From the IMG/VR virus record IMGVR_UViG_3300035070_002982, positions 1 to 36,301 of that record: a DNA stretch of 36,301 bases. One strand, given 5' to 3'. This document shows, piece after piece, positions 1 through 36,301 of the stretch; the first letter of the stretch is position 1; every line of letters begins with the position of its first letter. Under the pieces are notes generated by a model, which made no database searches, was not told where the DNA came from, and worked only from the letters and a program-made list of their open reading frames with translations. Made by a program: the position numbers and the translations under genes. The DNA comes from a virus.

Positions 1-5
1 CCAAC

Positions 6-34
6 TTGCACCAGTGATTCGTTTCTGTTATACT
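6..34 (+). promoter_or_regulatory. Sigma70-type promoter of a small RNA
   Basis: TTGCAC at 6-11, a 17-base spacer and TATACT at 29-34, with a TGT just before the -10. Transcription would start near 41 and meet a hairpin terminator at 98-118. No plus-strand gene lies between, so it points to a short non-coding RNA. Confidence 0.6.
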
Positions 35-40
35 CAATTT

Positions 41-118
41 ATCGTAAATCTAATATAACTTTGTCGAGATTACTCGTTATCAAGTTTTGCAGGATAAGAG
101 GCAGAAATGCCTTTTTTA
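41..118 (+). ncRNA. Candidate small RNA (about 78 nt)
   Basis: The segment lies between a good promoter and a Rho-independent terminator and has no plausible reading frame. It contains the hairpin CGAG-ATTA-CTCG (64-75 region), a TTATC/GATAA pairing and the terminator stem. It runs convergent to the 3' end of the minus-strand gene ending at 116, so it could also act as an antisense or insulating transcript. The function is unknown. Confidence 0.45.
98..118 (+). terminator. Rho-independent terminator
   Basis: AGGCA-GAAA-TGCCT stem with a GNRA loop, followed directly by six T. It ends plus-strand transcription just where the minus-strand gene 116-448 stops. Confidence 0.75.
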
Positions 119-448
119 TTTATAATCTTTCCAATAATCGTCTAATTGCTCTTTACTTGGAAATTCTAAATATACACCGAATTTTTCACCAACAACTTTC
201 ATTATTTGCTCGTATACTTTACTGACTTGTGCAGTGTTTAATTCGGTAGTACTTTCAATTCCATACATAGCTTTCATTACAGGTTTCCAAAGGTGTTCCT
301 TTACATTTTCTGTAGTCCACCAAAGTTTATATTCTGGCTTTAATACTACTTTCATTTCTAAACCTTTAGTATTAAATTCGTCTGCCATCATAGTAAACAG
401 TTTGTGCATACTGCGGTTTTGAATGTCTGTACGTTTTTGCTTTTCCAT
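116..448 (-). CDS. Conserved phage protein, possibly NinB-like recombination factor
   Basis: This is a 110-residue protein. The upstream in-frame codons (to 466) run into the preceding gene, so the ATG at 448, four bases after the TAA at 455-453, is the better start. The N-terminal segment QNRSMHKLF resembles the QNR-x-hydrophobic signature of NinB/Orf-type recombination mediators. The middle has WTTENVKEHLW and a STTEL turn that I recall from phage proteins of this size in recombination clusters. It is the last gene of the cluster with the ERF protein. The NinB link is a weak similarity judged by eye; unknown function is the safe call. Confidence 0.75.
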   Translation of the reverse strand: MEKQKRTDIQNRSMHKLFTMMADEFNTKGLEMKVVLKPEYKLWWTTENVKEHLWKPVMKAMYGIESTTELNTAQVSKVYEQIMKVVGEKFGVYLEFPSKEQLDDYWKDYK

Positions 449-452
449 ATAT

Positions 453-635
453 TTATTCTTTACCAATAATATGTACTATTGCCCCGTTTCTTGCTAACTC
501 TTTTATTCTTTTACTCATTAAGATAAGCTCATCGTCTGTATCATCAAAAGCAAATTCGCACATAATTACTGGTATATCTTTATTCTGTTTTACTTGTTCT
601 AGTAAAACTTCAAATTTAATGTTTTCTTTTTCCAT
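453..635 (-). CDS. Small hypothetical protein (60 aa)
   Basis: No family recognised. The N-terminal half is charged (MEKENIKFEVLLEQVKQ) and the C-terminal half reads like a short alpha/beta unit ending in GAIVHIIGKE. The start overlaps neither neighbour: it follows the stop of 637-1032 by one base (TAA-T-ATG), so it is probably translated by reinitiation in the ERF operon. Confidence 0.7.
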   Translation of the reverse strand: MEKENIKFEVLLEQVKQNKDIPVIMCEFAFDDTDDELILMSKRIKELARNGAIVHIIGKE

Positions 636-636
636 A

Positions 637-1032
637 TTACATAAAATCCTGTTCCCAGTTATCTAAATCTTCTGGGTTAATTTCTGGTGTTGTTAATGTT
701 TTACTTAAATCAATACCTTGTGAAGTAGGTGTTGGATAACCTGGATTACGTTGTTGGATTAAATAGTCTTCGTATACTTTTTCCATTTTTAAATAGCGTT
801 CTTCATCTACAATTACATAGCCTGAATATTGTTTACCCATATATTCTCGTGGTTTTGATAGTGCTACTGAAATGAATTTACCTTTTTGACCCTCTTTGAT
901 ATAACCTGCACCAATTTCTCTATATTCGTCTACATTATCTTTTTGTACTTTTGCACTGATTGAGTAATCTGGGTGATTATCTTGTTTTTTATCTTTTTTA
1001 AAGATACTAAAGTTTTTAATTGATTGTGACAT
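637..1032 (-). CDS. DUF736/SSB-like protein with acidic tail
   Basis: This is a 131-residue protein. Residues about 20-60 (PDYSISAKV, then EIGAGYIKEGQKGKFISVAL) follow the pattern of DUF736-type proteins (PDFRVF...EIGAAWKK...GREYLSVKL). The C-terminus is acidic and ends DNWEQDFM, like the partner-docking tails of single-stranded DNA binding proteins. It lies 18 bases downstream of the ERF annealing protein, the usual place for an SSB partner. The inferred role is ssDNA binding or support of strand annealing. The start ATG has an A-rich upstream (AACAAAATT) and no Shine-Dalgarno. Confidence 0.7.
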   Translation of the reverse strand: MSQSIKNFSIFKKDKKQDNHPDYSISAKVQKDNVDEYREIGAGYIKEGQKGKFISVALSKPREYMGKQYSGYVIVDEERYLKMEKVYEDYLIQQRNPGYPTPTSQGIDLSKTLTTPEINPEDLDNWEQDFM

Positions 1033-1050
1033 AATTTTGTTAGTTAATTG

Positions 1051-1521
1051 TTAAAAAGGCAAATCTTCATCTTCGTGTGCTATTTTAGCCATATCACCAC
1101 GAGGTTCTGGTTTTTCATATTTCTTTACCTGCTCACCACTAGCGTCAGTGTCTTTATCGGTTACGAGTCCAAGCATACTTGATAGTGCGTATCTGCGGAT
1201 ATAAGTAATTGCTGATCCTAGCACTTGAAATTCGTTCATCTTTGCTAGTTGTACTCCTTGTGGAATTAATGTTGAACCTTCAATATGTTCTCCAGTTTCT
1301 ATATGAAATATAATTGTTCGTATTACTGGAATAATATTATTTCCATCTACTATCGTTGAAATTGGTTGTGTAAACCCAAGACCATGTTTTTTTAACAACG
1401 GATTAATGATTTCAAATATAGCTGGTAGGTCTGCGTAAGAATACCCATACCCTGATGTTCCTTTGTGAATAACAGGGACGGATTGTTGAAATTCTGCCAA
1501 TGCTTTGTATAAATTTTTCAT
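1051..1521 (-). CDS. erf: ERF-family single-strand annealing protein
   Basis: Phage recombinase that anneals complementary single strands during replication or repair of phage DNA. The 156-residue protein has the ERF hallmarks: YSYADLPAIFEIINPLLKKHG at about residues 28-47 and GSAITYIRRYALSSMLGLV at 102-120, followed by DKDTD. The C-terminus is short and acidic (HEDEDLPF). The chosen start is the ATG at 1521 in AATAATATG, one base after the stop of the upstream 37-codon gene; the longer in-frame extension to 1581 overlaps that gene and is rejected. It lies in one operon with the DUF736-like and NinB-like genes. Confidence 0.92.
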   Translation of the reverse strand: MKNLYKALAEFQQSVPVIHKGTSGYGYSYADLPAIFEIINPLLKKHGLGFTQPISTIVDGNNIIPVIRTIIFHIETGEHIEGSTLIPQGVQLAKMNEFQVLGSAITYIRRYALSSMLGLVTDKDTDASGEQVKKYEKPEPRGDMAKIAHEDEDLPF

Positions 1522-1522
1522 A

Positions 1523-1636
1523 TTATTTCTGTTCTGTATTAGGTTTATAAGGTGTTGGATTGTAGAACTCTTTTTTGTCACCCCAGATAATCCAATCCAT
1601 TAATCTATCTATTGATGTTTTTTTGTTTTGTTTCAT
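1523..1636 (-). CDS. Small basic hypothetical protein (37 aa)
   Basis: Reads MKQNKKTSIDRLMDWIIWGD then a proline-rich tail. It fits exactly between its neighbours: its ATG follows the upstream stop by one base and its TAA precedes the erf start by one base (both TAATATG). This precise packing supports a real gene despite its size. No homology recognised. Confidence 0.6.
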   Translation of the reverse strand: MKQNKKTSIDRLMDWIIWGDKKEFYNPTPYKPNTEQK

Positions 1637-1637
1637 A

Positions 1638-1898
1638 TTATTTGTTTGGGTTATTAAGAAAGTTATCGTCTACTGCTTTGTACCAATCTGGGTTTAGTTT
1701 TAGTTTAGCAGGTTCTTTATTACCACCTGATATGTTCATGTAAATTGTTTTAGCTTGTTCGTGCATTGGATTATTTTTATCTAATACTGCGTTTGTGAAA
1801 TCTAAACTTGTTGAGAATAATACTGACCAATCGCTACAATTAGAGTAATCTTGTTCGTAGAAGTACTGTGTCATCATTTCCATTTCTTGTGAAGTCAT
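1638..1898 (-). CDS. Hypothetical protein (86 aa), first gene of the recombination operon
   Basis: No family recognised. The protein is soluble and rich in N, D and aromatic residues (MTQYFYEQDYSNCSDWSVLF), ending NPDWYKAVDDNFLNNPNK. It is the promoter-proximal gene of the minus-strand cluster leading to the ERF protein and is coupled to the next gene by TAA-T-ATG. Confidence 0.7.
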   Translation of the reverse strand: MTSQEMEMMTQYFYEQDYSNCSDWSVLFSTSLDFTNAVLDKNNPMHEQAKTIYMNISGGNKEPAKLKLNPDWYKAVDDNFLNNPNK

Positions 1899-1935
1899 AA
1901 TATAAGTGGAAGTTGGTTATCTCTTCCTTATTTAC

Positions 1936-1963
1936 AATATACACTATGTATAATTATATGCAA
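1936..1963 (-). promoter_or_regulatory. Probable promoter of the recombination operon
   Basis: On the minus strand TTGCAT (1963-1958), a 16-base spacer and TATATT (1941-1936), with a leader of about 30 bases before the ATG at 1898. A second TATAAT-like stretch overlaps the spacer, so the exact -10 is uncertain. Confidence 0.45.
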
Positions 1964-2000
1964 GTGCATTTAAAATTAAACTGTTAATAACTTTTGAGCC

Positions 2001-2486
2001 TTATGTAGTAATGTCTATTTTCCGTTTTTTTGTTTTTAATGTATGTTCTGGGTGGTTAAAATGACATTTATGACATAAAGTAATTAAACCATCCATATCT
2101 TTTTTAGAGTCACATAGTCTACTTTTTTTACCACATAACCCACCAAGATGATGTACGTCAAATCTTCTTTCATTTTTATTCCAAATTCTTTTGCATGTTT
2201 GACAAGTGTGATTATCTCTTATTCTAACTAATTCTCTAATATAATCTCTACCTGCTAAACCATACGCACCATTTCTTGTTTTAAAATTATATTTATTATT
2301 ATAATCAGTTTTTCCATTTTTTATAAACTCTAATTTACATTTTATTTTTTCAATACTCCAATTATTCAATATTTGACTAATTCTTTGATGTGTAATATCA
2401 AATAATTTTGATATTTCTGTTATTTTTTTACCACTTAATCTTTCTTGATGAATTAATATATATTTTTCTAATTTTTCTTTTTTCAT
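2001..2486 (-). CDS. HNH homing-type endonuclease with N-terminal HTH
   Basis: This is a 161-residue free-standing HNH protein. Residues about 18-41 (GKKITEISKLFDITHQRISQ) form a helix-turn-helix. The HNH/zinc module follows at about 90-145: CQTC (95-98), the VHH pair (111-113) and LCHKCHFNH (137-145). Such proteins nick or cut DNA and often behave as mobile homing elements. Its ATG overlaps the stop of the next HNH gene (ATGA). Base use is more A/T-rich than in the structural genes, fitting independent acquisition. Confidence 0.88.
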   Translation of the reverse strand: MKKEKLEKYILIHQERLSGKKITEISKLFDITHQRISQILNNWSIEKIKCKLEFIKNGKTDYNNKYNFKTRNGAYGLAGRDYIRELVRIRDNHTCQTCKRIWNKNERRFDVHHLGGLCGKKSRLCDSKKDMDGLITLCHKCHFNHPEHTLKTKKRKIDITT

Positions 2487-3034
2487 AATGATTTTATAAA
2501 ATTATCTAATAATTCAATCTCTTTTTTCAAATGGATACTTTCATTCATTTCTTTAACAAACTCTCCTGTTTCTTCTTTCATATTTGTTTTTACTCCATAT
2601 GTATCGTGAAACAATTTATGACATTTACAACACATAGCAATTAAGTGGTTATCTGGTTCATCTCCATATATACCAGTGTATACCTTATGGTGTAGTTGTA
2701 CATAATTTGTACTTTTACAACAAGAACATTGTTTTCCATGTTTTTTAAAATATCTGTTTTTTCTTTTTTCCCATAATTTGCTTATAATGTATGATTTGTA
2801 ACTTCTAACAGTTTTACGAATTTTTGGTTTTTTATTTTTCTTTTTTACATTTTTTCTTTTATCTTTCTCTTCTTTAGTCATCTTTCCTACTGTTCTTATA
2901 TGTTTTAACTTTCTTGACTTCTGAATATCATTCAACTCTTTGAACTTCTTTATCTCTTCTATTTGTATTTGTATGTTATCTAGTAAATTCATATGTTTGT
3001 TCTTTTGTTCAGCCACATCTCCCCCATACCCCAT
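2483..3034 (-). CDS. HNH endonuclease
   Basis: This is a 183-residue, very lysine-rich protein (long K/R run at about residues 55-80) with a C-terminal HNH module: CSCC, then QLHHKVY, then CCKCHKLFHD. The start is uncertain. ATG at 3034 gives 183 residues, but ATG at 2992 (MNLLDNIQIQ) removes an odd glycine-rich leader and may be correct. It lies directly downstream of the structured RNA at 3100-3290 and overlaps the second HNH gene by four bases, so the pair could be one mobile unit. Confidence 0.85.
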   Translation of the reverse strand: MGYGGDVAEQKNKHMNLLDNIQIQIEEIKKFKELNDIQKSRKLKHIRTVGKMTKEEKDKRKNVKKKNKKPKIRKTVRSYKSYIISKLWEKRKNRYFKKHGKQCSCCKSTNYVQLHHKVYTGIYGDEPDNHLIAMCCKCHKLFHDTYGVKTNMKEETGEFVKEMNESIHLKKEIELLDNFIKSL

Positions 3035-3099
3035 TGTATTTCAAATAGAGAATAGAAGAGAAAATAAAAAGCAAAAAGTTGGATTTGTTCTTCCGCCCC

Positions 3100-3280
3100 T
3101 GCCGTTATCGTAAGACTTTTTTATAGACGCTATCTTACTCCACCTCCCTCGTCTGTTTTATTCTGCTGTAGGGTATTAAAAAAACCCTTTCAGCGATGTA
3201 CCCTGTCTTTCGACAAGCCACACCAGTGAAAAGGTTCTACTGGTTTGGTGTGGTCGCTGGTTAGATTACTCTAACATTAG
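3100..3280 (-). ncRNA. Promoter-driven structured RNA with alternative helices
   Basis: No gene fits between 3035 and 3311. The minus-strand transcript would begin near 3275 with a perfect hairpin GTTAGA-GTAA-TCTAAC (3275-3260). It continues with a closing stem CAGCGA/TCGCTG (3259-3254 with 3196-3191) around CCACA...TGTGG, CCAGT/ACTGG and the hairpin CTTGTC-GAAA-GACAGG. After it, GCTG-AA-AGGGT...ACCCT-A-CAGC with seven T competes for the TCGCTG strand. Further on, AGACG/CGTCT (3154-3150, 3129-3125) interleaves with GTAAGA/TCTTAC (3138-3133, 3115-3110), an H-type pseudoknot pattern. It could be an independent small RNA or a switch-like leader of the HNH pair. No known RNA class was recognised. 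Confidence 0.6.
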
Positions 3281-3281
3281 T

Positions 3282-3310
3282 ATTGTAGCATAATGGAAAA
3301 AATAATGCAA
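3282..3310 (-). promoter_or_regulatory. Strong promoter upstream of the structured RNA
   Basis: Minus strand TTGCAT (3310-3305), 17 bases, TACAAT (3287-3282) preceded by TATGC. It lies between the stop of 3312-3587 and the first hairpin of the RNA. Confidence 0.7.
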
Positions 3311-3311
3311 G

Positions 3312-3587
3312 CTATTTTACTTTTAGTCTTCCGAAAAAGCACTTTCCAAAATGATCTGCTTTTTTACATACAGAAAAAAAGTAACGTAAATCATTAGTTG
3401 ATAAGTGTGCTACTTTCATAGCAACTGCCTTTGCTGTTATAGGTTTCCATTCAGTACCAACTCTTTCTTTATTTATTTCATCAAGTATATCTTTTATAAT
3501 CGCTTGTCGTTCGTTTGTTATTTTTGTTTCTTGTCGTTCTGGTAGAATATAACTAGCAAAGGAAAATAAGTCGCGGTCTTTTTCCAT
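3312..3587 (-). CDS. Hypothetical protein (91 aa), leaderless gene
   Basis: Small soluble protein with no recognised family. A helical middle (ERQAIIKDILDEINKERVG) is followed by KPITAKAVAMKVAHLSTNDL and a C-terminal FFSVCKKADHFGKCFFGRLK. The segment ITAKAVAMKVAHLS could be helix-turn-helix-like, so a DNA-binding or regulatory role is possible. Its ATG lies exactly six bases after a TATAAT box, so the mRNA probably starts at or next to the AUG. Confidence 0.7.
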   Translation of the reverse strand: MEKDRDLFSFASYILPERQETKITNERQAIIKDILDEINKERVGTEWKPITAKAVAMKVAHLSTNDLRYFFSVCKKADHFGKCFFGRLKVK

Positions 3588-3593
3588 ACTTTG

Positions 3594-3623
3594 ATTATAT
3601 CATGTACTATTTTTTAATTACAA
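3594..3623 (-). promoter_or_regulatory. Promoter giving a leaderless mRNA for 3312-3587
   Basis: Minus strand TTGTAA (3623-3618), 18 bases, TATAAT (3599-3594) in TGATATAAT context, then six bases and ATG (3587). The predicted start of transcription coincides with the start codon. Confidence 0.7.
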
Positions 3624-3654
3624 GCTAATAAAGTTATTAAACTGTGGATAAAGT

Positions 3655-3680
3655 AAAAAAACACACCATTTCTGATGTGT
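3655..3680 (-). terminator. Rho-independent terminator
   Basis: Minus strand ACACATCA-GAAA-TGGTGTGT, an eight-pair stem with a GAAA loop, then seven T. It ends the small-gene operon 3687-4441. Confidence 0.8.
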
Positions 3681-3686
3681 CTAATT

Positions 3687-3848
3687 TTATCCTTCAAACA
3701 AGGAAAGTTGTTTTCCGTCTTTCACTTCCTTATTGATGAATTGTTTTACATTTTCCGTAGGTACGGTAGTCATAGACCAGTGATTTACTGCGAGTACGAC
3801 TTGCTCTAATGTGTAGAGTTTTGATTTTTTTCTTTTTGTCTTTGACAT
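3687..3848 (-). CDS. Small basic hypothetical protein (53 aa)
   Basis: Starts MSKTKRKKSKLYTLEQVVLA and ends KDGKQLSLFEG. It has a lysine/arginine-rich N-terminus, then a helix. It lies ten bases after the stop of the 26-codon membrane gene and just before a terminator, so it is the last gene of that operon. No homology recognised; possibly nucleic-acid binding from charge alone. Confidence 0.65.
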   Translation of the reverse strand: MSKTKRKKSKLYTLEQVVLAVNHWSMTTVPTENVKQFINKEVKDGKQLSLFEG

Positions 3849-3858
3849 TTTTAATTGT

Positions 3859-3939
3859 TTACTTTCTGAAAAATGGTTTACAAAATTGATACAGACACCA
3901 TAGTGCCATGAATATCAAAATGATTCCAAGTGGTGTCAT
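3859..3939 (-). CDS. Tiny single-span membrane peptide (26 aa)
   Basis: MTPLGIILIFMALWCLYQFC followed by KPFFRK: one hydrophobic span and a basic cytoplasmic-type tail. Its ATG lies two bases after the stop of 3942-4316, as expected for a translationally coupled gene. Function unknown. Confidence 0.5.
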   Translation of the reverse strand: MTPLGIILIFMALWCLYQFCKPFFRK

Positions 3940-3941
3940 GA

Positions 3942-4316
3942 TTAATCTAATTTATAGGTTTCATCTTTATACTCCAGTAACGCTTTATAATCAGCGCGTG
4001 TGATTTTGTATAACCTAACTTTTTTAATGTTAATGTCATACGGGTACTCTTTGTCATCTGTATGGTATATTTCTACACCACAACCAACGACACCACACGC
4101 AACAAGTATTTCTTTATGCGTGTCATCTTCTTTACCATCAAAAAATATAATTGATGGGGTAATCCATTTTATTCCTTTATAACGTGCTTTGTGTATAAAG
4201 AATGTTTGGTTGTCATGTCCGAATACTATAAAGTAATATTCGTCTAGTGGTCGTCTTAATGATTCGCACTGTGGACAGTAAAATGGTCTGCAGAATACTA
4301 CTTTGTCTTTTTCCAT
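3942..4316 (-). CDS. Hypothetical protein with zinc-knuckle-like CPxC (124 aa)
   Basis: The start is set at the ATG at 4316, because it overlaps the stop of the upstream 41-codon gene (TAATG). A longer reading to 4364 would sit inside that gene. The N-terminus has CRPFYCPQCESL, a possible zinc site; later GVVGCGVEIYH adds another cysteine. The rest alternates short strands and ends in a helix (TRADYKALLEYKDETYKLD). No family recognised. It lies between two small membrane-peptide genes. Confidence 0.65.
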   Translation of the reverse strand: MEKDKVVFCRPFYCPQCESLRRPLDEYYFIVFGHDNQTFFIHKARYKGIKWITPSIIFFDGKEDDTHKEILVACGVVGCGVEIYHTDDKEYPYDINIKKVRLYKITRADYKALLEYKDETYKLD

Positions 4317-4441
4317 TATGAAGGAATTAAATTGTAAATGAATTGAATTAGTTTTGCTATCCATGTATCTATTACTCGAATAGTAATGTAGCCGTAGACA
4401 AATATGCCTAGTACTATTGTAAATGTTACTGTTTTTTTCAT
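4316..4441 (-). CDS. Small membrane peptide (41 aa)
   Basis: MKKTVTFTIVLGIFVYGYIT then IRVIDTWIAKLIQFIYNLIPS: an N-terminal hydrophobic span of about 17 residues with a basic N-end, then an amphipathic helix. The stop shares a base with the next start (TAATG), which supports translation. It is the first gene of the operon ending at the 3655-3680 terminator. A TATAAA lies eight bases before the ATG, so this may be another near-leaderless start. Confidence 0.55.
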   Translation of the reverse strand: MKKTVTFTIVLGIFVYGYITIRVIDTWIAKLIQFIYNLIPS

Positions 4442-4474
4442 TGTACTGTTTTATAGTATTGTACTACTTATAAT

Positions 4475-4499
4475 AAAAAACCGCAAGTGTGAACCTGCG
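4475..4499 (-). terminator. Rho-independent terminator after the metallophosphoesterase
   Basis: Minus strand CGCAGG-TTCACA-CTTGCG stem (one G-U pair) followed by a T run. It lies eight bases beyond the stop of 4507-5943. Confidence 0.75.
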
Positions 4500-4506
4500 A
4501 TTTATT

Positions 4507-5943
4507 TTAAAAAATTGGTACATCTGTAACAATAGGATAGCCATTTTTTACAGTCATGAATGTAAATCCAGACAATGTAGTAAAGCCTAAACCTTTTGAG
4601 TAGTCGTTACCTGTAAACATTGAAGGCGTGTGTTGTACACGATACGTCATAGAATCGGCAAGGATTTTACGAGTGTGTAAGTGAGCCATTGATACAATGT
4701 TGAACTTTCCAACAAAACCATATTGATTAATAAGTAGTTCAGGATTTTTTTTACTTAATCCTAAATGACCATGTGTGAATATAAATCCACAGTCATCAAT
4801 CAGGCGACTTGCTACGTCATAGTCCCAAGATACTTTTATGTTATTACCAAATCGTGATTTTAGTACATAATGTACCCAGTGTACGACTTCACCTGTAACG
4901 TCTTCGTGATTGCTTGAAGTTACACGATCGTGATTACCAGAAACTAAGATAACTTCTGCAACATTGTTTACCTTTTCGATAAAACGGGTAAGGATTTCAG
5001 TAGCCATAATGGTTGCTTTAGTTCCGTATCCGTATTTTTTATCTATGTTTTTCCAACTGTTGATATGATTTAATCCAGTAAAGGTTTCAATCAAATCTCC
5101 GTTGATAACAAGTGTAAGCGATTTTGCTTTACGTTCGTTAATCTCTTTTGATACGTCATCGAGTTTTCTTTCAAGAATATCAATGTTGTATCCTGGTAAA
5201 TTACGCTGTGGTTCAATTTCTGCCCCAACGTGTAAGTCTGCTACGATTGCTACTGCATTTCCAATCTTTACATCAGTAGTCTTTTTAACCACTGGTGCAA
5301 GTTTTGATTGAGTAACATAATCTAACAGTTCAGTTTCAAACTCCTGTCTTCGTAAGTCAAGTTCGGCAATGGTTTTTATACCTTTGTCATACGCCTTTTT
5401 GCGTTGTTTTTCGTCTTCATAAACGATAACATCTCGCATATTTTTTGGCGTATACTTTTCTCCGATTTTTTGAGCAATCATGTCGCACTGTTCCTTTTCA
5501 GAATACAGCGAGAGTGTGTAAGGTGAGAAAACATCTGAATCTTTTACAAGGTCAAATGTTCTCTTAAACGATTGCCATTGAATAGCATTAAAACCATGTT
5601 TATTCTGGATCTTTACTTGTGAAAGGTTTAATCCATGAATAGAATACTCATAAAAGATTTGGTCTAATGTTTCTACTGGTATCTCCATGATTCCATGACG
5701 ATATTTCCAATTAACATTATTTCCTTTAATAAAGTATTTTGGTTTTTCTTCTTGTTCAATAGCGGTAACTGGGTTCAACTCCATTTCGGAATTGCTTTTT
5801 TGTAAGCGGTGCTTTTTTGTTCTGATTCCTGATTCGGTGTATTGCTCACCAAACTTTTCTTTAATCAGAACAACAAGTTCGCTAGCGTGCAAGTCTATAT
5901 TTTGTAATATAAACTCGTCAATTTGTTGTTTTAGATTTTTCAT
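4507..5943 (-). CDS. Large metallophosphoesterase with N-terminal helical domain
   Basis: This is a 478-residue protein. The C-terminal half (about 228-478) is a calcineurin-like phosphoesterase with the metal motifs in order: ADLHVGAEIE, NGDLIE, SGNHDR, THGHLG and MAHLH. Family members hydrolyse phosphodiester or phosphomonoester bonds with two metal ions (Mre11/SbcD, nucleotidases). The N-terminal 100 residues look like a winged-helix or HTH region (ASELVVLIKEKFGEQYTESGI), and about 105-130 (GLNLSQVKIQNKHGF) may be a second helical unit. A DNA-processing role such as an SbcD-like nuclease is inferred, not shown. It is monocistronic, with its own extended -10 promoter and terminator. Confidence 0.85.
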   Translation of the reverse strand: MKNLKQQIDEFILQNIDLHASELVVLIKEKFGEQYTESGIRTKKHRLQKSNSEMELNPVTAIEQEEKPKYFIKGNNVNWKYRHGIMEIPVETLDQIFYEYSIHGLNLSQVKIQNKHGFNAIQWQSFKRTFDLVKDSDVFSPYTLSLYSEKEQCDMIAQKIGEKYTPKNMRDVIVYEDEKQRKKAYDKGIKTIAELDLRRQEFETELLDYVTQSKLAPVVKKTTDVKIGNAVAIVADLHVGAEIEPQRNLPGYNIDILERKLDDVSKEINERKAKSLTLVINGDLIETFTGLNHINSWKNIDKKYGYGTKATIMATEILTRFIEKVNNVAEVILVSGNHDRVTSSNHEDVTGEVVHWVHYVLKSRFGNNIKVSWDYDVASRLIDDCGFIFTHGHLGLSKKNPELLINQYGFVGKFNIVSMAHLHTRKILADSMTYRVQHTPSMFTGNDYSKGLGFTTLSGFTFMTVKNGYPIVTDVPIF

Positions 5944-5977
5944 TTTATTATTTTTTTATGGTGAACAGAATCACTCT

Positions 5978-5986
5978 ATTATACCA
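5978..5986 (-). promoter_or_regulatory. Extended -10 promoter of 4507-5943
   Basis: Minus strand TATGGTATAATAG, with TATAAT at 5983-5978. No good -35 is visible. The leader is about 28 bases and A-rich (AAAAAAATAATAAA) before the ATG. Confidence 0.65.
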
Positions 5987-6008
5987 TACTCGCGGTTAAT
6001 AATAATCT

Positions 6009-6203
6009 TTACATGAAGTTACTACTATCCCATAAATGAGGATATTTCTCTTGATAACTCTCTAACACTTTTAGGCAACGATTACATACAACATGAAGTC
6101 CGTCTCCTAATGGTGGAATAAAAAGTAAATCAAACTTCCCTTTTTCTTTTTTGCAAAAAATACATTCACCAGTTGTTTTTATGTTTTCTTTTATTCGTAC
6201 CAT
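6009..6203 (-). CDS. Small zinc-binding protein (64 aa)
   Basis: CIFCKKEKG near residue 14 and VVCNRCLKVL near residue 39 form a four-cysteine zinc site of the treble-clef or zinc-ribbon kind. The rest is a short helix (ESYQEKYPHLW). It may bind nucleic acid or host protein. Its ATG lies exactly six bases after a TACAAT box, suggesting a leaderless message. Confidence 0.72.
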   Translation of the reverse strand: MVRIKENIKTTGECIFCKKEKGKFDLLFIPPLGDGLHVVCNRCLKVLESYQEKYPHLWDSSNFM

Positions 6204-6209
6204 ATTTTC

Positions 6210-6237
6210 ATTGTAACAAGTGTGGTGTAATACACAA
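6210..6237 (-). promoter_or_regulatory. Promoter giving a leaderless mRNA for 6009-6203
   Basis: Minus strand TTGTGT (6237-6232), 16 bases, TACAAT (6215-6210), six bases, ATG (6203). Confidence 0.5.
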
Positions 6238-6270
6238 TATCATTACACAACGTACCTGTGGATAAGTCAG

Positions 6271-6299
6271 TTACATAAAATGTTGTAATTTGGTATACT
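6271..6299 (+). promoter_or_regulatory. Promoter of the secreted lysozyme gene
   Basis: TTACAT at 6271-6276, 17 bases, TATACT at 6294-6299 with a TGG extension. The leader is about 45 bases. It is divergent from the promoter of 6009-6203. Confidence 0.65.
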
Positions 6300-6352
6300 T
6301 ACTGTGTGACAAAATACAGACAAGAGTTTCACGATAGCCCAAATCGTATTCT

Positions 6353-6811
6353 ATGAATAAAAAACTAATTGCTTTATTGCTTATTTTTCCATTATTATCA
6401 GTAAGTTTATTTATTGGAAAGGTAAACGCAGAAGCACCTGTAATAAAAGTACAGGAGATACAAGTTAAGGAAAATTATACTCGTGAAGAAGTTTATCAGA
6501 TAGCATTATTGACAGCTGATAAATATAATATCAACCGACATAATTTCCTAGTAACTATTGACCAAGAGAGTAATTTCGAGCAATATGCTAAAGGTGATAA
6601 TGGTTCAAGTTTAGGTGCGTGTCAGATCCATTCGTCAAACAATATTCCAAGTAATAAACGATATGACCCAATATTCTGTTTAGACTGGACTGCAAAGCAA
6701 TTTATATCAGGAAAATCGAGACTTTGGACTGGTTATAGATTATGCGTACTTAACGAAACAATTATTCATAATGGTAAAAGGTTGGCTTGTAACGCTACTG
6801 GTACTATGTAA
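6353..6811 (+). CDS. Secreted lytic transglycosylase/lysozyme-like protein
   Basis: This is a 152-residue protein. Residues 1-26 are a signal peptide or signal anchor (MNKKL, hydrophobic core, then VNAEA). The catalytic region has ITIDQES-type sequence with the presumed catalytic Glu at position 72 (VTIDQESNFEQYAKGDNG) and the fold signature GACQIH (88-93), typical of SLT/lysozyme-like enzymes that cut the glycan strands of peptidoglycan. Export suggests action on the wall at lysis. It is separate from the main lysis cassette at 8958-10285, on the opposite strand, with its own promoter and terminator. Confidence 0.85.
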   Translation: MNKKLIALLLIFPLLSVSLFIGKVNAEAPVIKVQEIQVKENYTREEVYQIALLTADKYNINRHNFLVTIDQESNFEQYAKGDNGSSLGACQIHSSNNIPSNKRYDPIFCLDWTAKQFISGKSRLWTGYRLCVLNETIIHNGKRLACNATGTM

Positions 6812-6840
6812 AAAAGCAATCACGTCAGGATTGCTTTTTT
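6811..6840. terminator. Bidirectional Rho-independent terminator
   Basis: AAAAAGCAATC-acgtcag-GATTGCTTTTTT, an 11-pair stem with A and T tracts on both sides, directly after the lysozyme stop. Confidence 0.88.
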
Positions 6841-6859
6841 ATTACATATATAATATAAT
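6831..6859 (+). promoter_or_regulatory. Promoter of the HNH gene 6942-7484
   Basis: TTGCTT (6831-6836), 17 bases, TATAAT (6854-6859). The -35 lies inside the right arm of the terminator. A second TATAAT at 6849-6854 overlaps. Confidence 0.5.
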
Positions 6860-6890
6860 TACATTGTGCGAATTATTAGTCTTACGCTTT

Positions 6891-6927
6891 ATATATTGCC
6901 ACTACTCGTAAGGCGGTGGTGATATAT
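6891..6927 (+). promoter_or_regulatory. Leader hairpin before an HNH gene
   Basis: ATATATTGCCAC (6891-6902) pairs with GTGGTGATATAT (6916-6927), 12 pairs including two G-U. The hairpin ends 14 bases before the ATG. CTTACG (6881) can alternatively pair with CGTAAG (6906). It may hold back or expose translation of the endonuclease. Confidence 0.5.
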
Positions 6928-6941
6928 AGAGAAAAATAAAT

Positions 6942-7484
6942 ATGAAAAAATGTATTGGTTGTGAAAACCTTATTACAAGCGACAAAAAGAAACTTTGTGT
7001 TTTCAAAAAGCAAAAGTTTTGTTCGAGGAAATGTGGATTAGTTTATAGGAATAAGGTTAATAATCCTATGAGTGACCCATTAGTTCTAGAAAAAATTAGT
7101 GGAAAAAATAGTAAGTTCTGGTTAGGTGAAAATGCTGGATATTTTTCAAAACATGATTGGATACGTGAACAGGGTATTAATCGAGAAAAGTGTTTACATT
7201 GTGGAATTAATGGATTCTTTTATAAAAACAATAGATGGAGTATAGAATTTTGTAATATATCTGGAGAATATAAAAGAATTATTGAAGACTGGATAACATT
7301 ATGTAGAAATTGTCATAGAAAAATGGACATAGGAAAAAGAGATCTTGTGGAAATAAAATGTAATGAATGTAATTGTTCGGTTTTAACAAAGTTTCCAAAT
7401 TATAAAAAATTTTGCGAAGGTTGTATACGAAAAAGACATAATCATAAGGTTAAATTAAGAAAAAGATATTTAAGGTTATTGTAA
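6942..7484 (+). CDS. HNH endonuclease with zinc-finger ends
   Basis: This is a 180-residue protein. The N-terminus has CIGCENL and FCSRKC, a four-cysteine zinc module. Residues about 50-70 (KNSKFWLGENAGYFSKHDWI) resemble DNA-contact segments of phage HNH proteins. The nuclease part is CLHCG (about 85-89), the SIEFCNISGEY region replacing the usual central HH, and LCRNCHRKMD (about 120-130). A second zinc pair (CNEC, then FCEGC) follows. Because the central HNH histidines are not clear (E/F in their place), activity is uncertain. It is flanked by hairpins and a terminator, like a self-contained mobile gene. Confidence 0.82.
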   Translation: MKKCIGCENLITSDKKKLCVFKKQKFCSRKCGLVYRNKVNNPMSDPLVLEKISGKNSKFWLGENAGYFSKHDWIREQGINREKCLHCGINGFFYKNNRWSIEFCNISGEYKRIIEDWITLCRNCHRKMDIGKRDLVEIKCNECNCSVLTKFPNYKKFCEGCIRKRHNHKVKLRKRYLRLL

Positions 7485-7613
7485 ACGAAAATACACCTCT
7501 ATTGGTGTATTTTTAATTGCAATTTCATGAGCTAGTTTGTTATACGTTAGTCTATTGTTTATAAGCCAATAGATACTAGCAAACGCGTCACCTGCTTTAT
7601 AAGGCAGGAATAC
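7476..7613 (-). other. Open frame without clear start codon, antisense to the HNH 3' end
   Basis: The minus strand is open for 46 codons (VFLPYKAGDAFASIYWLINN, then NRLTYNKLAHEIAIKN...). It lies right after a strong TTGTAT-18-TATAAT promoter (7647-7618). No ATG, GTG or TTG opens this frame, and the transcript would start around 7611. It may be a gene remnant or an antisense RNA that runs through the terminator hairpin. The segment contains the perfect inverted repeat CCTGC...GCAGG. Confidence 0.25.
7487..7516 (+). terminator. Rho-independent terminator of the HNH gene
   Basis: AAAATACACC-TCTATT-GGTGTATTTT, a 10-pair stem with a T tail, four bases after the stop. Confidence 0.85.
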
Positions 7614-7617
7614 AAGT

Positions 7618-7647
7618 ATTATACCATATTTTATACACTATATACAA
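7618..7647 (-). promoter_or_regulatory. Minus-strand promoter between the HNH gene and the tRNA-like RNA
   Basis: Minus strand TTGTAT (7647-7642), 18 bases, TATAAT (7623-7618) in TATGGTATAAT. It is as strong as the gene promoters, but no normal start codon follows. Confidence 0.5.
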
Positions 7648-7656
7648 GTATATTTA

Positions 7657-7684
7657 TTGTATTATTTTTTAATTGTTGTATAAT
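7657..7684 (+). promoter_or_regulatory. Promoter of the tRNA-like structured RNA
   Basis: TTGTAT (7657-7662), 16 bases, TATAAT (7679-7684). Transcription would begin near 7691, about 14 bases before the closing stem of the RNA. Confidence 0.6.
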
Positions 7685-7690
7685 AGTTTT

Positions 7691-7846
7691 AATTAAATAT
7701 CTATGGGGGAAGGGAGAGTCCTAAGGGCAATTACTTTGAGTTAATCATAGTAGAATGGCATTACATCCTAATGGGATTAGGAAGATACAGGTTCGAATCC
7801 TGTTGAATAACGAGGCGTCCACGCTACGCCTACAACCTTTCCCCAC
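7691..7846 (+). ncRNA. Structured RNA enclosing a tRNA-like cloverleaf
   Basis: A 9-pair outer stem joins GGGGGAAGG (7705-7713) to CCTTTCCCC (7836-7844). Inside are the hairpin GTCC-TAA-GGGC (7718-7728), a tRNA-like cloverleaf (7740-7811) and the hairpin AGGCGT/ACGCCT (7813-7831), giving a four-way junction. It has its own promoter and no coding frame. No matching RNA class was recognised. tmRNA is unlikely, because a full anticodon arm is present and the 3' end is not CCA. Confidence 0.65.
7740..7811 (+). tRNA. tRNA-like cloverleaf, anticodon position GGG (Pro-like), probably not a standard tRNA
   Basis: Acceptor TTAATCA/TGAATAA (one A-A mismatch), extended by G7740-C7811. D-stem GTAG/TTAC with a GG-containing loop. 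Perfect anticodon stem TCCTA/TAGGA with loop ATGGGAT. T-arm ACAGG-TTCGAAT-CCTGT. The anticodon would read proline codons. However, position 37 is A and not G, base 73 is C, the first pair is T-A and no CCA is encoded, all unlike bacterial tRNA-Pro. It may be a tRNA mimic inside the larger RNA or a degenerating tRNA. Confidence 0.5.
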
Positions 7847-7883
7847 AGGTATTTAATTTTTAACAGATAACCGCGAGTATCTT

Positions 7884-8057
7884 ATGAAATCATCATTAAT
7901 AAAGTTTATAGAAAAGTATAAATCAGTAAAAATGAATCATGCTAAATTAAAGGAACTATGGTCAAAAATAGATAAGTCTGATTTTGATAATAATGAGGAA
8001 GAAACATTTTTGTGGTTTCAGAATTACCAGAAAAGTTGTGTTAAAAGAGCCTTATAA
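7884..8057 (+). CDS. Small hypothetical protein (57 aa)
   Basis: Mostly helical and lysine-rich at the N-terminus (MKSSLIKFIEKYKSVKMNHA), with an acidic DFDNNEEETF segment and a basic end (KSCVKRAL). It lies 38 bases downstream of the tRNA-like RNA and could share its transcript. No homology recognised. Confidence 0.55.
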   Translation: MKSSLIKFIEKYKSVKMNHAKLKELWSKIDKSDFDNNEEETFLWFQNYQKSCVKRAL

Positions 8058-8116
8058 TATAAGACGAGAAAAAGTACAAATGCCACAGAATCAATTATTT
8101 CTTAATTTACGAACAT

Positions 8117-8584
8117 ATGCTTAAACGTACTGGTCTTAAACAAAAATTAACAAAACCACTCAAGCGTACACCACTTGCTAGAGTATCACCAAACAAGGTG
8201 AAAAAGAGTAAAGTAAGAACTAAATTACCTACTGTTAAATCAATGAGAAACAAGTGTGATGCACTACTGACACCTATAATAAAGTTGATGCACCCATATT
8301 GTATATTTACAGGTGAACCTACACAAGTTGCTCACCATGCAATTAAAAAGAGTACAAGTTCTTCATTACGTTATTATTTACCAAACTTGATACCTTTAAC
8401 TAATCAGGCACATTTAAGGCTTCATTCTGATGAGATATTATGGACTGGTAAATTAATACAAGTAAAAGGTTTAGAATGGTGGGAAGATTTACTTGAAAAA
8501 AAGGAAGTGTATACAAAATGCGATGTTCACCACTATATAGCAGAATATGATAGACTTAAAAACATATTAGATAATCTTAGTTAA
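8117..8584 (+). CDS. NinG/Rap-like HNH recombination nuclease
   Basis: This is a 155-residue protein. The basic N-terminus (LKRTGLKQKLTKPLKRTPLA) is followed by a helix with KCDALLTPIIKLMHPYC, then the nuclease region FTGEPTQVAHHAIKKS and NLIPLTNQAHLRLH. The HH pair and the distal AHxxLH follow the HNH pattern of lambda NinG/Rap, which processes recombination intermediates. The first-cysteine zinc module of NinG is incomplete here (only YCIF is visible). It fits functionally with the ERF and NinB-like genes, although on the other strand. Confidence 0.75.
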   Translation: MLKRTGLKQKLTKPLKRTPLARVSPNKVKKSKVRTKLPTVKSMRNKCDALLTPIIKLMHPYCIFTGEPTQVAHHAIKKSTSSSLRYYLPNLIPLTNQAHLRLHSDEILWTGKLIQVKGLEWWEDLLEKKEVYTKCDVHHYIAEYDRLKNILDNLS

Positions 8585-8589
8585 AATCT

Positions 8590-8781
8590 ATGACTAATGA
8601 AAACAGAGCAAGAATGGTAGATAAGATAATACAAACATCTTATGATTCTTTAGTATCTCATTTACCTTATACGCATGATGTATCACCTGGTGATCTTATA
8701 CGTGATGAGACTATTGAATTTCATAAAGAATGTATTATGGAGTATGCTTTGATAATATACCTTGCATCAAAATTATATTAA
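8590..8781 (+). CDS. Small hypothetical protein (63 aa)
   Basis: Reads MTNENRARMVDKIIQTSYDS and ends in a hydrophobic helix (CIMEYALIIYLASKLY). It lies five bases after the NinG-like stop, so it is in the same operon, closed by the terminator at 8837-8857. No family recognised. Confidence 0.7.
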   Translation: MTNENRARMVDKIIQTSYDSLVSHLPYTHDVSPGDLIRDETIEFHKECIMEYALIIYLASKLY

Positions 8782-8836
8782 TGCTATACTACTACTGGTT
8801 ATCTCTAGCGAGCAATCGCAAGTTTTAAAACGATTG

Positions 8837-8857
8837 AATCCCTTCGGGGATTTTTTC
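8837..8857 (+). terminator. Rho-independent terminator of the plus-strand cluster
   Basis: AATCCC-TTCG-GGGATT with a UUCG-type loop, then TTTTT. Upstream, CAATCG/CGATTG can form a second hairpin. Confidence 0.88.
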
Positions 8858-8861
8858 GTAC

Positions 8862-8891
8862 AAAAAAACACTAACCGCGAAAGTAGTGTTT
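8862..8891 (-). terminator. Rho-independent terminator of the lysis operon
   Basis: Minus strand AACACTA...TAGTGTT, seven pairs, then seven T. It faces the plus-strand terminator five bases away. Confidence 0.82.
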
Positions 8892-8957
8892 AATTGGTGC
8901 TAGTTGTCCAAAAATATGAGTGACGGACTTCGTATAGCAACACTGTATTATACCATA

Positions 8958-9158
8958 TTATTTTTCTGGATTGAAATATTTTGTAAACTCATTAAAGATA
9001 TATGTAGCAGTTGTTACAGTAAAGATAGTACCCAATGTGTTAAAAGAAACTTCTTTAATGTCTCCGATATTCATTAAGTATCCTGCGAGTGCTACTGCAA
9101 CAAATGCACCATATCGCCATACAAAACTTTTAATTCGATTGATTTCTTTTTTAGTCAT
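8958..9158 (-). CDS. Holin-like small membrane protein
   Basis: This is a 66-residue protein with two hydrophobic stretches: FVWRYGAFVAVALAGYLM at about 12-29 and FNTLGTIFTVTTATYIF at about 39-55, separated by a short acidic turn. Both ends are charged. This topology and the eight-base overlap with the endolysin gene fit a holin that opens the inner membrane for lysis. Phage proteins of this size and layout are often annotated as holins. The exact class is not clear. Confidence 0.7.
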   Translation of the reverse strand: MTKKEINRIKSFVWRYGAFVAVALAGYLMNIGDIKEVSFNTLGTIFTVTTATYIFNEFTKYFNPEK

Positions 9159-10047
9159 AAAGCCAAATTACGTTAGATGATTTAGTAGAATCTATATCTG
9201 CGTGGATGAAGGTTTTAGCTACACCGATCCGATTGAATCCTACTGTTAATAATGCAGTAACTATCTTGTGACGATTACTGTCGCTGGTACAAGCAATATC
9301 TACTGCTTTACCAGACATATGCGAACTGTCTTTTACACCTCCTGCTTTTTTATTCTGTTCTGGTGTTCTAAATCCTGAATTGATTTTAAAAGGTACTCCT
9401 GCAATATCTCGTGCCTTGTCTAACATTTCTACAAGTTTACTATCAAGCCCTACAATTTCACTATCTGAGAAATATTTATATTTCTTTTTAGGTGTAACTG
9501 TAGCTACTATGTTTTGAATAATAGAGTTAGGTTTTACGATACGTTCCCAATATGGTTTTAGTAATTCTAGTGCCATAGTTCTATTTGATACTTTAGCATT
9601 AAGATTACTGTCGTTTAAATAACTATCCATTGGATCGTTTAAATGTATTCCTTTTCTTGAGAGTACTTTGAAAAAGCAGTGGAATAATTCATGATTTAAT
9701 GTTTTACCTTTATCGGTATCTTTAGCTAGATAGATAAACTCTGTATCAGGATAAAGGGGTACGTCTTCTGTAATAGATACACGTACCCATGGAACGTCAT
9801 TACCTAGTACTAATACTACTGCATGATATTTACCACGTGGTACAACCTCTGTAAGTTTAGCATAATCTTTTGGTACTGTACCTTTAAAAGTTCCGTTACC
9901 TACTTCTTTAAATGTAAAGTCATAATCTGTAGTAATTTCACCTACTACTATTTTAAGTGGTGTATTCTTTTCAAACCAATCAAGCCCAGTTTTAAAATTG
10001 AGCTTTTTTTTGTAGCGATTTTTTATTATCAAGATTTTATATTCCAT
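9151..10047 (-). CDS. Two-domain metallopeptidase endolysin (HExxH + M15)
   Basis: This is a 298-residue protein. The C-terminal third is an M15-type peptidase: SGFRTPEQN at 224-232, then SSHMSGKAVDIA (241-252) and IHADID (281-286), giving zinc ligands H243, D250 and H282. M15 endolysins cleave the peptide stems or cross-links of peptidoglycan. The N-terminal half carries LNHELFHCFF, with HELFH at 119-123, the zincin HExxH signature, so a second metalloprotease-like domain precedes it. No signal peptide is seen, so release needs the neighbouring holins. It is coupled to the upstream gene by TAA-T-ATG and overlaps the downstream holin-like gene. Confidence 0.88.
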   Translation of the reverse strand: MEYKILIIKNRYKKKLNFKTGLDWFEKNTPLKIVVGEITTDYDFTFKEVGNGTFKGTVPKDYAKLTEVVPRGKYHAVVLVLGNDVPWVRVSITEDVPLYPDTEFIYLAKDTDKGKTLNHELFHCFFKVLSRKGIHLNDPMDSYLNDSNLNAKVSNRTMALELLKPYWERIVKPNSIIQNIVATVTPKKKYKYFSDSEIVGLDSKLVEMLDKARDIAGVPFKINSGFRTPEQNKKAGGVKDSSHMSGKAVDIACTSDSNRHKIVTALLTVGFNRIGVAKTFIHADIDSTKSSNVIWLYD

Positions 10048-10048
10048 A

Positions 10049-10285
10049 TTATTGTGTAAATGCTTTGAACATTAATGTAATAACCGCTGCGTAAATTGGG
10101 GCAATAACAAATATCGCCACTTTAACAATCCACCCAATAGCGTCATTGATAGCACGAATAGATAAGTCAAAAGTTTCATGTGAGACATACTTTTTATCTA
10201 GTCGTTCTTTTATCTCTGCTATATCTTTTTTAATATATTCAATATCCGCAGCGTGCTGGTCTATTGATGGTTCTCTTTTTGCCAT
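10049..10285 (-). CDS. XhlA-like lysis-associated membrane protein
   Basis: This is a 78-residue protein with an N-terminal coiled coil (ADIEYIKKDIAEIKERLDKK, about 13-32) and one C-terminal membrane span (IGWIVKVAIFVIAPIYAAVI, about 50-69). This is the layout of haemolysin XhlA-type phage proteins that act with a holin and endolysin. It is the first gene of the lysis operon, read from an extended -10 promoter at 10369-10377. Confidence 0.75.
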   Translation of the reverse strand: MAKREPSIDQHAADIEYIKKDIAEIKERLDKKYVSHETFDLSIRAINDAIGWIVKVAIFVIAPIYAAVITLMFKAFTQ

Positions 10286-10368
10286 ATACTAATAAAATTA
10301 CTTATAATAATTATGATACTAATTGGAAAACCCAAATTGAGTTTCCCTGTAATACCATAATAGTATGT

Positions 10369-10377
10369 ATTATACCA
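10369..10377 (-). promoter_or_regulatory. Extended -10 promoter of the lysis operon
   Basis: Minus strand TGGTATAAT, with TATAAT at 10374-10369. It overlaps the stop of the small gene 10378-10539. The leader is about 75 bases and includes a weak GGAAA/TTTCC hairpin. No clear -35. Confidence 0.6.
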
Positions 10378-10539
10378 TTATTTTGTTTCTTCTGCACTGT
10401 CTTTTACTTCTTCTTTCTTTTGCTTAAGTATACTGATAGCTTGTGCTACTGCTACTGCATCATTTAATTGTAGTAATCCACCTTTCTGTGCAAGGTGTGC
10501 TACTTGAATTAAGATTTCTATTGACTGTTCATTTTTCAT
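10378..10539 (-). CDS. Small helical hypothetical protein (53 aa)
   Basis: MKNEQSIEILIQVAHLAQKG, then GLLQLNDAVAVAQAISILKQ and a K/E-rich tail ending SAEETK. It is one long amphipathic helix pair without cysteines. It starts in AATAATATG and lies between the fibre module and the lysis operon. It may be a small structural or regulatory protein; no family recognised. Confidence 0.65.
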   Translation of the reverse strand: MKNEQSIEILIQVAHLAQKGGLLQLNDAVAVAQAISILKQKKEEVKDSAEETK

Positions 10540-10569
10540 ATTATTTATTGTTATCTGATAACAGATATA

Positions 10570-10851
10570 CTATATCACAGCGTTTATAGTTTGCATATAG
10601 TCTGCGATAGATTGTTCTCGTTGCTCATCTACTTGAAATCCTGTCATATGATTATAACTGCGTACAACAATATCTTTTGAAAAGTCTGGTGCAATTCCAT
10701 CTGTTGGGTGAATACCAAGAGTAATAGTTACTTCATAACTATCAGTTGGTTCTGTACCAGTTATAGTTTCTATATCATCAATTATTTCGACAATATCCTG
10801 CATCACTGTTCGTTCTGTAGATATATCAGTTTTTATAAGTTCGTATTTCAT
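10570..10851 (-). CDS. Hypothetical protein after the tail fibre (93 aa)
   Basis: The protein is beta-rich and acidic: MKYELIKTDISTERTVMQDI, then SYEVTITLGIHPTDGIAPDF and VVRSYNHMTGFQVDEQREQS. It lies two bases after the fibre stop (TAA-AT-ATG), so it is co-expressed with it and may be a fibre accessory or assembly protein. Function is inferred from position only. Confidence 0.7.
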   Translation of the reverse strand: MKYELIKTDISTERTVMQDIVEIIDDIETITGTEPTDSYEVTITLGIHPTDGIAPDFSKDIVVRSYNHMTGFQVDEQREQSIADYMQTINAVI

Positions 10852-10853
10852 AT

Positions 10854-12527
10854 TTATGCAGTAGTCATGACTTTAAAATCAGTACCACCAATGTTAATTG
10901 TAATATATCCGTCATTTGTGTACGGAGCACCTGCTGTTACTTTTGTTGTATTTGGTGCAGTTACAACGTGTCTTCGTGTAGCGTCAGAGTTGGTGACGTG
11001 GAACGTGTTATTGTACTCTATTGCACCTGCTTCTGCAGTTGTCAGATTTGTACCCGATGTAAATTTAAGAGGTGCCGTGGATGCGGTCGCTGTTCCTGCT
11101 TTTAAATGAAGCACTGCAGAAGGTGAACCAACACCAATTCCCACGCGACTGTTTGCACCACTAATAGTAAGTATTTTATTCGGTGTAAATGACGCATAAC
11201 CACCTGAAAGACCACTATTTACACTAAGATACAAATCGCTTCCATTTCGTTCAATAACTGCTGCCGATGTTCCTACGGAACGATATGAACCGTAAAAATC
11301 ACCTCCGAAAATGATTGACTGATTAGTTGTGGATACATCAGGAAAAGAAGTATATATCTCTCCTGAAGATCTTTGAAATCTAACACCTGTGTTTGATTTT
11401 GTAAGAAGTTCAATATCACCACTTGTCGGCGCAGTAAGCAAAAGCCTATCAATACCTAGAATTCCTTGAGAAATACTCGCTCCTGTTGTACCAAAATATA
11501 GATAACTAGAACTTCCTGTGTTTATACGTATATTTCCAGTGGTATCAATAGAATGCAGTGGACTAGTAATTCCTATACCTAAACGATTGTTTGTATCGTC
11601 CCAAAAGAAATTCGAATTATCCTGTGCAATAGTTGTACCATTTGAGAACAATACTGAACCTGCTGTTAATGATGGTAGTGTAAATTTGTTGTTAAATGTA
11701 GTCCAATCAGTTGATGATAATGCACCACGATTAGTAGCACTAGCGGTTGGTACATTAAGAGTAATTACTGGAGTTGTAGTACCTGTTGCTACTGTACTTG
11801 ATAGGTCTGTACCAGTAGTTCCGAGTGTTAATGCCGCAACAGATGTAACTGTTCCTACTGACCAAGTTCTATCTGCTGTTAAATCATGTGCTGTACCATT
11901 GATTGTAATAGTCCGAGAAGTTGGTGTATATCCTGAAAGTGCTGATGAGGTTATATATCCTACATCATTAGTAAAACCACCTACATTTACGTCAGATTGT
12001 GTTCCTGTAATAGAAGCCCATGTTGTTGCAGAAGGTGCTACTACTGTTTTATTGATTAAGTATTGTGTACGTCTATCTAAAATATCAATGGCTCTATCTA
12101 ATTCTGGTTTATCAATTACTGTATCAAGTCCTTTGATTGTTTTACGTTCAATTACATTTTCTAGTGTGTTTATTTTTTCAACGATTTGTTCAGGTGTATC
12201 TGGTGATCCGTCTGTACCATCTTTACCATTTAATCCATTAATACCGTCAATTCCGTTACGCCCATCTTTTCCGTCTTTACCATTCTTTCCGTCTTTACCT
12301 TTATCACCTTTATCACCTTTTTCGCCCTTATCCCCCTTGTCACCTTTTTGTAATTGTATTGAACTTATGTTTTCTTTTAATGTACCAATCTCTTTTTCTA
12401 TTTTTGAAGTATCAAAAGAACCCTCTATGTTTTTTATTTCATCATAGAGTAATTTAATATCAGAAGATAATTCAAAGTCTTGCTTATCTAACTGGTTTAT
12501 CATTTCTAGAAGTTCATTGTTTTGCAT
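10854..12527 (-). CDS. Tail fibre with collagen-like shaft
   Basis: This is a 557-residue protein. It has an N-terminal helical segment (1-60), then about 16 Gly-X-Y triplets (about 62-108, GDKGDKGEKGDKGDKG onward), then a linker GSPDTPEQIVEKINTLENVI shared with the neighbouring fibre. The rest is a long beta-rich body with repeats common in phage fibres and adhesins (GTVTSVAALTLGTTGTDLSS; NRLGIGITSPLHSIDTTGNI). Collagen-like stretches make trimeric rods in phage fibres. The distal end lacks a recognisable intramolecular chaperone. It is probably involved in host attachment. It lies after a 63-base gap with no promoter that I can see. Confidence 0.85.
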   Translation of the reverse strand: MQNNELLEMINQLDKQDFELSSDIKLLYDEIKNIEGSFDTSKIEKEIGTLKENISSIQLQKGDKGDKGEKGDKGDKGKDGKNGKDGKDGRNGIDGINGLNGKDGTDGSPDTPEQIVEKINTLENVIERKTIKGLDTVIDKPELDRAIDILDRRTQYLINKTVVAPSATTWASITGTQSDVNVGGFTNDVGYITSSALSGYTPTSRTITINGTAHDLTADRTWSVGTVTSVAALTLGTTGTDLSSTVATGTTTPVITLNVPTASATNRGALSSTDWTTFNNKFTLPSLTAGSVLFSNGTTIAQDNSNFFWDDTNNRLGIGITSPLHSIDTTGNIRINTGSSSYLYFGTTGASISQGILGIDRLLLTAPTSGDIELLTKSNTGVRFQRSSGEIYTSFPDVSTTNQSIIFGGDFYGSYRSVGTSAAVIERNGSDLYLSVNSGLSGGYASFTPNKILTISGANSRVGIGVGSPSAVLHLKAGTATASTAPLKFTSGTNLTTAEAGAIEYNNTFHVTNSDATRRHVVTAPNTTKVTAGAPYTNDGYITINIGGTDFKVMTTA

Positions 12528-12590
12528 ATATTATTTAGTCATAAGACTGATAGGAAAAGCCATTGCTGACTTGCCCTACAGTGTTACCAC

Positions 12591-14621
12591 TTATTGTTTT
12601 ATCATTAAGATACCACTCACGTTTAATGGTGCTGCACCTGAACCTGTTGTCATATACACCATTCCTGTTGTAAGACCTGCTGTTCCCGCTGCTGCGTCAT
12701 CATCAAATGCTGGTAAGTTACTAATTGTTATGTGTTCGTTTACATCATCAATGGTTATTGATGTACCATTTGCACCGCCTTTTAATGATATTATATCGTT
12801 TGTCTCATCTACCTCTATTTTTGTACCAGTAGAAGAAATTTGTCCAACTGTATTTAGATTAGATGATACATCACGTAAGAATCCTTTCATCGTATTGTTT
12901 GTTGTAAGAATACCAATACGTGCAGAAGACGCAAATATAAATGCTTCGTTAGCTCCTCCATCAATTTTTATTTGTGTTGGATTTGCTCCTGCTCTAAAGG
13001 AATTTACAGAAGAATCATATGTAAAAACAGAACTAGCACCAAACGCACCTGCGTTATTATATTGAATCTGTGTATCTGAACCTGCTGGTGTAGAACCACC
13101 ACTAGCGTCAATAGTATAATCAACGCGATTATATAAAGGATTATTAACTCCTGTTATTGTTACTCCTGTACCTTCGATAAGGTTGATACCTGATTGACTT
13201 GCAATACCTACACTGTCTTTGTAGAAAGCAATAGTTGGTACGTTAGCGTAAGGTACTGAACCATTTGTCAAAATCATGTAGTCAATATCCCATTGTCGTA
13301 CTACTCCAACTGTTCCACCTGCCATAATCATTTTAAGTCCTTTTACGGTTGCTGGTAATGCACCGAATGCTGTAATAGGTACTACTACAAGTTGCCAAGT
13401 GTTTAATACTCCACGCTGTAGTCCATATGAGAATAGGTTAACTGTTGAACCTACAAGAGTTCCTGCACTGTTTTCAAAACGTACATTTAGAGATTTATTA
13501 GTTGCTACTGCTGTACCCGTAAACCGTACCCATACTTGTAACATTGTGTATTGATATGCATCGAAAGAAGTTGCTCTTACAAATCTTGCACCAAGTCGTG
13601 CGTCTGTACTAGCCTCGATACACTCTGTTCCCTGCTTTGGGGAACTTGTACCAGCAAAATCAATTGAACCTGTCGGTGTAGCTGTTTGATACGTTGATGT
13701 TGTCCAGTTTGTAGTAGGGTCATCCATGTAGATTTCCTCACTAGCGATAGTCGGTGTAGTTGAACCTGCTGCAACCAAAATAATAGTTACTTGTAGTTGG
13801 TCTTCTGGGATAGCTGGAACCTCTGGGTTCGCAGATGCTGTACCAGTAATAGCAGTAATTGTACCTGCTTCGTCTACCACGATAGCGTCAAATCGGTTAT
13901 CTGTAGGGTCTGATGCATCCAGCGTTACCTGGCTCGCATTTGCTGTTTTTAATCCATCAAAGAAATAATTAAGGAATGATACATCATAAGTAAGACCTGT
14001 ACCTGACCAAGTAATTCCACCAGAAATCATGTACTTACCTTGTTGTGTAAAGTTCGCATTAATAGAAATATCATTTCCTACTTCATCAAGTGTTACATTA
14101 TTTCCTGCAGATAGTGTTACGTCACCAGATAATCCGTTAATTGTTGTACTTGCCCCGCTACTTTTACTTGCGTTTGATTGGATAAGAAAACGTGTTTGGT
14201 TTTCCAACGTACTAATAGTTCGGTTAAGGTCTGTTTTATTAACATACTCACTAGAACCTTTAATTACTTTTGGGTCTAACACTTCTTCTAATGTGTTTAA
14301 TTTGTCTGCGATGTCTTTAGGTGTATCAGGACTTCCGTCTTTCCCGTCTTTTCCATCTCTTCCGTCTAGTCCGTCAATTCCGTCTCTACCATTATCTCCT
14401 TTTTGTGCTTTAACTTTTGATACAGTATCCTTGATAGTAGAGAACTCTTTTGTGATAGCAGTTATCTTTTCGTCTACCATTTCTGGAATTATATCAACAG
14501 CATCGGCAACCATTAAAAGTCCGTCTGTTAGGTCGGAAACTTTTGATTCGATTGTTGAAGTCTTATCGTTTGCAAGACTTTCAATATCTGCTATTTTTTT
14601 GTTTAGTTCATCTATTATCAT
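12591..14621 (-). CDS. Second collagen-like tail fibre/adhesin
   Basis: This 676-residue protein is paralogous to 10854-12527 at the N-terminus: helical start, eight or so Gly-X-Y triplets (GDNGRDGIDGLDGRDGKDGK, about 76-98), then GSPDTPKDIADKLNTLEEVL. The body is beta-rich. About 210-440 (TFQ-type jelly-roll sequence such as LQVWVRFTGTAVATNKSLNV) may be a carbohydrate-binding or structural module, and the C-terminus has GSDTQIQYNNAGAFGASS-type fibre repeats. The two fibres may assemble together or bind different receptors. Confidence 0.83.
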   Translation of the reverse strand: MIIDELNKKIADIESLANDKTSTIESKVSDLTDGLLMVADAVDIIPEMVDEKITAITKEFSTIKDTVSKVKAQKGDNGRDGIDGLDGRDGKDGKDGSPDTPKDIADKLNTLEEVLDPKVIKGSSEYVNKTDLNRTISTLENQTRFLIQSNASKSSGASTTINGLSGDVTLSAGNNVTLDEVGNDISINANFTQQGKYMISGGITWSGTGLTYDVSFLNYFFDGLKTANASQVTLDASDPTDNRFDAIVVDEAGTITAITGTASANPEVPAIPEDQLQVTIILVAAGSTTPTIASEEIYMDDPTTNWTTSTYQTATPTGSIDFAGTSSPKQGTECIEASTDARLGARFVRATSFDAYQYTMLQVWVRFTGTAVATNKSLNVRFENSAGTLVGSTVNLFSYGLQRGVLNTWQLVVVPITAFGALPATVKGLKMIMAGGTVGVVRQWDIDYMILTNGSVPYANVPTIAFYKDSVGIASQSGINLIEGTGVTITGVNNPLYNRVDYTIDASGGSTPAGSDTQIQYNNAGAFGASSVFTYDSSVNSFRAGANPTQIKIDGGANEAFIFASSARIGILTTNNTMKGFLRDVSSNLNTVGQISSTGTKIEVDETNDIISLKGGANGTSITIDDVNEHITISNLPAFDDDAAAGTAGLTTGMVYMTTGSGAAPLNVSGILMIKQ

Positions 14622-14624
14622 AAG

Positions 14625-16817
14625 TTATTTTTTGTTAGCCTTTTCCCAGATTTCTTCTAATTGTGATTTTGTTTTTAGAATATCTTTGTTCCATACACCA
14701 AAATTAGTACCCATTTTACTTTCTTGCGTTATCATTCCATCATACCCTAGTTTTTTTAGTGCATTTTTTACTTCTGGCATTTCTGCAAAGTATGCTTTCC
14801 CTTGCCTTATTCCATTAAGTATATCTTTAGAACTGTGAACTGGATTAGATAGACCACCTTTTGTTTCTGGTATTTCCAAAAATGTTCCATCTGGTTTTTG
14901 TATTCTTACTGTTTTTCCTGTTGGCTTTGATGAAATTATATCTTCTATTTGTTTTACTAAATCATCTGATGGTTTTCTTAGGTCAGCTAGTTTTGCTTTA
15001 CTATCAACCATAATTTCATTAAGAGAAGATTTATTTCCACCAAAAGATTTTGCGTAGTCTGGATTTTCAGACATATAGAAAGTTTTTTGGAAGTTAGATT
15101 TTCCTAGTTGAATATCCTTTATATCAGCACTTCCACCGTGATATAGTTTTGGTTGTGCCTTCACAAACTCATCTGCACTCTTATACTTCTTTGCTTCTGT
15201 GTATAAGTCACTTGACATTATTCCGTTTTTTTTTGATACTGGTGATATGGAACTATTTTTAATCATTTTAGGTGTAGTTGTACTCTGTGCTTTCATTGGG
15301 ATGTTAGCTTCTTGAGTTATATTATCTGCAACTCCTAATACTTGGGAGAGTTTTTTAGCACCTGCATTTCCTAGAAATTCTAAACCATTACCAAGTCTAT
15401 AAAGTACCTGTCCTCCTACTGTTCCAACTGGTGTAACTGCTTGGCTAAATATTTCACTAACTAATCCACCTGTTCCACCTTTTAATGCTTGACCAGTCAT
15501 TGATTTTTTACCCATTTCTCGTAATCCAATTAAATTACCATAATCTAGATATGCCTGTTTAACATCATCTCCAAGTTCGTTATATATTGTTTGACGTGCT
15601 TCTCCAGATAGAATATTTCTTACATCATTGAATGCCCCAGCAATAGATTTTCCTTGATATGCTTTGTCTGGTACAAATTCTGCCCAACCTTGTTTTAATT
15701 GTTCAAATTTATCCATTGGTACAGACGATACGTCCTTGTAATCATCTCTTATTGCTTGTAATGCTTCAAGTAATGAATTTTGACGTGAAAGTTCTGGATT
15801 TGATTGAATTATTTTTTGTTCTGCAACATCAAAGAATTTTTGTACATCTACTGCATTTTGAGCAGTTTTTAATCGTGGTTCAATTATGTTTTTCCATAGT
15901 GAATCAGTTGCTCTTTTAGCTTGTATACCTATCTGTGATTTTGTTCCAAATAATCCTTTTACTGTTTGTCCTTGTGTAGTTGTTAACGCCGTCTTACCAG
16001 CAGTAACAGGTGCTTTTTCTGTTCCTGATAATACATCACTAACTCTTTGTAAAAATGGTTTATTTGCTTTGTATGTTTGTAGTATACCTGCTTCACGTGA
16101 TGAAGTAGGTATAACAGATTCAACCATTTTACTACCTATTTTTGAAGTTACTCTACCAGCACCAGTTAATAATGGTAATGCACCTGGTATCGCAACACCT
16201 AATGCTGTACCTACTCCTGGTGTTAATGCTTCTCCAACTGTTTGGTTTTTATCAGTCAATCCATATCCTACATCTCCAGTATATCCACCTACCGCACCTG
16301 CTGCTATATTACCAATAGCGCCACCACCTACCGCACCTGCTACCTTACCATATGGTATTAAATATGATGCTGACTGTAGTGCTTCACCTACTATTTGTCT
16401 TCCACTACCATCAACACCTTTAGATAATACTGTTCCATTTGTTGTAGTTACATCTTTTCCAACTGTTTGACCCATTCTTTCTTCTAATGTTTGTCCAGTT
16501 CTTGCTTTTACGTTTTCTGATAGTTTACCACCTGATAATTTATCTGCTAAAGTTAATCCTAATGAACCTATTGCTTGACCTGCTCTAATACCTGGTTGAG
16601 TAATTAATGTTCTTGCTGGTTCACTAATAATTTGCTTTATACCACCACTTACTTTTTGTGTTTCCTGAGAACTTTGATTTCCAGATACAAGATTTCTAAA
16701 TGATTCAATCTCATTAGTTGGATTACTTACAGCAGTGGTTGGTGTATTCGCAGAAAAGCTGCCTGGTGTAATTCCAAACTGTTTTCTATATTTTAAGATT
16801 TCTTCATTAGTAATCAT
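14625..16817 (-). CDS. Internal virion protein with C-terminal ADP-ribosyltransferase-like domain
   Basis: This is a 730-residue protein. The N-terminus (EEILKYRKQFGITPGSFSAN) is followed by a glycine/alanine-rich hydrophobic region (about 150-215, GKVAGAVGGGAIGNIAAGAV), as in proteins that cross membranes during DNA ejection. A long helical part follows to about 510. Residues 558-730 look like a phage ADP-ribosyltransferase (ART) fold: LYHGG (558-562), FYMSENPDYAKSFGG (580-594), KAYFAEMPEVKNALKKLGYD and GMITQE (about 694-699), then NFGVWNKDILK. ARTs transfer ADP-ribose from NAD+ to targets. A domain on an ejected protein could modify host proteins at infection onset. Both the ejection and the activity are inferred. 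Confidence 0.75.
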   Translation of the reverse strand: MITNEEILKYRKQFGITPGSFSANTPTTAVSNPTNEIESFRNLVSGNQSSQETQKVSGGIKQIISEPARTLITQPGIRAGQAIGSLGLTLADKLSGGKLSENVKARTGQTLEERMGQTVGKDVTTTNGTVLSKGVDGSGRQIVGEALQSASYLIPYGKVAGAVGGGAIGNIAAGAVGGYTGDVGYGLTDKNQTVGEALTPGVGTALGVAIPGALPLLTGAGRVTSKIGSKMVESVIPTSSREAGILQTYKANKPFLQRVSDVLSGTEKAPVTAGKTALTTTQGQTVKGLFGTKSQIGIQAKRATDSLWKNIIEPRLKTAQNAVDVQKFFDVAEQKIIQSNPELSRQNSLLEALQAIRDDYKDVSSVPMDKFEQLKQGWAEFVPDKAYQGKSIAGAFNDVRNILSGEARQTIYNELGDDVKQAYLDYGNLIGLREMGKKSMTGQALKGGTGGLVSEIFSQAVTPVGTVGGQVLYRLGNGLEFLGNAGAKKLSQVLGVADNITQEANIPMKAQSTTTPKMIKNSSISPVSKKNGIMSSDLYTEAKKYKSADEFVKAQPKLYHGGSADIKDIQLGKSNFQKTFYMSENPDYAKSFGGNKSSLNEIMVDSKAKLADLRKPSDDLVKQIEDIISSKPTGKTVRIQKPDGTFLEIPETKGGLSNPVHSSKDILNGIRQGKAYFAEMPEVKNALKKLGYDGMITQESKMGTNFGVWNKDILKTKSQLEEIWEKANKK

Positions 16818-16818
16818 A

Positions 16819-18459
16819 TTAGTATTCTCCTAGTGCAATTAATATATCTGAATAATTTTTACCATCACCAAGCATTTGTTCAATAACTGGTTGTACTGAT
16901 GGATTTTGTTTTACAATATCTGAAACACGTATTTTTGTTAATGAATTTCCATCTTTATCTATAATATTGTTTTCAATAGAAAGTATATTTTTAGAAAAAT
17001 TATCATAATCTTCTGCAAATTGTGCAACATCATAACCACCACGTGCAAGTGTTTCAAGTTGATTTTTTAATCCAGCTTGTACTGTTTTTAATGTTGTTGC
17101 TTGTACTAGATTATTTTGTGACTTTGAAGATGTTAAGTTTGGAACAGTTTGTTTATATAGTGCCACATCTTGGTCTGTAAGAACACCAACTTCTCCGTAT
17201 GTTCCTCGTGCAAGTGTTGGTATAAGACCAGTCAATGCCGCTTGTGCTGCGTATGCATCAGGAGCTCCGCCAAATTTTGTTAAAAATTTACTAAATCTAC
17301 CTCCAAATATACCAGTTTTTGCATCTTTCATAAGTGCATCGACATTTTGTAATTGTGTTACTGCTGATTTAGCTTTTTCTATTTTAGTAATTTGTCCCTC
17401 TGTAAGAGCTTTTTTGTTTTTTCCACTTGATAACAATAGTCCTTGTGTATATCCTGAAGTTCCTGGTGCATATTGACTTAGATAAGAACCTCCAACAGTT
17501 GTCCCAACTTTATCAGCAAGTTGACTATATGACATATTCTTCATGTCTGGTGTATAACTACCATTATCAATAGCCTTTTCAATTAAACTAAATTTTCGAT
17601 TTGCTGCTTCCTTAGCTGCTTGATATGCTCGTTCTTCTTTCTTCTGAATATAGTCATACTGTCGCATTTCTGTTTTATCTAATATTTTATCGAATCTATC
17701 TCGATTATCTTTATAGAAATCAACTTTCATTTTCATTGGTTCAAGTTCTAATTCTAATTGTTTATTCATTAGCTCTTTAGCATTAGATAGTAAACCTGCT
17801 TTTAAGTTGTAATCAATAGCAATATCTGCTTTTTGTGATGCTTCTTTTCGGTCAATATCACCTATTACTGCTGCTTTTTGGTCTGAAGTAAGTGATGCAT
17901 CGTTCATTAAATTCTCTTTCTTTCTACGATAAGCAAGTTCTACTGAATCATAGTTTGCTTTTGCTTTCATAGCATCCTGTGATAGTTGTTGAATTTGATA
18001 TTGTTTCTCTAGTTCACCTGGTCGGTTCTGCATTTGATTAAGTAGTCCAGTGAATTGAGCCATGTAATCATTTTGAGCTGTTTGTGCGTTCTGATTAGCT
18101 GTTTGAGTAGCTGAACCTAATTGATTAAGACTATTGATTGTAGGCATAGCTAGATAACCTGCACTTGCTCCACCTAATTCTGTTGCACTTGTTCCTTGTG
18201 GTGCTGTTGGTAACTGAACTGGTTTAGTATTTCCTAATGCTGTTGCAGCAGGAATTACTGGAGGTTGAATAGACTGTAGATTCTGTGTTCCTGTTTGACC
18301 AGTACCACTTGTCTGTATGAAATTTAATAGCTGATTATTTTGTGCAGCAGTACCTGTATATCCTTGAATACCTGCTTGTGCAGCAAGAGAACCACGCTGT
18401 GATACAGATGGTAATGCTTGACCTTTGTCGCTATAGAATTGTGATAGTGTAGTTGCCAT
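16819..18459 (-). CDS. Putative internal virion/ejection protein (546 aa)
   Basis: Low-complexity Q/T/G-rich N-terminus (to about 130), then a long charged helical region (about 135-300, EKQYQIQQLSQDAMKAKANY; LELELEPMKMKVDFYKDNRD), then a globular helical C-terminus (GEVGVLTDQDVALYKQTVPN). No enzymatic motif. The size, helical content and position between the tail hub gene and the ART-bearing protein fit an internal virion or injection protein of a short-tailed phage. It is joined to both neighbours by TAA-T-ATG junctions. Confidence 0.7.
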   Translation of the reverse strand: MATTLSQFYSDKGQALPSVSQRGSLAAQAGIQGYTGTAAQNNQLLNFIQTSGTGQTGTQNLQSIQPPVIPAATALGNTKPVQLPTAPQGTSATELGGASAGYLAMPTINSLNQLGSATQTANQNAQTAQNDYMAQFTGLLNQMQNRPGELEKQYQIQQLSQDAMKAKANYDSVELAYRRKKENLMNDASLTSDQKAAVIGDIDRKEASQKADIAIDYNLKAGLLSNAKELMNKQLELELEPMKMKVDFYKDNRDRFDKILDKTEMRQYDYIQKKEERAYQAAKEAANRKFSLIEKAIDNGSYTPDMKNMSYSQLADKVGTTVGGSYLSQYAPGTSGYTQGLLLSSGKNKKALTEGQITKIEKAKSAVTQLQNVDALMKDAKTGIFGGRFSKFLTKFGGAPDAYAAQAALTGLIPTLARGTYGEVGVLTDQDVALYKQTVPNLTSSKSQNNLVQATTLKTVQAGLKNQLETLARGGYDVAQFAEDYDNFSKNILSIENNIIDKDGNSLTKIRVSDIVKQNPSVQPVIEQMLGDGKNYSDILIALGEY

Positions 18460-18460
18460 A

Positions 18461-20269
18461 TTATTTTGCTATTTGGTCTTTATCATTTATGACCATTATT
18501 TCATATAGTTCGTCAGATGCGTGCAGTGTAGCAGTTATCTTAAATTGACATCGTATATCTCTATTATTATTTGTTGGTATAGATTCAATAAATTGTTCTT
18601 GACCACCTCCTGTATGTTCACGAATCTTAATCCACTTATCTACTGCAATACTTCCAGTGTTACCATTTGATACTGCTGCAATAGCTCTATCCAGTGTTAC
18701 TGTGTAGTTGTTACCACCAGTGTTAGTAATTGCTATAATATGTGCCGTATCTCCTGCACCATAGTTATTTAATACTGTTATCTCATCTCCAACTTCTGCG
18801 TTTGCAAAGTCTGCATCATTTACAGTGAATCCTGTTTGTGAAGTCCATGTTGCTGAAGTAGTAAATGGTTCTGATTTAACTGTTCTGTATTTTATATCTA
18901 TTAAACTACTACTATTATACAACCGATTATATTTTAAAACAATCTTATTCCATGCGTCAGTAATCTGTGTAGATTCTAACCATGGTGTTACAATGTGTAA
19001 TTTTCTAGGTAATGTATCATTAACGTCATCTGCAAATACTCCAGTTATATTTGTAGTTAAATCGTCATTGATTGAACGACTACCAAACACAAAGTTACAT
19101 TTTAATACTGGTAGTGACGCATCAACTGGTGAAGCATCATACATAGCACCAGCTATTGAATTTCTGAATTGTCCGTAATCTTTCACTGAACTATCTCCGT
19201 AATCATTCATTGAGCTTGATACTAAATGTATAAGTCCGTTTTCTTTTGTGTATTCCCATACCCCTGATGGAATGTTTAATGCTGTACTATCACCATTTCG
19301 TGTGATACTTGAATCAAGATTAAATAAGATTCTATCGTTAGTGTAAATAATACCATTGAAATGAATTAGTTTACGTCCCTCTAAACTTGTTAATGTATCA
19401 GGATAACCCTCATCGATAATAAATGGTAATCGTGCTACTTCTTGGAAATTTGAACCATTGAATGCTAGTAATCTACCCTCTACATCTAGTACATAAGGTA
19501 TTTTGTTCCAAATAGTACAACCTGCTGAACCTTGTGCTTCAATAGGATAAATAGCTGAATAGTTGTTTTCTGTATTACCATCCCATTCTGCAATATAACC
19601 ACGTCCACCAACATTACTTGTATAACCTACCCAAATTCTATTTGAACTAGCTTTAATCCATGAAATTGTAGAACCATTTTTCACTGTAGAGTTATTTATT
19701 GTCGATGTACCAATGTTGTAAAGAACGTTAGAAGTGTCCATTGAGAATATCTTTGTACCACTTGTAGCAACCATATATAGTCTATTTCCATACACTTCCA
19801 TTTGGTGAATACCATCGCCTATTGCTGGACTTGAAATACTTGTCCATGTTGTACCACCTGAACCAATATATTTTAGTTCTGTAGCAGTAGTAACATAAAG
19901 ACTTCCATTAAATACTTTCATGTCTCCGTTACCTGTACTTGTAGTTAGTGTTGGGTGATTTGTTCGTGCATCTACTGTATATGCTGCTGTTGGATTAGTT
20001 GCTGTAAGAATACCTCCTGCATAAACAATAAAGTCTTTTGTACCTGCACTGTTTAAATCAAACCAAGTATAAGCCATTGGAACAGATAGTGATTGACCAC
20101 TACTTTGTTCGTATACTTCACCATCTAATACTCGTACTGAACGCATTGGTTTAATTGCACCAAGATTAGTAGTTGTATCTAATTGGAATGAAGACCACAA
20201 ATTACCTTGTGTGTCACCAAGGTTTGGTTGTGAGAATCGTTTTAAGTCTTTAGATGGTATTACAAACAT
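18461..20269 (-). CDS. Tail hub/beta-propeller-like structural protein (602 aa)
   Basis: Starts MFVIPSKDLKRFSQPNLGDT. About 50-400 contain repeated short strands with aromatic and glycine turns (VFNGSLYVTTATELKYIGSG; MEVYGNRLYMVATSGTKIFS; IWVGYTSNVGGRGYIAEWDG), like blades of a beta-propeller. The C-terminus is beta-sandwich-like. In podoviruses large beta-propeller-containing hub or nozzle proteins occupy this place after the connector. The nozzle role is inferred from position and repeat pattern. Confidence 0.68.
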   Translation of the reverse strand: MFVIPSKDLKRFSQPNLGDTQGNLWSSFQLDTTTNLGAIKPMRSVRVLDGEVYEQSSGQSLSVPMAYTWFDLNSAGTKDFIVYAGGILTATNPTAAYTVDARTNHPTLTTSTGNGDMKVFNGSLYVTTATELKYIGSGGTTWTSISSPAIGDGIHQMEVYGNRLYMVATSGTKIFSMDTSNVLYNIGTSTINNSTVKNGSTISWIKASSNRIWVGYTSNVGGRGYIAEWDGNTENNYSAIYPIEAQGSAGCTIWNKIPYVLDVEGRLLAFNGSNFQEVARLPFIIDEGYPDTLTSLEGRKLIHFNGIIYTNDRILFNLDSSITRNGDSTALNIPSGVWEYTKENGLIHLVSSSMNDYGDSSVKDYGQFRNSIAGAMYDASPVDASLPVLKCNFVFGSRSINDDLTTNITGVFADDVNDTLPRKLHIVTPWLESTQITDAWNKIVLKYNRLYNSSSLIDIKYRTVKSEPFTTSATWTSQTGFTVNDADFANAEVGDEITVLNNYGAGDTAHIIAITNTGGNNYTVTLDRAIAAVSNGNTGSIAVDKWIKIREHTGGGQEQFIESIPTNNNRDIRCQFKITATLHASDELYEIMVINDKDQIAK

Positions 20270-20270
20270 A

Positions 20271-20558
20271 TTATGGAATTATTATTGTACTTGCTTCGTA
20301 TACTGGAATAGCTAGTCGTTGCCCTTTCCATGTATAAATCATTATTCTTGTTGGATAATTTAATATTGTGTTACCACCAACTGTTCGTAATAAACTGTTT
20401 GTTGCTGGTGTTCCTGATGTGTCTGCGTTGAATACTCTTTCAATAAGTACATCATCCATGAATCCTTTTAATGTAGTATTCTGCATACGTTCAATATCAT
20501 CCAGCTTTTTCTGTAGTTCTTCTACTTGCGTTTTTAGTTGGTTGATTTGGTCTTGCAT
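20271..20558 (-). CDS. Coiled-coil structural protein (95 aa)
   Basis: N-terminal coiled coil (MQDQINQLKTQVEELQKKLD, 1-30), then a small beta-rich head (NTILNYPTRIMIYTWKGQRL) ending in AIPVYEASTIIIP. This looks like a short trimeric spike or fibre-adaptor. It is packed one base before the hub gene start and four after the upstream tail-fibre-like gene. Confidence 0.72.
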   Translation of the reverse strand: MQDQINQLKTQVEELQKKLDDIERMQNTTLKGFMDDVLIERVFNADTSGTPATNSLLRTVGGNTILNYPTRIMIYTWKGQRLAIPVYEASTIIIP

Positions 20559-20562
20559 ATAA

Positions 20563-21798
20563 TTAACTTAGATACATTTTAATTGCTGTTGTAGACGATG
20601 TTGTTAAATAATAGTTATCTAATACATTAAATATGTTGAACGTATTAGATAAAAGTGTTGTTGAATATTGACTTACTCCTGATGAGTTAAATTTAGTGAT
20701 TACGTCTGAACTTTTCGTATATAAGTTACCAGAAGCATTAACAATGAATAAAGTAATTGCTGTTGAACCACAAGTAATTGATGATACGTAGGTAAGTGTT
20801 GTACCAGATAGACTATATTTAGCTAGTACATAGCTGTTTGCACTATTACCTGCTTCAAATGAAAAGTAAAAATTTGTACCATCTGATGTCATTAATACTG
20901 CATCGTTAGTTGTAGTAAGTTGAACCGCACCTGAGAATGACATTAATGTTCCTCCTGCTGACAAGTCATTTACTGCATAACGATATACTCTGTATGTATC
21001 TGGTGCTGTACCATTATCTAAAATCAATACATATAAATATTGTCCAATTATTACAGAACTAACGGGTTCGTCTGCATCTGCCCAATCTGATGTCAAGTCA
21101 CGTTTCTGTGGAATATTTGATTCGTGGGTTAGTTGAATAGTCGGTGCAGAAGCTGTTGGTGTTGTTAAAAAACTTAATGAATCAGCGTATCCATAAACTT
21201 GTTTTCCAAACCAAGAAACTGACTGTGCTGTTCCAGTAATTGATGTTACTGAAGCAAGAGATAAGTTACCTGCTCCATCTGATTTAATTACTGTGTTGTT
21301 TGCTCCATCTGCATCTGGGAAGTTAAGACCAGCTAATCCTAGTTTAGTTTTACCTGTTCCCTTTCCTTTAATTGCAATATCAATGTTTGTATCATCTCCT
21401 GTTGGTGCAATAAGTGGTGCATTACCAGTAGCAGCGTTAGTGATAGATACTTCGTTTACTGCACTTGCTGTAGTTCCTAATTTGATTACTTCATTACCAT
21501 TGTTATCGTTGATTGAATCAATGATACGAATATCGTTAGTAAATGTTTTAGTACCTGCGATTGATTGGTCACCTGCTGTTGATACTGCTTTAGCTGTTGA
21601 TGTTACTTCACTTAATTTATAGTCATGTGATGTTGTTACTGCAGAACCATCAATACCTACCTTAGCTTCTAATGCTTCAATAGCATCGTTAGCATTTGAA
21701 TGTTGTGTACTATGAACTAACGCAGGATTTGCGTTGTTTACTTTATCTGTTCCTACTGGATTAGATAGTGTATCTAGTGATGTTGGATAGTTAATCAT
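20563..21798 (-). CDS. Tail-associated fibre-like protein (411 aa)
   Basis: The N-terminus has the phage pattern YPTSLDTLSNPVGTDKVNNA, then LVHSTQHSNANDAIEALEAK and GSAVTTSHDYKLSEV, which is widespread in virion surface proteins. A fibre repeat follows (AGDQSIAGTKTFTNDIRIID; NAATGNAPLIAPTGDDTNID). The C-terminal part (about 215-411) is beta-rich with YRYAV and SLSGTTLTYVSS motifs, possibly another propeller-like domain. It is part of the tail or decoration module. Its start overlaps the stop of the 58-codon gene (ATGA). Confidence 0.75.
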   Translation of the reverse strand: MINYPTSLDTLSNPVGTDKVNNANPALVHSTQHSNANDAIEALEAKVGIDGSAVTTSHDYKLSEVTSTAKAVSTAGDQSIAGTKTFTNDIRIIDSINDNNGNEVIKLGTTASAVNEVSITNAATGNAPLIAPTGDDTNIDIAIKGKGTGKTKLGLAGLNFPDADGANNTVIKSDGAGNLSLASVTSITGTAQSVSWFGKQVYGYADSLSFLTTPTASAPTIQLTHESNIPQKRDLTSDWADADEPVSSVIIGQYLYVLILDNGTAPDTYRVYRYAVNDLSAGGTLMSFSGAVQLTTTNDAVLMTSDGTNFYFSFEAGNSANSYVLAKYSLSGTTLTYVSSITCGSTAITLFIVNASGNLYTKSSDVITKFNSSGVSQYSTTLLSNTFNIFNVLDNYYLTTSSTTAIKMYLS

Positions 21799-21971
21799 AT
21801 AGTTTCGTCTTCATTAGTCCAATTAGCTGTTTCTCCTTCTCCATTATATACAAGTGTCAATGAAGATTCTATATCTTCGTCTGAATCATATTCGATTAGA
21901 TTATCGTCATAATCCCAACCAGAACCTGGAGATAATATTCCTGGTTTTTCTTGTGCATCCCATGTTGTCAT
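21795..21971 (-). CDS. Small acidic protein (58 aa)
   Basis: MTTWDAQEKPGILSPGSGWD then a strongly acidic YDSDEDIESSLTLVYNGEGE and TANWTNEDETI. Its TGA overlaps the next ATG, and its ATG is four bases after the connector stop, so it is clearly part of the structural operon. WDYDDN-type sequences of this size occur next to connector genes. Function unknown. Confidence 0.68.
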   Translation of the reverse strand: MTTWDAQEKPGILSPGSGWDYDDNLIEYDSDEDIESSLTLVYNGEGETANWTNEDETI

Positions 21972-21975
21972 ATAA

Positions 21976-22695
21976 TTAGAAACTTGGTGTGTCTCTTGGA
22001 ATTACTTTTAATATCTCGTCTTTATTTCTACGACCATAGAATTTACGCAATTCTAGATTTTTCTTTTCAATTTCTGCACCTAATACTGTAATTTTATCAG
22101 TTAGGTTGTTAGCTACTGCGTAATCATAACTTGCTTTGAGTGAGATTAGTCGGTGTAATACTGTAGCGAATCCTGCTTCTTTATCTGTGTCTGTTGATAA
22201 GAAGTAGTTAGGTTCTCGCTGATAGTAAACTCGTAATCCTCCAGTTGAATCATAGTTTGGTGCTGGGTATAGGAATACAGAGTTAGCTAGTTTATCATAG
22301 TACATTGGTTGCCCATCTTCTTTCATGAACTCATCTCGTGCTTGCTGAATGTCTACAAGGTCAATAGGTTTAAGTTTTACCCAATCTCCTGTACTGTTTT
22401 TAATTTCAACTCGTGTAACTTTTAGGTGTGATACTGATAGAACATAATCACGTTGTGAGTTGTTTAGGTCTGTTGTTGCAATAGGATAATCACTGTAAGT
22501 TGTATCATCAAATTCCCATCGGTCATCTGATTCAAAGATAGAAGTAACTACTGAATCTAATGCTCGGTTAGATAATGATGTGAATGTTGCTAGGTTATTT
22601 GCATTACCTGAAATTGCTCCATAGTTTGACGCAAAAAGCCAGAACTCACAGTCCTGAATAATTCCATCTTTTGTAGTAGTGTTATTAAATGTCAT
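21976..22695 (-). CDS. Head-tail connector/adaptor protein
   Basis: This is a 239-residue protein when started at the ATG at 22695; the TTG-initiated extension to 22731 would read through the hairpin upstream and is rejected. The mainly helical C-terminus (VLHRLISLKASYDYAVANNL, then AEIEKKNLELRKFYGRRNKD) and the central YYDKLANSVFLYPAPNYDST are typical of gp4/gp6-type adaptor or head-completion proteins that dock under the portal. It follows the head genes and precedes the tail genes, as expected. Confidence 0.78.
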   Translation of the reverse strand: MTFNNTTTKDGIIQDCEFWLFASNYGAISGNANNLATFTSLSNRALDSVVTSIFESDDRWEFDDTTYSDYPIATTDLNNSQRDYVLSVSHLKVTRVEIKNSTGDWVKLKPIDLVDIQQARDEFMKEDGQPMYYDKLANSVFLYPAPNYDSTGGLRVYYQREPNYFLSTDTDKEAGFATVLHRLISLKASYDYAVANNLTDKITVLGAEIEKKNLELRKFYGRRNKDEILKVIPRDTPSF

Positions 22696-22703
22696 AGTTA
22701 TAT

Positions 22704-22746
22704 AAAAAAAACGAGAACTGCCATTAAGCAATCCCCGTTCTTCGGT
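22704..22746 (-). promoter_or_regulatory. Hairpin plus T run just before the connector start
   Basis: Minus strand ACCGAAGAACGGGGA then GGGGATTGC...GCAGTTCTC (nine pairs, several G-U) and eight T. The ATG follows nine bases later. The first 15 bases are identical to the hairpin before the portal gene (28498-28545). It may terminate upstream transcripts, set polarity or mark an RNA-processing site. Confidence 0.6.
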
Positions 22747-22768
22747 TGATTATGTTGTAATTATATCA

Positions 22769-23152
22769 TTATTCAGCAATTTCTGCAACAATTTCGTCAA
22801 CTTTTTCTGCATCATCAACTTTTTGTCCTTGCTCAATTTTAACTTCTTTTGATTTTCGTTTAGCATCTTTCCAAAGTTCTAATTCATCCATAATTTTAAC
22901 CTTGATTTCTCCCTCTTCTGTAAGAGACAAGTCAGCTAAGATTTCAAATTCTGATAGTTTATCTTTGAATAGTTCTTCAACTACTGGTTTCATTTTATCA
23001 ACCAATTTTTGACGAATCATAATCTCTTTATCAAATTCAGCTTTAGCTTTTTCTGATTGTTCTACCATTTCTACAATGTTTTTATCAGCAACTTTAAGGT
23101 CTGCTAATAATTCTTTCAAGTCTTCATTTACAATTACTTCTGTTCGTTCCAT
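22769..23152 (-). CDS. Coiled-coil protein of the head module (127 aa)
   Basis: Highly charged helix throughout (LKELLADLKVADKNIVEMVE; KAEFDKEIMIRQKLVDKMKP), with a short beta part (GEIKVKIMDEL) and an acidic C-terminus. It overlaps the glycosyltransferase stop by 19 bases. It could be a head decoration or chaperone-like protein; no family recognised. Confidence 0.7.
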   Translation of the reverse strand: MERTEVIVNEDLKELLADLKVADKNIVEMVEQSEKAKAEFDKEIMIRQKLVDKMKPVVEELFKDKLSEFEILADLSLTEEGEIKVKIMDELELWKDAKRKSKEVKIEQGQKVDDAEKVDEIVAEIAE

Positions 23153-24216
23153 ATTTTTAGGTATGCGTCAGCCCATTTATGAGCATTATCCGCTATATTA
23201 TAATTATTAATTACATATTCACGAGCCTTCTTGCCCATTTGAACACGTTTATCTTTATTTTCTATTAAATCCATTGTCTTTTCAATCCAATCTTGTTCAG
23301 TAAATGCTATTTCCATATGTTTACTGTCTTCTTCTCCTTGATATGGTGATAGTCCATCTGCAAAACCTTGTGCAATTACTGGTACTTCACACATTGAAGC
23401 CTCTAAGAATTTAACATTAGACTTAGCACGATTAAAATAGTTATCGTGTCGTGGTATCAACATTAAATCTAGTTTAAGATTATTCAATGTATCAAAGTAA
23501 TCCTCTAACTGACAAAATGGTGTCCATTCTACGTTATATTGATTCCAGAAATCGAACTCTGGTTTATAAATATCTACTGCCCATTTAGTATCTTTTGTCT
23601 TAGGCGGTAGTGCAAATAAACAAATAACTACTTTAGGATTTTCTTTTAACTTTTCAAGTAGTGGTTTAATCTGTTCGTAATCTTTGTTACTTGCTACTGA
23701 ACCTACAATACCAATTCGTATGGTATCTGATTCATTACGTTTAGGTTTTGACCAATCTAGTGGGTCTACACAGTTTTTTAACGTAATAACATTATCATTT
23801 ACTTCTTTGTATTCTTTTTCTAGGAACTCTGTAGATACAGTTACTAAGTCTGATATTGCTGCGAACTTCTTTAGAATATCATCAATCTTTTGTACTGCCT
23901 CTTTTAGTTTTCCATCTAGTTTACCAAACATTTGTGTTGGTACTCCTGAATCTTTTACATAGGTATCATCATTATCCATGACAATCTTTTTACCTAATTG
24001 TTTAAGAAGTACACCAGCTTTTAATTGGTTTATATCCATTGGTCTATGGAATACAATTACATCAGCCTTCATAGCATCTTTGAACATTTGCTCATTGGTT
24101 ACTCGTGGTGTTCGTAATGATGTTTGCTCACCACTCCAGCCATTATGGATTAGTGGTTGTAAGCAACGTACATAGTAACAGGACTTATAACCCATTCCGA
24201 TATAATAAACTTTCAT
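23134..24216 (-). CDS. GT4-type glycosyltransferase inside the head module
   Basis: This 360-residue protein has a GT-B layout. The N-terminal half (MKVYYIGMGYKSCYYVRCLQ, DVIVFHRPM, KIVMDNDDTY) corresponds to the acceptor domain. The C-terminal half is the nucleotide-sugar domain: IRIGIVGSVASNKDYEQIKP, then FLEASMCEVPVIAQG at about 275-289, the family E-x7-E-like donor-binding region. Such enzymes move sugar from activated donors to protein, lipid or glycan. Its position between the capsid gene and the connector gene suggests glycosylation of virion proteins, but a wall or DNA target is also possible. Confidence 0.85.
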   Translation of the reverse strand: MKVYYIGMGYKSCYYVRCLQPLIHNGWSGEQTSLRTPRVTNEQMFKDAMKADVIVFHRPMDINQLKAGVLLKQLGKKIVMDNDDTYVKDSGVPTQMFGKLDGKLKEAVQKIDDILKKFAAISDLVTVSTEFLEKEYKEVNDNVITLKNCVDPLDWSKPKRNESDTIRIGIVGSVASNKDYEQIKPLLEKLKENPKVVICLFALPPKTKDTKWAVDIYKPEFDFWNQYNVEWTPFCQLEDYFDTLNNLKLDLMLIPRHDNYFNRAKSNVKFLEASMCEVPVIAQGFADGLSPYQGEEDSKHMEIAFTEQDWIEKTMDLIENKDKRVQMGKKAREYVINNYNIADNAHKWADAYLKIWNEQK

Positions 24217-24217
24217 A

Positions 24218-24367
24218 TTATTTAAAACCTAATTTTCTTGCTCGTTCATCTTGTTTTCGTTTGAACTCTTCATTTGCGTTTTCTGAATTACTTGAGCTAA
24301 TTACTTGTCCATCTTTATTAATTTTTATTGATTCTTTTTTCAGTTGTTTTGATACTATTACAGTCAT
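24218..24367 (-). CDS. Small basic protein after the capsid gene (49 aa)
   Basis: Starts MTVIVSKQLKKESIKINKDG and ends EEFKRKQDERARKLGFK. The longer in-frame reading to 24424 begins with MRGGRKQGSPSN inside a G/C-rich hairpin and is less likely. It is joined to the glycosyltransferase by TAA-T-ATG. No family recognised. Confidence 0.6.
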   Translation of the reverse strand: MTVIVSKQLKKESIKINKDGQVISSSNSENANEEFKRKQDERARKLGFK

Positions 24368-24374
24368 ATATTTA

Positions 24375-24425
24375 GTATTAATCTTATAATTGGAGGGAGA
24401 GCCTTGTTTTCTCCCCCCACGCACA
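24375..24425 (-). promoter_or_regulatory. Stable hairpin downstream of the capsid gene
   Basis: Minus strand GGGGGGAGA-aaacaaggc-TCTCCCTCC, nine pairs with one G-U, between the capsid stop and the next ATG. There is no T run, so it is more likely an mRNA-stabilising or processing hairpin than a terminator. GCC and CTTGT just upstream could also pair with ACAAGGC in its loop. Confidence 0.5.
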
Positions 24426-24447
24426 AGACAGGCATGGGAGATTACAA

Positions 24448-25901
24448 TTATGAAGTTGTAATGATTTTTACAGCTGCGTTATCTCGGTTTTCAACTACTC
24501 CAAACAAAATGTCTGCAGTAGTTAAAGTTGAAAGATAATCAGGGATGTAAGAACTTTGTACACGAACGTTATGTTTACCAACCATTCCTTTTCCGTAAGT
24601 CATTACAGGAAGTGAAGAAGTTGCATAGTGGATAGCGTCTTTGTGAGCCAAAACGTTTACTCGTCCTCCTAGTACTACTGGTACATAAGTTGAAGAGTAT
24701 ACAGGGATTCCATATAGGAATGCTGCAGGCATTTTCGCTGTTGGGTCGTTAACTGGTGAGTTAATAGCCAAAGAGAATTTGTCTAGGTTTTGTACTTGTT
24801 TCCAGAATGTGTTTGGGTGCATGAAGAATGCTACTTCATCCATATCAACACAGTTTCCTTCCAAAGTTGCGATAGCTGCTCGGATGTCTGAATCTGCAAT
24901 AGCGGTTGCTGATGAACCTACTGATTGTGAGAATCCAGAGAATAGAGTTGCTACTGCTGTTTCCAATACTGCTGCGATTGTGTAACCAGCGTTTTTAGCG
25001 TATCGTTCTTGGATAGCGTAAGACTGTTTAACGAATGCTGCTTCTCGGTCTTCAATAGCAAATGATACTTCTTTCCATGTATCAATAACAAGGTCAATAG
25101 AAGTTTCAGTTGGACTGTTACTTTTGTGTTTTCTCCAATTACTTGGAGTGTCGGACTATATCTTCAATCTTTCGATTGTCGGGTGCTGTGGGCTTACCGT
25201 AGTATCCCTAGTCTCTGAACCTTCCATAGTCTTCCCTATGGCTCGGCTGCTGATTGACCTTCAATTATGAATTAAAGGCGTTCCAGCAATTCTCCCGATT
25301 TTGTTTTATGAACATTTTTGTGGCACTTAGTGCATAATGTGATTCCATTACTTTCATCATAAAAGAAATCATCATTACCATTTAATTTTCCATAATCATA
25401 TGTACTAATTATAGCACATTAACTGTCCAATAGATACCCCTAACAGTGAAGAAAGGGTAACTGCAACTGCGTTAGTTTTAGTGTTAGCTGACATTTCTGT
25501 CAAATTAGGAGTGTGTAGAGTGTCTCCACCTGCTGCTAATTCTCCTGATCGGTCTGTAAAGAAGTCAGTAATGATAAGTTTACATTTGAAGAAGTCGTTG
25601 ATTCGGTCTCCCCAAATTTCCATGTTGTTACTACCTATTTCTAGGCGGGTAGGGCATTTCTGCTACCTCTGCGTCTTCATGTATACACGCAGGTCGGACT
25701 ATCGCATCACCTTAATGGCAATAAGGCGTTTTTTCATTTAGTCTCTGCAAGTCCTCAGTTTAATAAATAAACAAGGTTCTTGAGGGTTACCCCATCGGGC
25801 TTTCCCCATTAATTAGAAAAAATTTTACATCCCCGAAATTATAGGTAAGGGATCATTACAGCCAAGTCTGTACTTGTGAATGTATCTGTTGCGAATGCCA
25901 T
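24448..25901 (-). CDS. Major capsid protein, split gene: exons 25901-25848, 25620-25454, 25120-24448
   Basis: Joining the three exons (54 + 167 + 673 bases) gives an unbroken 297-residue protein. Exon 1 encodes MAFATDTFTSTDLAVMIP. Exon 2 encodes EIWGDRINDFFKCKLIITDF through TNAVAVT. The leucine codon is split CT|T, and exon 3 continues NSPTETSIDLVIDTWKEVSF. An N-terminal arm, the SFAIEDREAAFVKQSY region and the late YGIPVYSST...GRVNVLAHKDAI segment fit an HK97-fold capsid subunit, and the gene follows the scaffold gene. Without splicing, translation stops at codon 21 (TAA). Exon ends match P1 guide pairing and terminal G of both introns. The start at 25901 is the only ATG in frame. Confidence 0.92.
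25121..25453 (-). ncRNA. Group I self-splicing intron 2 of the capsid gene (333 nt)
   Basis: All four conserved core elements are present on the minus strand: P GAATTGCTGGAAC (25292-25280), Q AATCAGCAGCC (25255-25245), R GTTCAGAGACTA (25220-25209) and S AAGATATAGTCC (25164-25153), plus a CAATC-GAAA-GATTG hairpin (P8). P1: exon end TACCCT (25459-25454) pairs with the guide GGGGTA (25440-25435), leaving the required U-G at the splice site. The intron ends in G (25121). Sequence is closest to the phage IA class. It contains the 3' stub of an HNH gene. Confidence 0.92.
25272..25415 (-). pseudogene. HNH homing endonuclease remnant inside intron 2
   Basis: An open frame without a start codon (…STYDYGKLNGNDDFFYDESN, then GITLCTKCHKNVHKTKSGEL and a stop) matches the C-terminal half of an intron-type HNH enzyme: the second zinc pair CTKC and the final KNVHK. 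The N-terminal half with the first CxxC and the HH is missing, so it is a deletion relic. Its end overlaps the P element, as seen in intact intron-borne HNH genes. Confidence 0.8.
25621..25847 (-). ncRNA. Group I self-splicing intron 1 of the capsid gene (227 nt)
   Basis: R-like element TGCAGAGACTAAA (25749-25737) and S-like element GCGATAGTCC (25705-25696) form P7. P8 is CGCCTTA/TAAGGTG (25729-25709). P4-P6 is compact: GGGG/CCCT, GCCC/GGGT, CAAG-aac-CTTG. P9 has CTGCGT/ACGCAG, and a CCTA-GAAA-TAGG hairpin follows. P1: exon end ATCCCT (25853-25848) pairs with the guide GGGGAT (25834-25829), with U-G at the splice site. The last intron base is G (25621). It is short, has no ORF, and is clearly different in sequence from intron 2. 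Confidence 0.87.
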
Positions 25902-25910
25902 ATAAATTTT

Positions 25911-26429
25911 TTATAGTTTGCCCATCTTTTCTTTCCAGATGTTTTTGTGTTCCTCTGCACTGATACCAGCTAGTGATACAGTTTTTTGCATAGTAGAACC
26001 TTTTGATGTACCCATTGAAGCTTTCTTAGCTTTCTTTTCGTTTACTTGCTTTTCAATATATGCAGCAAATATTGGATGCTCTTTAGCTTCTTTCAATGGA
26101 AGTCCAGTACCTTTTGCGACTACGTTTAGATAGTCAACATCTTCTTCTGAAAATCCTTGAGCAAAGAGTACAGCCTCATCTCGTGTGATTGGTTGAGCTT
26201 GATTAGTATTAATAGTTTGCGTTGGAGAAGATTGATGAGATTGTGCCTCTCGTTCTTTTCTACGCTTAATGATTTCGACTAGCTTAGCATTCTCTGAACG
26301 GAGTTTGCGTACTTCATCGCTTTCATTTTCGACTTGTTCATTTTCGATATGTTCAGTATCTACTTCTGATTCTGTCTCCTCGTTTAATTGGTCGATGTCG
26401 AGAACATCGTATTCTGTGTCGTTTGACAT
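25911..26429 (-). CDS. Capsid scaffold protein
   Basis: This is a 172-residue, very acidic protein with an N-terminal E/D-rich region (TESEVDTEHIENEQVENESD), a central coiled coil (EVRKLRSENAKLVEIIKRRK) and a basic C-terminus (EEHKNIWKEKMGKL) that would bind the capsid protein. A short FAQGFSEEDVDYLNVVAKGT segment follows the pattern of phage scaffolds. It is directly upstream of the capsid gene, where scaffold genes belong. Confidence 0.85.
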   Translation of the reverse strand: MSNDTEYDVLDIDQLNEETESEVDTEHIENEQVENESDEVRKLRSENAKLVEIIKRRKEREAQSHQSSPTQTINTNQAQPITRDEAVLFAQGFSEEDVDYLNVVAKGTGLPLKEAKEHPIFAAYIEKQVNEKKAKKASMGTSKGSTMQKTVSLAGISAEEHKNIWKEKMGKL

Positions 26430-26510
26430 AGGTTTTATCGCTGTTTATGGTCAGTTAGCGTTCTGGTTAGTGTTAACACTTTTTTGGTCGGAAAGAGTAA
26501 ACCGGATTTA

Positions 26511-26741
26511 TTATTCGTTCTCGTTCACAAACTTGTCAGGTGTCATAGACTTAACTTCGTATTCCATTTGAGCAAAAATACCATCAATGAGTTCTTTTGC
26601 TTCTGCAAGGTCTTTTATATCTTGTTTAGCAAATGCTCGTTCTAGTATTTTCCCTTTGATGTATTGGTCAAAGTATTCTTTAACTTCTTCTCTAGTTGCC
26701 ACGTCTCGTGCGAAAATAAACAGTCTTGTATTTATATCCAT
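26511..26741 (-). CDS. Small helical protein between portal and scaffold (76 aa)
   Basis: MDINTRLFIFARDVATREEV then EYFDQYIKGKILERAFAKQD and a conserved-looking AKELIDGIFAQMEYEV tail, all helical. One base separates it from the portal stop (TAA-T-ATG). It is probably a head morphogenesis accessory protein; no named family. The 81 bases to the scaffold start hold no clear promoter. Confidence 0.7.
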   Translation of the reverse strand: MDINTRLFIFARDVATREEVKEYFDQYIKGKILERAFAKQDIKDLAEAKELIDGIFAQMEYEVKSMTPDKFVNENE

Positions 26742-26742
26742 A

Positions 26743-28497
26743 TTATTGTGCAGGTTGTCCTGGAACTACTGGTAATGTAGGTGCTACTGGTGCTTCTGCT
26801 TGTGCCTGTGCTTGTTCTACAGGTGATGCGGTCATACTGTTACCCATACCAAGTGATATAGGAGATATACCTGAACCAGATACTTCTAATATTTTTGCAA
26901 ATACTTTTGATAGCGTTGGGTCAGTTAATACTTGTGGTGCTTTAGCAGCAGTCATAAGTACATTGTTAAGTGATTCAAGGATAACTGCTTTGTTTTTCTG
27001 TTCTCCAGTTGTAAGAATAGTTACTTTTGGTTTCCAGTTTTTATACTGTCCTTTTGGAATATCTAAGAATCGTTTATCTTTAGATTTCTTCAATAGGTCT
27101 TTTGTTTCTGCTACTAATTTAGCGTAATCTTCTGCATAGATAGGATTACCTGCTAATATAGATGCTTTAACTTTTTGATTAGCTTCAAAGTTAGCGAATG
27201 AATCGTCAATAGCTGCTAATTCATCTGGTGTAAACTCTGCTGCTAGAATATGTGCTTTGTTGAATTTCTTTAATAGGTAAGGGATAATCCAATCAGTAAA
27301 GATTTCTACTAAGAATATTCCCATCTCTTCTCTACGATAATCAAACATTGAGGTAGCCTCTTGATTCAAGATAGCTGTAGTTCGGTAAGCTGTACCTGAT
27401 GGCATAGTCTCACCTGTTACTGCGTTGAATGTTGAGGTTGTTTTCTCTAGTTGAGAATCCCATGATTGAATCAGTTGTCTGAACTCTGGGAGATTGTTAG
27501 TAATTGTGTTAGCAATAGCTAAATCAGAACCTTGTGCAATCTTAATGATTTGTCCATTCTCTACTTCTGATAGAATATTGTTTTGGATGTTAGGGTCAGT
27601 TGATTTAAAGATTACTTTAGAACCAAGTTCCATAGCTTCTTTTTCTTTAATAACTGCGTCATTAGTCCACTGTTGAGCTTCAAAACCATCTTCTACAATT
27701 CCACGACCTAATCGTCCATTTACTTTTTCCCATGCAAGATATTTGTAAGGGAACTCGTCTAGGAACTCATGGTACATGATAACTGCTTTACCTGATTTTG
27801 TTTTGTTATACATTATGAACTTTTGGATTCGATAAGTATATTCGTCTCCTCCTTCTGGTGCATATGCTTCAGGAAGTTCTGCGGTAAGTTCAAACACTTC
27901 AAGTTTACCTGCTGGTGTTTTTCGTACTACATCAATAGCTTCTCGTACTCCGTCCCATACTCCATCTTTCTCTGCTAGTTCATTTTCTGTCATGTAGTGC
28001 TTTTCAATTACCATTTCATCAGGACATCCTGGGTCAACGATAACATTACGCCAATCTACTACTTCAAGTTCTAGTTCTTCTTCTTCTCCTTCTTCTTGTT
28101 CCATACATTTCTTAACCAATACTCCACCAAACTTAGCACGTGTTTGTCCCATTTCATTTAGTGTTTGAGCAAAGTTAGAATCTTTCATCCAGTTGTATAC
28201 TTCCTTTTGTAATAGGAATGACATAGGCATGAACTGTGGCTCATCTGCTACGATTTGAATATCTTTAGTATCAAGGTCAGTTGCTCGTGTTGCTACGTTC
28301 ACTCGGAAATTAACAATGTTAAAGAATGGTTTTAATTTACCACGTCTATCCTTTTGCCCTGATTCATATTTACTCTCTGTGTAGTAAAGAATCTTTTTTA
28401 ATGTTTGATGTGCGTTAAAAGTAAGACCTTCAGTAATCTGAACGTTTCCTCTTTCCCATAATTCTATTTTGTCTTTGACGAACTTTGTAATATCCAT
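26743..28497 (-). CDS. Portal protein
   Basis: This is a 584-residue protein. Portal features are the N-terminal wing (HQTLKKILYYTESKYESGQK; FFNIVNFRVNVATRATDLDT), an acidic insert EQEEGEEEELELEVVDWRNV with the conserved VVDWRNVIVDPGCPDE turn, a stem/crown region (QQWTNDAVIKEKEAMELGSK; FRQLIQSWDSQLEKTTSTFN) and a C-terminal Ala/Gln/Pro tail. The portal forms the dodecameric DNA entry vertex and binds TerL and the connector. It follows the terminase genes and precedes the scaffold, in the usual head order. Confidence 0.88.
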   Translation of the reverse strand: MDITKFVKDKIELWERGNVQITEGLTFNAHQTLKKILYYTESKYESGQKDRRGKLKPFFNIVNFRVNVATRATDLDTKDIQIVADEPQFMPMSFLLQKEVYNWMKDSNFAQTLNEMGQTRAKFGGVLVKKCMEQEEGEEEELELEVVDWRNVIVDPGCPDEMVIEKHYMTENELAEKDGVWDGVREAIDVVRKTPAGKLEVFELTAELPEAYAPEGGDEYTYRIQKFIMYNKTKSGKAVIMYHEFLDEFPYKYLAWEKVNGRLGRGIVEDGFEAQQWTNDAVIKEKEAMELGSKVIFKSTDPNIQNNILSEVENGQIIKIAQGSDLAIANTITNNLPEFRQLIQSWDSQLEKTTSTFNAVTGETMPSGTAYRTTAILNQEATSMFDYRREEMGIFLVEIFTDWIIPYLLKKFNKAHILAAEFTPDELAAIDDSFANFEANQKVKASILAGNPIYAEDYAKLVAETKDLLKKSKDKRFLDIPKGQYKNWKPKVTILTTGEQKNKAVILESLNNVLMTAAKAPQVLTDPTLSKVFAKILEVSGSGISPISLGMGNSMTASPVEQAQAQAEAPVAPTLPVVPGQPAQ

Positions 28498-28545
28498 ATA
28501 AAAAAGGGAAATAGCGTTTAAGCTATCTCCCCGTTCTTCGGTGAA
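28498..28545 (-). promoter_or_regulatory. Hairpin plus T run directly before the portal start
   Basis: Minus strand ACCGAAGAACGGGGA leads into GGGAGATAGC-ttaaac-GCTATTTCCC (ten pairs, one G-U) and TTTTTT. The ATG follows after two bases (AT-ATG). It looks like an intrinsic terminator, but the portal has no promoter after it, so partial read-through or processing is implied. The same 15-base lead-in occurs before the connector gene. Confidence 0.65.
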
Positions 28546-28548
28546 GAG

Positions 28549-28701
28549 TTATTGATTTGGTGATAAAATTATTTTCTCTGACTTATGTACCAAAAATGTA
28601 TCGAACTTACCTAATTTGTCAGTCGATATTTCTATTTTACCATAAGGAGGTAAATCTCGCAATATAGAAATTAGTTTTTGTTCAACAGCAGTTAGTTGCA
28701 T
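28549..28701 (-). CDS. Small protein between terminase and portal (50 aa), leaderless
   Basis: MQLTAVEQKLISILRDLPPY then GKIEISTDKLGKFDTFLVHK and SEKIILSPNQ: one helix followed by short strands. The ATG is exactly six bases after TATAAT, and the promoter overlaps the end of the terminase gene. The helix-then-strands form and size fit a small regulator, but no family is recognised. Confidence 0.65.
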   Translation of the reverse strand: MQLTAVEQKLISILRDLPPYGKIEISTDKLGKFDTFLVHKSEKIILSPNQ

Positions 28702-28707
28702 ACGTGT

Positions 28708-28737
28708 ATTATATCATACGTTATCATTATTTGACAA
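28708..28737 (-). promoter_or_regulatory. Promoter giving a leaderless mRNA, probable start of the portal transcript
   Basis: Minus strand TTGTCA (28737-28732), 18 bases, TATAAT (28713-28708) in TATGATATAAT, six bases, ATG (28701). The extended -10 shares bases with the TGA stop of the terminase gene. Confidence 0.75.
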
Positions 28738-29904
28738 TATCATTCTTGTAACTGCGAACTGTTTTAGTCGTTCTTTATCGTGTTGCTTTGGTGCAAGTGA
28801 TGTAAATGCATAACGTACTGCATCAAGTGCGTGGTCTAATCCTCCCTCTGGCTCGTTTAATATCTTTCCTGTTTTATCAGTTGCCCATAAGTAGTTACGA
28901 TATTCTTTAATTAAATTACCAGAACGCTTTGTTACAGATATACGTTGTTGCTGTACATACTGTATGCCTTGATTGATTGAACCTGCACCTTTTACAGCAG
29001 GCATCATGTTAATCCCATACAGTCTAATCTCGTCAATACTCTTTGGCTCTGCACTATCTGCGATAATAAGTATCGGTTCTAGGTTTTTTATAACGTCTGT
29101 AATCTGTTTGTTACTCATTCCTTTCTGATAGCATACTTCATCTAAGATATATCCTCCGTTGTAATAGTAAATATCTACAATAGCGGTTGGGTCGTTAGTA
29201 TATCCAAAGTCTAATCCTCTACGTTCTAGTCGTGCTTCATGTGGTATTTCGTCAATTATGTTCCAGTCTTTGTAAATCTTTCCTTCTACTTCTCCTAGTT
29301 GTCCCTCTCCGTATACTTGCCACCAACCTTTACGATTCTTACGCTGTTCAATAGACGCAACAATCTCTGGCGATAATGCTTCGTTGTCTTTATAAGTTAA
29401 GATAACTTTTTCCCAGTCATCACGATTAGGCATTACATCTGTAAATAGCCAGAACTCATTTGTTGGGTTGTAGTCTAGGTAAACAAACTCTTTAGTACGC
29501 ACTTCTAGCTGATCAAAAGCGTCTAGTGTACAGTTGTTAGCTTCGTTCATGAATAGTCTATCACGTCTAGCTCCTCGTAATTTGTCACCATTGTCAGTTG
29601 AAAAGAACTCCATTTTACTTCCTGTCTCGAAAGTATATATACTATCTGTTGCGTTCCATAATGCGTCTTTCCAATAACCATGTGCAATCATTATGTTACG
29701 GAAGTCTCGAATTGCTCCACGTTTAAGGTGTGGGATACTTTCTGATACTACAGAAGTTAATGTTGGTTTATTATCTGACTGGCACAAGTTAATTAACCAT
29801 AGCAGGATTGATATAGTTTTACTCGCTGATGTTCCCCCCTGTGCTATTCGTATCTTCTTGGTCATCTGGCTTATTTTCTTTAGTGATGTCGTTGCTTGAT
29901 ACAT
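28714..29904 (-). CDS. terL: Terminase large subunit
   Basis: This is a 396-residue DNA-packaging motor and nuclease. ATPase: Walker A GGTSASKT at 23-30, Walker B RLFMNEAN at 116-123, coupling YNPT at 145-148. Nuclease: GLDFGYTNDPTA with D232, IADSAEP with D283, GLDHALDAVRYAF with D357/D361. The pattern is that of the PBSX/Terminase_3-type family. It overlaps the small subunit by 86 bases with the start at 29904; ATG 29865 (MTKKIRIAQGG) is a possible alternative. Confidence 0.93.
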   Translation of the reverse strand: MYQATTSLKKISQMTKKIRIAQGGTSASKTISILLWLINLCQSDNKPTLTSVVSESIPHLKRGAIRDFRNIMIAHGYWKDALWNATDSIYTFETGSKMEFFSTDNGDKLRGARRDRLFMNEANNCTLDAFDQLEVRTKEFVYLDYNPTNEFWLFTDVMPNRDDWEKVILTYKDNEALSPEIVASIEQRKNRKGWWQVYGEGQLGEVEGKIYKDWNIIDEIPHEARLERRGLDFGYTNDPTAIVDIYYYNGGYILDEVCYQKGMSNKQITDVIKNLEPILIIADSAEPKSIDEIRLYGINMMPAVKGAGSINQGIQYVQQQRISVTKRSGNLIKEYRNYLWATDKTGKILNEPEGGLDHALDAVRYAFTSLAPKQHDKERLKQFAVTRMILSNNDNV

Positions 29905-30268
29905 AGTTCATTAGTATTGGTGTTGGTAATGCTTCACCATCTTTACCTGTGTTTTCCATACGTTTACTATAAAATCTTTTGTTTAGTGATTCAAGTGTAA
30001 ACTTTGTCATATCACCCTTTAATCTATCATCTTCTGCGTCTAGTAACACTTCTAGGTTAGCTTCTGCTTTCTGTAATAGCCTTTCATGCTTATAGGATAA
30101 GAGTTTGTCGGAGAAACCTTTATAGTTCTCATAATCCCAATCTCTCATTGTAGCATAAGGAATTTCTAATGATTCTGATATTTGTCGTAGATTCATACCA
30201 TCTAAAACAAGGTCTTTAATTTTCCGATAGAGGTGATCATCTAATAATGTTGGACGTCCTGGATTCAT
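29819..30268 (-). CDS. terS: Terminase small subunit, leaderless
   Basis: This is a 149-residue protein. Starting at ATG 30268 (MNPGRPTLLDDHLYRKIKDL), it has an N-terminal helix-turn-helix (MNLRQISESLEIPYATMRDW, about 25-44) for DNA recognition, a helical middle (KHERLLQKAEANLEVLLDAE) and a disordered C-terminus (KPDDQEDTNSTGGNISE) that would contact TerL. The TTG-initiated longer reading to 30304 runs through the promoter and is rejected: TATAAT lies six bases before this ATG. Confidence 0.85.
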   Translation of the reverse strand: MNPGRPTLLDDHLYRKIKDLVLDGMNLRQISESLEIPYATMRDWDYENYKGFSDKLLSYKHERLLQKAEANLEVLLDAEDDRLKGDMTKFTLESLNKRFYSKRMENTGKDGEALPTPILMNYVSSNDITKENKPDDQEDTNSTGGNISE

Positions 30269-30274
30269 ATAGCT

Positions 30275-30304
30275 ATTATAACATAAAAACCTGCTGTTAA
30301 GCAA
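30275..30304 (-). promoter_or_regulatory. Promoter of the packaging genes, leaderless
   Basis: Minus strand TTGCTT (about 30303-30299), 18 bases, TATAAT (30280-30275) in TATGTTATAAT, six bases, ATG (30268). Confidence 0.75.
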
Positions 30305-30361
30305 GTCTTTATTTCTTCTTTCCTAATCCTTTAGCCAAGGAAATTGCAATAATTTGATTTG

Positions 30362-30391
30362 TTGTTAGTAATACTTGTATTATAGTATAAT
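30362..30391 (+). promoter_or_regulatory. Promoter of the small plus-strand zinc-ribbon gene
   Basis: TTGTTA (30362-30367), 18 bases, TATAAT (30386-30391). The leader is about 25 bases. It is the only plus-strand promoter in a minus-strand region. Confidence 0.6.
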
Positions 30392-30420
30392 TAGTGTAAA
30401 CTATAAATAAAATATTATGT

Positions 30421-30573
30421 ATGAAAACATTTAATAATTGGCAGGATTGCCCAGCTTGTTCTAGTAAACAGTTATGTGCGATTATCTCTATTACTTTTAG
30501 ATTAAAATATATGTCTTATAAGTTTGAGTGTAATTGTGGTAAGAAGTTTACTAAGAAATTCTATAGACTATAA
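30421..30573 (+). CDS. Zinc-ribbon protein (50 aa)
   Basis: MKTFNNWQDCPACSSKQLCA then IISITFRLKYMSYKFECNCG and KKFTKKFYRL: CPAC and CNCG form a zinc ribbon separated by a hydrophobic strand, with a basic tail. It may bind nucleic acid or a transcription component. It has its own promoter and terminator and lies against the direction of its neighbours, so it is probably an independently acquired or independently timed gene. Confidence 0.65.
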   Translation: MKTFNNWQDCPACSSKQLCAIISITFRLKYMSYKFECNCGKKFTKKFYRL

Positions 30574-30593
30574 TTATTTATGGTCTATTTTTT
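30563..30593 (+). terminator. Rho-independent terminator of the zinc-ribbon gene
   Basis: ATAGAC...GTCTAT (six pairs, 14-base loop) followed by TTTTT. It overlaps the last codons of the converging gene 30578-30802. Confidence 0.6.
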
Positions 30594-30802
30594 ATTAGTG
30601 CGATAGTACCCATGATAGCAAATGATTCTAATATATTACCTGTAATTATGAGTGCTATCCAGTAAGATATACATATAGGGCAGTATACTAAGTCACCTAT
30701 TAGTCTGTTTTTCCTTGCAAGAAATTGTCTAGGTTTTTCTAACAAGAATGATTCAGTTAATAGGTAAGCTATTCCGTATGTTGTGAGTATGTTAATTATC
30801 AT
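30578..30802 (-). CDS. DUF1360-like small membrane protein
   Basis: This is a 74-residue protein with two hydrophobic spans: TTYGIAYLLTESFLL at the N-terminus and ISYWIALIITGNILESFAIM after the conserved-looking CPICISYW motif. CPxC before a membrane span is characteristic of DUF1360-type phage and bacterial membrane proteins of this length. Function unknown; a disulphide or metal-binding role at the membrane is possible. Its start overlaps the stop of 30792-30965 by 11 bases. Confidence 0.72.
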   Translation of the reverse strand: MIINILTTYGIAYLLTESFLLEKPRQFLARKNRLIGDLVYCPICISYWIALIITGNILESFAIMGTIALIKNRP

Positions 30803-30965
30803 GAAGTAATTTCTTTAATTCTTCTATTGTTTCACTACTTGCTTTGAACATGAATAGTTTGTTTTCTTTAGCTTCTTGTAATGACATATTCTCATCAAAT
30901 ACTTTATAGAAAGATACTAACTCGTTTCCAAAGTTTATTTTATATCCATTTTTAATCAATTTCAT
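30792..30965 (-). CDS. Small hypothetical protein (57 aa)
   Basis: MKLIKNGYKINFGNELVSFY, then KVFDENMSLQEAKENKLFMF and a C-terminal helix ETIEELKKLLHDN. It overlaps both neighbours (11 and 14 bases), typical of tightly packed early phage genes. No homology recognised. Confidence 0.62.
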   Translation of the reverse strand: MKLIKNGYKINFGNELVSFYKVFDENMSLQEAKENKLFMFKASSETIEELKKLLHDN

Positions 30966-31083
30966 AGTCTCGTTTTAATTGTTTAATAAACTTATCTATT
31001 TCATTACGACCATTTCCACAACCATAGATATTGTCTCTAAGTTCAGTTAGTTTGTCTATTATTGTTTGTAGTTCTATTGTCAT
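30952..31083 (-). CDS. Small helical protein (43 aa)
   Basis: MTIELQTIIDKLTELRDNIY then GCGNGRNEIDKFIKQLKRDY and EID: two helices around a glycine turn, a possible coiled-coil hairpin. It overlaps the glycosyltransferase 3' end by 41 bases. The long overlap lowers confidence slightly. Confidence 0.52.
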   Translation of the reverse strand: MTIELQTIIDKLTELRDNIYGCGNGRNEIDKFIKQLKRDYEID

Positions 31084-31744
31084 ATGATTGTTTAAATTCA
31101 TTAAAGTATTTCATCATTGTACTATGTGCTTCACTTAAGTTTCTATGTACATTACTAATCATAGACTCACCGTGTTTTCTATAAAAGAATAAATATTCAG
31201 GTACTGTTGCAACTTTATATCCTAAATATGTTGCCTTTAACCAAAATTGCCAATCTTCTAGTCCGATCTTAATACGTTCTTCATATCCACCAACCTTTTC
31301 CCATATCTCTTTACGAAACAATGAGCAACAGTTAATCTGATTATTTTGTAAAAAGTCTTCGTGAGTTGGATTAGTTTTAAACAAATATTTGCGGTCAGTA
31401 TCTCCAAATTCTTGTTGTCCTGTACCGATTATATCATATTCATCATTATATTTCAAACACTTTTCTATAAAATCAGGTGCTATTTTATCATCTGCATCTA
31501 GTGTTAATATCCATTCTCCTGTTGCTTCTTTGATACCTGCATTGCGTGCTGATGATAGTCCACCATTCTCTTTTTCTATAAGTTTCACGTCAAACATTTT
31601 AGCAATTTCACTTGTATTATCTGGACTACCGTCATTAACTACAATAACTTCACAGGGTACTGTTTGATTTAGTGCAGAGTTTACTGCATCTGGTAGCCAT
31701 TGACTCTGGTTATAGCATGGTATTATAATACTTACTTTCTCCAT
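31043..31744 (-). CDS. GT2-family glycosyltransferase
   Basis: This 233-residue enzyme has the GT-A fold signatures: VSIIIPCYNQSQWLPDAVNS at the start, VIVVNDGSPDNT, ENGGLSSARNAGIKEATGEW, then the DAD-type metal motif in LTLDADDKIAPDF. It continues with GGYEERIKIGLEDWQFWLKA (ED acceptor-side motif). Such enzymes transfer a sugar from a nucleotide donor, here perhaps to modify surface glycans or virion components. The C-terminus (NRTTNNNRQTN) is low complexity. It is in one operon with a SAM methyltransferase, a common pairing in glycan modification. Confidence 0.88.
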   Translation of the reverse strand: MEKVSIIIPCYNQSQWLPDAVNSALNQTVPCEVIVVNDGSPDNTSEIAKMFDVKLIEKENGGLSSARNAGIKEATGEWILTLDADDKIAPDFIEKCLKYNDEYDIIGTGQQEFGDTDRKYLFKTNPTHEDFLQNNQINCCSLFRKEIWEKVGGYEERIKIGLEDWQFWLKATYLGYKVATVPEYLFFYRKHGESMISNVHRNLSEAHSTMMKYFNEFKQSYDNRTTNNNRQTN

Positions 31745-31872
31745 ATTTGTTTTTGTAGATTATAGCTATTAGCAAGTTTAGGATATTTTTTTTCTAATTC
31801 TTCCCATTCTTCTTTTGTAATATCAACATTCCATACATCTTTTACCATTTTTACATAGTCTATTTTTTGCAT
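31732..31872 (-). CDS. Small helical protein (46 aa)
   Basis: MQKIDYVKMVKDVWNVDITK then EEWEELEKKYPKLANSYNLQ and KQIWRK: charged and helical. It overlaps the methyltransferase stop and the glycosyltransferase start by 13 bases each, so translation is probably coupled. No homology recognised. Confidence 0.55.
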   Translation of the reverse strand: MQKIDYVKMVKDVWNVDITKEEWEELEKKYPKLANSYNLQKQIWRK

Positions 31873-32405
31873 ACCCATACAGTACAGAAATCTACATTAG
31901 TATCCCATGTTTTTACTTCTGAGAAATACTGTTTAAAGATTTCAGTTAATTCTTGTAATGTATATTCGTACAGGTGATATGGATTAGTGGTTGGTACTTG
32001 TTTGTTTGGTGTGCTTCCTACGAATAACCCGTCTTCTTTGAGTGCATTTTTAATATCTTCAAGTAATGGCTCTAACTGTTCTCGTTCAATATGTTCAACA
32101 AACTCTGTACTAACTACTGTATCAAATAACTGGTCTGGTAGTTCTTGTGGACATACCCAGTCAGTTCTAATTACTTTATCAATCGCTGGTAATTCTTCTG
32201 TATATTTATCTAAACAAGTTACAGTGTTCACTTCATCTTTTTTAGAATACTCTTTTACAAACATACCTGCACCTGCTCCAATATCTAGTACGTTACCTGC
32301 TATATATGGCATTAGTGCTTTGTAATAAGCCCAATCATATCGTTTTTGATTAGGATTTAGTTCATGAGTATATTCTGTTGATCGTTCGTGTGCGTTTGGA
32401 TTCAT
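31860..32405 (-). CDS. Class I SAM-dependent methyltransferase
   Basis: This is a 181-residue protein. Motif I is GNVLDIGAGAGMFVKEY (about 37-53), an acidic residue after the next strand is in CLDKY, and post-motif sequence FDTVVSTEFVEHIEREQLEP fits the UbiE/COQ5-like class. It moves a methyl group from SAM to a small molecule, lipid or glycan. Position beside the glycosyltransferase suggests methylated sugar or lipid modification. Confidence 0.86.
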   Translation of the reverse strand: MNPNAHERSTEYTHELNPNQKRYDWAYYKALMPYIAGNVLDIGAGAGMFVKEYSKKDEVNTVTCLDKYTEELPAIDKVIRTDWVCPQELPDQLFDTVVSTEFVEHIEREQLEPLLEDIKNALKEDGLFVGSTPNKQVPTTNPYHLYEYTLQELTEIFKQYFSEVKTWDTNVDFCTVWVCKK

Positions 32406-32430
32406 ATAATTACTTTATTAACTGTTAATG

Positions 32431-32856
32431 TTATTTATTACGAGCTTCGAGTAGCGGTAAACCAGCTTCTGTTGGTACATAGATTACATTCTGATTATCA
32501 GAAAGTTTATCAATCCATAGGTATCGCAAGTATGACTCATTACCTTTTAATGACCCTGCAATAATAGTGTTAGCTTCTGCTACACCTTTTGCACGAATTA
32601 TCTCAGCTTCTGCCTTAGCAGTTTCCTGTTTAATCAAAGCCTGAGCCTGTAATGTTGCACTCTCGTTTTTAGCATTAGCGTCTTCAATTAAGATTTTCTT
32701 TTCCCATTCTTGCTGTCGGAGATTAGCTTGTCCCTGCATATCCTGTCGATAGATACGGTATTTTGGCATTACTGCACTAAATATAATTATAATTGCTATT
32801 ACAAACACAATTATTCCTATAATTGCTTTAATAATAATCTTGTCTTCAGTTTCCAT
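32431..32856 (-). CDS. Mini-SPFH/prohibitin-like membrane protein
   Basis: This is a 141-residue protein with an N-terminal membrane span (IIIKAIIGIIVFVIAIIIIF, 6-25), a long charged helix (EWEKKILIEDANAKNESATL; EAEIIRAKGVAEANTIIAGS) and a C-terminus ending NQNVIYVPTEAGLPLLEA. The EAEIIRAKGVAEAN and YVPTEAGLP motifs are typical of the coiled-coil end of SPFH/HflC-type proteins. The usual SPFH beta domain between span and helix is missing. It may form a membrane ring that influences host FtsH/Hfl proteolysis; this is inference. Confidence 0.72.
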   Translation of the reverse strand: METEDKIIIKAIIGIIVFVIAIIIIFSAVMPKYRIYRQDMQGQANLRQQEWEKKILIEDANAKNESATLQAQALIKQETAKAEAEIIRAKGVAEANTIIAGSLKGNESYLRYLWIDKLSDNQNVIYVPTEAGLPLLEARNK

Positions 32857-32906
32857 AATTTTAATTTGATTAATCGCACCTGTTAATATTTACATACAGT
32901 ACCAGA

Positions 32907-33034
32907 GTACAGCGGGCAAGGTTTGACTTGCAGTACTTTGCTCTTCCGTTTAAAAGTGGTTAGGCTACTTTTACGTTACGAACGGTGTACTATGACCTAA
33001 CGACTTAATGGTTCACTGCCCATAACCGCTGTGT
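32907..33034. ncRNA. Structured intergenic RNA candidate
   Basis: A 200-base gene-free stretch. ACAGCGG (32909-32915) pairs with CCGCTGT (33026-33032), and GGGCA (32914-32918) with TGCCC (33017-33021). Inside are GCAAG-gtttga-CTTGC (32916-32931, partly competing), GTTAGG/CCTAAC (32959-32964, 32996-33001) and CGTT-acg-AACG (32974-32984). The strand of the RNA is not certain. As all nearby genes are minus, a leader of the mini-SPFH gene is the simplest reading. No known class recognised. Confidence 0.45.
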
Positions 33035-33055
33035 TCTGATACTCTATGTAGTTGT

Positions 33056-33994
33056 TTAATCTTTTGGAATAAATGATAATATGTGTGCAATTACATCTAC
33101 TGTCCAACCATTTCCTATTGCTGTGTATCTTGCACTATCACTTACTCCATCAGAATAATTATCTGGTAATGTTTGTAGTCGCTCGTATTCAAGTGGTGTT
33201 AGTTTTCTAACTTTTCCATTCTGATACACCTTTTTTACAAGATTTCCACCATTTCCATCACATAACAAAGTATTGCATTTGTTATTAAGATTGTATACTT
33301 CTTTTGCTTGTCTGTGGCCATTTAATAGGATTGTGGCTTCCACTTTTTTATCTGAACCATTATACTGAACATCGTATTTTGTATACCAATATTTTTCTGG
33401 TACTTGTTCCGCTGGTAAAATAATATCTTTAAGATTTATATTTTTATCTTTTGGTTGTATTACTCCTGGAATATTAGTCCAATATAATCTCTTACGTTCT
33501 GCACCACATACAAGTGATGAGTTAATCATTATTGGTTCAACTCCTAATTCTTGAGAAATTACATCTACCCATTTCTTTTGCATACTTGCAACATTTTCAA
33601 GTAAAAAATATTTAGGTTTAACTTCTTTTAATAGTCTTACAAAATGATAAAACAAATTACTTTTTTTACCATCAAGTCCTTTTACATCACCCCTATCATA
33701 TTTATAATTACTTAAATCCTGGCAAGGTGAACCGCCAATCAAAAGATCTATATCTTCAATAAAGTCTATACCCATAGTGTTATACTCACCATTTTCTTTT
33801 CTACAAAATTGACCGCAATCATAACCAAAATCAGTAACACTTCCAAGTTGAACTATATTTGGATAATTTTTATTACTTATCTTTATTGCATTTTTATCTA
33901 TCTCGCTTGCAAAATATAATTCCACTGGTATTCCAGCACGTTCTAAGGCTACTCTACCACAAGATATTCCATCGAATAATGATAATACTTTCAT
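33056..33994 (-). CDS. C5-cytosine DNA methyltransferase
   Basis: This is a 312-residue protein with the motifs in order: I SLFDGISCGRVALERAG (5-21), IV GGSPCQDLS with catalytic Cys91, VI LLENVASM, VIII ERKRLYWTN, and IX/X at the C-terminus (TPLEYERLQTLPDNYSDGVS; TAIGNGWTVDV). It methylates cytosine C5 in a specific DNA sequence. The target region is short. No partner nuclease gene is seen nearby, so it is an orphan enzyme, probably used for protection from host restriction. Confidence 0.93.
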   Translation of the reverse strand: MKVLSLFDGISCGRVALERAGIPVELYFASEIDKNAIKISNKNYPNIVQLGSVTDFGYDCGQFCRKENGEYNTMGIDFIEDIDLLIGGSPCQDLSNYKYDRGDVKGLDGKKSNLFYHFVRLLKEVKPKYFLLENVASMQKKWVDVISQELGVEPIMINSSLVCGAERKRLYWTNIPGVIQPKDKNINLKDIILPAEQVPEKYWYTKYDVQYNGSDKKVEATILLNGHRQAKEVYNLNNKCNTLLCDGNGGNLVKKVYQNGKVRKLTPLEYERLQTLPDNYSDGVSDSARYTAIGNGWTVDVIAHILSFIPKD

Positions 33995-34003
33995 ATAATT
34001 TAT

Positions 34004-34186
34004 TTAATCCATTAAACTATGTTCAAAATCTTGCATATCATCAAAGAATTGTCCGTAATTTATGCCACCCTGTGAAATAGGTCTTGAATTTTTGTTACAA
34101 AGATATTCAATTATAATTCTACACCGTTCTTTTTCCCACTCAGCACCTTTTATAAATTCATTCGTTAGTTTTTCTTCTTGTGTCAT
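34004..34186 (-). CDS. Small hypothetical protein (60 aa)
   Basis: MTQEEKLTNEFIKGAEWEKE, then RCRIIIEYLCNKNSRPISQG and FFDDMQDFEHSLMD: an acidic helical protein with two cysteines and a glycine-rich turn. It lies nine bases upstream of the DNA methyltransferase. No homology recognised. Confidence 0.65.
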   Translation of the reverse strand: MTQEEKLTNEFIKGAEWEKERCRIIIEYLCNKNSRPISQGGINYGQFFDDMQDFEHSLMD

Positions 34187-34199
34187 ATAATCTTATTAG

Positions 34200-34721
34200 T
34201 TACTTGATAATAGATTCTAAACTAATAACATCGAAATTATTAGTATCTACTGCACAATCAAAATTAAATCCTGCTTCATATTCATCAATAGCTCTGTGAG
34301 AATAAGAACCTGCACCATGCAAATGACCATGGATATTTTTATCTACTTTCAAATATGGTGATGTCTCTATATTTTCAGCAATTATTGGCATATGACTGAA
34401 TACGATTTCTTTTCCTCGAAATCTCATTCGCATTGTCTCGCAAACAAAATCCCAACCATGGTCATAGTACCAAGAATATGATTTATTATCGTGATTACCT
34501 CGTACAAGTATTTTTCTTTTAAATCCAGATGTTGCATCCATTAACCTTGAATGCCACTCTTCGTCTTTACCAATACATATATCGCCAAGATGTATTAGAA
34601 CATCTCCCGACTTCTTTCTTAGATTATTCAATATCTTATCTTCATAGCCCATTTCCCTGTGTTTATTTCTTACAAGCATTTCATGTCCGAAGTGGGTGTC
34701 AGTAATCAAATAATATTTCAT
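34200..34721 (-). CDS. Small metallophosphoesterase
   Basis: This is a 173-residue calcineurin-like phosphoesterase. The motifs run ITDTHFGHEM, LIHLGDICIG, LVRGNHDNKS, FSHMPI and HGHLHG, giving a full set of metal ligands for a YfcE-like or phage-type phosphoesterase. Likely a phosphodiesterase or nucleotidase. It is shorter than the 478-residue enzyme at 4507 and lacks its N-terminal domain, so it is not a close paralog. Confidence 0.88.
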   Translation of the reverse strand: MKYYLITDTHFGHEMLVRNKHREMGYEDKILNNLRKKSGDVLIHLGDICIGKDEEWHSRLMDATSGFKRKILVRGNHDNKSYSWYYDHGWDFVCETMRMRFRGKEIVFSHMPIIAENIETSPYLKVDKNIHGHLHGAGSYSHRAIDEYEAGFNFDCAVDTNNFDVISLESIIK

Positions 34722-34733
34722 AATTGTTAATTA

Positions 34734-34758
34734 GTTACCCTACTTACGGTTTTGTAGG
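34734..34758. repeat. Direct repeat A, copy 1
   Basis: GTTACCCTACTTACGGTTTT then GTAGG; 24 of 25 bases match 35100-35124. In copy 1 it covers the last codons (PPTKP) of 34744-34923. It contains the inverted repeat CCTAC/GTAGG. Confidence 0.85.
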
Positions 34759-34923
34759 TGGTTTTGTAAATAAATCCATTGCTTCTTTAAACAGTTTTTT
34801 ACTAATTTCGATTGAATTTTCTCCGTCCCAATTATCAAGAAACATATAATACTTTCCATTGTCATTTCTAAATCCTACAGTACCGTAGGAGTTAAATAAA
34901 TTTGTTTTAAATTCTATTTTCAT
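34744..34923 (-). CDS. Small hypothetical protein (59 aa)
   Basis: MKIEFKTNLFNSYGTVGFRN then DNGKYYMFLDNWDGENSIEI and SKKLFKEAMDLFTKPPTKP: a small beta sheet followed by a helix. It starts four bases after the upstream stop. The last codons lie in direct repeat A, so this 3' end may be recombined. Confidence 0.62.
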   Translation of the reverse strand: MKIEFKTNLFNSYGTVGFRNDNGKYYMFLDNWDGENSIEISKKLFKEAMDLFTKPPTKP

Positions 34924-34927
34924 ACAG

Positions 34928-34964
34928 TTATTCCTTATCCTGACTTGCAGGTGTTACTGATAAT
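34928..34964. repeat. Direct repeat B, copy 1
   Basis: 35 of 37 bases match 35810-35846. Both copies encode the C-terminal tail LSVTxASQDKE and the stop of two otherwise different small genes. Confidence 0.85.
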
Positions 34965-35086
34965 CCTGTTTGCAATAATTCAAAGTTTGGACATTCTGGG
35001 TAATTACAAAATGGTGCTGACCACAAGTCATTTCCATATGAATTTTCCATTTCACGATGACACTGTACACATAACTTTTTTTTCAT
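34928..35086 (-). CDS. Small zinc-binding protein (52 aa) with a duplicated tail
   Basis: MKKKLCVQCHREMENSYGND then LWSAPFCNYPECPNFELLQT: CVQC, C and C form a zinc site. The C-terminal TGLSVTPASQDKE is shared with the protein at 35810-36001 although the rest differs, and the start region is a copy of the 36001 start (repeat C). This gene is probably a chimera formed by a local duplication. Confidence 0.65.
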   Translation of the reverse strand: MKKKLCVQCHREMENSYGNDLWSAPFCNYPECPNFELLQTGLSVTPASQDKE

Positions 35087-35103
35087 ATTATTCCTTTGGG
35101 TTA
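35084..35103. repeat. Direct repeat C, copy 1
   Basis: CATATTATTCCTTTGGGTTA, identical to 35999-36018. In both places it carries the start codon and upstream region (minus strand CCCAAAGGAATAATATG) of a small gene. In copy 2 it also encodes the NPKE end of the gene before. Confidence 0.88.
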
Positions 35104-35124
35104 CCCTACTTACGATTTTGTAGG
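35100..35124. repeat. Direct repeat A, copy 2
   Basis: See copy 1 at 34734-34758. Here it lies in the non-coding gap between 35131-35808 and 34928-35086, and is followed by a run of eight G. CCCTAC/GTAGGG can form a hairpin. Confidence 0.85.
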
Positions 35125-35130
35125 GGGGGG

Positions 35131-35808
35131 TTATTTTCCGTCAAATATTAATTCATCTACTATCAATACCTCTTTGTCCCAAGCACCGAGAATGTAAAAC
35201 CAATTTCCAAAAGGTGATTCGGCAAGTAAAATAGGGTCACGCTTCTTTTCTTCTGTTTTAAAATCCTTTTCAGGAACAATTAGTCGTATAGCAGGAAGTC
35301 CACCTATAATTTTCTTAAACGATTTTGTGTATTTATCAAGTTCATCAATAGCTTCCTTTGGCATAGTTCCTGAATATTGATTGAGTGTCGCTATTTTGAG
35401 TGTGTATTCCTCACACAGTAGTTTCATCATCTCCATTGTGGTTGTTGGATAAGCAAATAAGTCTTTATACTTTTCATATTTCTTGCGAGCCTCTAAATAA
35501 GATATACATTGTTTTTCTTCTTCAATATCTTTGTTACCAGTATATTCAGATAATACTCGTATTCTATCTTTAATAATTTTTATCTTATTATCCAGGTCAG
35601 AGCAATCAACAACTGGTTCATTGTTGTTTTTTAGAATCTCCCAAACTTCAATTGGTTTTGCGTTCTTCTTTAATGTCTTAGCTTCTGATAACTGTATTTG
35701 AGTATCACCAGACCAAGACACTCCAAAATCTGTCGTAAATTGTATAAATTGTGTGTCGTACATTGATTTATATTTATTTTTTGAAAATAGTTTTTTAAAT
35801 ATATTCAT
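35131..35808 (-). CDS. Hypothetical protein (225 aa)
   Basis: The start is placed at ATG 35808, one base after the upstream stop (TAATATG); the extension to 35832 overlaps that gene. There is a basic N-terminus (MNIFKKLFSKNKYKSMYDTQ), a helical charged middle (DLDNKIKIIKDRIRVLSEYT; EEEKQCISYLEARKKYEKYK) and a C-terminal beta part (PILLAESPFGNWFYILGAWD, EVLIVDELIF). No family recognised; the form suggests a soluble phage accessory protein. Confidence 0.7.
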   Translation of the reverse strand: MNIFKKLFSKNKYKSMYDTQFIQFTTDFGVSWSGDTQIQLSEAKTLKKNAKPIEVWEILKNNNEPVVDCSDLDNKIKIIKDRIRVLSEYTGNKDIEEEKQCISYLEARKKYEKYKDLFAYPTTTMEMMKLLCEEYTLKIATLNQYSGTMPKEAIDELDKYTKSFKKIIGGLPAIRLIVPEKDFKTEEKKRDPILLAESPFGNWFYILGAWDKEVLIVDELIFDGK

Positions 35809-35809
35809 A

Positions 35810-35846
35810 TTATTCTTTATCCTGACTTGCATGTGTTACTGATAAT
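35810..35846. repeat. Direct repeat B, copy 2
   Basis: See copy 1 at 34928-34964. It covers the last 11 codons and stop of 35810-36001. Confidence 0.85.
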
Positions 35847-36001
35847 TCCCAATATCCATTATTATCTCCTACTCCTTCGCACTCAATCCGTTTCCAAATA
35901 GGTTGTTTTATTCTCGGTGTAAACATTGAGTATGCAAATGCATTAACAGTATCATCTAACTCATCTCCAAACAGTTTGTAGTGCAATTCTCGTGCATTCA
36001 T
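35810..36001 (-). CDS. Small hypothetical protein (63 aa)
   Basis: MNARELHYKLFGDELDDTVN then AFAYSMFTPRIKQPIWKRIE and NNGYWELSVTHASQDKE. Its tail equals that of 34928-35086. It starts in AAAGGAATAATATG, one of the few starts here with a weak Shine-Dalgarno (AAAGGA). No family recognised. Confidence 0.68.
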   Translation of the reverse strand: MNARELHYKLFGDELDDTVNAFAYSMFTPRIKQPIWKRIECEGVGDNNGYWELSVTHASQDKE

Positions 36002-36018
36002 ATTATTCCTTTGGGTTA
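35999..36018. repeat. Direct repeat C, copy 2
   Basis: See copy 1 at 35084-35103. It spans the junction of 36003-36251 and 35810-36001. Confidence 0.88.
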
Positions 36019-36251
36019 GTGTCTTGTAATAGGTTTAAAATGTCTCTTTTACTTAGCCATATACTTTCACCAGCAATATGTTGTTTAATACAATTTATTT
36101 TATCATTTGGTGCATTATATATCCTCTCTACAATATGGTTGTGATAGTCTGTAGCCAATCTTTCCGCAACCATTCTAACATCGTATTCCGAATAATTTTC
36201 TTTACGATATGTTTCAATAAGTTCATCTAACTTGTTTTGTATGTAGTTCAT
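36003..36251 (-). CDS. Hypothetical protein (82 aa)
   Basis: MNYIQNKLDELIETYRKENY, then SEYDVRMVAERLATDYHNHI and CIKQHIAGESIWLSKRDILN. Helical, with a possible C-terminal helix-turn-helix-like end (IWLSKRDILNLLQDTNPKE). A TATAAC lies five bases before its ATG, so this may be another near-leaderless promoter and the first gene of this cluster. The 50 bases beyond it to the window end hold nothing else that I can identify. Confidence 0.65.
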   Translation of the reverse strand: MNYIQNKLDELIETYRKENYSEYDVRMVAERLATDYHNHIVERIYNAPNDKINCIKQHIAGESIWLSKRDILNLLQDTNPKE

Positions 36252-36301
36252 AACTTGTTATATGGTTAGTCTCCAATCTATTTATTGAGTGATTGGTGGC
36301 T

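Follow-up and report, generated by a model that had tools for sequence, protein, structure and literature searches.

A conserved phage RNA core with at least two circular permutations, usually joined to a tRNA or tRNA-like domain

The locus analyzed here is predicted to encode an independent RNA of about 170 nt that belongs to an undescribed family of phage RNAs. The existence of this family is well supported. Sequence comparison and covariation show that its core exists in two or more circular permutations and that it is usually joined to a tRNA or to a tRNA-like domain. The initial annotation described a cloverleaf wrapped in a stem, and it did not mention that this stem is part of a conserved core, common to many phages, which also includes the 3' hairpin.

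The window, which is the whole stretch of DNA that was analyzed, is a virus record of 36,301 bases. A discrete RNA lies at positions 7691 to 7858 (plus strand, as are all its parts), between the plus-strand ORF 6942-7484, which contains HNH-like cysteine and histidine motifs and had no match in Pfam, and the ORF 8117-8584. The RNA is closed by an outer stem (P1, 7691-7713 with 7836-7858) of 23 nt that is 87% complementary, with 22 of the 23 positions paired when G-U pairs are included, so the stem reported previously is real but much longer than the nine pairs given for it. Inside P1 there is a tRNA-like cloverleaf (7741-7811, with the D arm at 7750-7764, the anticodon arm at 7766-7782, and the T arm at 7787-7803), as well as a second hairpin at 7813-7831. 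The completeness of the cloverleaf was confirmed by an ARAGORN call of tRNA-Pro(GGG) at 7740-7812 and by a match to Rfam RF00005 at 7741-7811 (51.9 bits, with a cutoff of 29). A hairpin had been proposed on each side of the cloverleaf. The one on the 3' side is solid, whereas the one on the 5' side (7718-7728) has just four pairs, and a pairing with better support competes with it. The fold of the 170 nt is clearly more stable than that of shuffled sequences (z=-4.7), and the enclosing helix is the most significant one among 165 surveyed phage and MAG tRNAs (z=-4.4); the runner-up (z=-3.1) is on a doubtful tRNA call.

Between the two P1 strands, the elements of the core and of the cloverleaf are interleaved. 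Directly after the 5' strand comes the joiner J1/2, GAGAG (7714-7718), of which GAG is invariant in the alignments of relatives, followed by the P2 leader strand UCCUAA (7719-7724), a repeat of the anticodon stem's 5' strand with the capacity to pair with 7777-7782. The G-rich anticodon loop AUGGGAU (7771-7777) corresponds to AUGG, AGGG, UGGGGU, and AAUGGGU in relatives. The P2' strand UUAGGA (7777-7782), assigned by testing leaders against anticodon strands, overlaps the 3' strand of the anticodon stem. J3/4, UGAAUAACGA (7804-7813), is at the same time the 3' acceptor strand and the "C73" of the cloverleaf and is conserved in about 80 loci. It is followed by the P4 hairpin GGCGU-CCACGCU-ACGCC (7814-7830), the stem of which is invariant in sequence, and by J4/1, UACAA (7831-7835), which is invariant in the main family. 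A U run directly after P1 (7857-7861) may be the transcript end; together with P1 it gave no terminator call, the loop being long. Upstream there is a promoter-like site (7657-7684; TTGTAT at 7657-7662, 16 nt, TATAAT at 7679-7684). The part of the promoter proposed earlier that holds is the perfect TATAAT, which implies a transcription start around 7691, the first base of the stem; the -35 element is weak, and promoter-like sites in this AT-rich region occur at the density found in shuffled sequences. A direct repeat, ATACAAGTAT, is present at 7610-7619 and 7642-7651, upstream of the RNA, and is possibly an operator.

Searches with the window RNA by blastn and nhmmer found no homologue in INPHARED, in 47 terminase relatives, in the nearest neighbour contigs, or in other loci; a single match (in G011) was due to chance, and a first structure pattern and an anticodon-arm pattern gave chance matches only. 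A covariance model built from the single window sequence found two matches in the related phage contig L121, one with a tRNA-like interior (3532-3693) and one with another interior (2920-3085). Both copies lie downstream of a lysozyme-like gene and carry CGAGGCGUC-loop-ACGCCUACAAC just before the outer stem. They exposed the conserved core, CGAGGCGU-loop-ACGCCUACAA, which was searched in IMG/VR as the pattern CGAGGCGT-N3..22-ACGCCTACAA. Among the matches listed, the pattern was present in more than 120 contigs, which is a lower bound. Although loops of 3 to 22 nt were allowed, 61 of the 106 listed core matches have a loop of 6 or 7 nt. The dinucleotide AA precedes 95 of the 109 distinct listed matches, and 80 of these 95 are outside ORFs (of 90 amino acids or more), whereas all 14 matches that lack the AA are inside ORFs and are probably coding chance matches. 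A third long-stem RNA (GTTGTAGGTGGTGAAGG / CCTTCACCCTCTACAAC) that lacks the core motif is present at 3190-3345 of L121, between the two core elements. Two other phage contigs, L305 and L260, have up to four model matches each, which suggests arrays of core RNAs.

Independent evidence that the window RNA belongs with these elements comes from a model in which it had no part. When four tRNA-bearing members with the topology of the window RNA (class I) were aligned without the window, the resulting model matched the window at 7702-7848 with 77.3 bits (E=3.8e-22). In an alignment of these four members and the window, with the structure drawn on one of them (L239), the covariation score was 0.692, compared to 0.246 for shuffles and at most 0.139 when the partners were slid; 93.4% of the pairing cells could pair, compared to 72.4% in shuffles and about 40% with slid partners. 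The slid control is somewhat favourable because the sequences are few and one of them supplied the structure, but given the size of the difference this is unimportant for P1. In this alignment, both partners have changed in 26 of 38 pairs. Outer-stem covariation had been named beforehand as the deciding test, and all 12 counted P1 pairs, which are the inner ones of the stem, change on both sides among these five divergent sequences, while P4 never varies. The window RNA thus shows both features by which the core family was defined, P1 covariation and the invariant P4 motif. A decaying tRNA that happens to be flanked by an inverted repeat or a terminator would fit with the many weak repeats in the AT-rich surroundings, but it is refuted by the fold score, the covariation, and the independent model match, and we consider it extremely improbable.

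The core consists of the helices P1 (the outer stem), P2, P3, and the invariant P4, with the conserved joiners GAG, GAAYAACGA, and UACAA. In class I, which includes the window RNA, the outer stem follows directly after ACGCCUACAA and encloses everything. Class II has a short hairpin closing the same junction, followed by GAGAG and by a strand that pairs with the stretch directly 3' of the tRNA end. Class I is a circular permutation of class II, and in the permuted form the core starts directly after the 3' end of the tRNA. In class II, thirteen different P2 pairs fit their own partners only (0 of 20,000 permutations), and RNAalifold independently recovered P2 and P3 with compensatory changes, with P4 invariant. 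Many class II cores are located about 30 nt downstream of a tRNA that has an insertion in the anticodon loop. ARAGORN accepts these tRNAs only with an insertion of 30 to 100 nt, and the neighbouring tRNAs are normal. The tRNAs attached to permuted forms belong to many isotypes, and loop motifs common to the insertions were noted by eye only.

In each of the five tRNA-bearing class I members, five to six pairs can form between the leader downstream of GAG and the 3' side of the anticodon stem; in the window the pairing is UCCUAA:UUAGGA, which uses a strand that is also needed by the cloverleaf. The sum for the five own pairings is better than for all 119 other assignments and was reached by only 2 of 20,000 shuffles. 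The register was chosen after the sequences had been seen, so this test is strong but not blind, and most of the P2 pairings from an automatic search were not significant when taken singly; significance was reached only jointly, in a fixed register. Because the leader and the cloverleaf share a strand, two mutually exclusive folds are possible. In the window form, the leader strand could displace the 5' half of the anticodon stem, and cloverleaf and core would then be alternative folds.

Short core matches were also found in isolated phages: Tetrasphaera phage TJE1 (class II), Erwinia jumbo phages, Pseudomonas phage D6, Arthrobacter phage Kumotta, and Enterobacteria phage CUS-3. The last three have shorter matches and count as tentative members. 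The core-like motif of CUS-3 (L325, near 1501) lies in the unannotated stretch that separates Q from the holin gene S. In the fold of the element of Erwinia phage ChrisDB, a tRNA-like domain sits inside P2. The core pattern is rare in bacterial genomes (0 of 294 and 3 of 379, in two phyla). In small bacterial genomes it is found around position 1500 (L334 and L335) or 110 (L333). The elements in L334 and L335 stand alone, have no tRNA, and follow similar acidic C-terminal coding sequences; by eye, each is preceded by a promoter-like site and followed by a terminator-like hairpin. In Stenotrophomonas phage Jojan60 (L331), an 83-nt stretch (1580-1662) matches both ends of the tmRNA model with 61.8 bits. 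It is possibly a mini-tmRNA with little beyond the tRNA-like domain, and it adjoins a core-like motif. A RAGATH-1 hammerhead ribozyme is present at L251 3342-3412, about 1 kb from a core motif.

The tRNA-like domain of the window RNA is probably not an ordinary tRNA-Pro. As described previously, it has T1-A72, C73, and A37 and lacks CCA, and the suspicion that it is no working tRNA-Pro is borne out by these bases and by the odd loops of its homologues. In bacteria the proline identity set is C1-G72, A73, and G37 (PMC9976931), none of which is present here, whereas all seven other Pro tRNAs that were compared have C1-G72 and A73. The anticodon loops of four close homologues are 4, 4, 6, and 7 nt long, so the 7-nt loop is not kept; the "C73" belongs to the invariant motif of the core; and CCC is used only 4 times in 10,379 codons. 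These observations count against an ordinary phage tRNA that host enzymes would mature from a precursor with a closing stem of the RNase III type, even though the Rfam tRNA score is good and a related phage has an array of five tRNAs after its lysozyme-like gene. We regard this as unlikely, and the same holds for the earlier suggestion of a processed precursor, at least for an ordinary one. It is hardly credible that the domain is a tRNA with a proline anticodon that is charged with histidine through G-1:C73 and recodes CCY codons. Among 165 tRNAs, G-1:C73 is found elsewhere only in tRNA-His, but the CCT columns of the phage are mostly Pro in 35 of 46 cases and mostly His in none. The conserved AACGAGGCGU motif dictates this C, so the resemblance to tRNA-His is probably a coincidence, and on both grounds this idea was dropped.

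No family covering the core element was found by an Rfam search of the window and member loci; Rfam 15 also has no such family, and no paper in the open literature that we searched for the core sequence describes this RNA. A close parallel is given by the HDV-like theta ribozymes, small structured RNAs that metagenomic phages carry at the 3' ends of their tRNAs (PMC10879173). Their placement and a possible role in tRNA processing are similar, but the conserved sequence and helix order of the core are distinct, and the tRNAs here frequently contain an insertion in the anticodon loop and can lie inside the core. The structural mark of this class is a nested double pseudoknot at the tRNA 3' end; the HDV-like models of Rfam, from which a theta-specific model may be absent, did not match the core elements. 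Inspection led us to reject an HDV-like fold for the 3' flank, as the sole complement of GAGGCGU is 7 nt away. GOLLD and ROOL are also phage RNAs of unknown function that lie near tRNA islands, and GOLLD sometimes has tRNAs in a linker region (PMC12286853). Both are far larger than the core elements, many GOLLD RNAs being longer than 800 nt (PMC12286853), and their Rfam families had no match in the window or in 20 member loci. Group I introns in tRNA genes (RF00028) share the anticodon-loop insertion and a loosely similar AGAGACU stretch. In our elements no P3-P8 or P7 was recognised and the core lies outside the insertion, and a search of five member loci with RF00028 found nothing at E≤1, for which reason this identity was dropped. 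The same model does detect an intron elsewhere in the window (25132-25386, minus strand, 82.8 bits), in the structural gene region between the ORFs 24448-24966 and 25405-25623. Apart from the theta and HDV-like ribozymes, which were compared through the models in Rfam, each known family tested differs from the core in at least one feature, and we therefore rate the family as new.

With regard to function, we tentatively favour the possibility that the core is a structured, perhaps catalytic or processing, module that would act in cis on the attached tRNA. This is because conserved joiners surround variable helices, the core is permuted, and it is placed at tRNA ends, as in small ribozymes such as the theta ribozymes. 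It might cleave itself next to P2' or remove the anticodon-loop insertion by splicing. The corresponding site of the window RNA would fall in the anticodon loop AUGGG, just before UUAGGA. The Rfam ribozyme and group I intron models found no match to the element, which argues against catalysis, and the invariant P4 could equally be a protein-binding site. Moreover, a tRNA may not be needed for the function, since some members have none, among them the stand-alone copies of the small bacterial genomes. A more far-reaching proposal would be a new class of natural ribozymes, in at least two circular permutations, that cleave or splice attached phage tRNAs, with the insertions as introns, the core downstream of the 3' exon, and the window form as a switchable version acting in the anticodon loop. 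In this full form we consider it rather doubtful.

The main rival of the cis-acting module, and nearly as likely, is a tRNA mimic or scaffold RNA that binds proteins in the manner of Y RNAs. The outer stem and P4 would hold a partner, and the tRNA-like domain would compete for tRNA-binding enzymes or anticodon nucleases. Y RNAs and YrlA (RF02553) are likewise non-coding, with a tRNA-like domain closed by a stem, and are reported near RNA repair genes; YrlA has been suggested as a possible anticodon nuclease inhibitor (PMC7790460). The odd anticodon loops of 4 to 7 nt and the non-Pro identity bases would suit such a role. On the other hand, the conserved core is a different one, RF02553 found nothing at E≤10 in the window record, and a Ro/TROVE gene (PF05731) was present in 0 of 15 member records or genomes; a partner could be host-encoded. 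The permuted forms, which sit on insertion-bearing tRNAs of many isotypes, look more like a processing element.

It is rare to find an RNA family that is conserved in sequence and structure across diverse phages and yet is outside Rfam. The fusion to tRNAs, the aberrant anticodon arms, and the circular permutation make direct and cheap tests possible. The family also indicates that phage tRNA annotations, such as tRNA-Pseudo, tRNA-OTHER, or an unusual "tRNA-Pro," can conceal other RNAs. If the core is catalytic, it would represent a new ribozyme or intron class, and if it is a mimic, it would reveal a new way for phages to counter tRNA-based defence or tRNA enzymes.

What the first reader, a model, noticed from the sequence alone, without database searches (positions are those of the whole stretch)
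14625..15150. ADP-ribosyltransferase-like domain fused to a putative ejection protein
The last ~173 residues carry LYHGG, FYMSENPDYAKSFGG and a GYDGMITQE block, the general ART order. T4 packages separate ART enzymes (Alt) to modify host RNA polymerase at infection. Here the domain would be delivered as part of an internal virion protein with membrane-crossing glycine-rich segments.
Basis: partly seen in the sequence, partly recalled or inferred. Interest (0 to 1): 0.7.

Follow-up and report, generated by a model that had tools for sequence, protein, structure and literature searches.

The report
Swappable ADP-ribosyltransferase cassette in ejection protein
The end of a predicted phage injection protein is an ADP-ribosyltransferase-fold domain, and it sits between two short sequences, conserved even in their DNA, that recur in dozens of unrelated phages around different enzyme domains, so phages seem to exchange the enzymes they inject through a shared slot.

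Summary
ORF 14625-16817(-), 730 aa, ends in an ADP-ribosyltransferase (ART) fold. AlphaFold2 gives pLDDT 94 and pTM 0.85. Structural neighbours are AcrIF11, diphtheria toxin, ParT, PARP1 and the C-terminal domain of the cyanophage A-4L pre-ejectosome protein. The fold is the H-Y type (His560, Tyr581), not the R-S-E type of T4 Alt. At the canonical third catalytic position there is Asn705, so activity is likely but unproven. Gene order and the A-4L precedent support an ejection protein. The claimed membrane segments are only weakly hydrophobic.

The new part is that the ART domain is one payload in a conserved slot. Two brackets (EAKKYKSAEEFVKAQ, TKSQLTDIWNKA) recur in about 56 other proteins, almost all from IMG/VR phage contigs, around divergent payloads: 31 of 40 are H-Y ARTs, one a GNAT, others unknown. 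The brackets are conserved in DNA beyond what the protein requires. In one pair (L101/L154) an 85%-identical DNA block begins inside one bracket and ends at the other, with unrelated flanks. The window phage encodes an Erf-like annealase. I propose short-homology exchange of injected effectors at the brackets. The target is unknown; Alt-like takeover and AcrIF11-like anti-defence are the leading candidates.

The parts
14625..16817 (-). 730-aa predicted ejection (internal virion) protein carrying the ART cassette at its C-terminus
   Evidence: ORF list; gene order like A-4L and ctEw122 podoviruses
14673..15152 (-). ART core (payload), about residues 556-715; His560 in strand 1, Tyr581 in strand 2, Asn705 at the canonical Glu position
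   Evidence: AF2 model; VIA alignments span model 14/15-178; leave-one-out HMM
15153..15197 (-). N-bracket EAKKYKSADEFVKAQ, 45 nt, 42/45 identical to the DNA consensus of the family (best in shuffled windows 24-27)
14634..14672 (-). C-bracket TKSQLEEIWEKAN, 39 nt, partly decayed at DNA level (29/39; best in shuffled windows 23-24)
16819..18459 (-). upstream 546-aa predicted internal virion protein (position of the M23/CHAP protein in relatives); weak N-terminal match to an L-Ala-D-Glu peptidase family
   Evidence: phrog_2307, E 4e-6; relatives
12591..14621 (-). downstream collagen-like tail fibre protein; marks the end of the ejection module
1051..1581 (-). Erf-like single-strand annealing protein; candidate enzyme for recombination at the brackets
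   Evidence: phrog_155 E 2.6e-33

Best explanation
The C-terminal 190 residues are an H-Y type ADP-ribosyltransferase domain. It is carried as an exchangeable payload at the end of a podovirus ejection protein and delivered into the host with the genome, where it probably mono-ADP-ribosylates a host component: either a host-takeover target as with T4 Alt, or a defence component as with AcrIF11. The payload sits between two short brackets, which are conserved in DNA and recur in otherwise unrelated phages around other ARTs, a GNAT and unknown domains. Payloads are swapped by recombination at these brackets, plausibly by phage Erf-type annealases. Shown: the fold (by prediction), the brackets, their DNA-level conservation, and similar payloads in unrelated backbones. 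Inferred: virion packaging, injection, catalysis, target and recombinase.
For: Fold: AF2 pLDDT 93.9, pTM 0.85. Foldseek PDB top hits are 9k3a_B (cyanophage A4 pre-ejectosome, E 5.9e-4) and 6kyf (AcrIF11, E 3.7e-3). VIA Z: 8.8 for AcrIF11, 8.1 for diphtheria toxin, 7.1 for ParT, 7.0 for 9k3a_B. Pfam ART-PolyVal matches 19 of 40 cassettes; the leave-one-out HMM matches 31 of 40. Ejection context: PDB 9k3a_B is A-4L ORF27, 1717 aa, and the window family's HMM matches its residues 1423-1596. Gene order is shared with A-4L and ctEw122. The upstream gene in relatives carries M23, CHAP or weak glucosaminidase matches, and the downstream gene is often a tail fibre. Brackets: 57 distinct proteins including the window. 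A scan for one bracket finds the other far above chance. Same-codon agreement relative to expectation is 1.37 and 1.58 for the brackets against 1.17 for the core. Exchange: L101/L154 payload 95% aa, outside 18-20%; the 85% DNA block spans from inside the N-bracket to the end of the C-bracket. Window and L003 share a 64% identical domain and no other detected protein. Closest relative G003 (terminase 93%) has an unrelated protein start at this locus. GNAT payload in L108 above the Pfam cut-off. Erf-like protein encoded.
Against: No virion proteomics and no NAD assay. The third catalytic residue is Asn rather than Glu/Asp in the window's own clade, so the domain could be a degenerate, non-catalytic copy. 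The window's C-bracket is partly decayed (29/39), so this copy may no longer be exchangeable. Loci were found partly through bracket motifs, which inflates bracket protein conservation (the DNA-level codon test and the partner-bracket test are not affected). Core codon agreement also exceeds expectation (1.17), so part of the excess is shared ancestry. The A-4L domain itself lacks brackets, and its sequence match is weak.
Confidence: 0.72

Rival explanations
1. The brackets are a protein-level device (short helices that act as linkers, processing sites or unfolding handles for passage through the portal). Payload diversity is ordinary domain shuffling, and the DNA conservation only reflects recent spread of the module.
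For: AF2 shows short helices at 8-13 and 177-189 flanking the ART core. Polyvalent proteins are known to be multidomain and may be processed by peptidases (PMC5512222).
Against: Synonymous conservation is higher in the brackets than in the payload of the same proteins. DNA homology between L101 and L154 runs from within one bracket to the end of the other. L071 carries two units with nucleotide-identical brackets and payloads 35% identical.
Confidence: 0.35
2. The domain is a catalytically dead or purely structural ART-fold domain of the ejectosome.
For: Asn at the canonical Glu position in the window, L003, L060, L061 and L055. The A-4L ART-type domain also lacks a clear acidic residue there.
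Against: His and Tyr are kept; Glu699 is conserved in all five Asn-bearing members. Many other payloads in the same slot have Glu. AcrIF11 is active with a non-canonical H-F-H-D set (PMC12421852).
Confidence: 0.3
3. It is an injected anti-defence enzyme of AcrIF11 type rather than an Alt-type host-takeover enzyme.
For: AcrIF11 is the best structural match by VIA (Z 8.8 over 120 residues). A rapidly exchanged payload repertoire fits a defence arms race (inference).
Against: Diphtheria toxin scores within 1 Z unit of AcrIF11, and no host or defence system is known for this phage.
Confidence: 0.35
4. The C-terminal region belongs to a tail or baseplate protein that never enters the cell.
For: The gene lies between tail-like genes, and A-4L ORF27 was annotated 'tail protein'.
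Against: A-4L ORF27 is in a deposited pre-ejectosome structure. The order terminase, portal, capsid, tail genes, internal proteins, fibre fits podovirus ejection proteins.
Confidence: 0.12

Closest known systems
ART-PolyVal domains of phage polyvalent proteins (Iyer et al. 2017, PMC5512222; Pfam PF18760)
   Same: His in strand 1 and Tyr in strand 2; carried in large virion-associated phage proteins; predicted injection
   Different: Asn at the third position in the window clade; score below Pfam's cut-off for the window copy; conserved brackets with interchangeable payloads are not mentioned in the passages read
Cyanophage A-4L ORF27 (PDB 9k3a_B, pre-ejectosome)
   Same: ART-type domain near the C-terminus of a large protein encoded after the tail genes and an internal protein; same gene order
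   Different: 1717 aa, no brackets, weak sequence similarity; activity not known to me
AcrIF11 anti-CRISPR ADP-ribosyltransferase (PDB 6kyf)
   Same: Best fold match (Z 8.8); phage-encoded; non-canonical catalytic set
   Different: Small stand-alone protein, not part of a virion protein; no sequence similarity detected
T4 Alt
   Same: Virion-delivered ART idea
   Different: R-S-E class, separate enzyme in a myovirus; a different ART clade (PMC5512222)
Phage domain mosaicism (PMC10684548) and Rad52-like relaxed recombination (PMC3945230)
   Same: Exchange of protein fragments between phages; recombination at short or diverged homology
   Different: Here exchange is framed by recurrent, DNA-conserved brackets inside one class of predicted ejection protein; the mosaicism paper's text contains no mention of ejection or internal virion proteins

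Membership tests
ART-PolyVal / Tox-ART-HYD2 clade | ADP-ribosyltransferase fold | tested here: met
   AF2 plus VIA/Foldseek
ART-PolyVal / Tox-ART-HYD2 clade | Pfam PF18760 above curated cut-off | tested here: not met
   Window 26.5 bits against 31.2; relative L055 33.8 bits, above
ART-PolyVal / Tox-ART-HYD2 clade | His in strand 1 and Tyr in strand 2 | tested here: met
   H20 in E17-22 and Y41 in E40-43 of the model
ART-PolyVal / Tox-ART-HYD2 clade | Acidic residue (Asp/Glu) in strand 5 | tested here: not met
   Asn165 (N705) at that column in window, L003, L060, L061, L055; Glu in many other payloads. Assignment by sequence alignment, not from coordinates
T4 Alt / R-S-E ARTs | Arg-Ser-Glu catalytic set | tested here: not met
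   H-Y motif instead
Polyvalent proteins | Several effector domains in one polypeptide near virion genes | tested here: inconclusive
   Window has one recognised effector domain; several relatives have two cassettes
Podovirus ejection proteins | Gene position after tail genes and before tail fibre | tested here: met
Podovirus ejection proteins | Membrane-spanning segments | tested here: inconclusive
   Max KD19 1.53
Podovirus ejection proteins | Present in virion and ejected | not testable with these tools
   Needs proteomics; precedent only
ADP-ribosyltransferase enzymes | NAD-dependent transferase activity | not testable with these tools
   Needs an assay

The most novel reading that the evidence does not exclude
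Many environmental phages share a cassette slot in their ejection proteins: two DNA-conserved brackets of about 40 nt serve as recombination sites through which injected effector enzymes (H-Y ARTs, possible R-S-type ARTs, a GNAT, unknown domains) are exchanged between unrelated phages, giving a common mobile arsenal of first-strike effectors.
Probability: 0.55. Interest if true: 0.82.

Novelty: new variant of a known kind. Interest (0 to 1): 0.66.

Why it matters
Injected phage effectors act before any phage gene is expressed and are hard to find because they diverge fast. A conserved bracket gives a simple sequence handle to collect them across metagenomes whatever their fold. It would make testable how phages update their injected arsenal, and whether such ARTs take over the host or block its defences.

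Tried and rejected
Full-length protein against phage isolates and IMG/VR: no relatives. PDB sequence searches with the domain and with the A4 profile: no ART hit. NCBIfam and PADLOC: nothing meaningful. Brackets in isolate phages: only partial matches; the two examined, VpV262 and a Flavobacterium elemo phage, lie under genes that do not look like the ART protein, so I treat them as chance. GTDB genomes: one archaeal-MAG contig (L074), and 1 of 300 genomes of its phylum, which is that same MAG. This gives no host assignment. The R-S-type payload (L101): AF2 only pLDDT 75; most VIA rows are ART folds but Z is 4.4 or less, so it stays tentative. The idea that the brackets are simply part of the ART fold was rejected because the same brackets flank a GNAT and short unknown domains, and the best ART matches span model residues 14-178 only.

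Full report
Observation. The window is a 36.3-kb virus record, GC 34%. Alone, Pfam gives DUF3990 on the whole protein (E 0.0019) and ART-PolyVal on the domain (26.5 bits, E 1.2e-5, below the cut-off). Relatives of the domain were found in IMG/VR, and the domain of one, L055, passes the ART-PolyVal cut-off. An HMM built from other members without the bracket columns, leaving out the window and its three closest relatives (L003, L060, L061), finds the window payload at E 2.9e-17.

Fold. AF2 on 26 aligned cassettes gives pLDDT 93.9 and pTM 0.85. Foldseek against PDB ranks the cyanophage A4 pre-ejectosome chain 9k3a_B first (E 5.9e-4) and AcrIF11 second (E 3.7e-3). VIA gives Z 8.8 for AcrIF11 over 120 residues, 8.1 for diphtheria toxin, 7.1 for ParT, 7.0 for 9k3a_B and about 6 for PARP1; the best matches span model residues 14-178. 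These Z values are middling, but the list is dominated by ART-fold proteins. BFVD hits include several ART-PolyVal-like phage proteins.

Active site. His20 (His560 of the protein) lies in strand 1 and Tyr41 (Tyr581) in strand 2 of the model, matching the H and Y of polyvalent-protein ARTs (PMC5512222). By alignment to the PARP1 active-site segment (own knowledge), the catalytic Glu column holds Asn165 (Asn705). The same Asn is in L003, L060, L061 and L055, while many other payloads in the slot have Glu there. Glu699 is kept in all five Asn-bearing members. AcrIF11 works with a non-canonical H-F-H-D set (PMC12421852), so the Asn does not exclude activity. I rate catalysis at about 0.6.

Ejection context. 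In the window the order on the minus strand is small and large terminase, a 584-aa gene at the portal position, capsid, tail-like genes, a 546-aa protein, the ART protein, collagen-like fibres, and an M15 endolysin. Podovirus ctEw122 and Anabaena phage A-4L have the same layout, with the ART-bearing protein after an M23 or internal protein. PDB 9k3a_B is A-4L ORF27 over its full 1717 residues, and the window-family HMM matches it at 1423-1596 (i-Evalue 6e-4 in a seven-protein search), within the region matched by structure. Upstream genes in relatives carry M23, CHAP or weak glucosaminidase matches in three of the cases scanned; two of three downstream genes scanned matched tail fibre families. 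The hydrophobic glycine-rich stretches peak at KD 1.53, so trans-membrane status is open.

Brackets. The domain is framed by EAKKYKSADEFVKAQ and TKSQLEEIWEKAN. Similar motifs occur in 57 distinct proteins including the window. A fully degenerate scan for the C-bracket finds loci most of which have an N-bracket upstream at 9-15 of 15 matches (null maximum 8), and the reverse holds for most N-bracket loci. Mean pairwise identity is 76% and 75% in the brackets against 19% (27% when pairs are realigned) in the payload; the protein-level figure is inflated by ascertainment. The codon test is not: same-codon agreement is 0.67 against 0.49 expected (ratio 1.37, 95% 1.28-1.49) and 0.65 against 0.41 (1.58, 1.48-1.71), compared with 1.17 (1.14-1.23) for payload residues. 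The conserved DNA is sharply bounded, about 45 and 39 nt. The window's N-bracket matches the DNA consensus at 42 of 45 positions, its C-bracket at 29 of 39.

Payloads. 31 of 40 are H-Y ARTs by the leave-one-out HMM. L108 is a GNAT above Pfam's cut-off. L096, L101 and L098 resemble another ART class, tentatively. L097, L121, L131 and the first L068 unit are unassigned. Payload lengths run from 67 to 226 residues.

Exchange. L101 and L154 payloads are 95% identical in protein while 150 residues upstream and 100 downstream are at background. Their 85% DNA identity block runs from inside the N-bracket to the end of the C-bracket. L071 has two tandem units with nucleotide-identical brackets and payloads 35% identical. 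The window domain is 64% identical in G002 (L003), a phage in which no other window protein was detected. The closest relative, G003 (terminase 93%, capsid 96%), has an unrelated protein start at this locus; its contig ends before a C-terminus could be read. The window encodes an Erf-like annealing protein. Phage annealases recombine at identities as short as 23-27 bp (Red beta; PMC3945230), shorter than the brackets. That Erf does this here is inference.

Verdict. ART domain in a predicted ejection protein: supported; as such it is a new member of the known polyvalent-ART theme. The DNA-conserved bracket slot with interchangeable payloads was not described in the papers found and read here, and makes this a new variant. 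The literature search was limited to open papers, so prior description cannot be excluded.

Noticed in passing
window 24448-24966 (-): The capsid-like ORF is 172 aa in the window but 297-300 aa in G003, G008 and G025 with the match starting near residue 126, which suggests an interrupted gene, sequencing error or different start in the window.
   Followed up: no
window 1051-1581 (-), 2001-3034 (-): Erf-like annealing protein near two HNH endonuclease-like genes.
   Followed up: partly
L080:3309-12281, L078:3323-12184: Giant proteins of 2990 and 2953 aa carry bracketed ART units internally with long uncharacterised remainders.
   Followed up: no
L165/L166 (G004): Shares a 73% identical terminase with the window but has no detectable portal or capsid similarity, so the terminase itself is mosaic.
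   Followed up: no
L074: A 4.3-kb contig binned in an archaeal MAG carries a bracketed ART protein; possibly a misbinned phage contig.
   Followed up: partly
L108:1771-2253 (-): A GNAT acetyltransferase sits in the same bracketed slot, so injected acetyltransferases may be another effector class.
   Followed up: partly
window 23134-24216 (-), 31043-31744 (-): Two glycosyltransferase genes, one next to the capsid gene.
   Followed up: no

Follow-up and report, generated by a model that had tools for sequence, protein, structure and literature searches.

A 36,301-nucleotide stretch of viral DNA (IMG/VR record IMGVR_UViG_3300035070_002982, positions 1 to 36,301), referred to as the window in the following, carries a major capsid gene that, as judged from its sequence, is split by two group I introns. 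This assignment draws on the combination of covariance models, covariation, P1 and P10 helices, terminal G residues and naturally occurring empty alleles. In the most plausible scenario, to which we assign a probability of roughly 95%, the two introns were acquired independently, splice themselves out of the transcript to permit synthesis of the full-length capsid protein, and each constitute the residue of a homing intron that lacks its endonuclease.

Organization of the capsid gene

The gene as a whole spans positions 25901-24448 on the minus strand, and an ORF check of this region revealed no frame that remains open through it as unspliced DNA. Its three exons, delimited by their reading frame and by alignment to the uninterrupted gene of the related IMG/VR contig L003, comprise 54 nt (exon 1, 25848..25901, codons 1-18, MAFATDTFTSTDLAVMIP), 167 nt (exon 2, 25454..25620, codons 19-74) and 673 nt (exon 3, 24448..25120, the rest of codon 74 to the stop). 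Intron 1 (25621..25847, minus strand) is 227 nt long, contains no ORF and lies between codons 18 and 19 (AUCCCU/UACC...CAUG/GAAAUU, with slashes marking the splice sites), whereas intron 2 (25121..25453, minus strand) measures 333 nt and interrupts codon 74 (UACCCU/UUCU...AAAG/UAACAGU). When the exons are joined (25901-25848, 25620-25454 and 25120-24448), they form a single frame of 297 codons plus stop. In a profile search, the 297-residue product matched the PHROG 267 major head protein with an E-value of 5.3e-18 over residues 10-242, a region spanning both junctions, while a Pfam search with the same protein returned no match. The capsids of named phages resemble it over no more than ~43% of its length, with 26-30% identity.

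The capsid gene of L003, whose DNA is 82-90% identical to that of the window and whose capsid protein is 95% identical, is uninterrupted at both sites, and the two sequences align collinearly after removal of exactly 227 and 333 nt. The original prediction, according to which a capsid frame only exists once 227 and 333 bases are taken out, is thus borne out by the joined frame, the collinearity with L003 and the PHROG 267 match. L004 and L005, with 65% and 59% capsid protein identity, respectively, likewise lack insertions at both positions. Among 55 related capsid loci, 7 are interrupted (L007, L021, L024, L025, L056, L058 and L059), so that the introns occur sporadically against a background of empty alleles. 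A survey of 85,000 genomes for cellular or proviral relatives yielded only a 7-kb contig from a Tenericutes bin, which is too weak a basis for a host call.

Beyond the capsid gene, the window contains a tRNA-Pro gene with the anticodon GGG (7740-7812, plus strand) as well as two large proteins (10854-12527 and 12591-14621, both minus strand) that each feature a stretch of collagen-like G-x-x repeats and are probably tail-fibre-like. Three further minus-strand ORFs (23134-24216, 31043-31744 and 33056-33994) comprise, by our reading of their sequences, two putative glycosyltransferase-like ORFs and one putative DNA cytosine methyltransferase-like ORF.

Ribozyme structure and predicted splice sites

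A search with the Rfam group I intron model RF00028, proposed as a check in the original prediction, gave a divided outcome. Intron 2 scored 82.8 bits (E 8e-20) and thus exceeded the 50-bit gathering score, which is a cut-off of the library and carries no biological definition, whereas intron 1 fell below it with 41.3 bits (E-value 1.4e-8 for 2.15 kb and 5.5e-11 for the complete record). RF00028 also gave no match to the homologous introns on which it was tried, including clear ones, and we therefore attribute the shortfall of intron 1 to a low sensitivity of the model for this subgroup. Using homologues collected from a pattern scan of IMG/VR and from the capsid relatives, we built a dedicated covariance model (R1) from an alignment (A2) of 11 related introns that left out the window and in which the endonuclease ORF of some introns had been excised by hand beforehand. 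R1 produced a single match in the window (25834-25621, minus strand; 157.4 bits, E 8.7e-43), ending precisely on the terminal G of intron 1 at position 25621, and no match in the uninterrupted capsid loci. It missed intron 2, indicating that the two introns belong to distinct lineages.

Going beyond the R, S, P7 and P8 elements initially recognized in intron 1, we identified in it P1, P3, P4, P5, P6, P7, P8 and P9 as well as two further 3' hairpins. In a set of 13 introns including that of the window, both sides change in 29 of the 39 core pairs, and 93.0% of the cells in these pairs are paired, as opposed to 37-42% when the partners are slid by 1-3 columns. The covariation is located in P3, P4, P5, P6 and P9; P7 is invariant and, hence, makes no contribution to it. 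Together, the R1 match and the covariation identify in intron 1 the group I core of P3-P7-P8 with P4-P6, including P7 as the G-binding helix. In intron 2, P3, P4, P5 and P9 pair as expected. Automatic helix placement fell on wrong copies of the motifs for P6b, P7 and P8 of intron 2 and for P9.1 of intron 1, and these placements were not used.

Both introns display the hallmarks of group I splice sites, namely a U.G pair between the last exon base and the guide, an intron-final G and a P10 helix with the 3' exon. In P1 of intron 1 (25829..25853, minus strand), the exon sequence AUCCCU (25853-25848) faces the guide GGGGAU (25834-25829), and in P1 of intron 2 (25435..25459, minus strand), UACCCU (25459-25454) faces GGGGUA (25440-25435). 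All six pairs form in either case, including the terminal U.G, in full agreement with the guides (GGGGAT and GGGGTA) and terminal G residues originally proposed. P10 is a perfect helix of 6 bp in intron 1 (GAAAUU with AAUUUC) and of 7 bp in intron 2 (UAACAGU with ACUGUUA), which fixes the 3' splice sites of both introns independently; these helices were not part of the original prediction. For the first junction, alignment alone leaves an ambiguity of one base; since the exon has to end in U and the intron in G, the junction is placed at CCU/GAA. At this site, the intronless genes of L003, L004 and L005 have CCG or CCA instead of the CCU found in the window, so that these empty alleles lack the exon U on which splicing depends. 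This difference suggests either co-conversion or an adaptation of the exon.

The absence of a continuous capsid frame from the DNA could in principle also reflect a broken pseudogene or errors in the assembly, and no second intact capsid gene was seen in the window. However, the two insertions are complete ribozymes with exact junctions, matching P1 and P10 helices and corresponding empty alleles, the exons are open and conserved, as reflected by the protein identity with L003, and similar introns recur in many independent contigs. We therefore reject both explanations, whose probability we consider practically nil.

Probable homing history of the introns

The pattern scan contributed further interrupted loci (L072, L085, L087, L096 and L103). 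In all 13 introns with worked-out junctions, the window's two included, P1 comprises 4-8 bp, the last base is a G and excision restores the capsid frame. The insertions map to codon 4 (L021 and L024, with L007 placed there by its features), to the boundary of codons 18 and 19 or 1 nt downstream of it (intron 1 of the window, L025, L072, L085, L096 and L103), to codon 72 (L056 and L096) and to codon 74 (intron 2 of the window, L058 and L059). A second interruption of L085, near codon 179 (L085:6697-7407), has a core matched by R1 and harbors an ORF of an unassigned family. L096, another uncultivated phage, has two capsid introns (L096:6316-6937) in nearly the same positions as the window, neither of them with an intact endonuclease ORF; the first follows codon 18, at the site of intron 1, and the second interrupts codon 72, 6 nt upstream of where intron 2 is inserted. 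With introns at five or more sites, the capsid genes of these relatives appear, on comparative grounds, to be a recurrent homing hotspot.

The relatives of intron 1 (L025, L096, L103, L085, L109 and L072) share with it a homologous ribozyme, the same capsid motif and the same or an adjacent position, but most of them contain a LAGLIDADG ORF or its remnant, which is missing from the window. LAGLIDADG_1 ORFs are found in the introns of L025 (3e-7) and L085 (1.5e-8), a weaker LAGLIDADG match in that of L072 and another LAGLIDADG ORF in that of L109, all at the intron-1 site or displaced from it by 1 nt. A search with two LAGLIDADG proteins retrieved 69 loci, 16 of which (15 distinct) have a capsid exon 3' of the endonuclease that starts at profile position 18-22, a count that includes the two query contigs themselves and several loci lacking an exact 5' junction. 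For the LAGLIDADG loci L142, L145, L157, L160, L162, L163, L174 and L175, whose capsid exon starts from ...DIWSKQV, no convincing 5' junction was found, and they were left out of the same-site count. The capsid gene of L172 (L172:1623-3199) is split at profile position ~88, where a LAGLIDADG relative separates the two parts; this may be a further insertion site. In the Gordonia phages Lennon, Sitar, Nordenberg and Thing3 (e.g., MH153809, 10653-11099), genes with the annotation MuF-like minor capsid protein or head morphogenesis enclose a LAGLIDADG sequence related to the endonucleases of the capsid introns; this insertion may be an intron or an intein.

Intron 2 has a different ancestry. L058 and L059 contain, at exactly the same site, a related core within an intron that, unlike its counterpart in the window, is 874 nt long and includes an intact HNH ORF (190 aa in L058; Pfam HNH 6e-4). 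The DNA encoding the C-terminal part of the L058 HNH protein and the core that follows align to intron 2 with 67% identity over 194 nt. The corresponding segment of the window (25272..25373, minus strand) is the C-terminal remnant of an HNH homing endonuclease (Pfam HNH 2.9e-4, PHROG HNH endonuclease 4e-5) of which only ~33 codons are left, without a start. Neither intron thus encodes a functional homing endonuclease. The intron 2 core is also 77% identical over 123 nt to a stretch of Dulem virus 41 located between ORFs annotated as polymerase/primase, indicating that this lineage extends beyond capsid genes.

One of the introns might, in principle, still be mobilized by a free-standing endonuclease encoded elsewhere, an arrangement known from T4-like phages. 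Candidates are present in the window, including two HNH-like ORFs on the minus strand (2001-2486 and 2483-3034) that match PHROG HNH endonucleases and one on the plus strand (6942-7484) with a weak match to a family of unknown function. However, nothing ties these ORFs to either intron site, and we regard ongoing homing by this route as improbable. Our preferred reading is that both introns have lost their means of mobility. The ancestor of intron 1 would have belonged to a ribozyme lineage whose LAGLIDADG endonuclease, as in its present relatives, is directed at the codons for IP-x-x-W, a conserved motif of the capsid, and that of intron 2 to a separate lineage with an HNH endonuclease acting at the identical site. 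Both introns were probably gained through homing, with subsequent loss of the endonucleases. Their location in an essential gene, which tolerates nothing short of precise deletion or efficient splicing, would account for their persistence.

Proposed splicing, known systems and significance

We infer the splicing pathway from structure and comparison. Both ribozymes would fold within the pre-mRNA, guanosine would attack the exon-final U, and the exons would be ligated at the terminal G under the guidance of P1 and P10, giving rise to the capsid mRNA. On unspliced RNA, translation would halt early, which, by analogy with known phage introns, may keep ribosomes off the ribozyme core. The in-frame stops 9 nt into intron 1 and ~16 codons into intron 2 would tie capsid yield to splicing, and a psbA group I intron has been linked to light-dependent expression (cited in PMC8557907). 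It is conceivable that the introns are real and that their splicing serves as a switch by which capsid output is adjusted to the state of the cell, as proposed in the original prediction. However, the introns are sporadic, being missing from most related capsid loci and even from a relative as close as L003, their insertion sites and lineages vary, the decayed endonucleases point to a selfish origin, and the capsid intron of LittleE is described as efficiently spliced (PMC3706429). A link between splicing and cell state is unsupported, and we consider it very improbable; the comparative data rather point to homing elements devoid of endonucleases.

The presence of two introns in one capsid gene, initially deemed unusual, is so only in part, given that capsid introns are published, that we found a dozen more interrupted capsid genes among the relatives and that L096 also has two. 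In mycobacteriophage LittleE, splicing of the capsid intron in vivo was demonstrated by RT-PCR and N-terminal sequencing, in a study that also cites a capsid intron in Tuc2009 (PMC3706429). As in the window, a probable group I intron in the major capsid gene of a tailed phage was recognized through intronless relatives. However, LittleE has a single intron of 819 bp whose endonuclease ORF lies on the opposite strand, whereas the two introns of the window are short, come from different lineages and have no intact ORF. Capsid introns also occur in crAss-like Delta and Zeta phages, where one capsid ORF of the Zeta-group cMAG OLRF01000054 is divided into five fragments (PMC7886860). These metagenomic phages likewise have several group I introns within one capsid gene, but their genomes are larger and intron-rich (145-192 kb for one family), and their introns were found mainly via endonuclease domains, an approach that introns without intact endonucleases, such as those of the window, would largely escape. 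The Jug phages possess similarly compact group I introns (~206 nt on average) in essential genes, with metatranscriptome reads supporting splicing for 37 of 76, but the host genes named are terL, nrdD and DNA polymerase, and the genomes reach 360-402 kb (PMC12363816). Capsid-gene introns, including several per gene, are thus established, and the window represents a further case.

In the open-licence papers searched, we found no description of one LAGLIDADG intron lineage repeatedly occupying the IP-x-x-W capsid site, which we note as a lead rather than a claim to priority. Somewhat favored by the evidence is a broader picture in which a LAGLIDADG group I lineage has specialized on the codons of this motif and spreads among widely diverged uncultivated phages, with their capsid genes serving as a lasting hotspot of homing where unrelated introns insert as well, at nearby sites. 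The window may then reflect a late stage, at which both endonucleases have been lost.

Split capsid genes of this kind are easily overlooked by gene callers and marker-gene surveys, and RF00028 failed to detect any of the related introns tried. Collectively, the loci form a natural series that leads from an empty site via an endonuclease-bearing intron to an endonuclease-less intron, at defined positions in the gene that encodes the virion's most abundant protein. Comparison along this series allows tests both of the homing cycle and of what splicing costs a structural gene.

Follow-up and report, generated by a model that had tools for sequence, protein, structure and literature searches.

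The virus window, by which we mean the whole stretch of DNA analysed here, is a 36.3-kb IMG/VR record with 33.6% GC, in which genes for terS, terL, an SU10-type adaptor, an Erf-type annealing protein and a metallophosphoesterase can be recognized, together with one tRNA-Pro and a group I intron. The intron (25132-25386, minus strand) separates the two parts of a probable major capsid gene (25405-25623 and 24448-24966). Two ORFs coding for HNH-like, Cys/His-rich proteins (2001-3034 and 6942-7484) are possibly homing endonucleases, judging their translations by eye.

On the minus strand, which is the gene-rich strand of the window, four ATGs (3587, 6203, 28701 and 30268) have a -10 box upstream, with exactly six bases between the end of the box and the start codon. 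The first-pass annotation had described these four sites as TATAAT-N6-ATG; the exact spacing holds at all of them, but the box at 6210 reads TACAAT (TACAAT-N6-ATG at 6201-6215). The other three (3585-3599, 28699-28713 and 30266-30280) are the only occurrences of TATAAT-N6-ATG in the window, all on the minus strand. All four boxes are extended -10 elements (TGNTAYAAT), TGNTATAAT in three cases and TGTTACAAT in one, and the spacers of 18, 18, 18 and 16 initially reported were recovered when measured to TTG-type -35 elements. Considering ORFs of at least 50 codons, TGNTAYAAT-N6-ATG opens an ORF four times in the window, against 0.01 expected from 300 dinucleotide shuffles, and plain TATAAT-N6-ATG three times against 0.04. 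The arrangement of -10 box, six bases and ATG in this window is thus real. That an AT-rich genome, replete with TATAAT-like and ATG words, would produce it by chance is highly improbable: a search tolerating one mismatch did remain at chance level (30 found versus 33 expected from shuffles), and such counts proved uninformative as a test of the pattern, whereas the exact ORF-opening pattern far exceeds shuffles and a peak at a single distance recurs in related phages and in Patescibacteria, with Bacteroidota near control. Since plain TANNNT shows no clear distance peak, the signal is carried by the extended box.

Regarding terS (29819-30268, minus strand, 149 aa), its extended -10 box TGTTATAAT (30275-30283) has six bases between its last T and the ATG and is separated by a spacer of 18 from the -35 element TTGCTT (30299-30304), so that the start codon coincides with the predicted transcription start. 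The ORF had been listed as 29819-30304; however, the TTG at 30304 is the beginning of the promoter's own -35 hexamer and was rejected as a start. The match to the terminase-small-subunit profile covers the 30268 protein from residue 3 onwards, and the correction of the terS start to this position, already proposed from the sequence, is therefore right. An 11-bp hairpin followed by a T-run (30285-30310, minus strand; z -5.3 and -3.4) overlaps the -35 element and spacer of this promoter and is present in the related locus L004 too. It is probably the terminator of the unit located upstream of terS, in which case terS would depend on its own leaderless message.

The second promoter of this region, with extended -10 box TGATATAAT (28708-28716, minus strand) and -35 element TTGTCA (28737-28732, spacer 18), had been placed before the portal gene. 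Its position is correct, although the gene that it heads is not the portal itself but a 50-aa ORF (28549-28701, minus strand) between terL and portal, predicted to be leaderless. This ORF is 94% identical in L004 and has, reading by eye, a recognizable homologue in L086, where the gene is present without the N6 promoter; it looks like a real conserved gene. The gene in portal position (26743-28497, minus strand) follows downstream of this promoter.

The two remaining N6 sites, both on the minus strand, head small ORFs also predicted to be leaderless. The extended -10 box TGATATAAT at 3594-3602 (-35 element TTGTAA at 3623-3618, spacer 18) precedes a 91-aa ORF without family match (3312-3587), while TGTTACAAT at 6210-6218 (-35 element TTGTGT at 6237-6232, spacer 16) precedes a 64-aa ORF (6009-6203) with a CxxC...CxxC arrangement, possibly a zinc ribbon. 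A search for relatives of these two genes returned none that was convincing, and two of the four starts hence depend on the reading frame.

Extended -10 boxes situated at most 120 nt upstream of the 54 listed starts have distances of 6, 6, 6, 6, 28, 34 and 83, which implies that leaderless and leadered promoters coexist in the window. The box at distance 28 (TGATATAAT, 22760-22768, minus strand, with an A at the predicted transcription start 22753) belongs to the adaptor gene (21976-22731), whose start is probably ATG 22695 (239 aa) rather than TTG 22731; with this correction the distance becomes 64, with 58 nt from the predicted transcription start to the ATG. At 5943, 34 nt separate the -10 box from the ATG. 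The leaderless reading is consequently restricted to some promoters, the adaptor and phosphoesterase genes being leadered.

The translation signals of the window are in line with this pattern. As suggested by the first inspection, Shine-Dalgarno (SD) sites are rare: SD cores were found upstream of 4 of the 54 starts, which is the background level (5.9%), and none precedes any of the four N6 starts. T occupies position -1 before 89% of the ATG starts (ORFs of at least 80 aa), and at 10 of the 54 starts the ATG follows the previous stop codon after one base (TAAT|ATG), suggesting reinitiation after termination. Additional information on the position of the transcription start comes from extended -10 sites without nearby ATG. 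In phages, 25 of 39 such sites (64%, P 2e-4) have an A seven positions past the -10 box, and so do 55 of 88 (62%, P 1e-6) in the Saccharibacterium genome G012, a preference clearly exceeding that of neighbouring positions in both sets; it was not seen when 41 sites of other Patescibacteria were pooled, a small sample in which A made up 34%. These ATG-less sites independently place the transcription start at the very position that the ATG takes in N6 genes. Moreover, a T precedes the start A at 91% of the N6 sites in phages, fitting a pyrimidine-purine initiator, and G012 has at N6 45 ATG, 0 GTG and 0 TTG codons.

Counting the distance between -10 box and ATG in related phages and in candidate hosts had been proposed as a check, and both counts speak for the leaderless start. 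A TerL search led to 47 viral loci which, together with the window, contain TGNTATAAT 71 times versus 26 times in the reversed sequence, with an ATG at N6 in 14 cases. After removal of near-duplicates and addition of the TGNTAYAAT pattern and of loci from genome bins, 105 non-redundant extended -10 sites were obtained, 11 of which have an ORF-opening ATG at N6 versus about 0.7 per other distance (Poisson P about 2e-10). The gene located just before terL has the box at distance 6 in the window, L004, L011, L014/L015, L017 and L032, and at distance 7 in L016 and L084. These nine loci, which include one near-identical pair, have mostly dissimilar surrounding sequences; between the window and L004, the six bases differ while their number is kept. 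N6 sites number 13 in 38 SD-poor records versus 2 in 17 SD-rich ones, counts that include some near-duplicates and come from an SD-poor set also richer in extended -10 boxes per kb. Two phages found within Patescibacteria bins (L057 and L073) use SD sequences and have no N6 site, and no leaderless signal was found in L051, a 176-kb contig of a Geobacteraceae bin.

These distributions also bear on the possibility that the transcription start lies 1-4 nt upstream of the ATG, yielding near-leaderless messages with very short leaders. N7, N8 and N9 are indeed enriched as well, in phages (5, 3 and 3 of the 105 sites) and in G012 (14, 7 and 9 of 171 sites), and the portal genes of several relatives have their box at N8-N11. 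N6 is nevertheless the sharpest peak (40 of the 171 sites in G012), and ATG-less sites favour A at exactly the corresponding position, making very short leaders an unlikely explanation for the N6 genes, for which a start on the ATG itself is preferred.

Regarding the host, it is probably a Patescibacterium (CPR), as judged from sequence comparisons. TerL relatives with 55-66% identity occur in the genome bins G003, G007, G010 and G011. The last is a bin named Woesebacteria, while phylum draws around the three others return the same genomes as those around the Saccharibacterium G012, which identifies them as Patescibacteria; this way of naming hosts was clearer than a 16S BLAST comparison of the bins. 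Related phage sequence is accordingly found in Patescibacteria bins, which, like other bins, can be contaminated. In G012, TGNTATAAT-N6-ATG occurs 85 times versus 0 in the reversed sequence, and the box lies at N6 upstream of 35 of the 305 long ORFs and at N6-N9 upstream of 61 (about a fifth). In 58 further Patescibacteria genomes, the motif was counted 268 times versus 23 in the control (a 12-fold excess), so that the exact spacing is strongly enriched in this candidate host phylum. Random samples of further Patescibacteria gave, for 100 boxes, 9 at N6, 3 at N7 and none at N0-N5; many sampled regions have few N6 sites. Many of the sampled genomes are also SD-sparse, and some have, like the window, a strong T at -1. 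G012, with SD sequences at 45% of its long ORFs, is for this reason a relative within the host phylum and not a model of the phage's host. Since two Patescibacteria 16S genes retain the CCTCC anti-SD, SD use is possible but sparse in these bacteria.

The leaderless promoters could also be real and the host belong to a different bacterial lineage, poor in SD sequences and with TATAAT promoters. TerL relatives are present in bins named Geobacteraceae, Elusimicrobia, DPANN archaea, Bacteroidales and Arthrobacter, which leaves the host inferred rather than proven, and this TerL family is shared by Flavobacterium phages, the best matches in the phage collection (44.5% identity). A Bacteroidota host, prompted by these matches, was rejected: Flavobacterium prophage loci prefer A at -1 and show no TGNTAYAAT-N6-ATG, unlike the window with its T, and 41 Bacteroidota genomes, whose total size is nearly three times that of the Patescibacteria set, contain the motif 75 times versus 38 in the control (a 2-fold excess). 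With the four bins at 55-66% TerL identity being Patescibacteria, another lineage appears doubtful, if somewhat less so than very short leaders. Archaeal TATA boxes lie near -26, and the bacterial -10 box does not fit an archaeal host.

Altogether, the distance peak, the A preference, the exclusive use of ATG and the background-level SD frequency support the leaderless start proposed for terS and other genes. From the spacing and its enrichment and from these features, we infer where the mRNAs begin, how ribosomes engage them and which host is involved, with a probability of roughly 0.8: sigma-70 promoters would set +1 on the ATG, several genes that open a transcription unit would be leaderless, and the host would most likely be a Patescibacterium. 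The promoters would be ordinary sigma-70-type ones (TTG-N17/18-TGNTATAAT), in which the start preferred by the polymerase, seven bases past the -10 box, falls on the A of the start codon. These unit-head genes, including terS, would be transcribed into leaderless mRNAs and translated from a 5'-terminal AUG without SD. Genes internal to operons, also without SD, would probably be reached by reinitiation or coupling; their ATG is either set off by one base from the stop codon before it (TAAT|ATG) or has T at -1 in A/T-rich surroundings. Neither mode would require an SD sequence, which would match a host among Patescibacteria, with their widespread class of leaderless promoters and many SD-sparse genomes.

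Leaderless genes are an established phenomenon in bacteria, where the same position of the -10 box serves to define them (PMC3160421). They have been described in Actinobacteria and Deinococcus-Thermus (Zheng et al. 2011, PMC3160421) and in M. tuberculosis (PMC3898074). In these groups, as in the window, the -10 box lies some 12 nt ahead of the start codon, and leaderless and leadered genes occur in one genome. The features of bacterial leaderless (TA-led) genes are found here as well: box position, no SD upstream and, in G012, AUG only. The present cases differ from those by their full extended -10 box TGNTATAAT and by mostly low- to medium-GC genomes, and are known from sequence. Patescibacteria and their phages are not among the groups highlighted there (PMC3160421). 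The window likewise resembles Bacteroidota, with their non-SD translation, in being almost SD-free with an A/T-rich context upstream of starts. Among phages, lambda cI expressed from PRM is a leaderless transcript whose mRNA, as predicted here, starts at the AUG; lambda cI is however a single regulatory gene, while here several genes of one phage would be leaderless, the packaging gene terS among them, with many relatives also concerned.

On a broader scale, leaderless initiation may be standard and ancestral across Patescibacteria, their phages having adapted to it by abandoning SD sequences entirely and combining leaderless unit-head genes with stop-T-ATG reinitiation in operons, such that the promoter spacing by itself would flag CPR phages; this extension is tentative, and we would rather bet against it than for it. 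In the open-licence PMC literature, we found no report of leaderless genes in CPR, Saccharibacteria, Patescibacteria or their phages, and, the search being restricted to such papers, a phylum-wide statement can be considered moderately new. Patescibacteria represent a vast and mostly uncultured share of the diversity of bacteria. Should their promoters frequently lie on the start codon, gene callers seeking SD sequences would misplace their starts, a sequence signature would help to predict the hosts of CPR phages, and leaderless translation could be studied on the streamlined CPR ribosome.

Finally, strong hairpins with T-runs are found on the minus strand at 28490-28545 and 22693-22750, at the portal-position and adaptor genes. 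The terminator-like portal hairpin (28505-28532) ends 7 nt before the portal ATG and the adaptor one 13 nt before the adaptor ATG; one and the same 14-mer, CCGAAGAACGGGGA, stands in front of each. In L004, this motif and a hairpin recur at both places, and L086 has the portal hairpin with a re-paired stem. These hairpins look like attenuators or antitermination sites of late genes, and in the interval 28549-28716 the 50-aa ORF, between promoter and portal hairpin, has the layout of a leader peptide with its attenuator.
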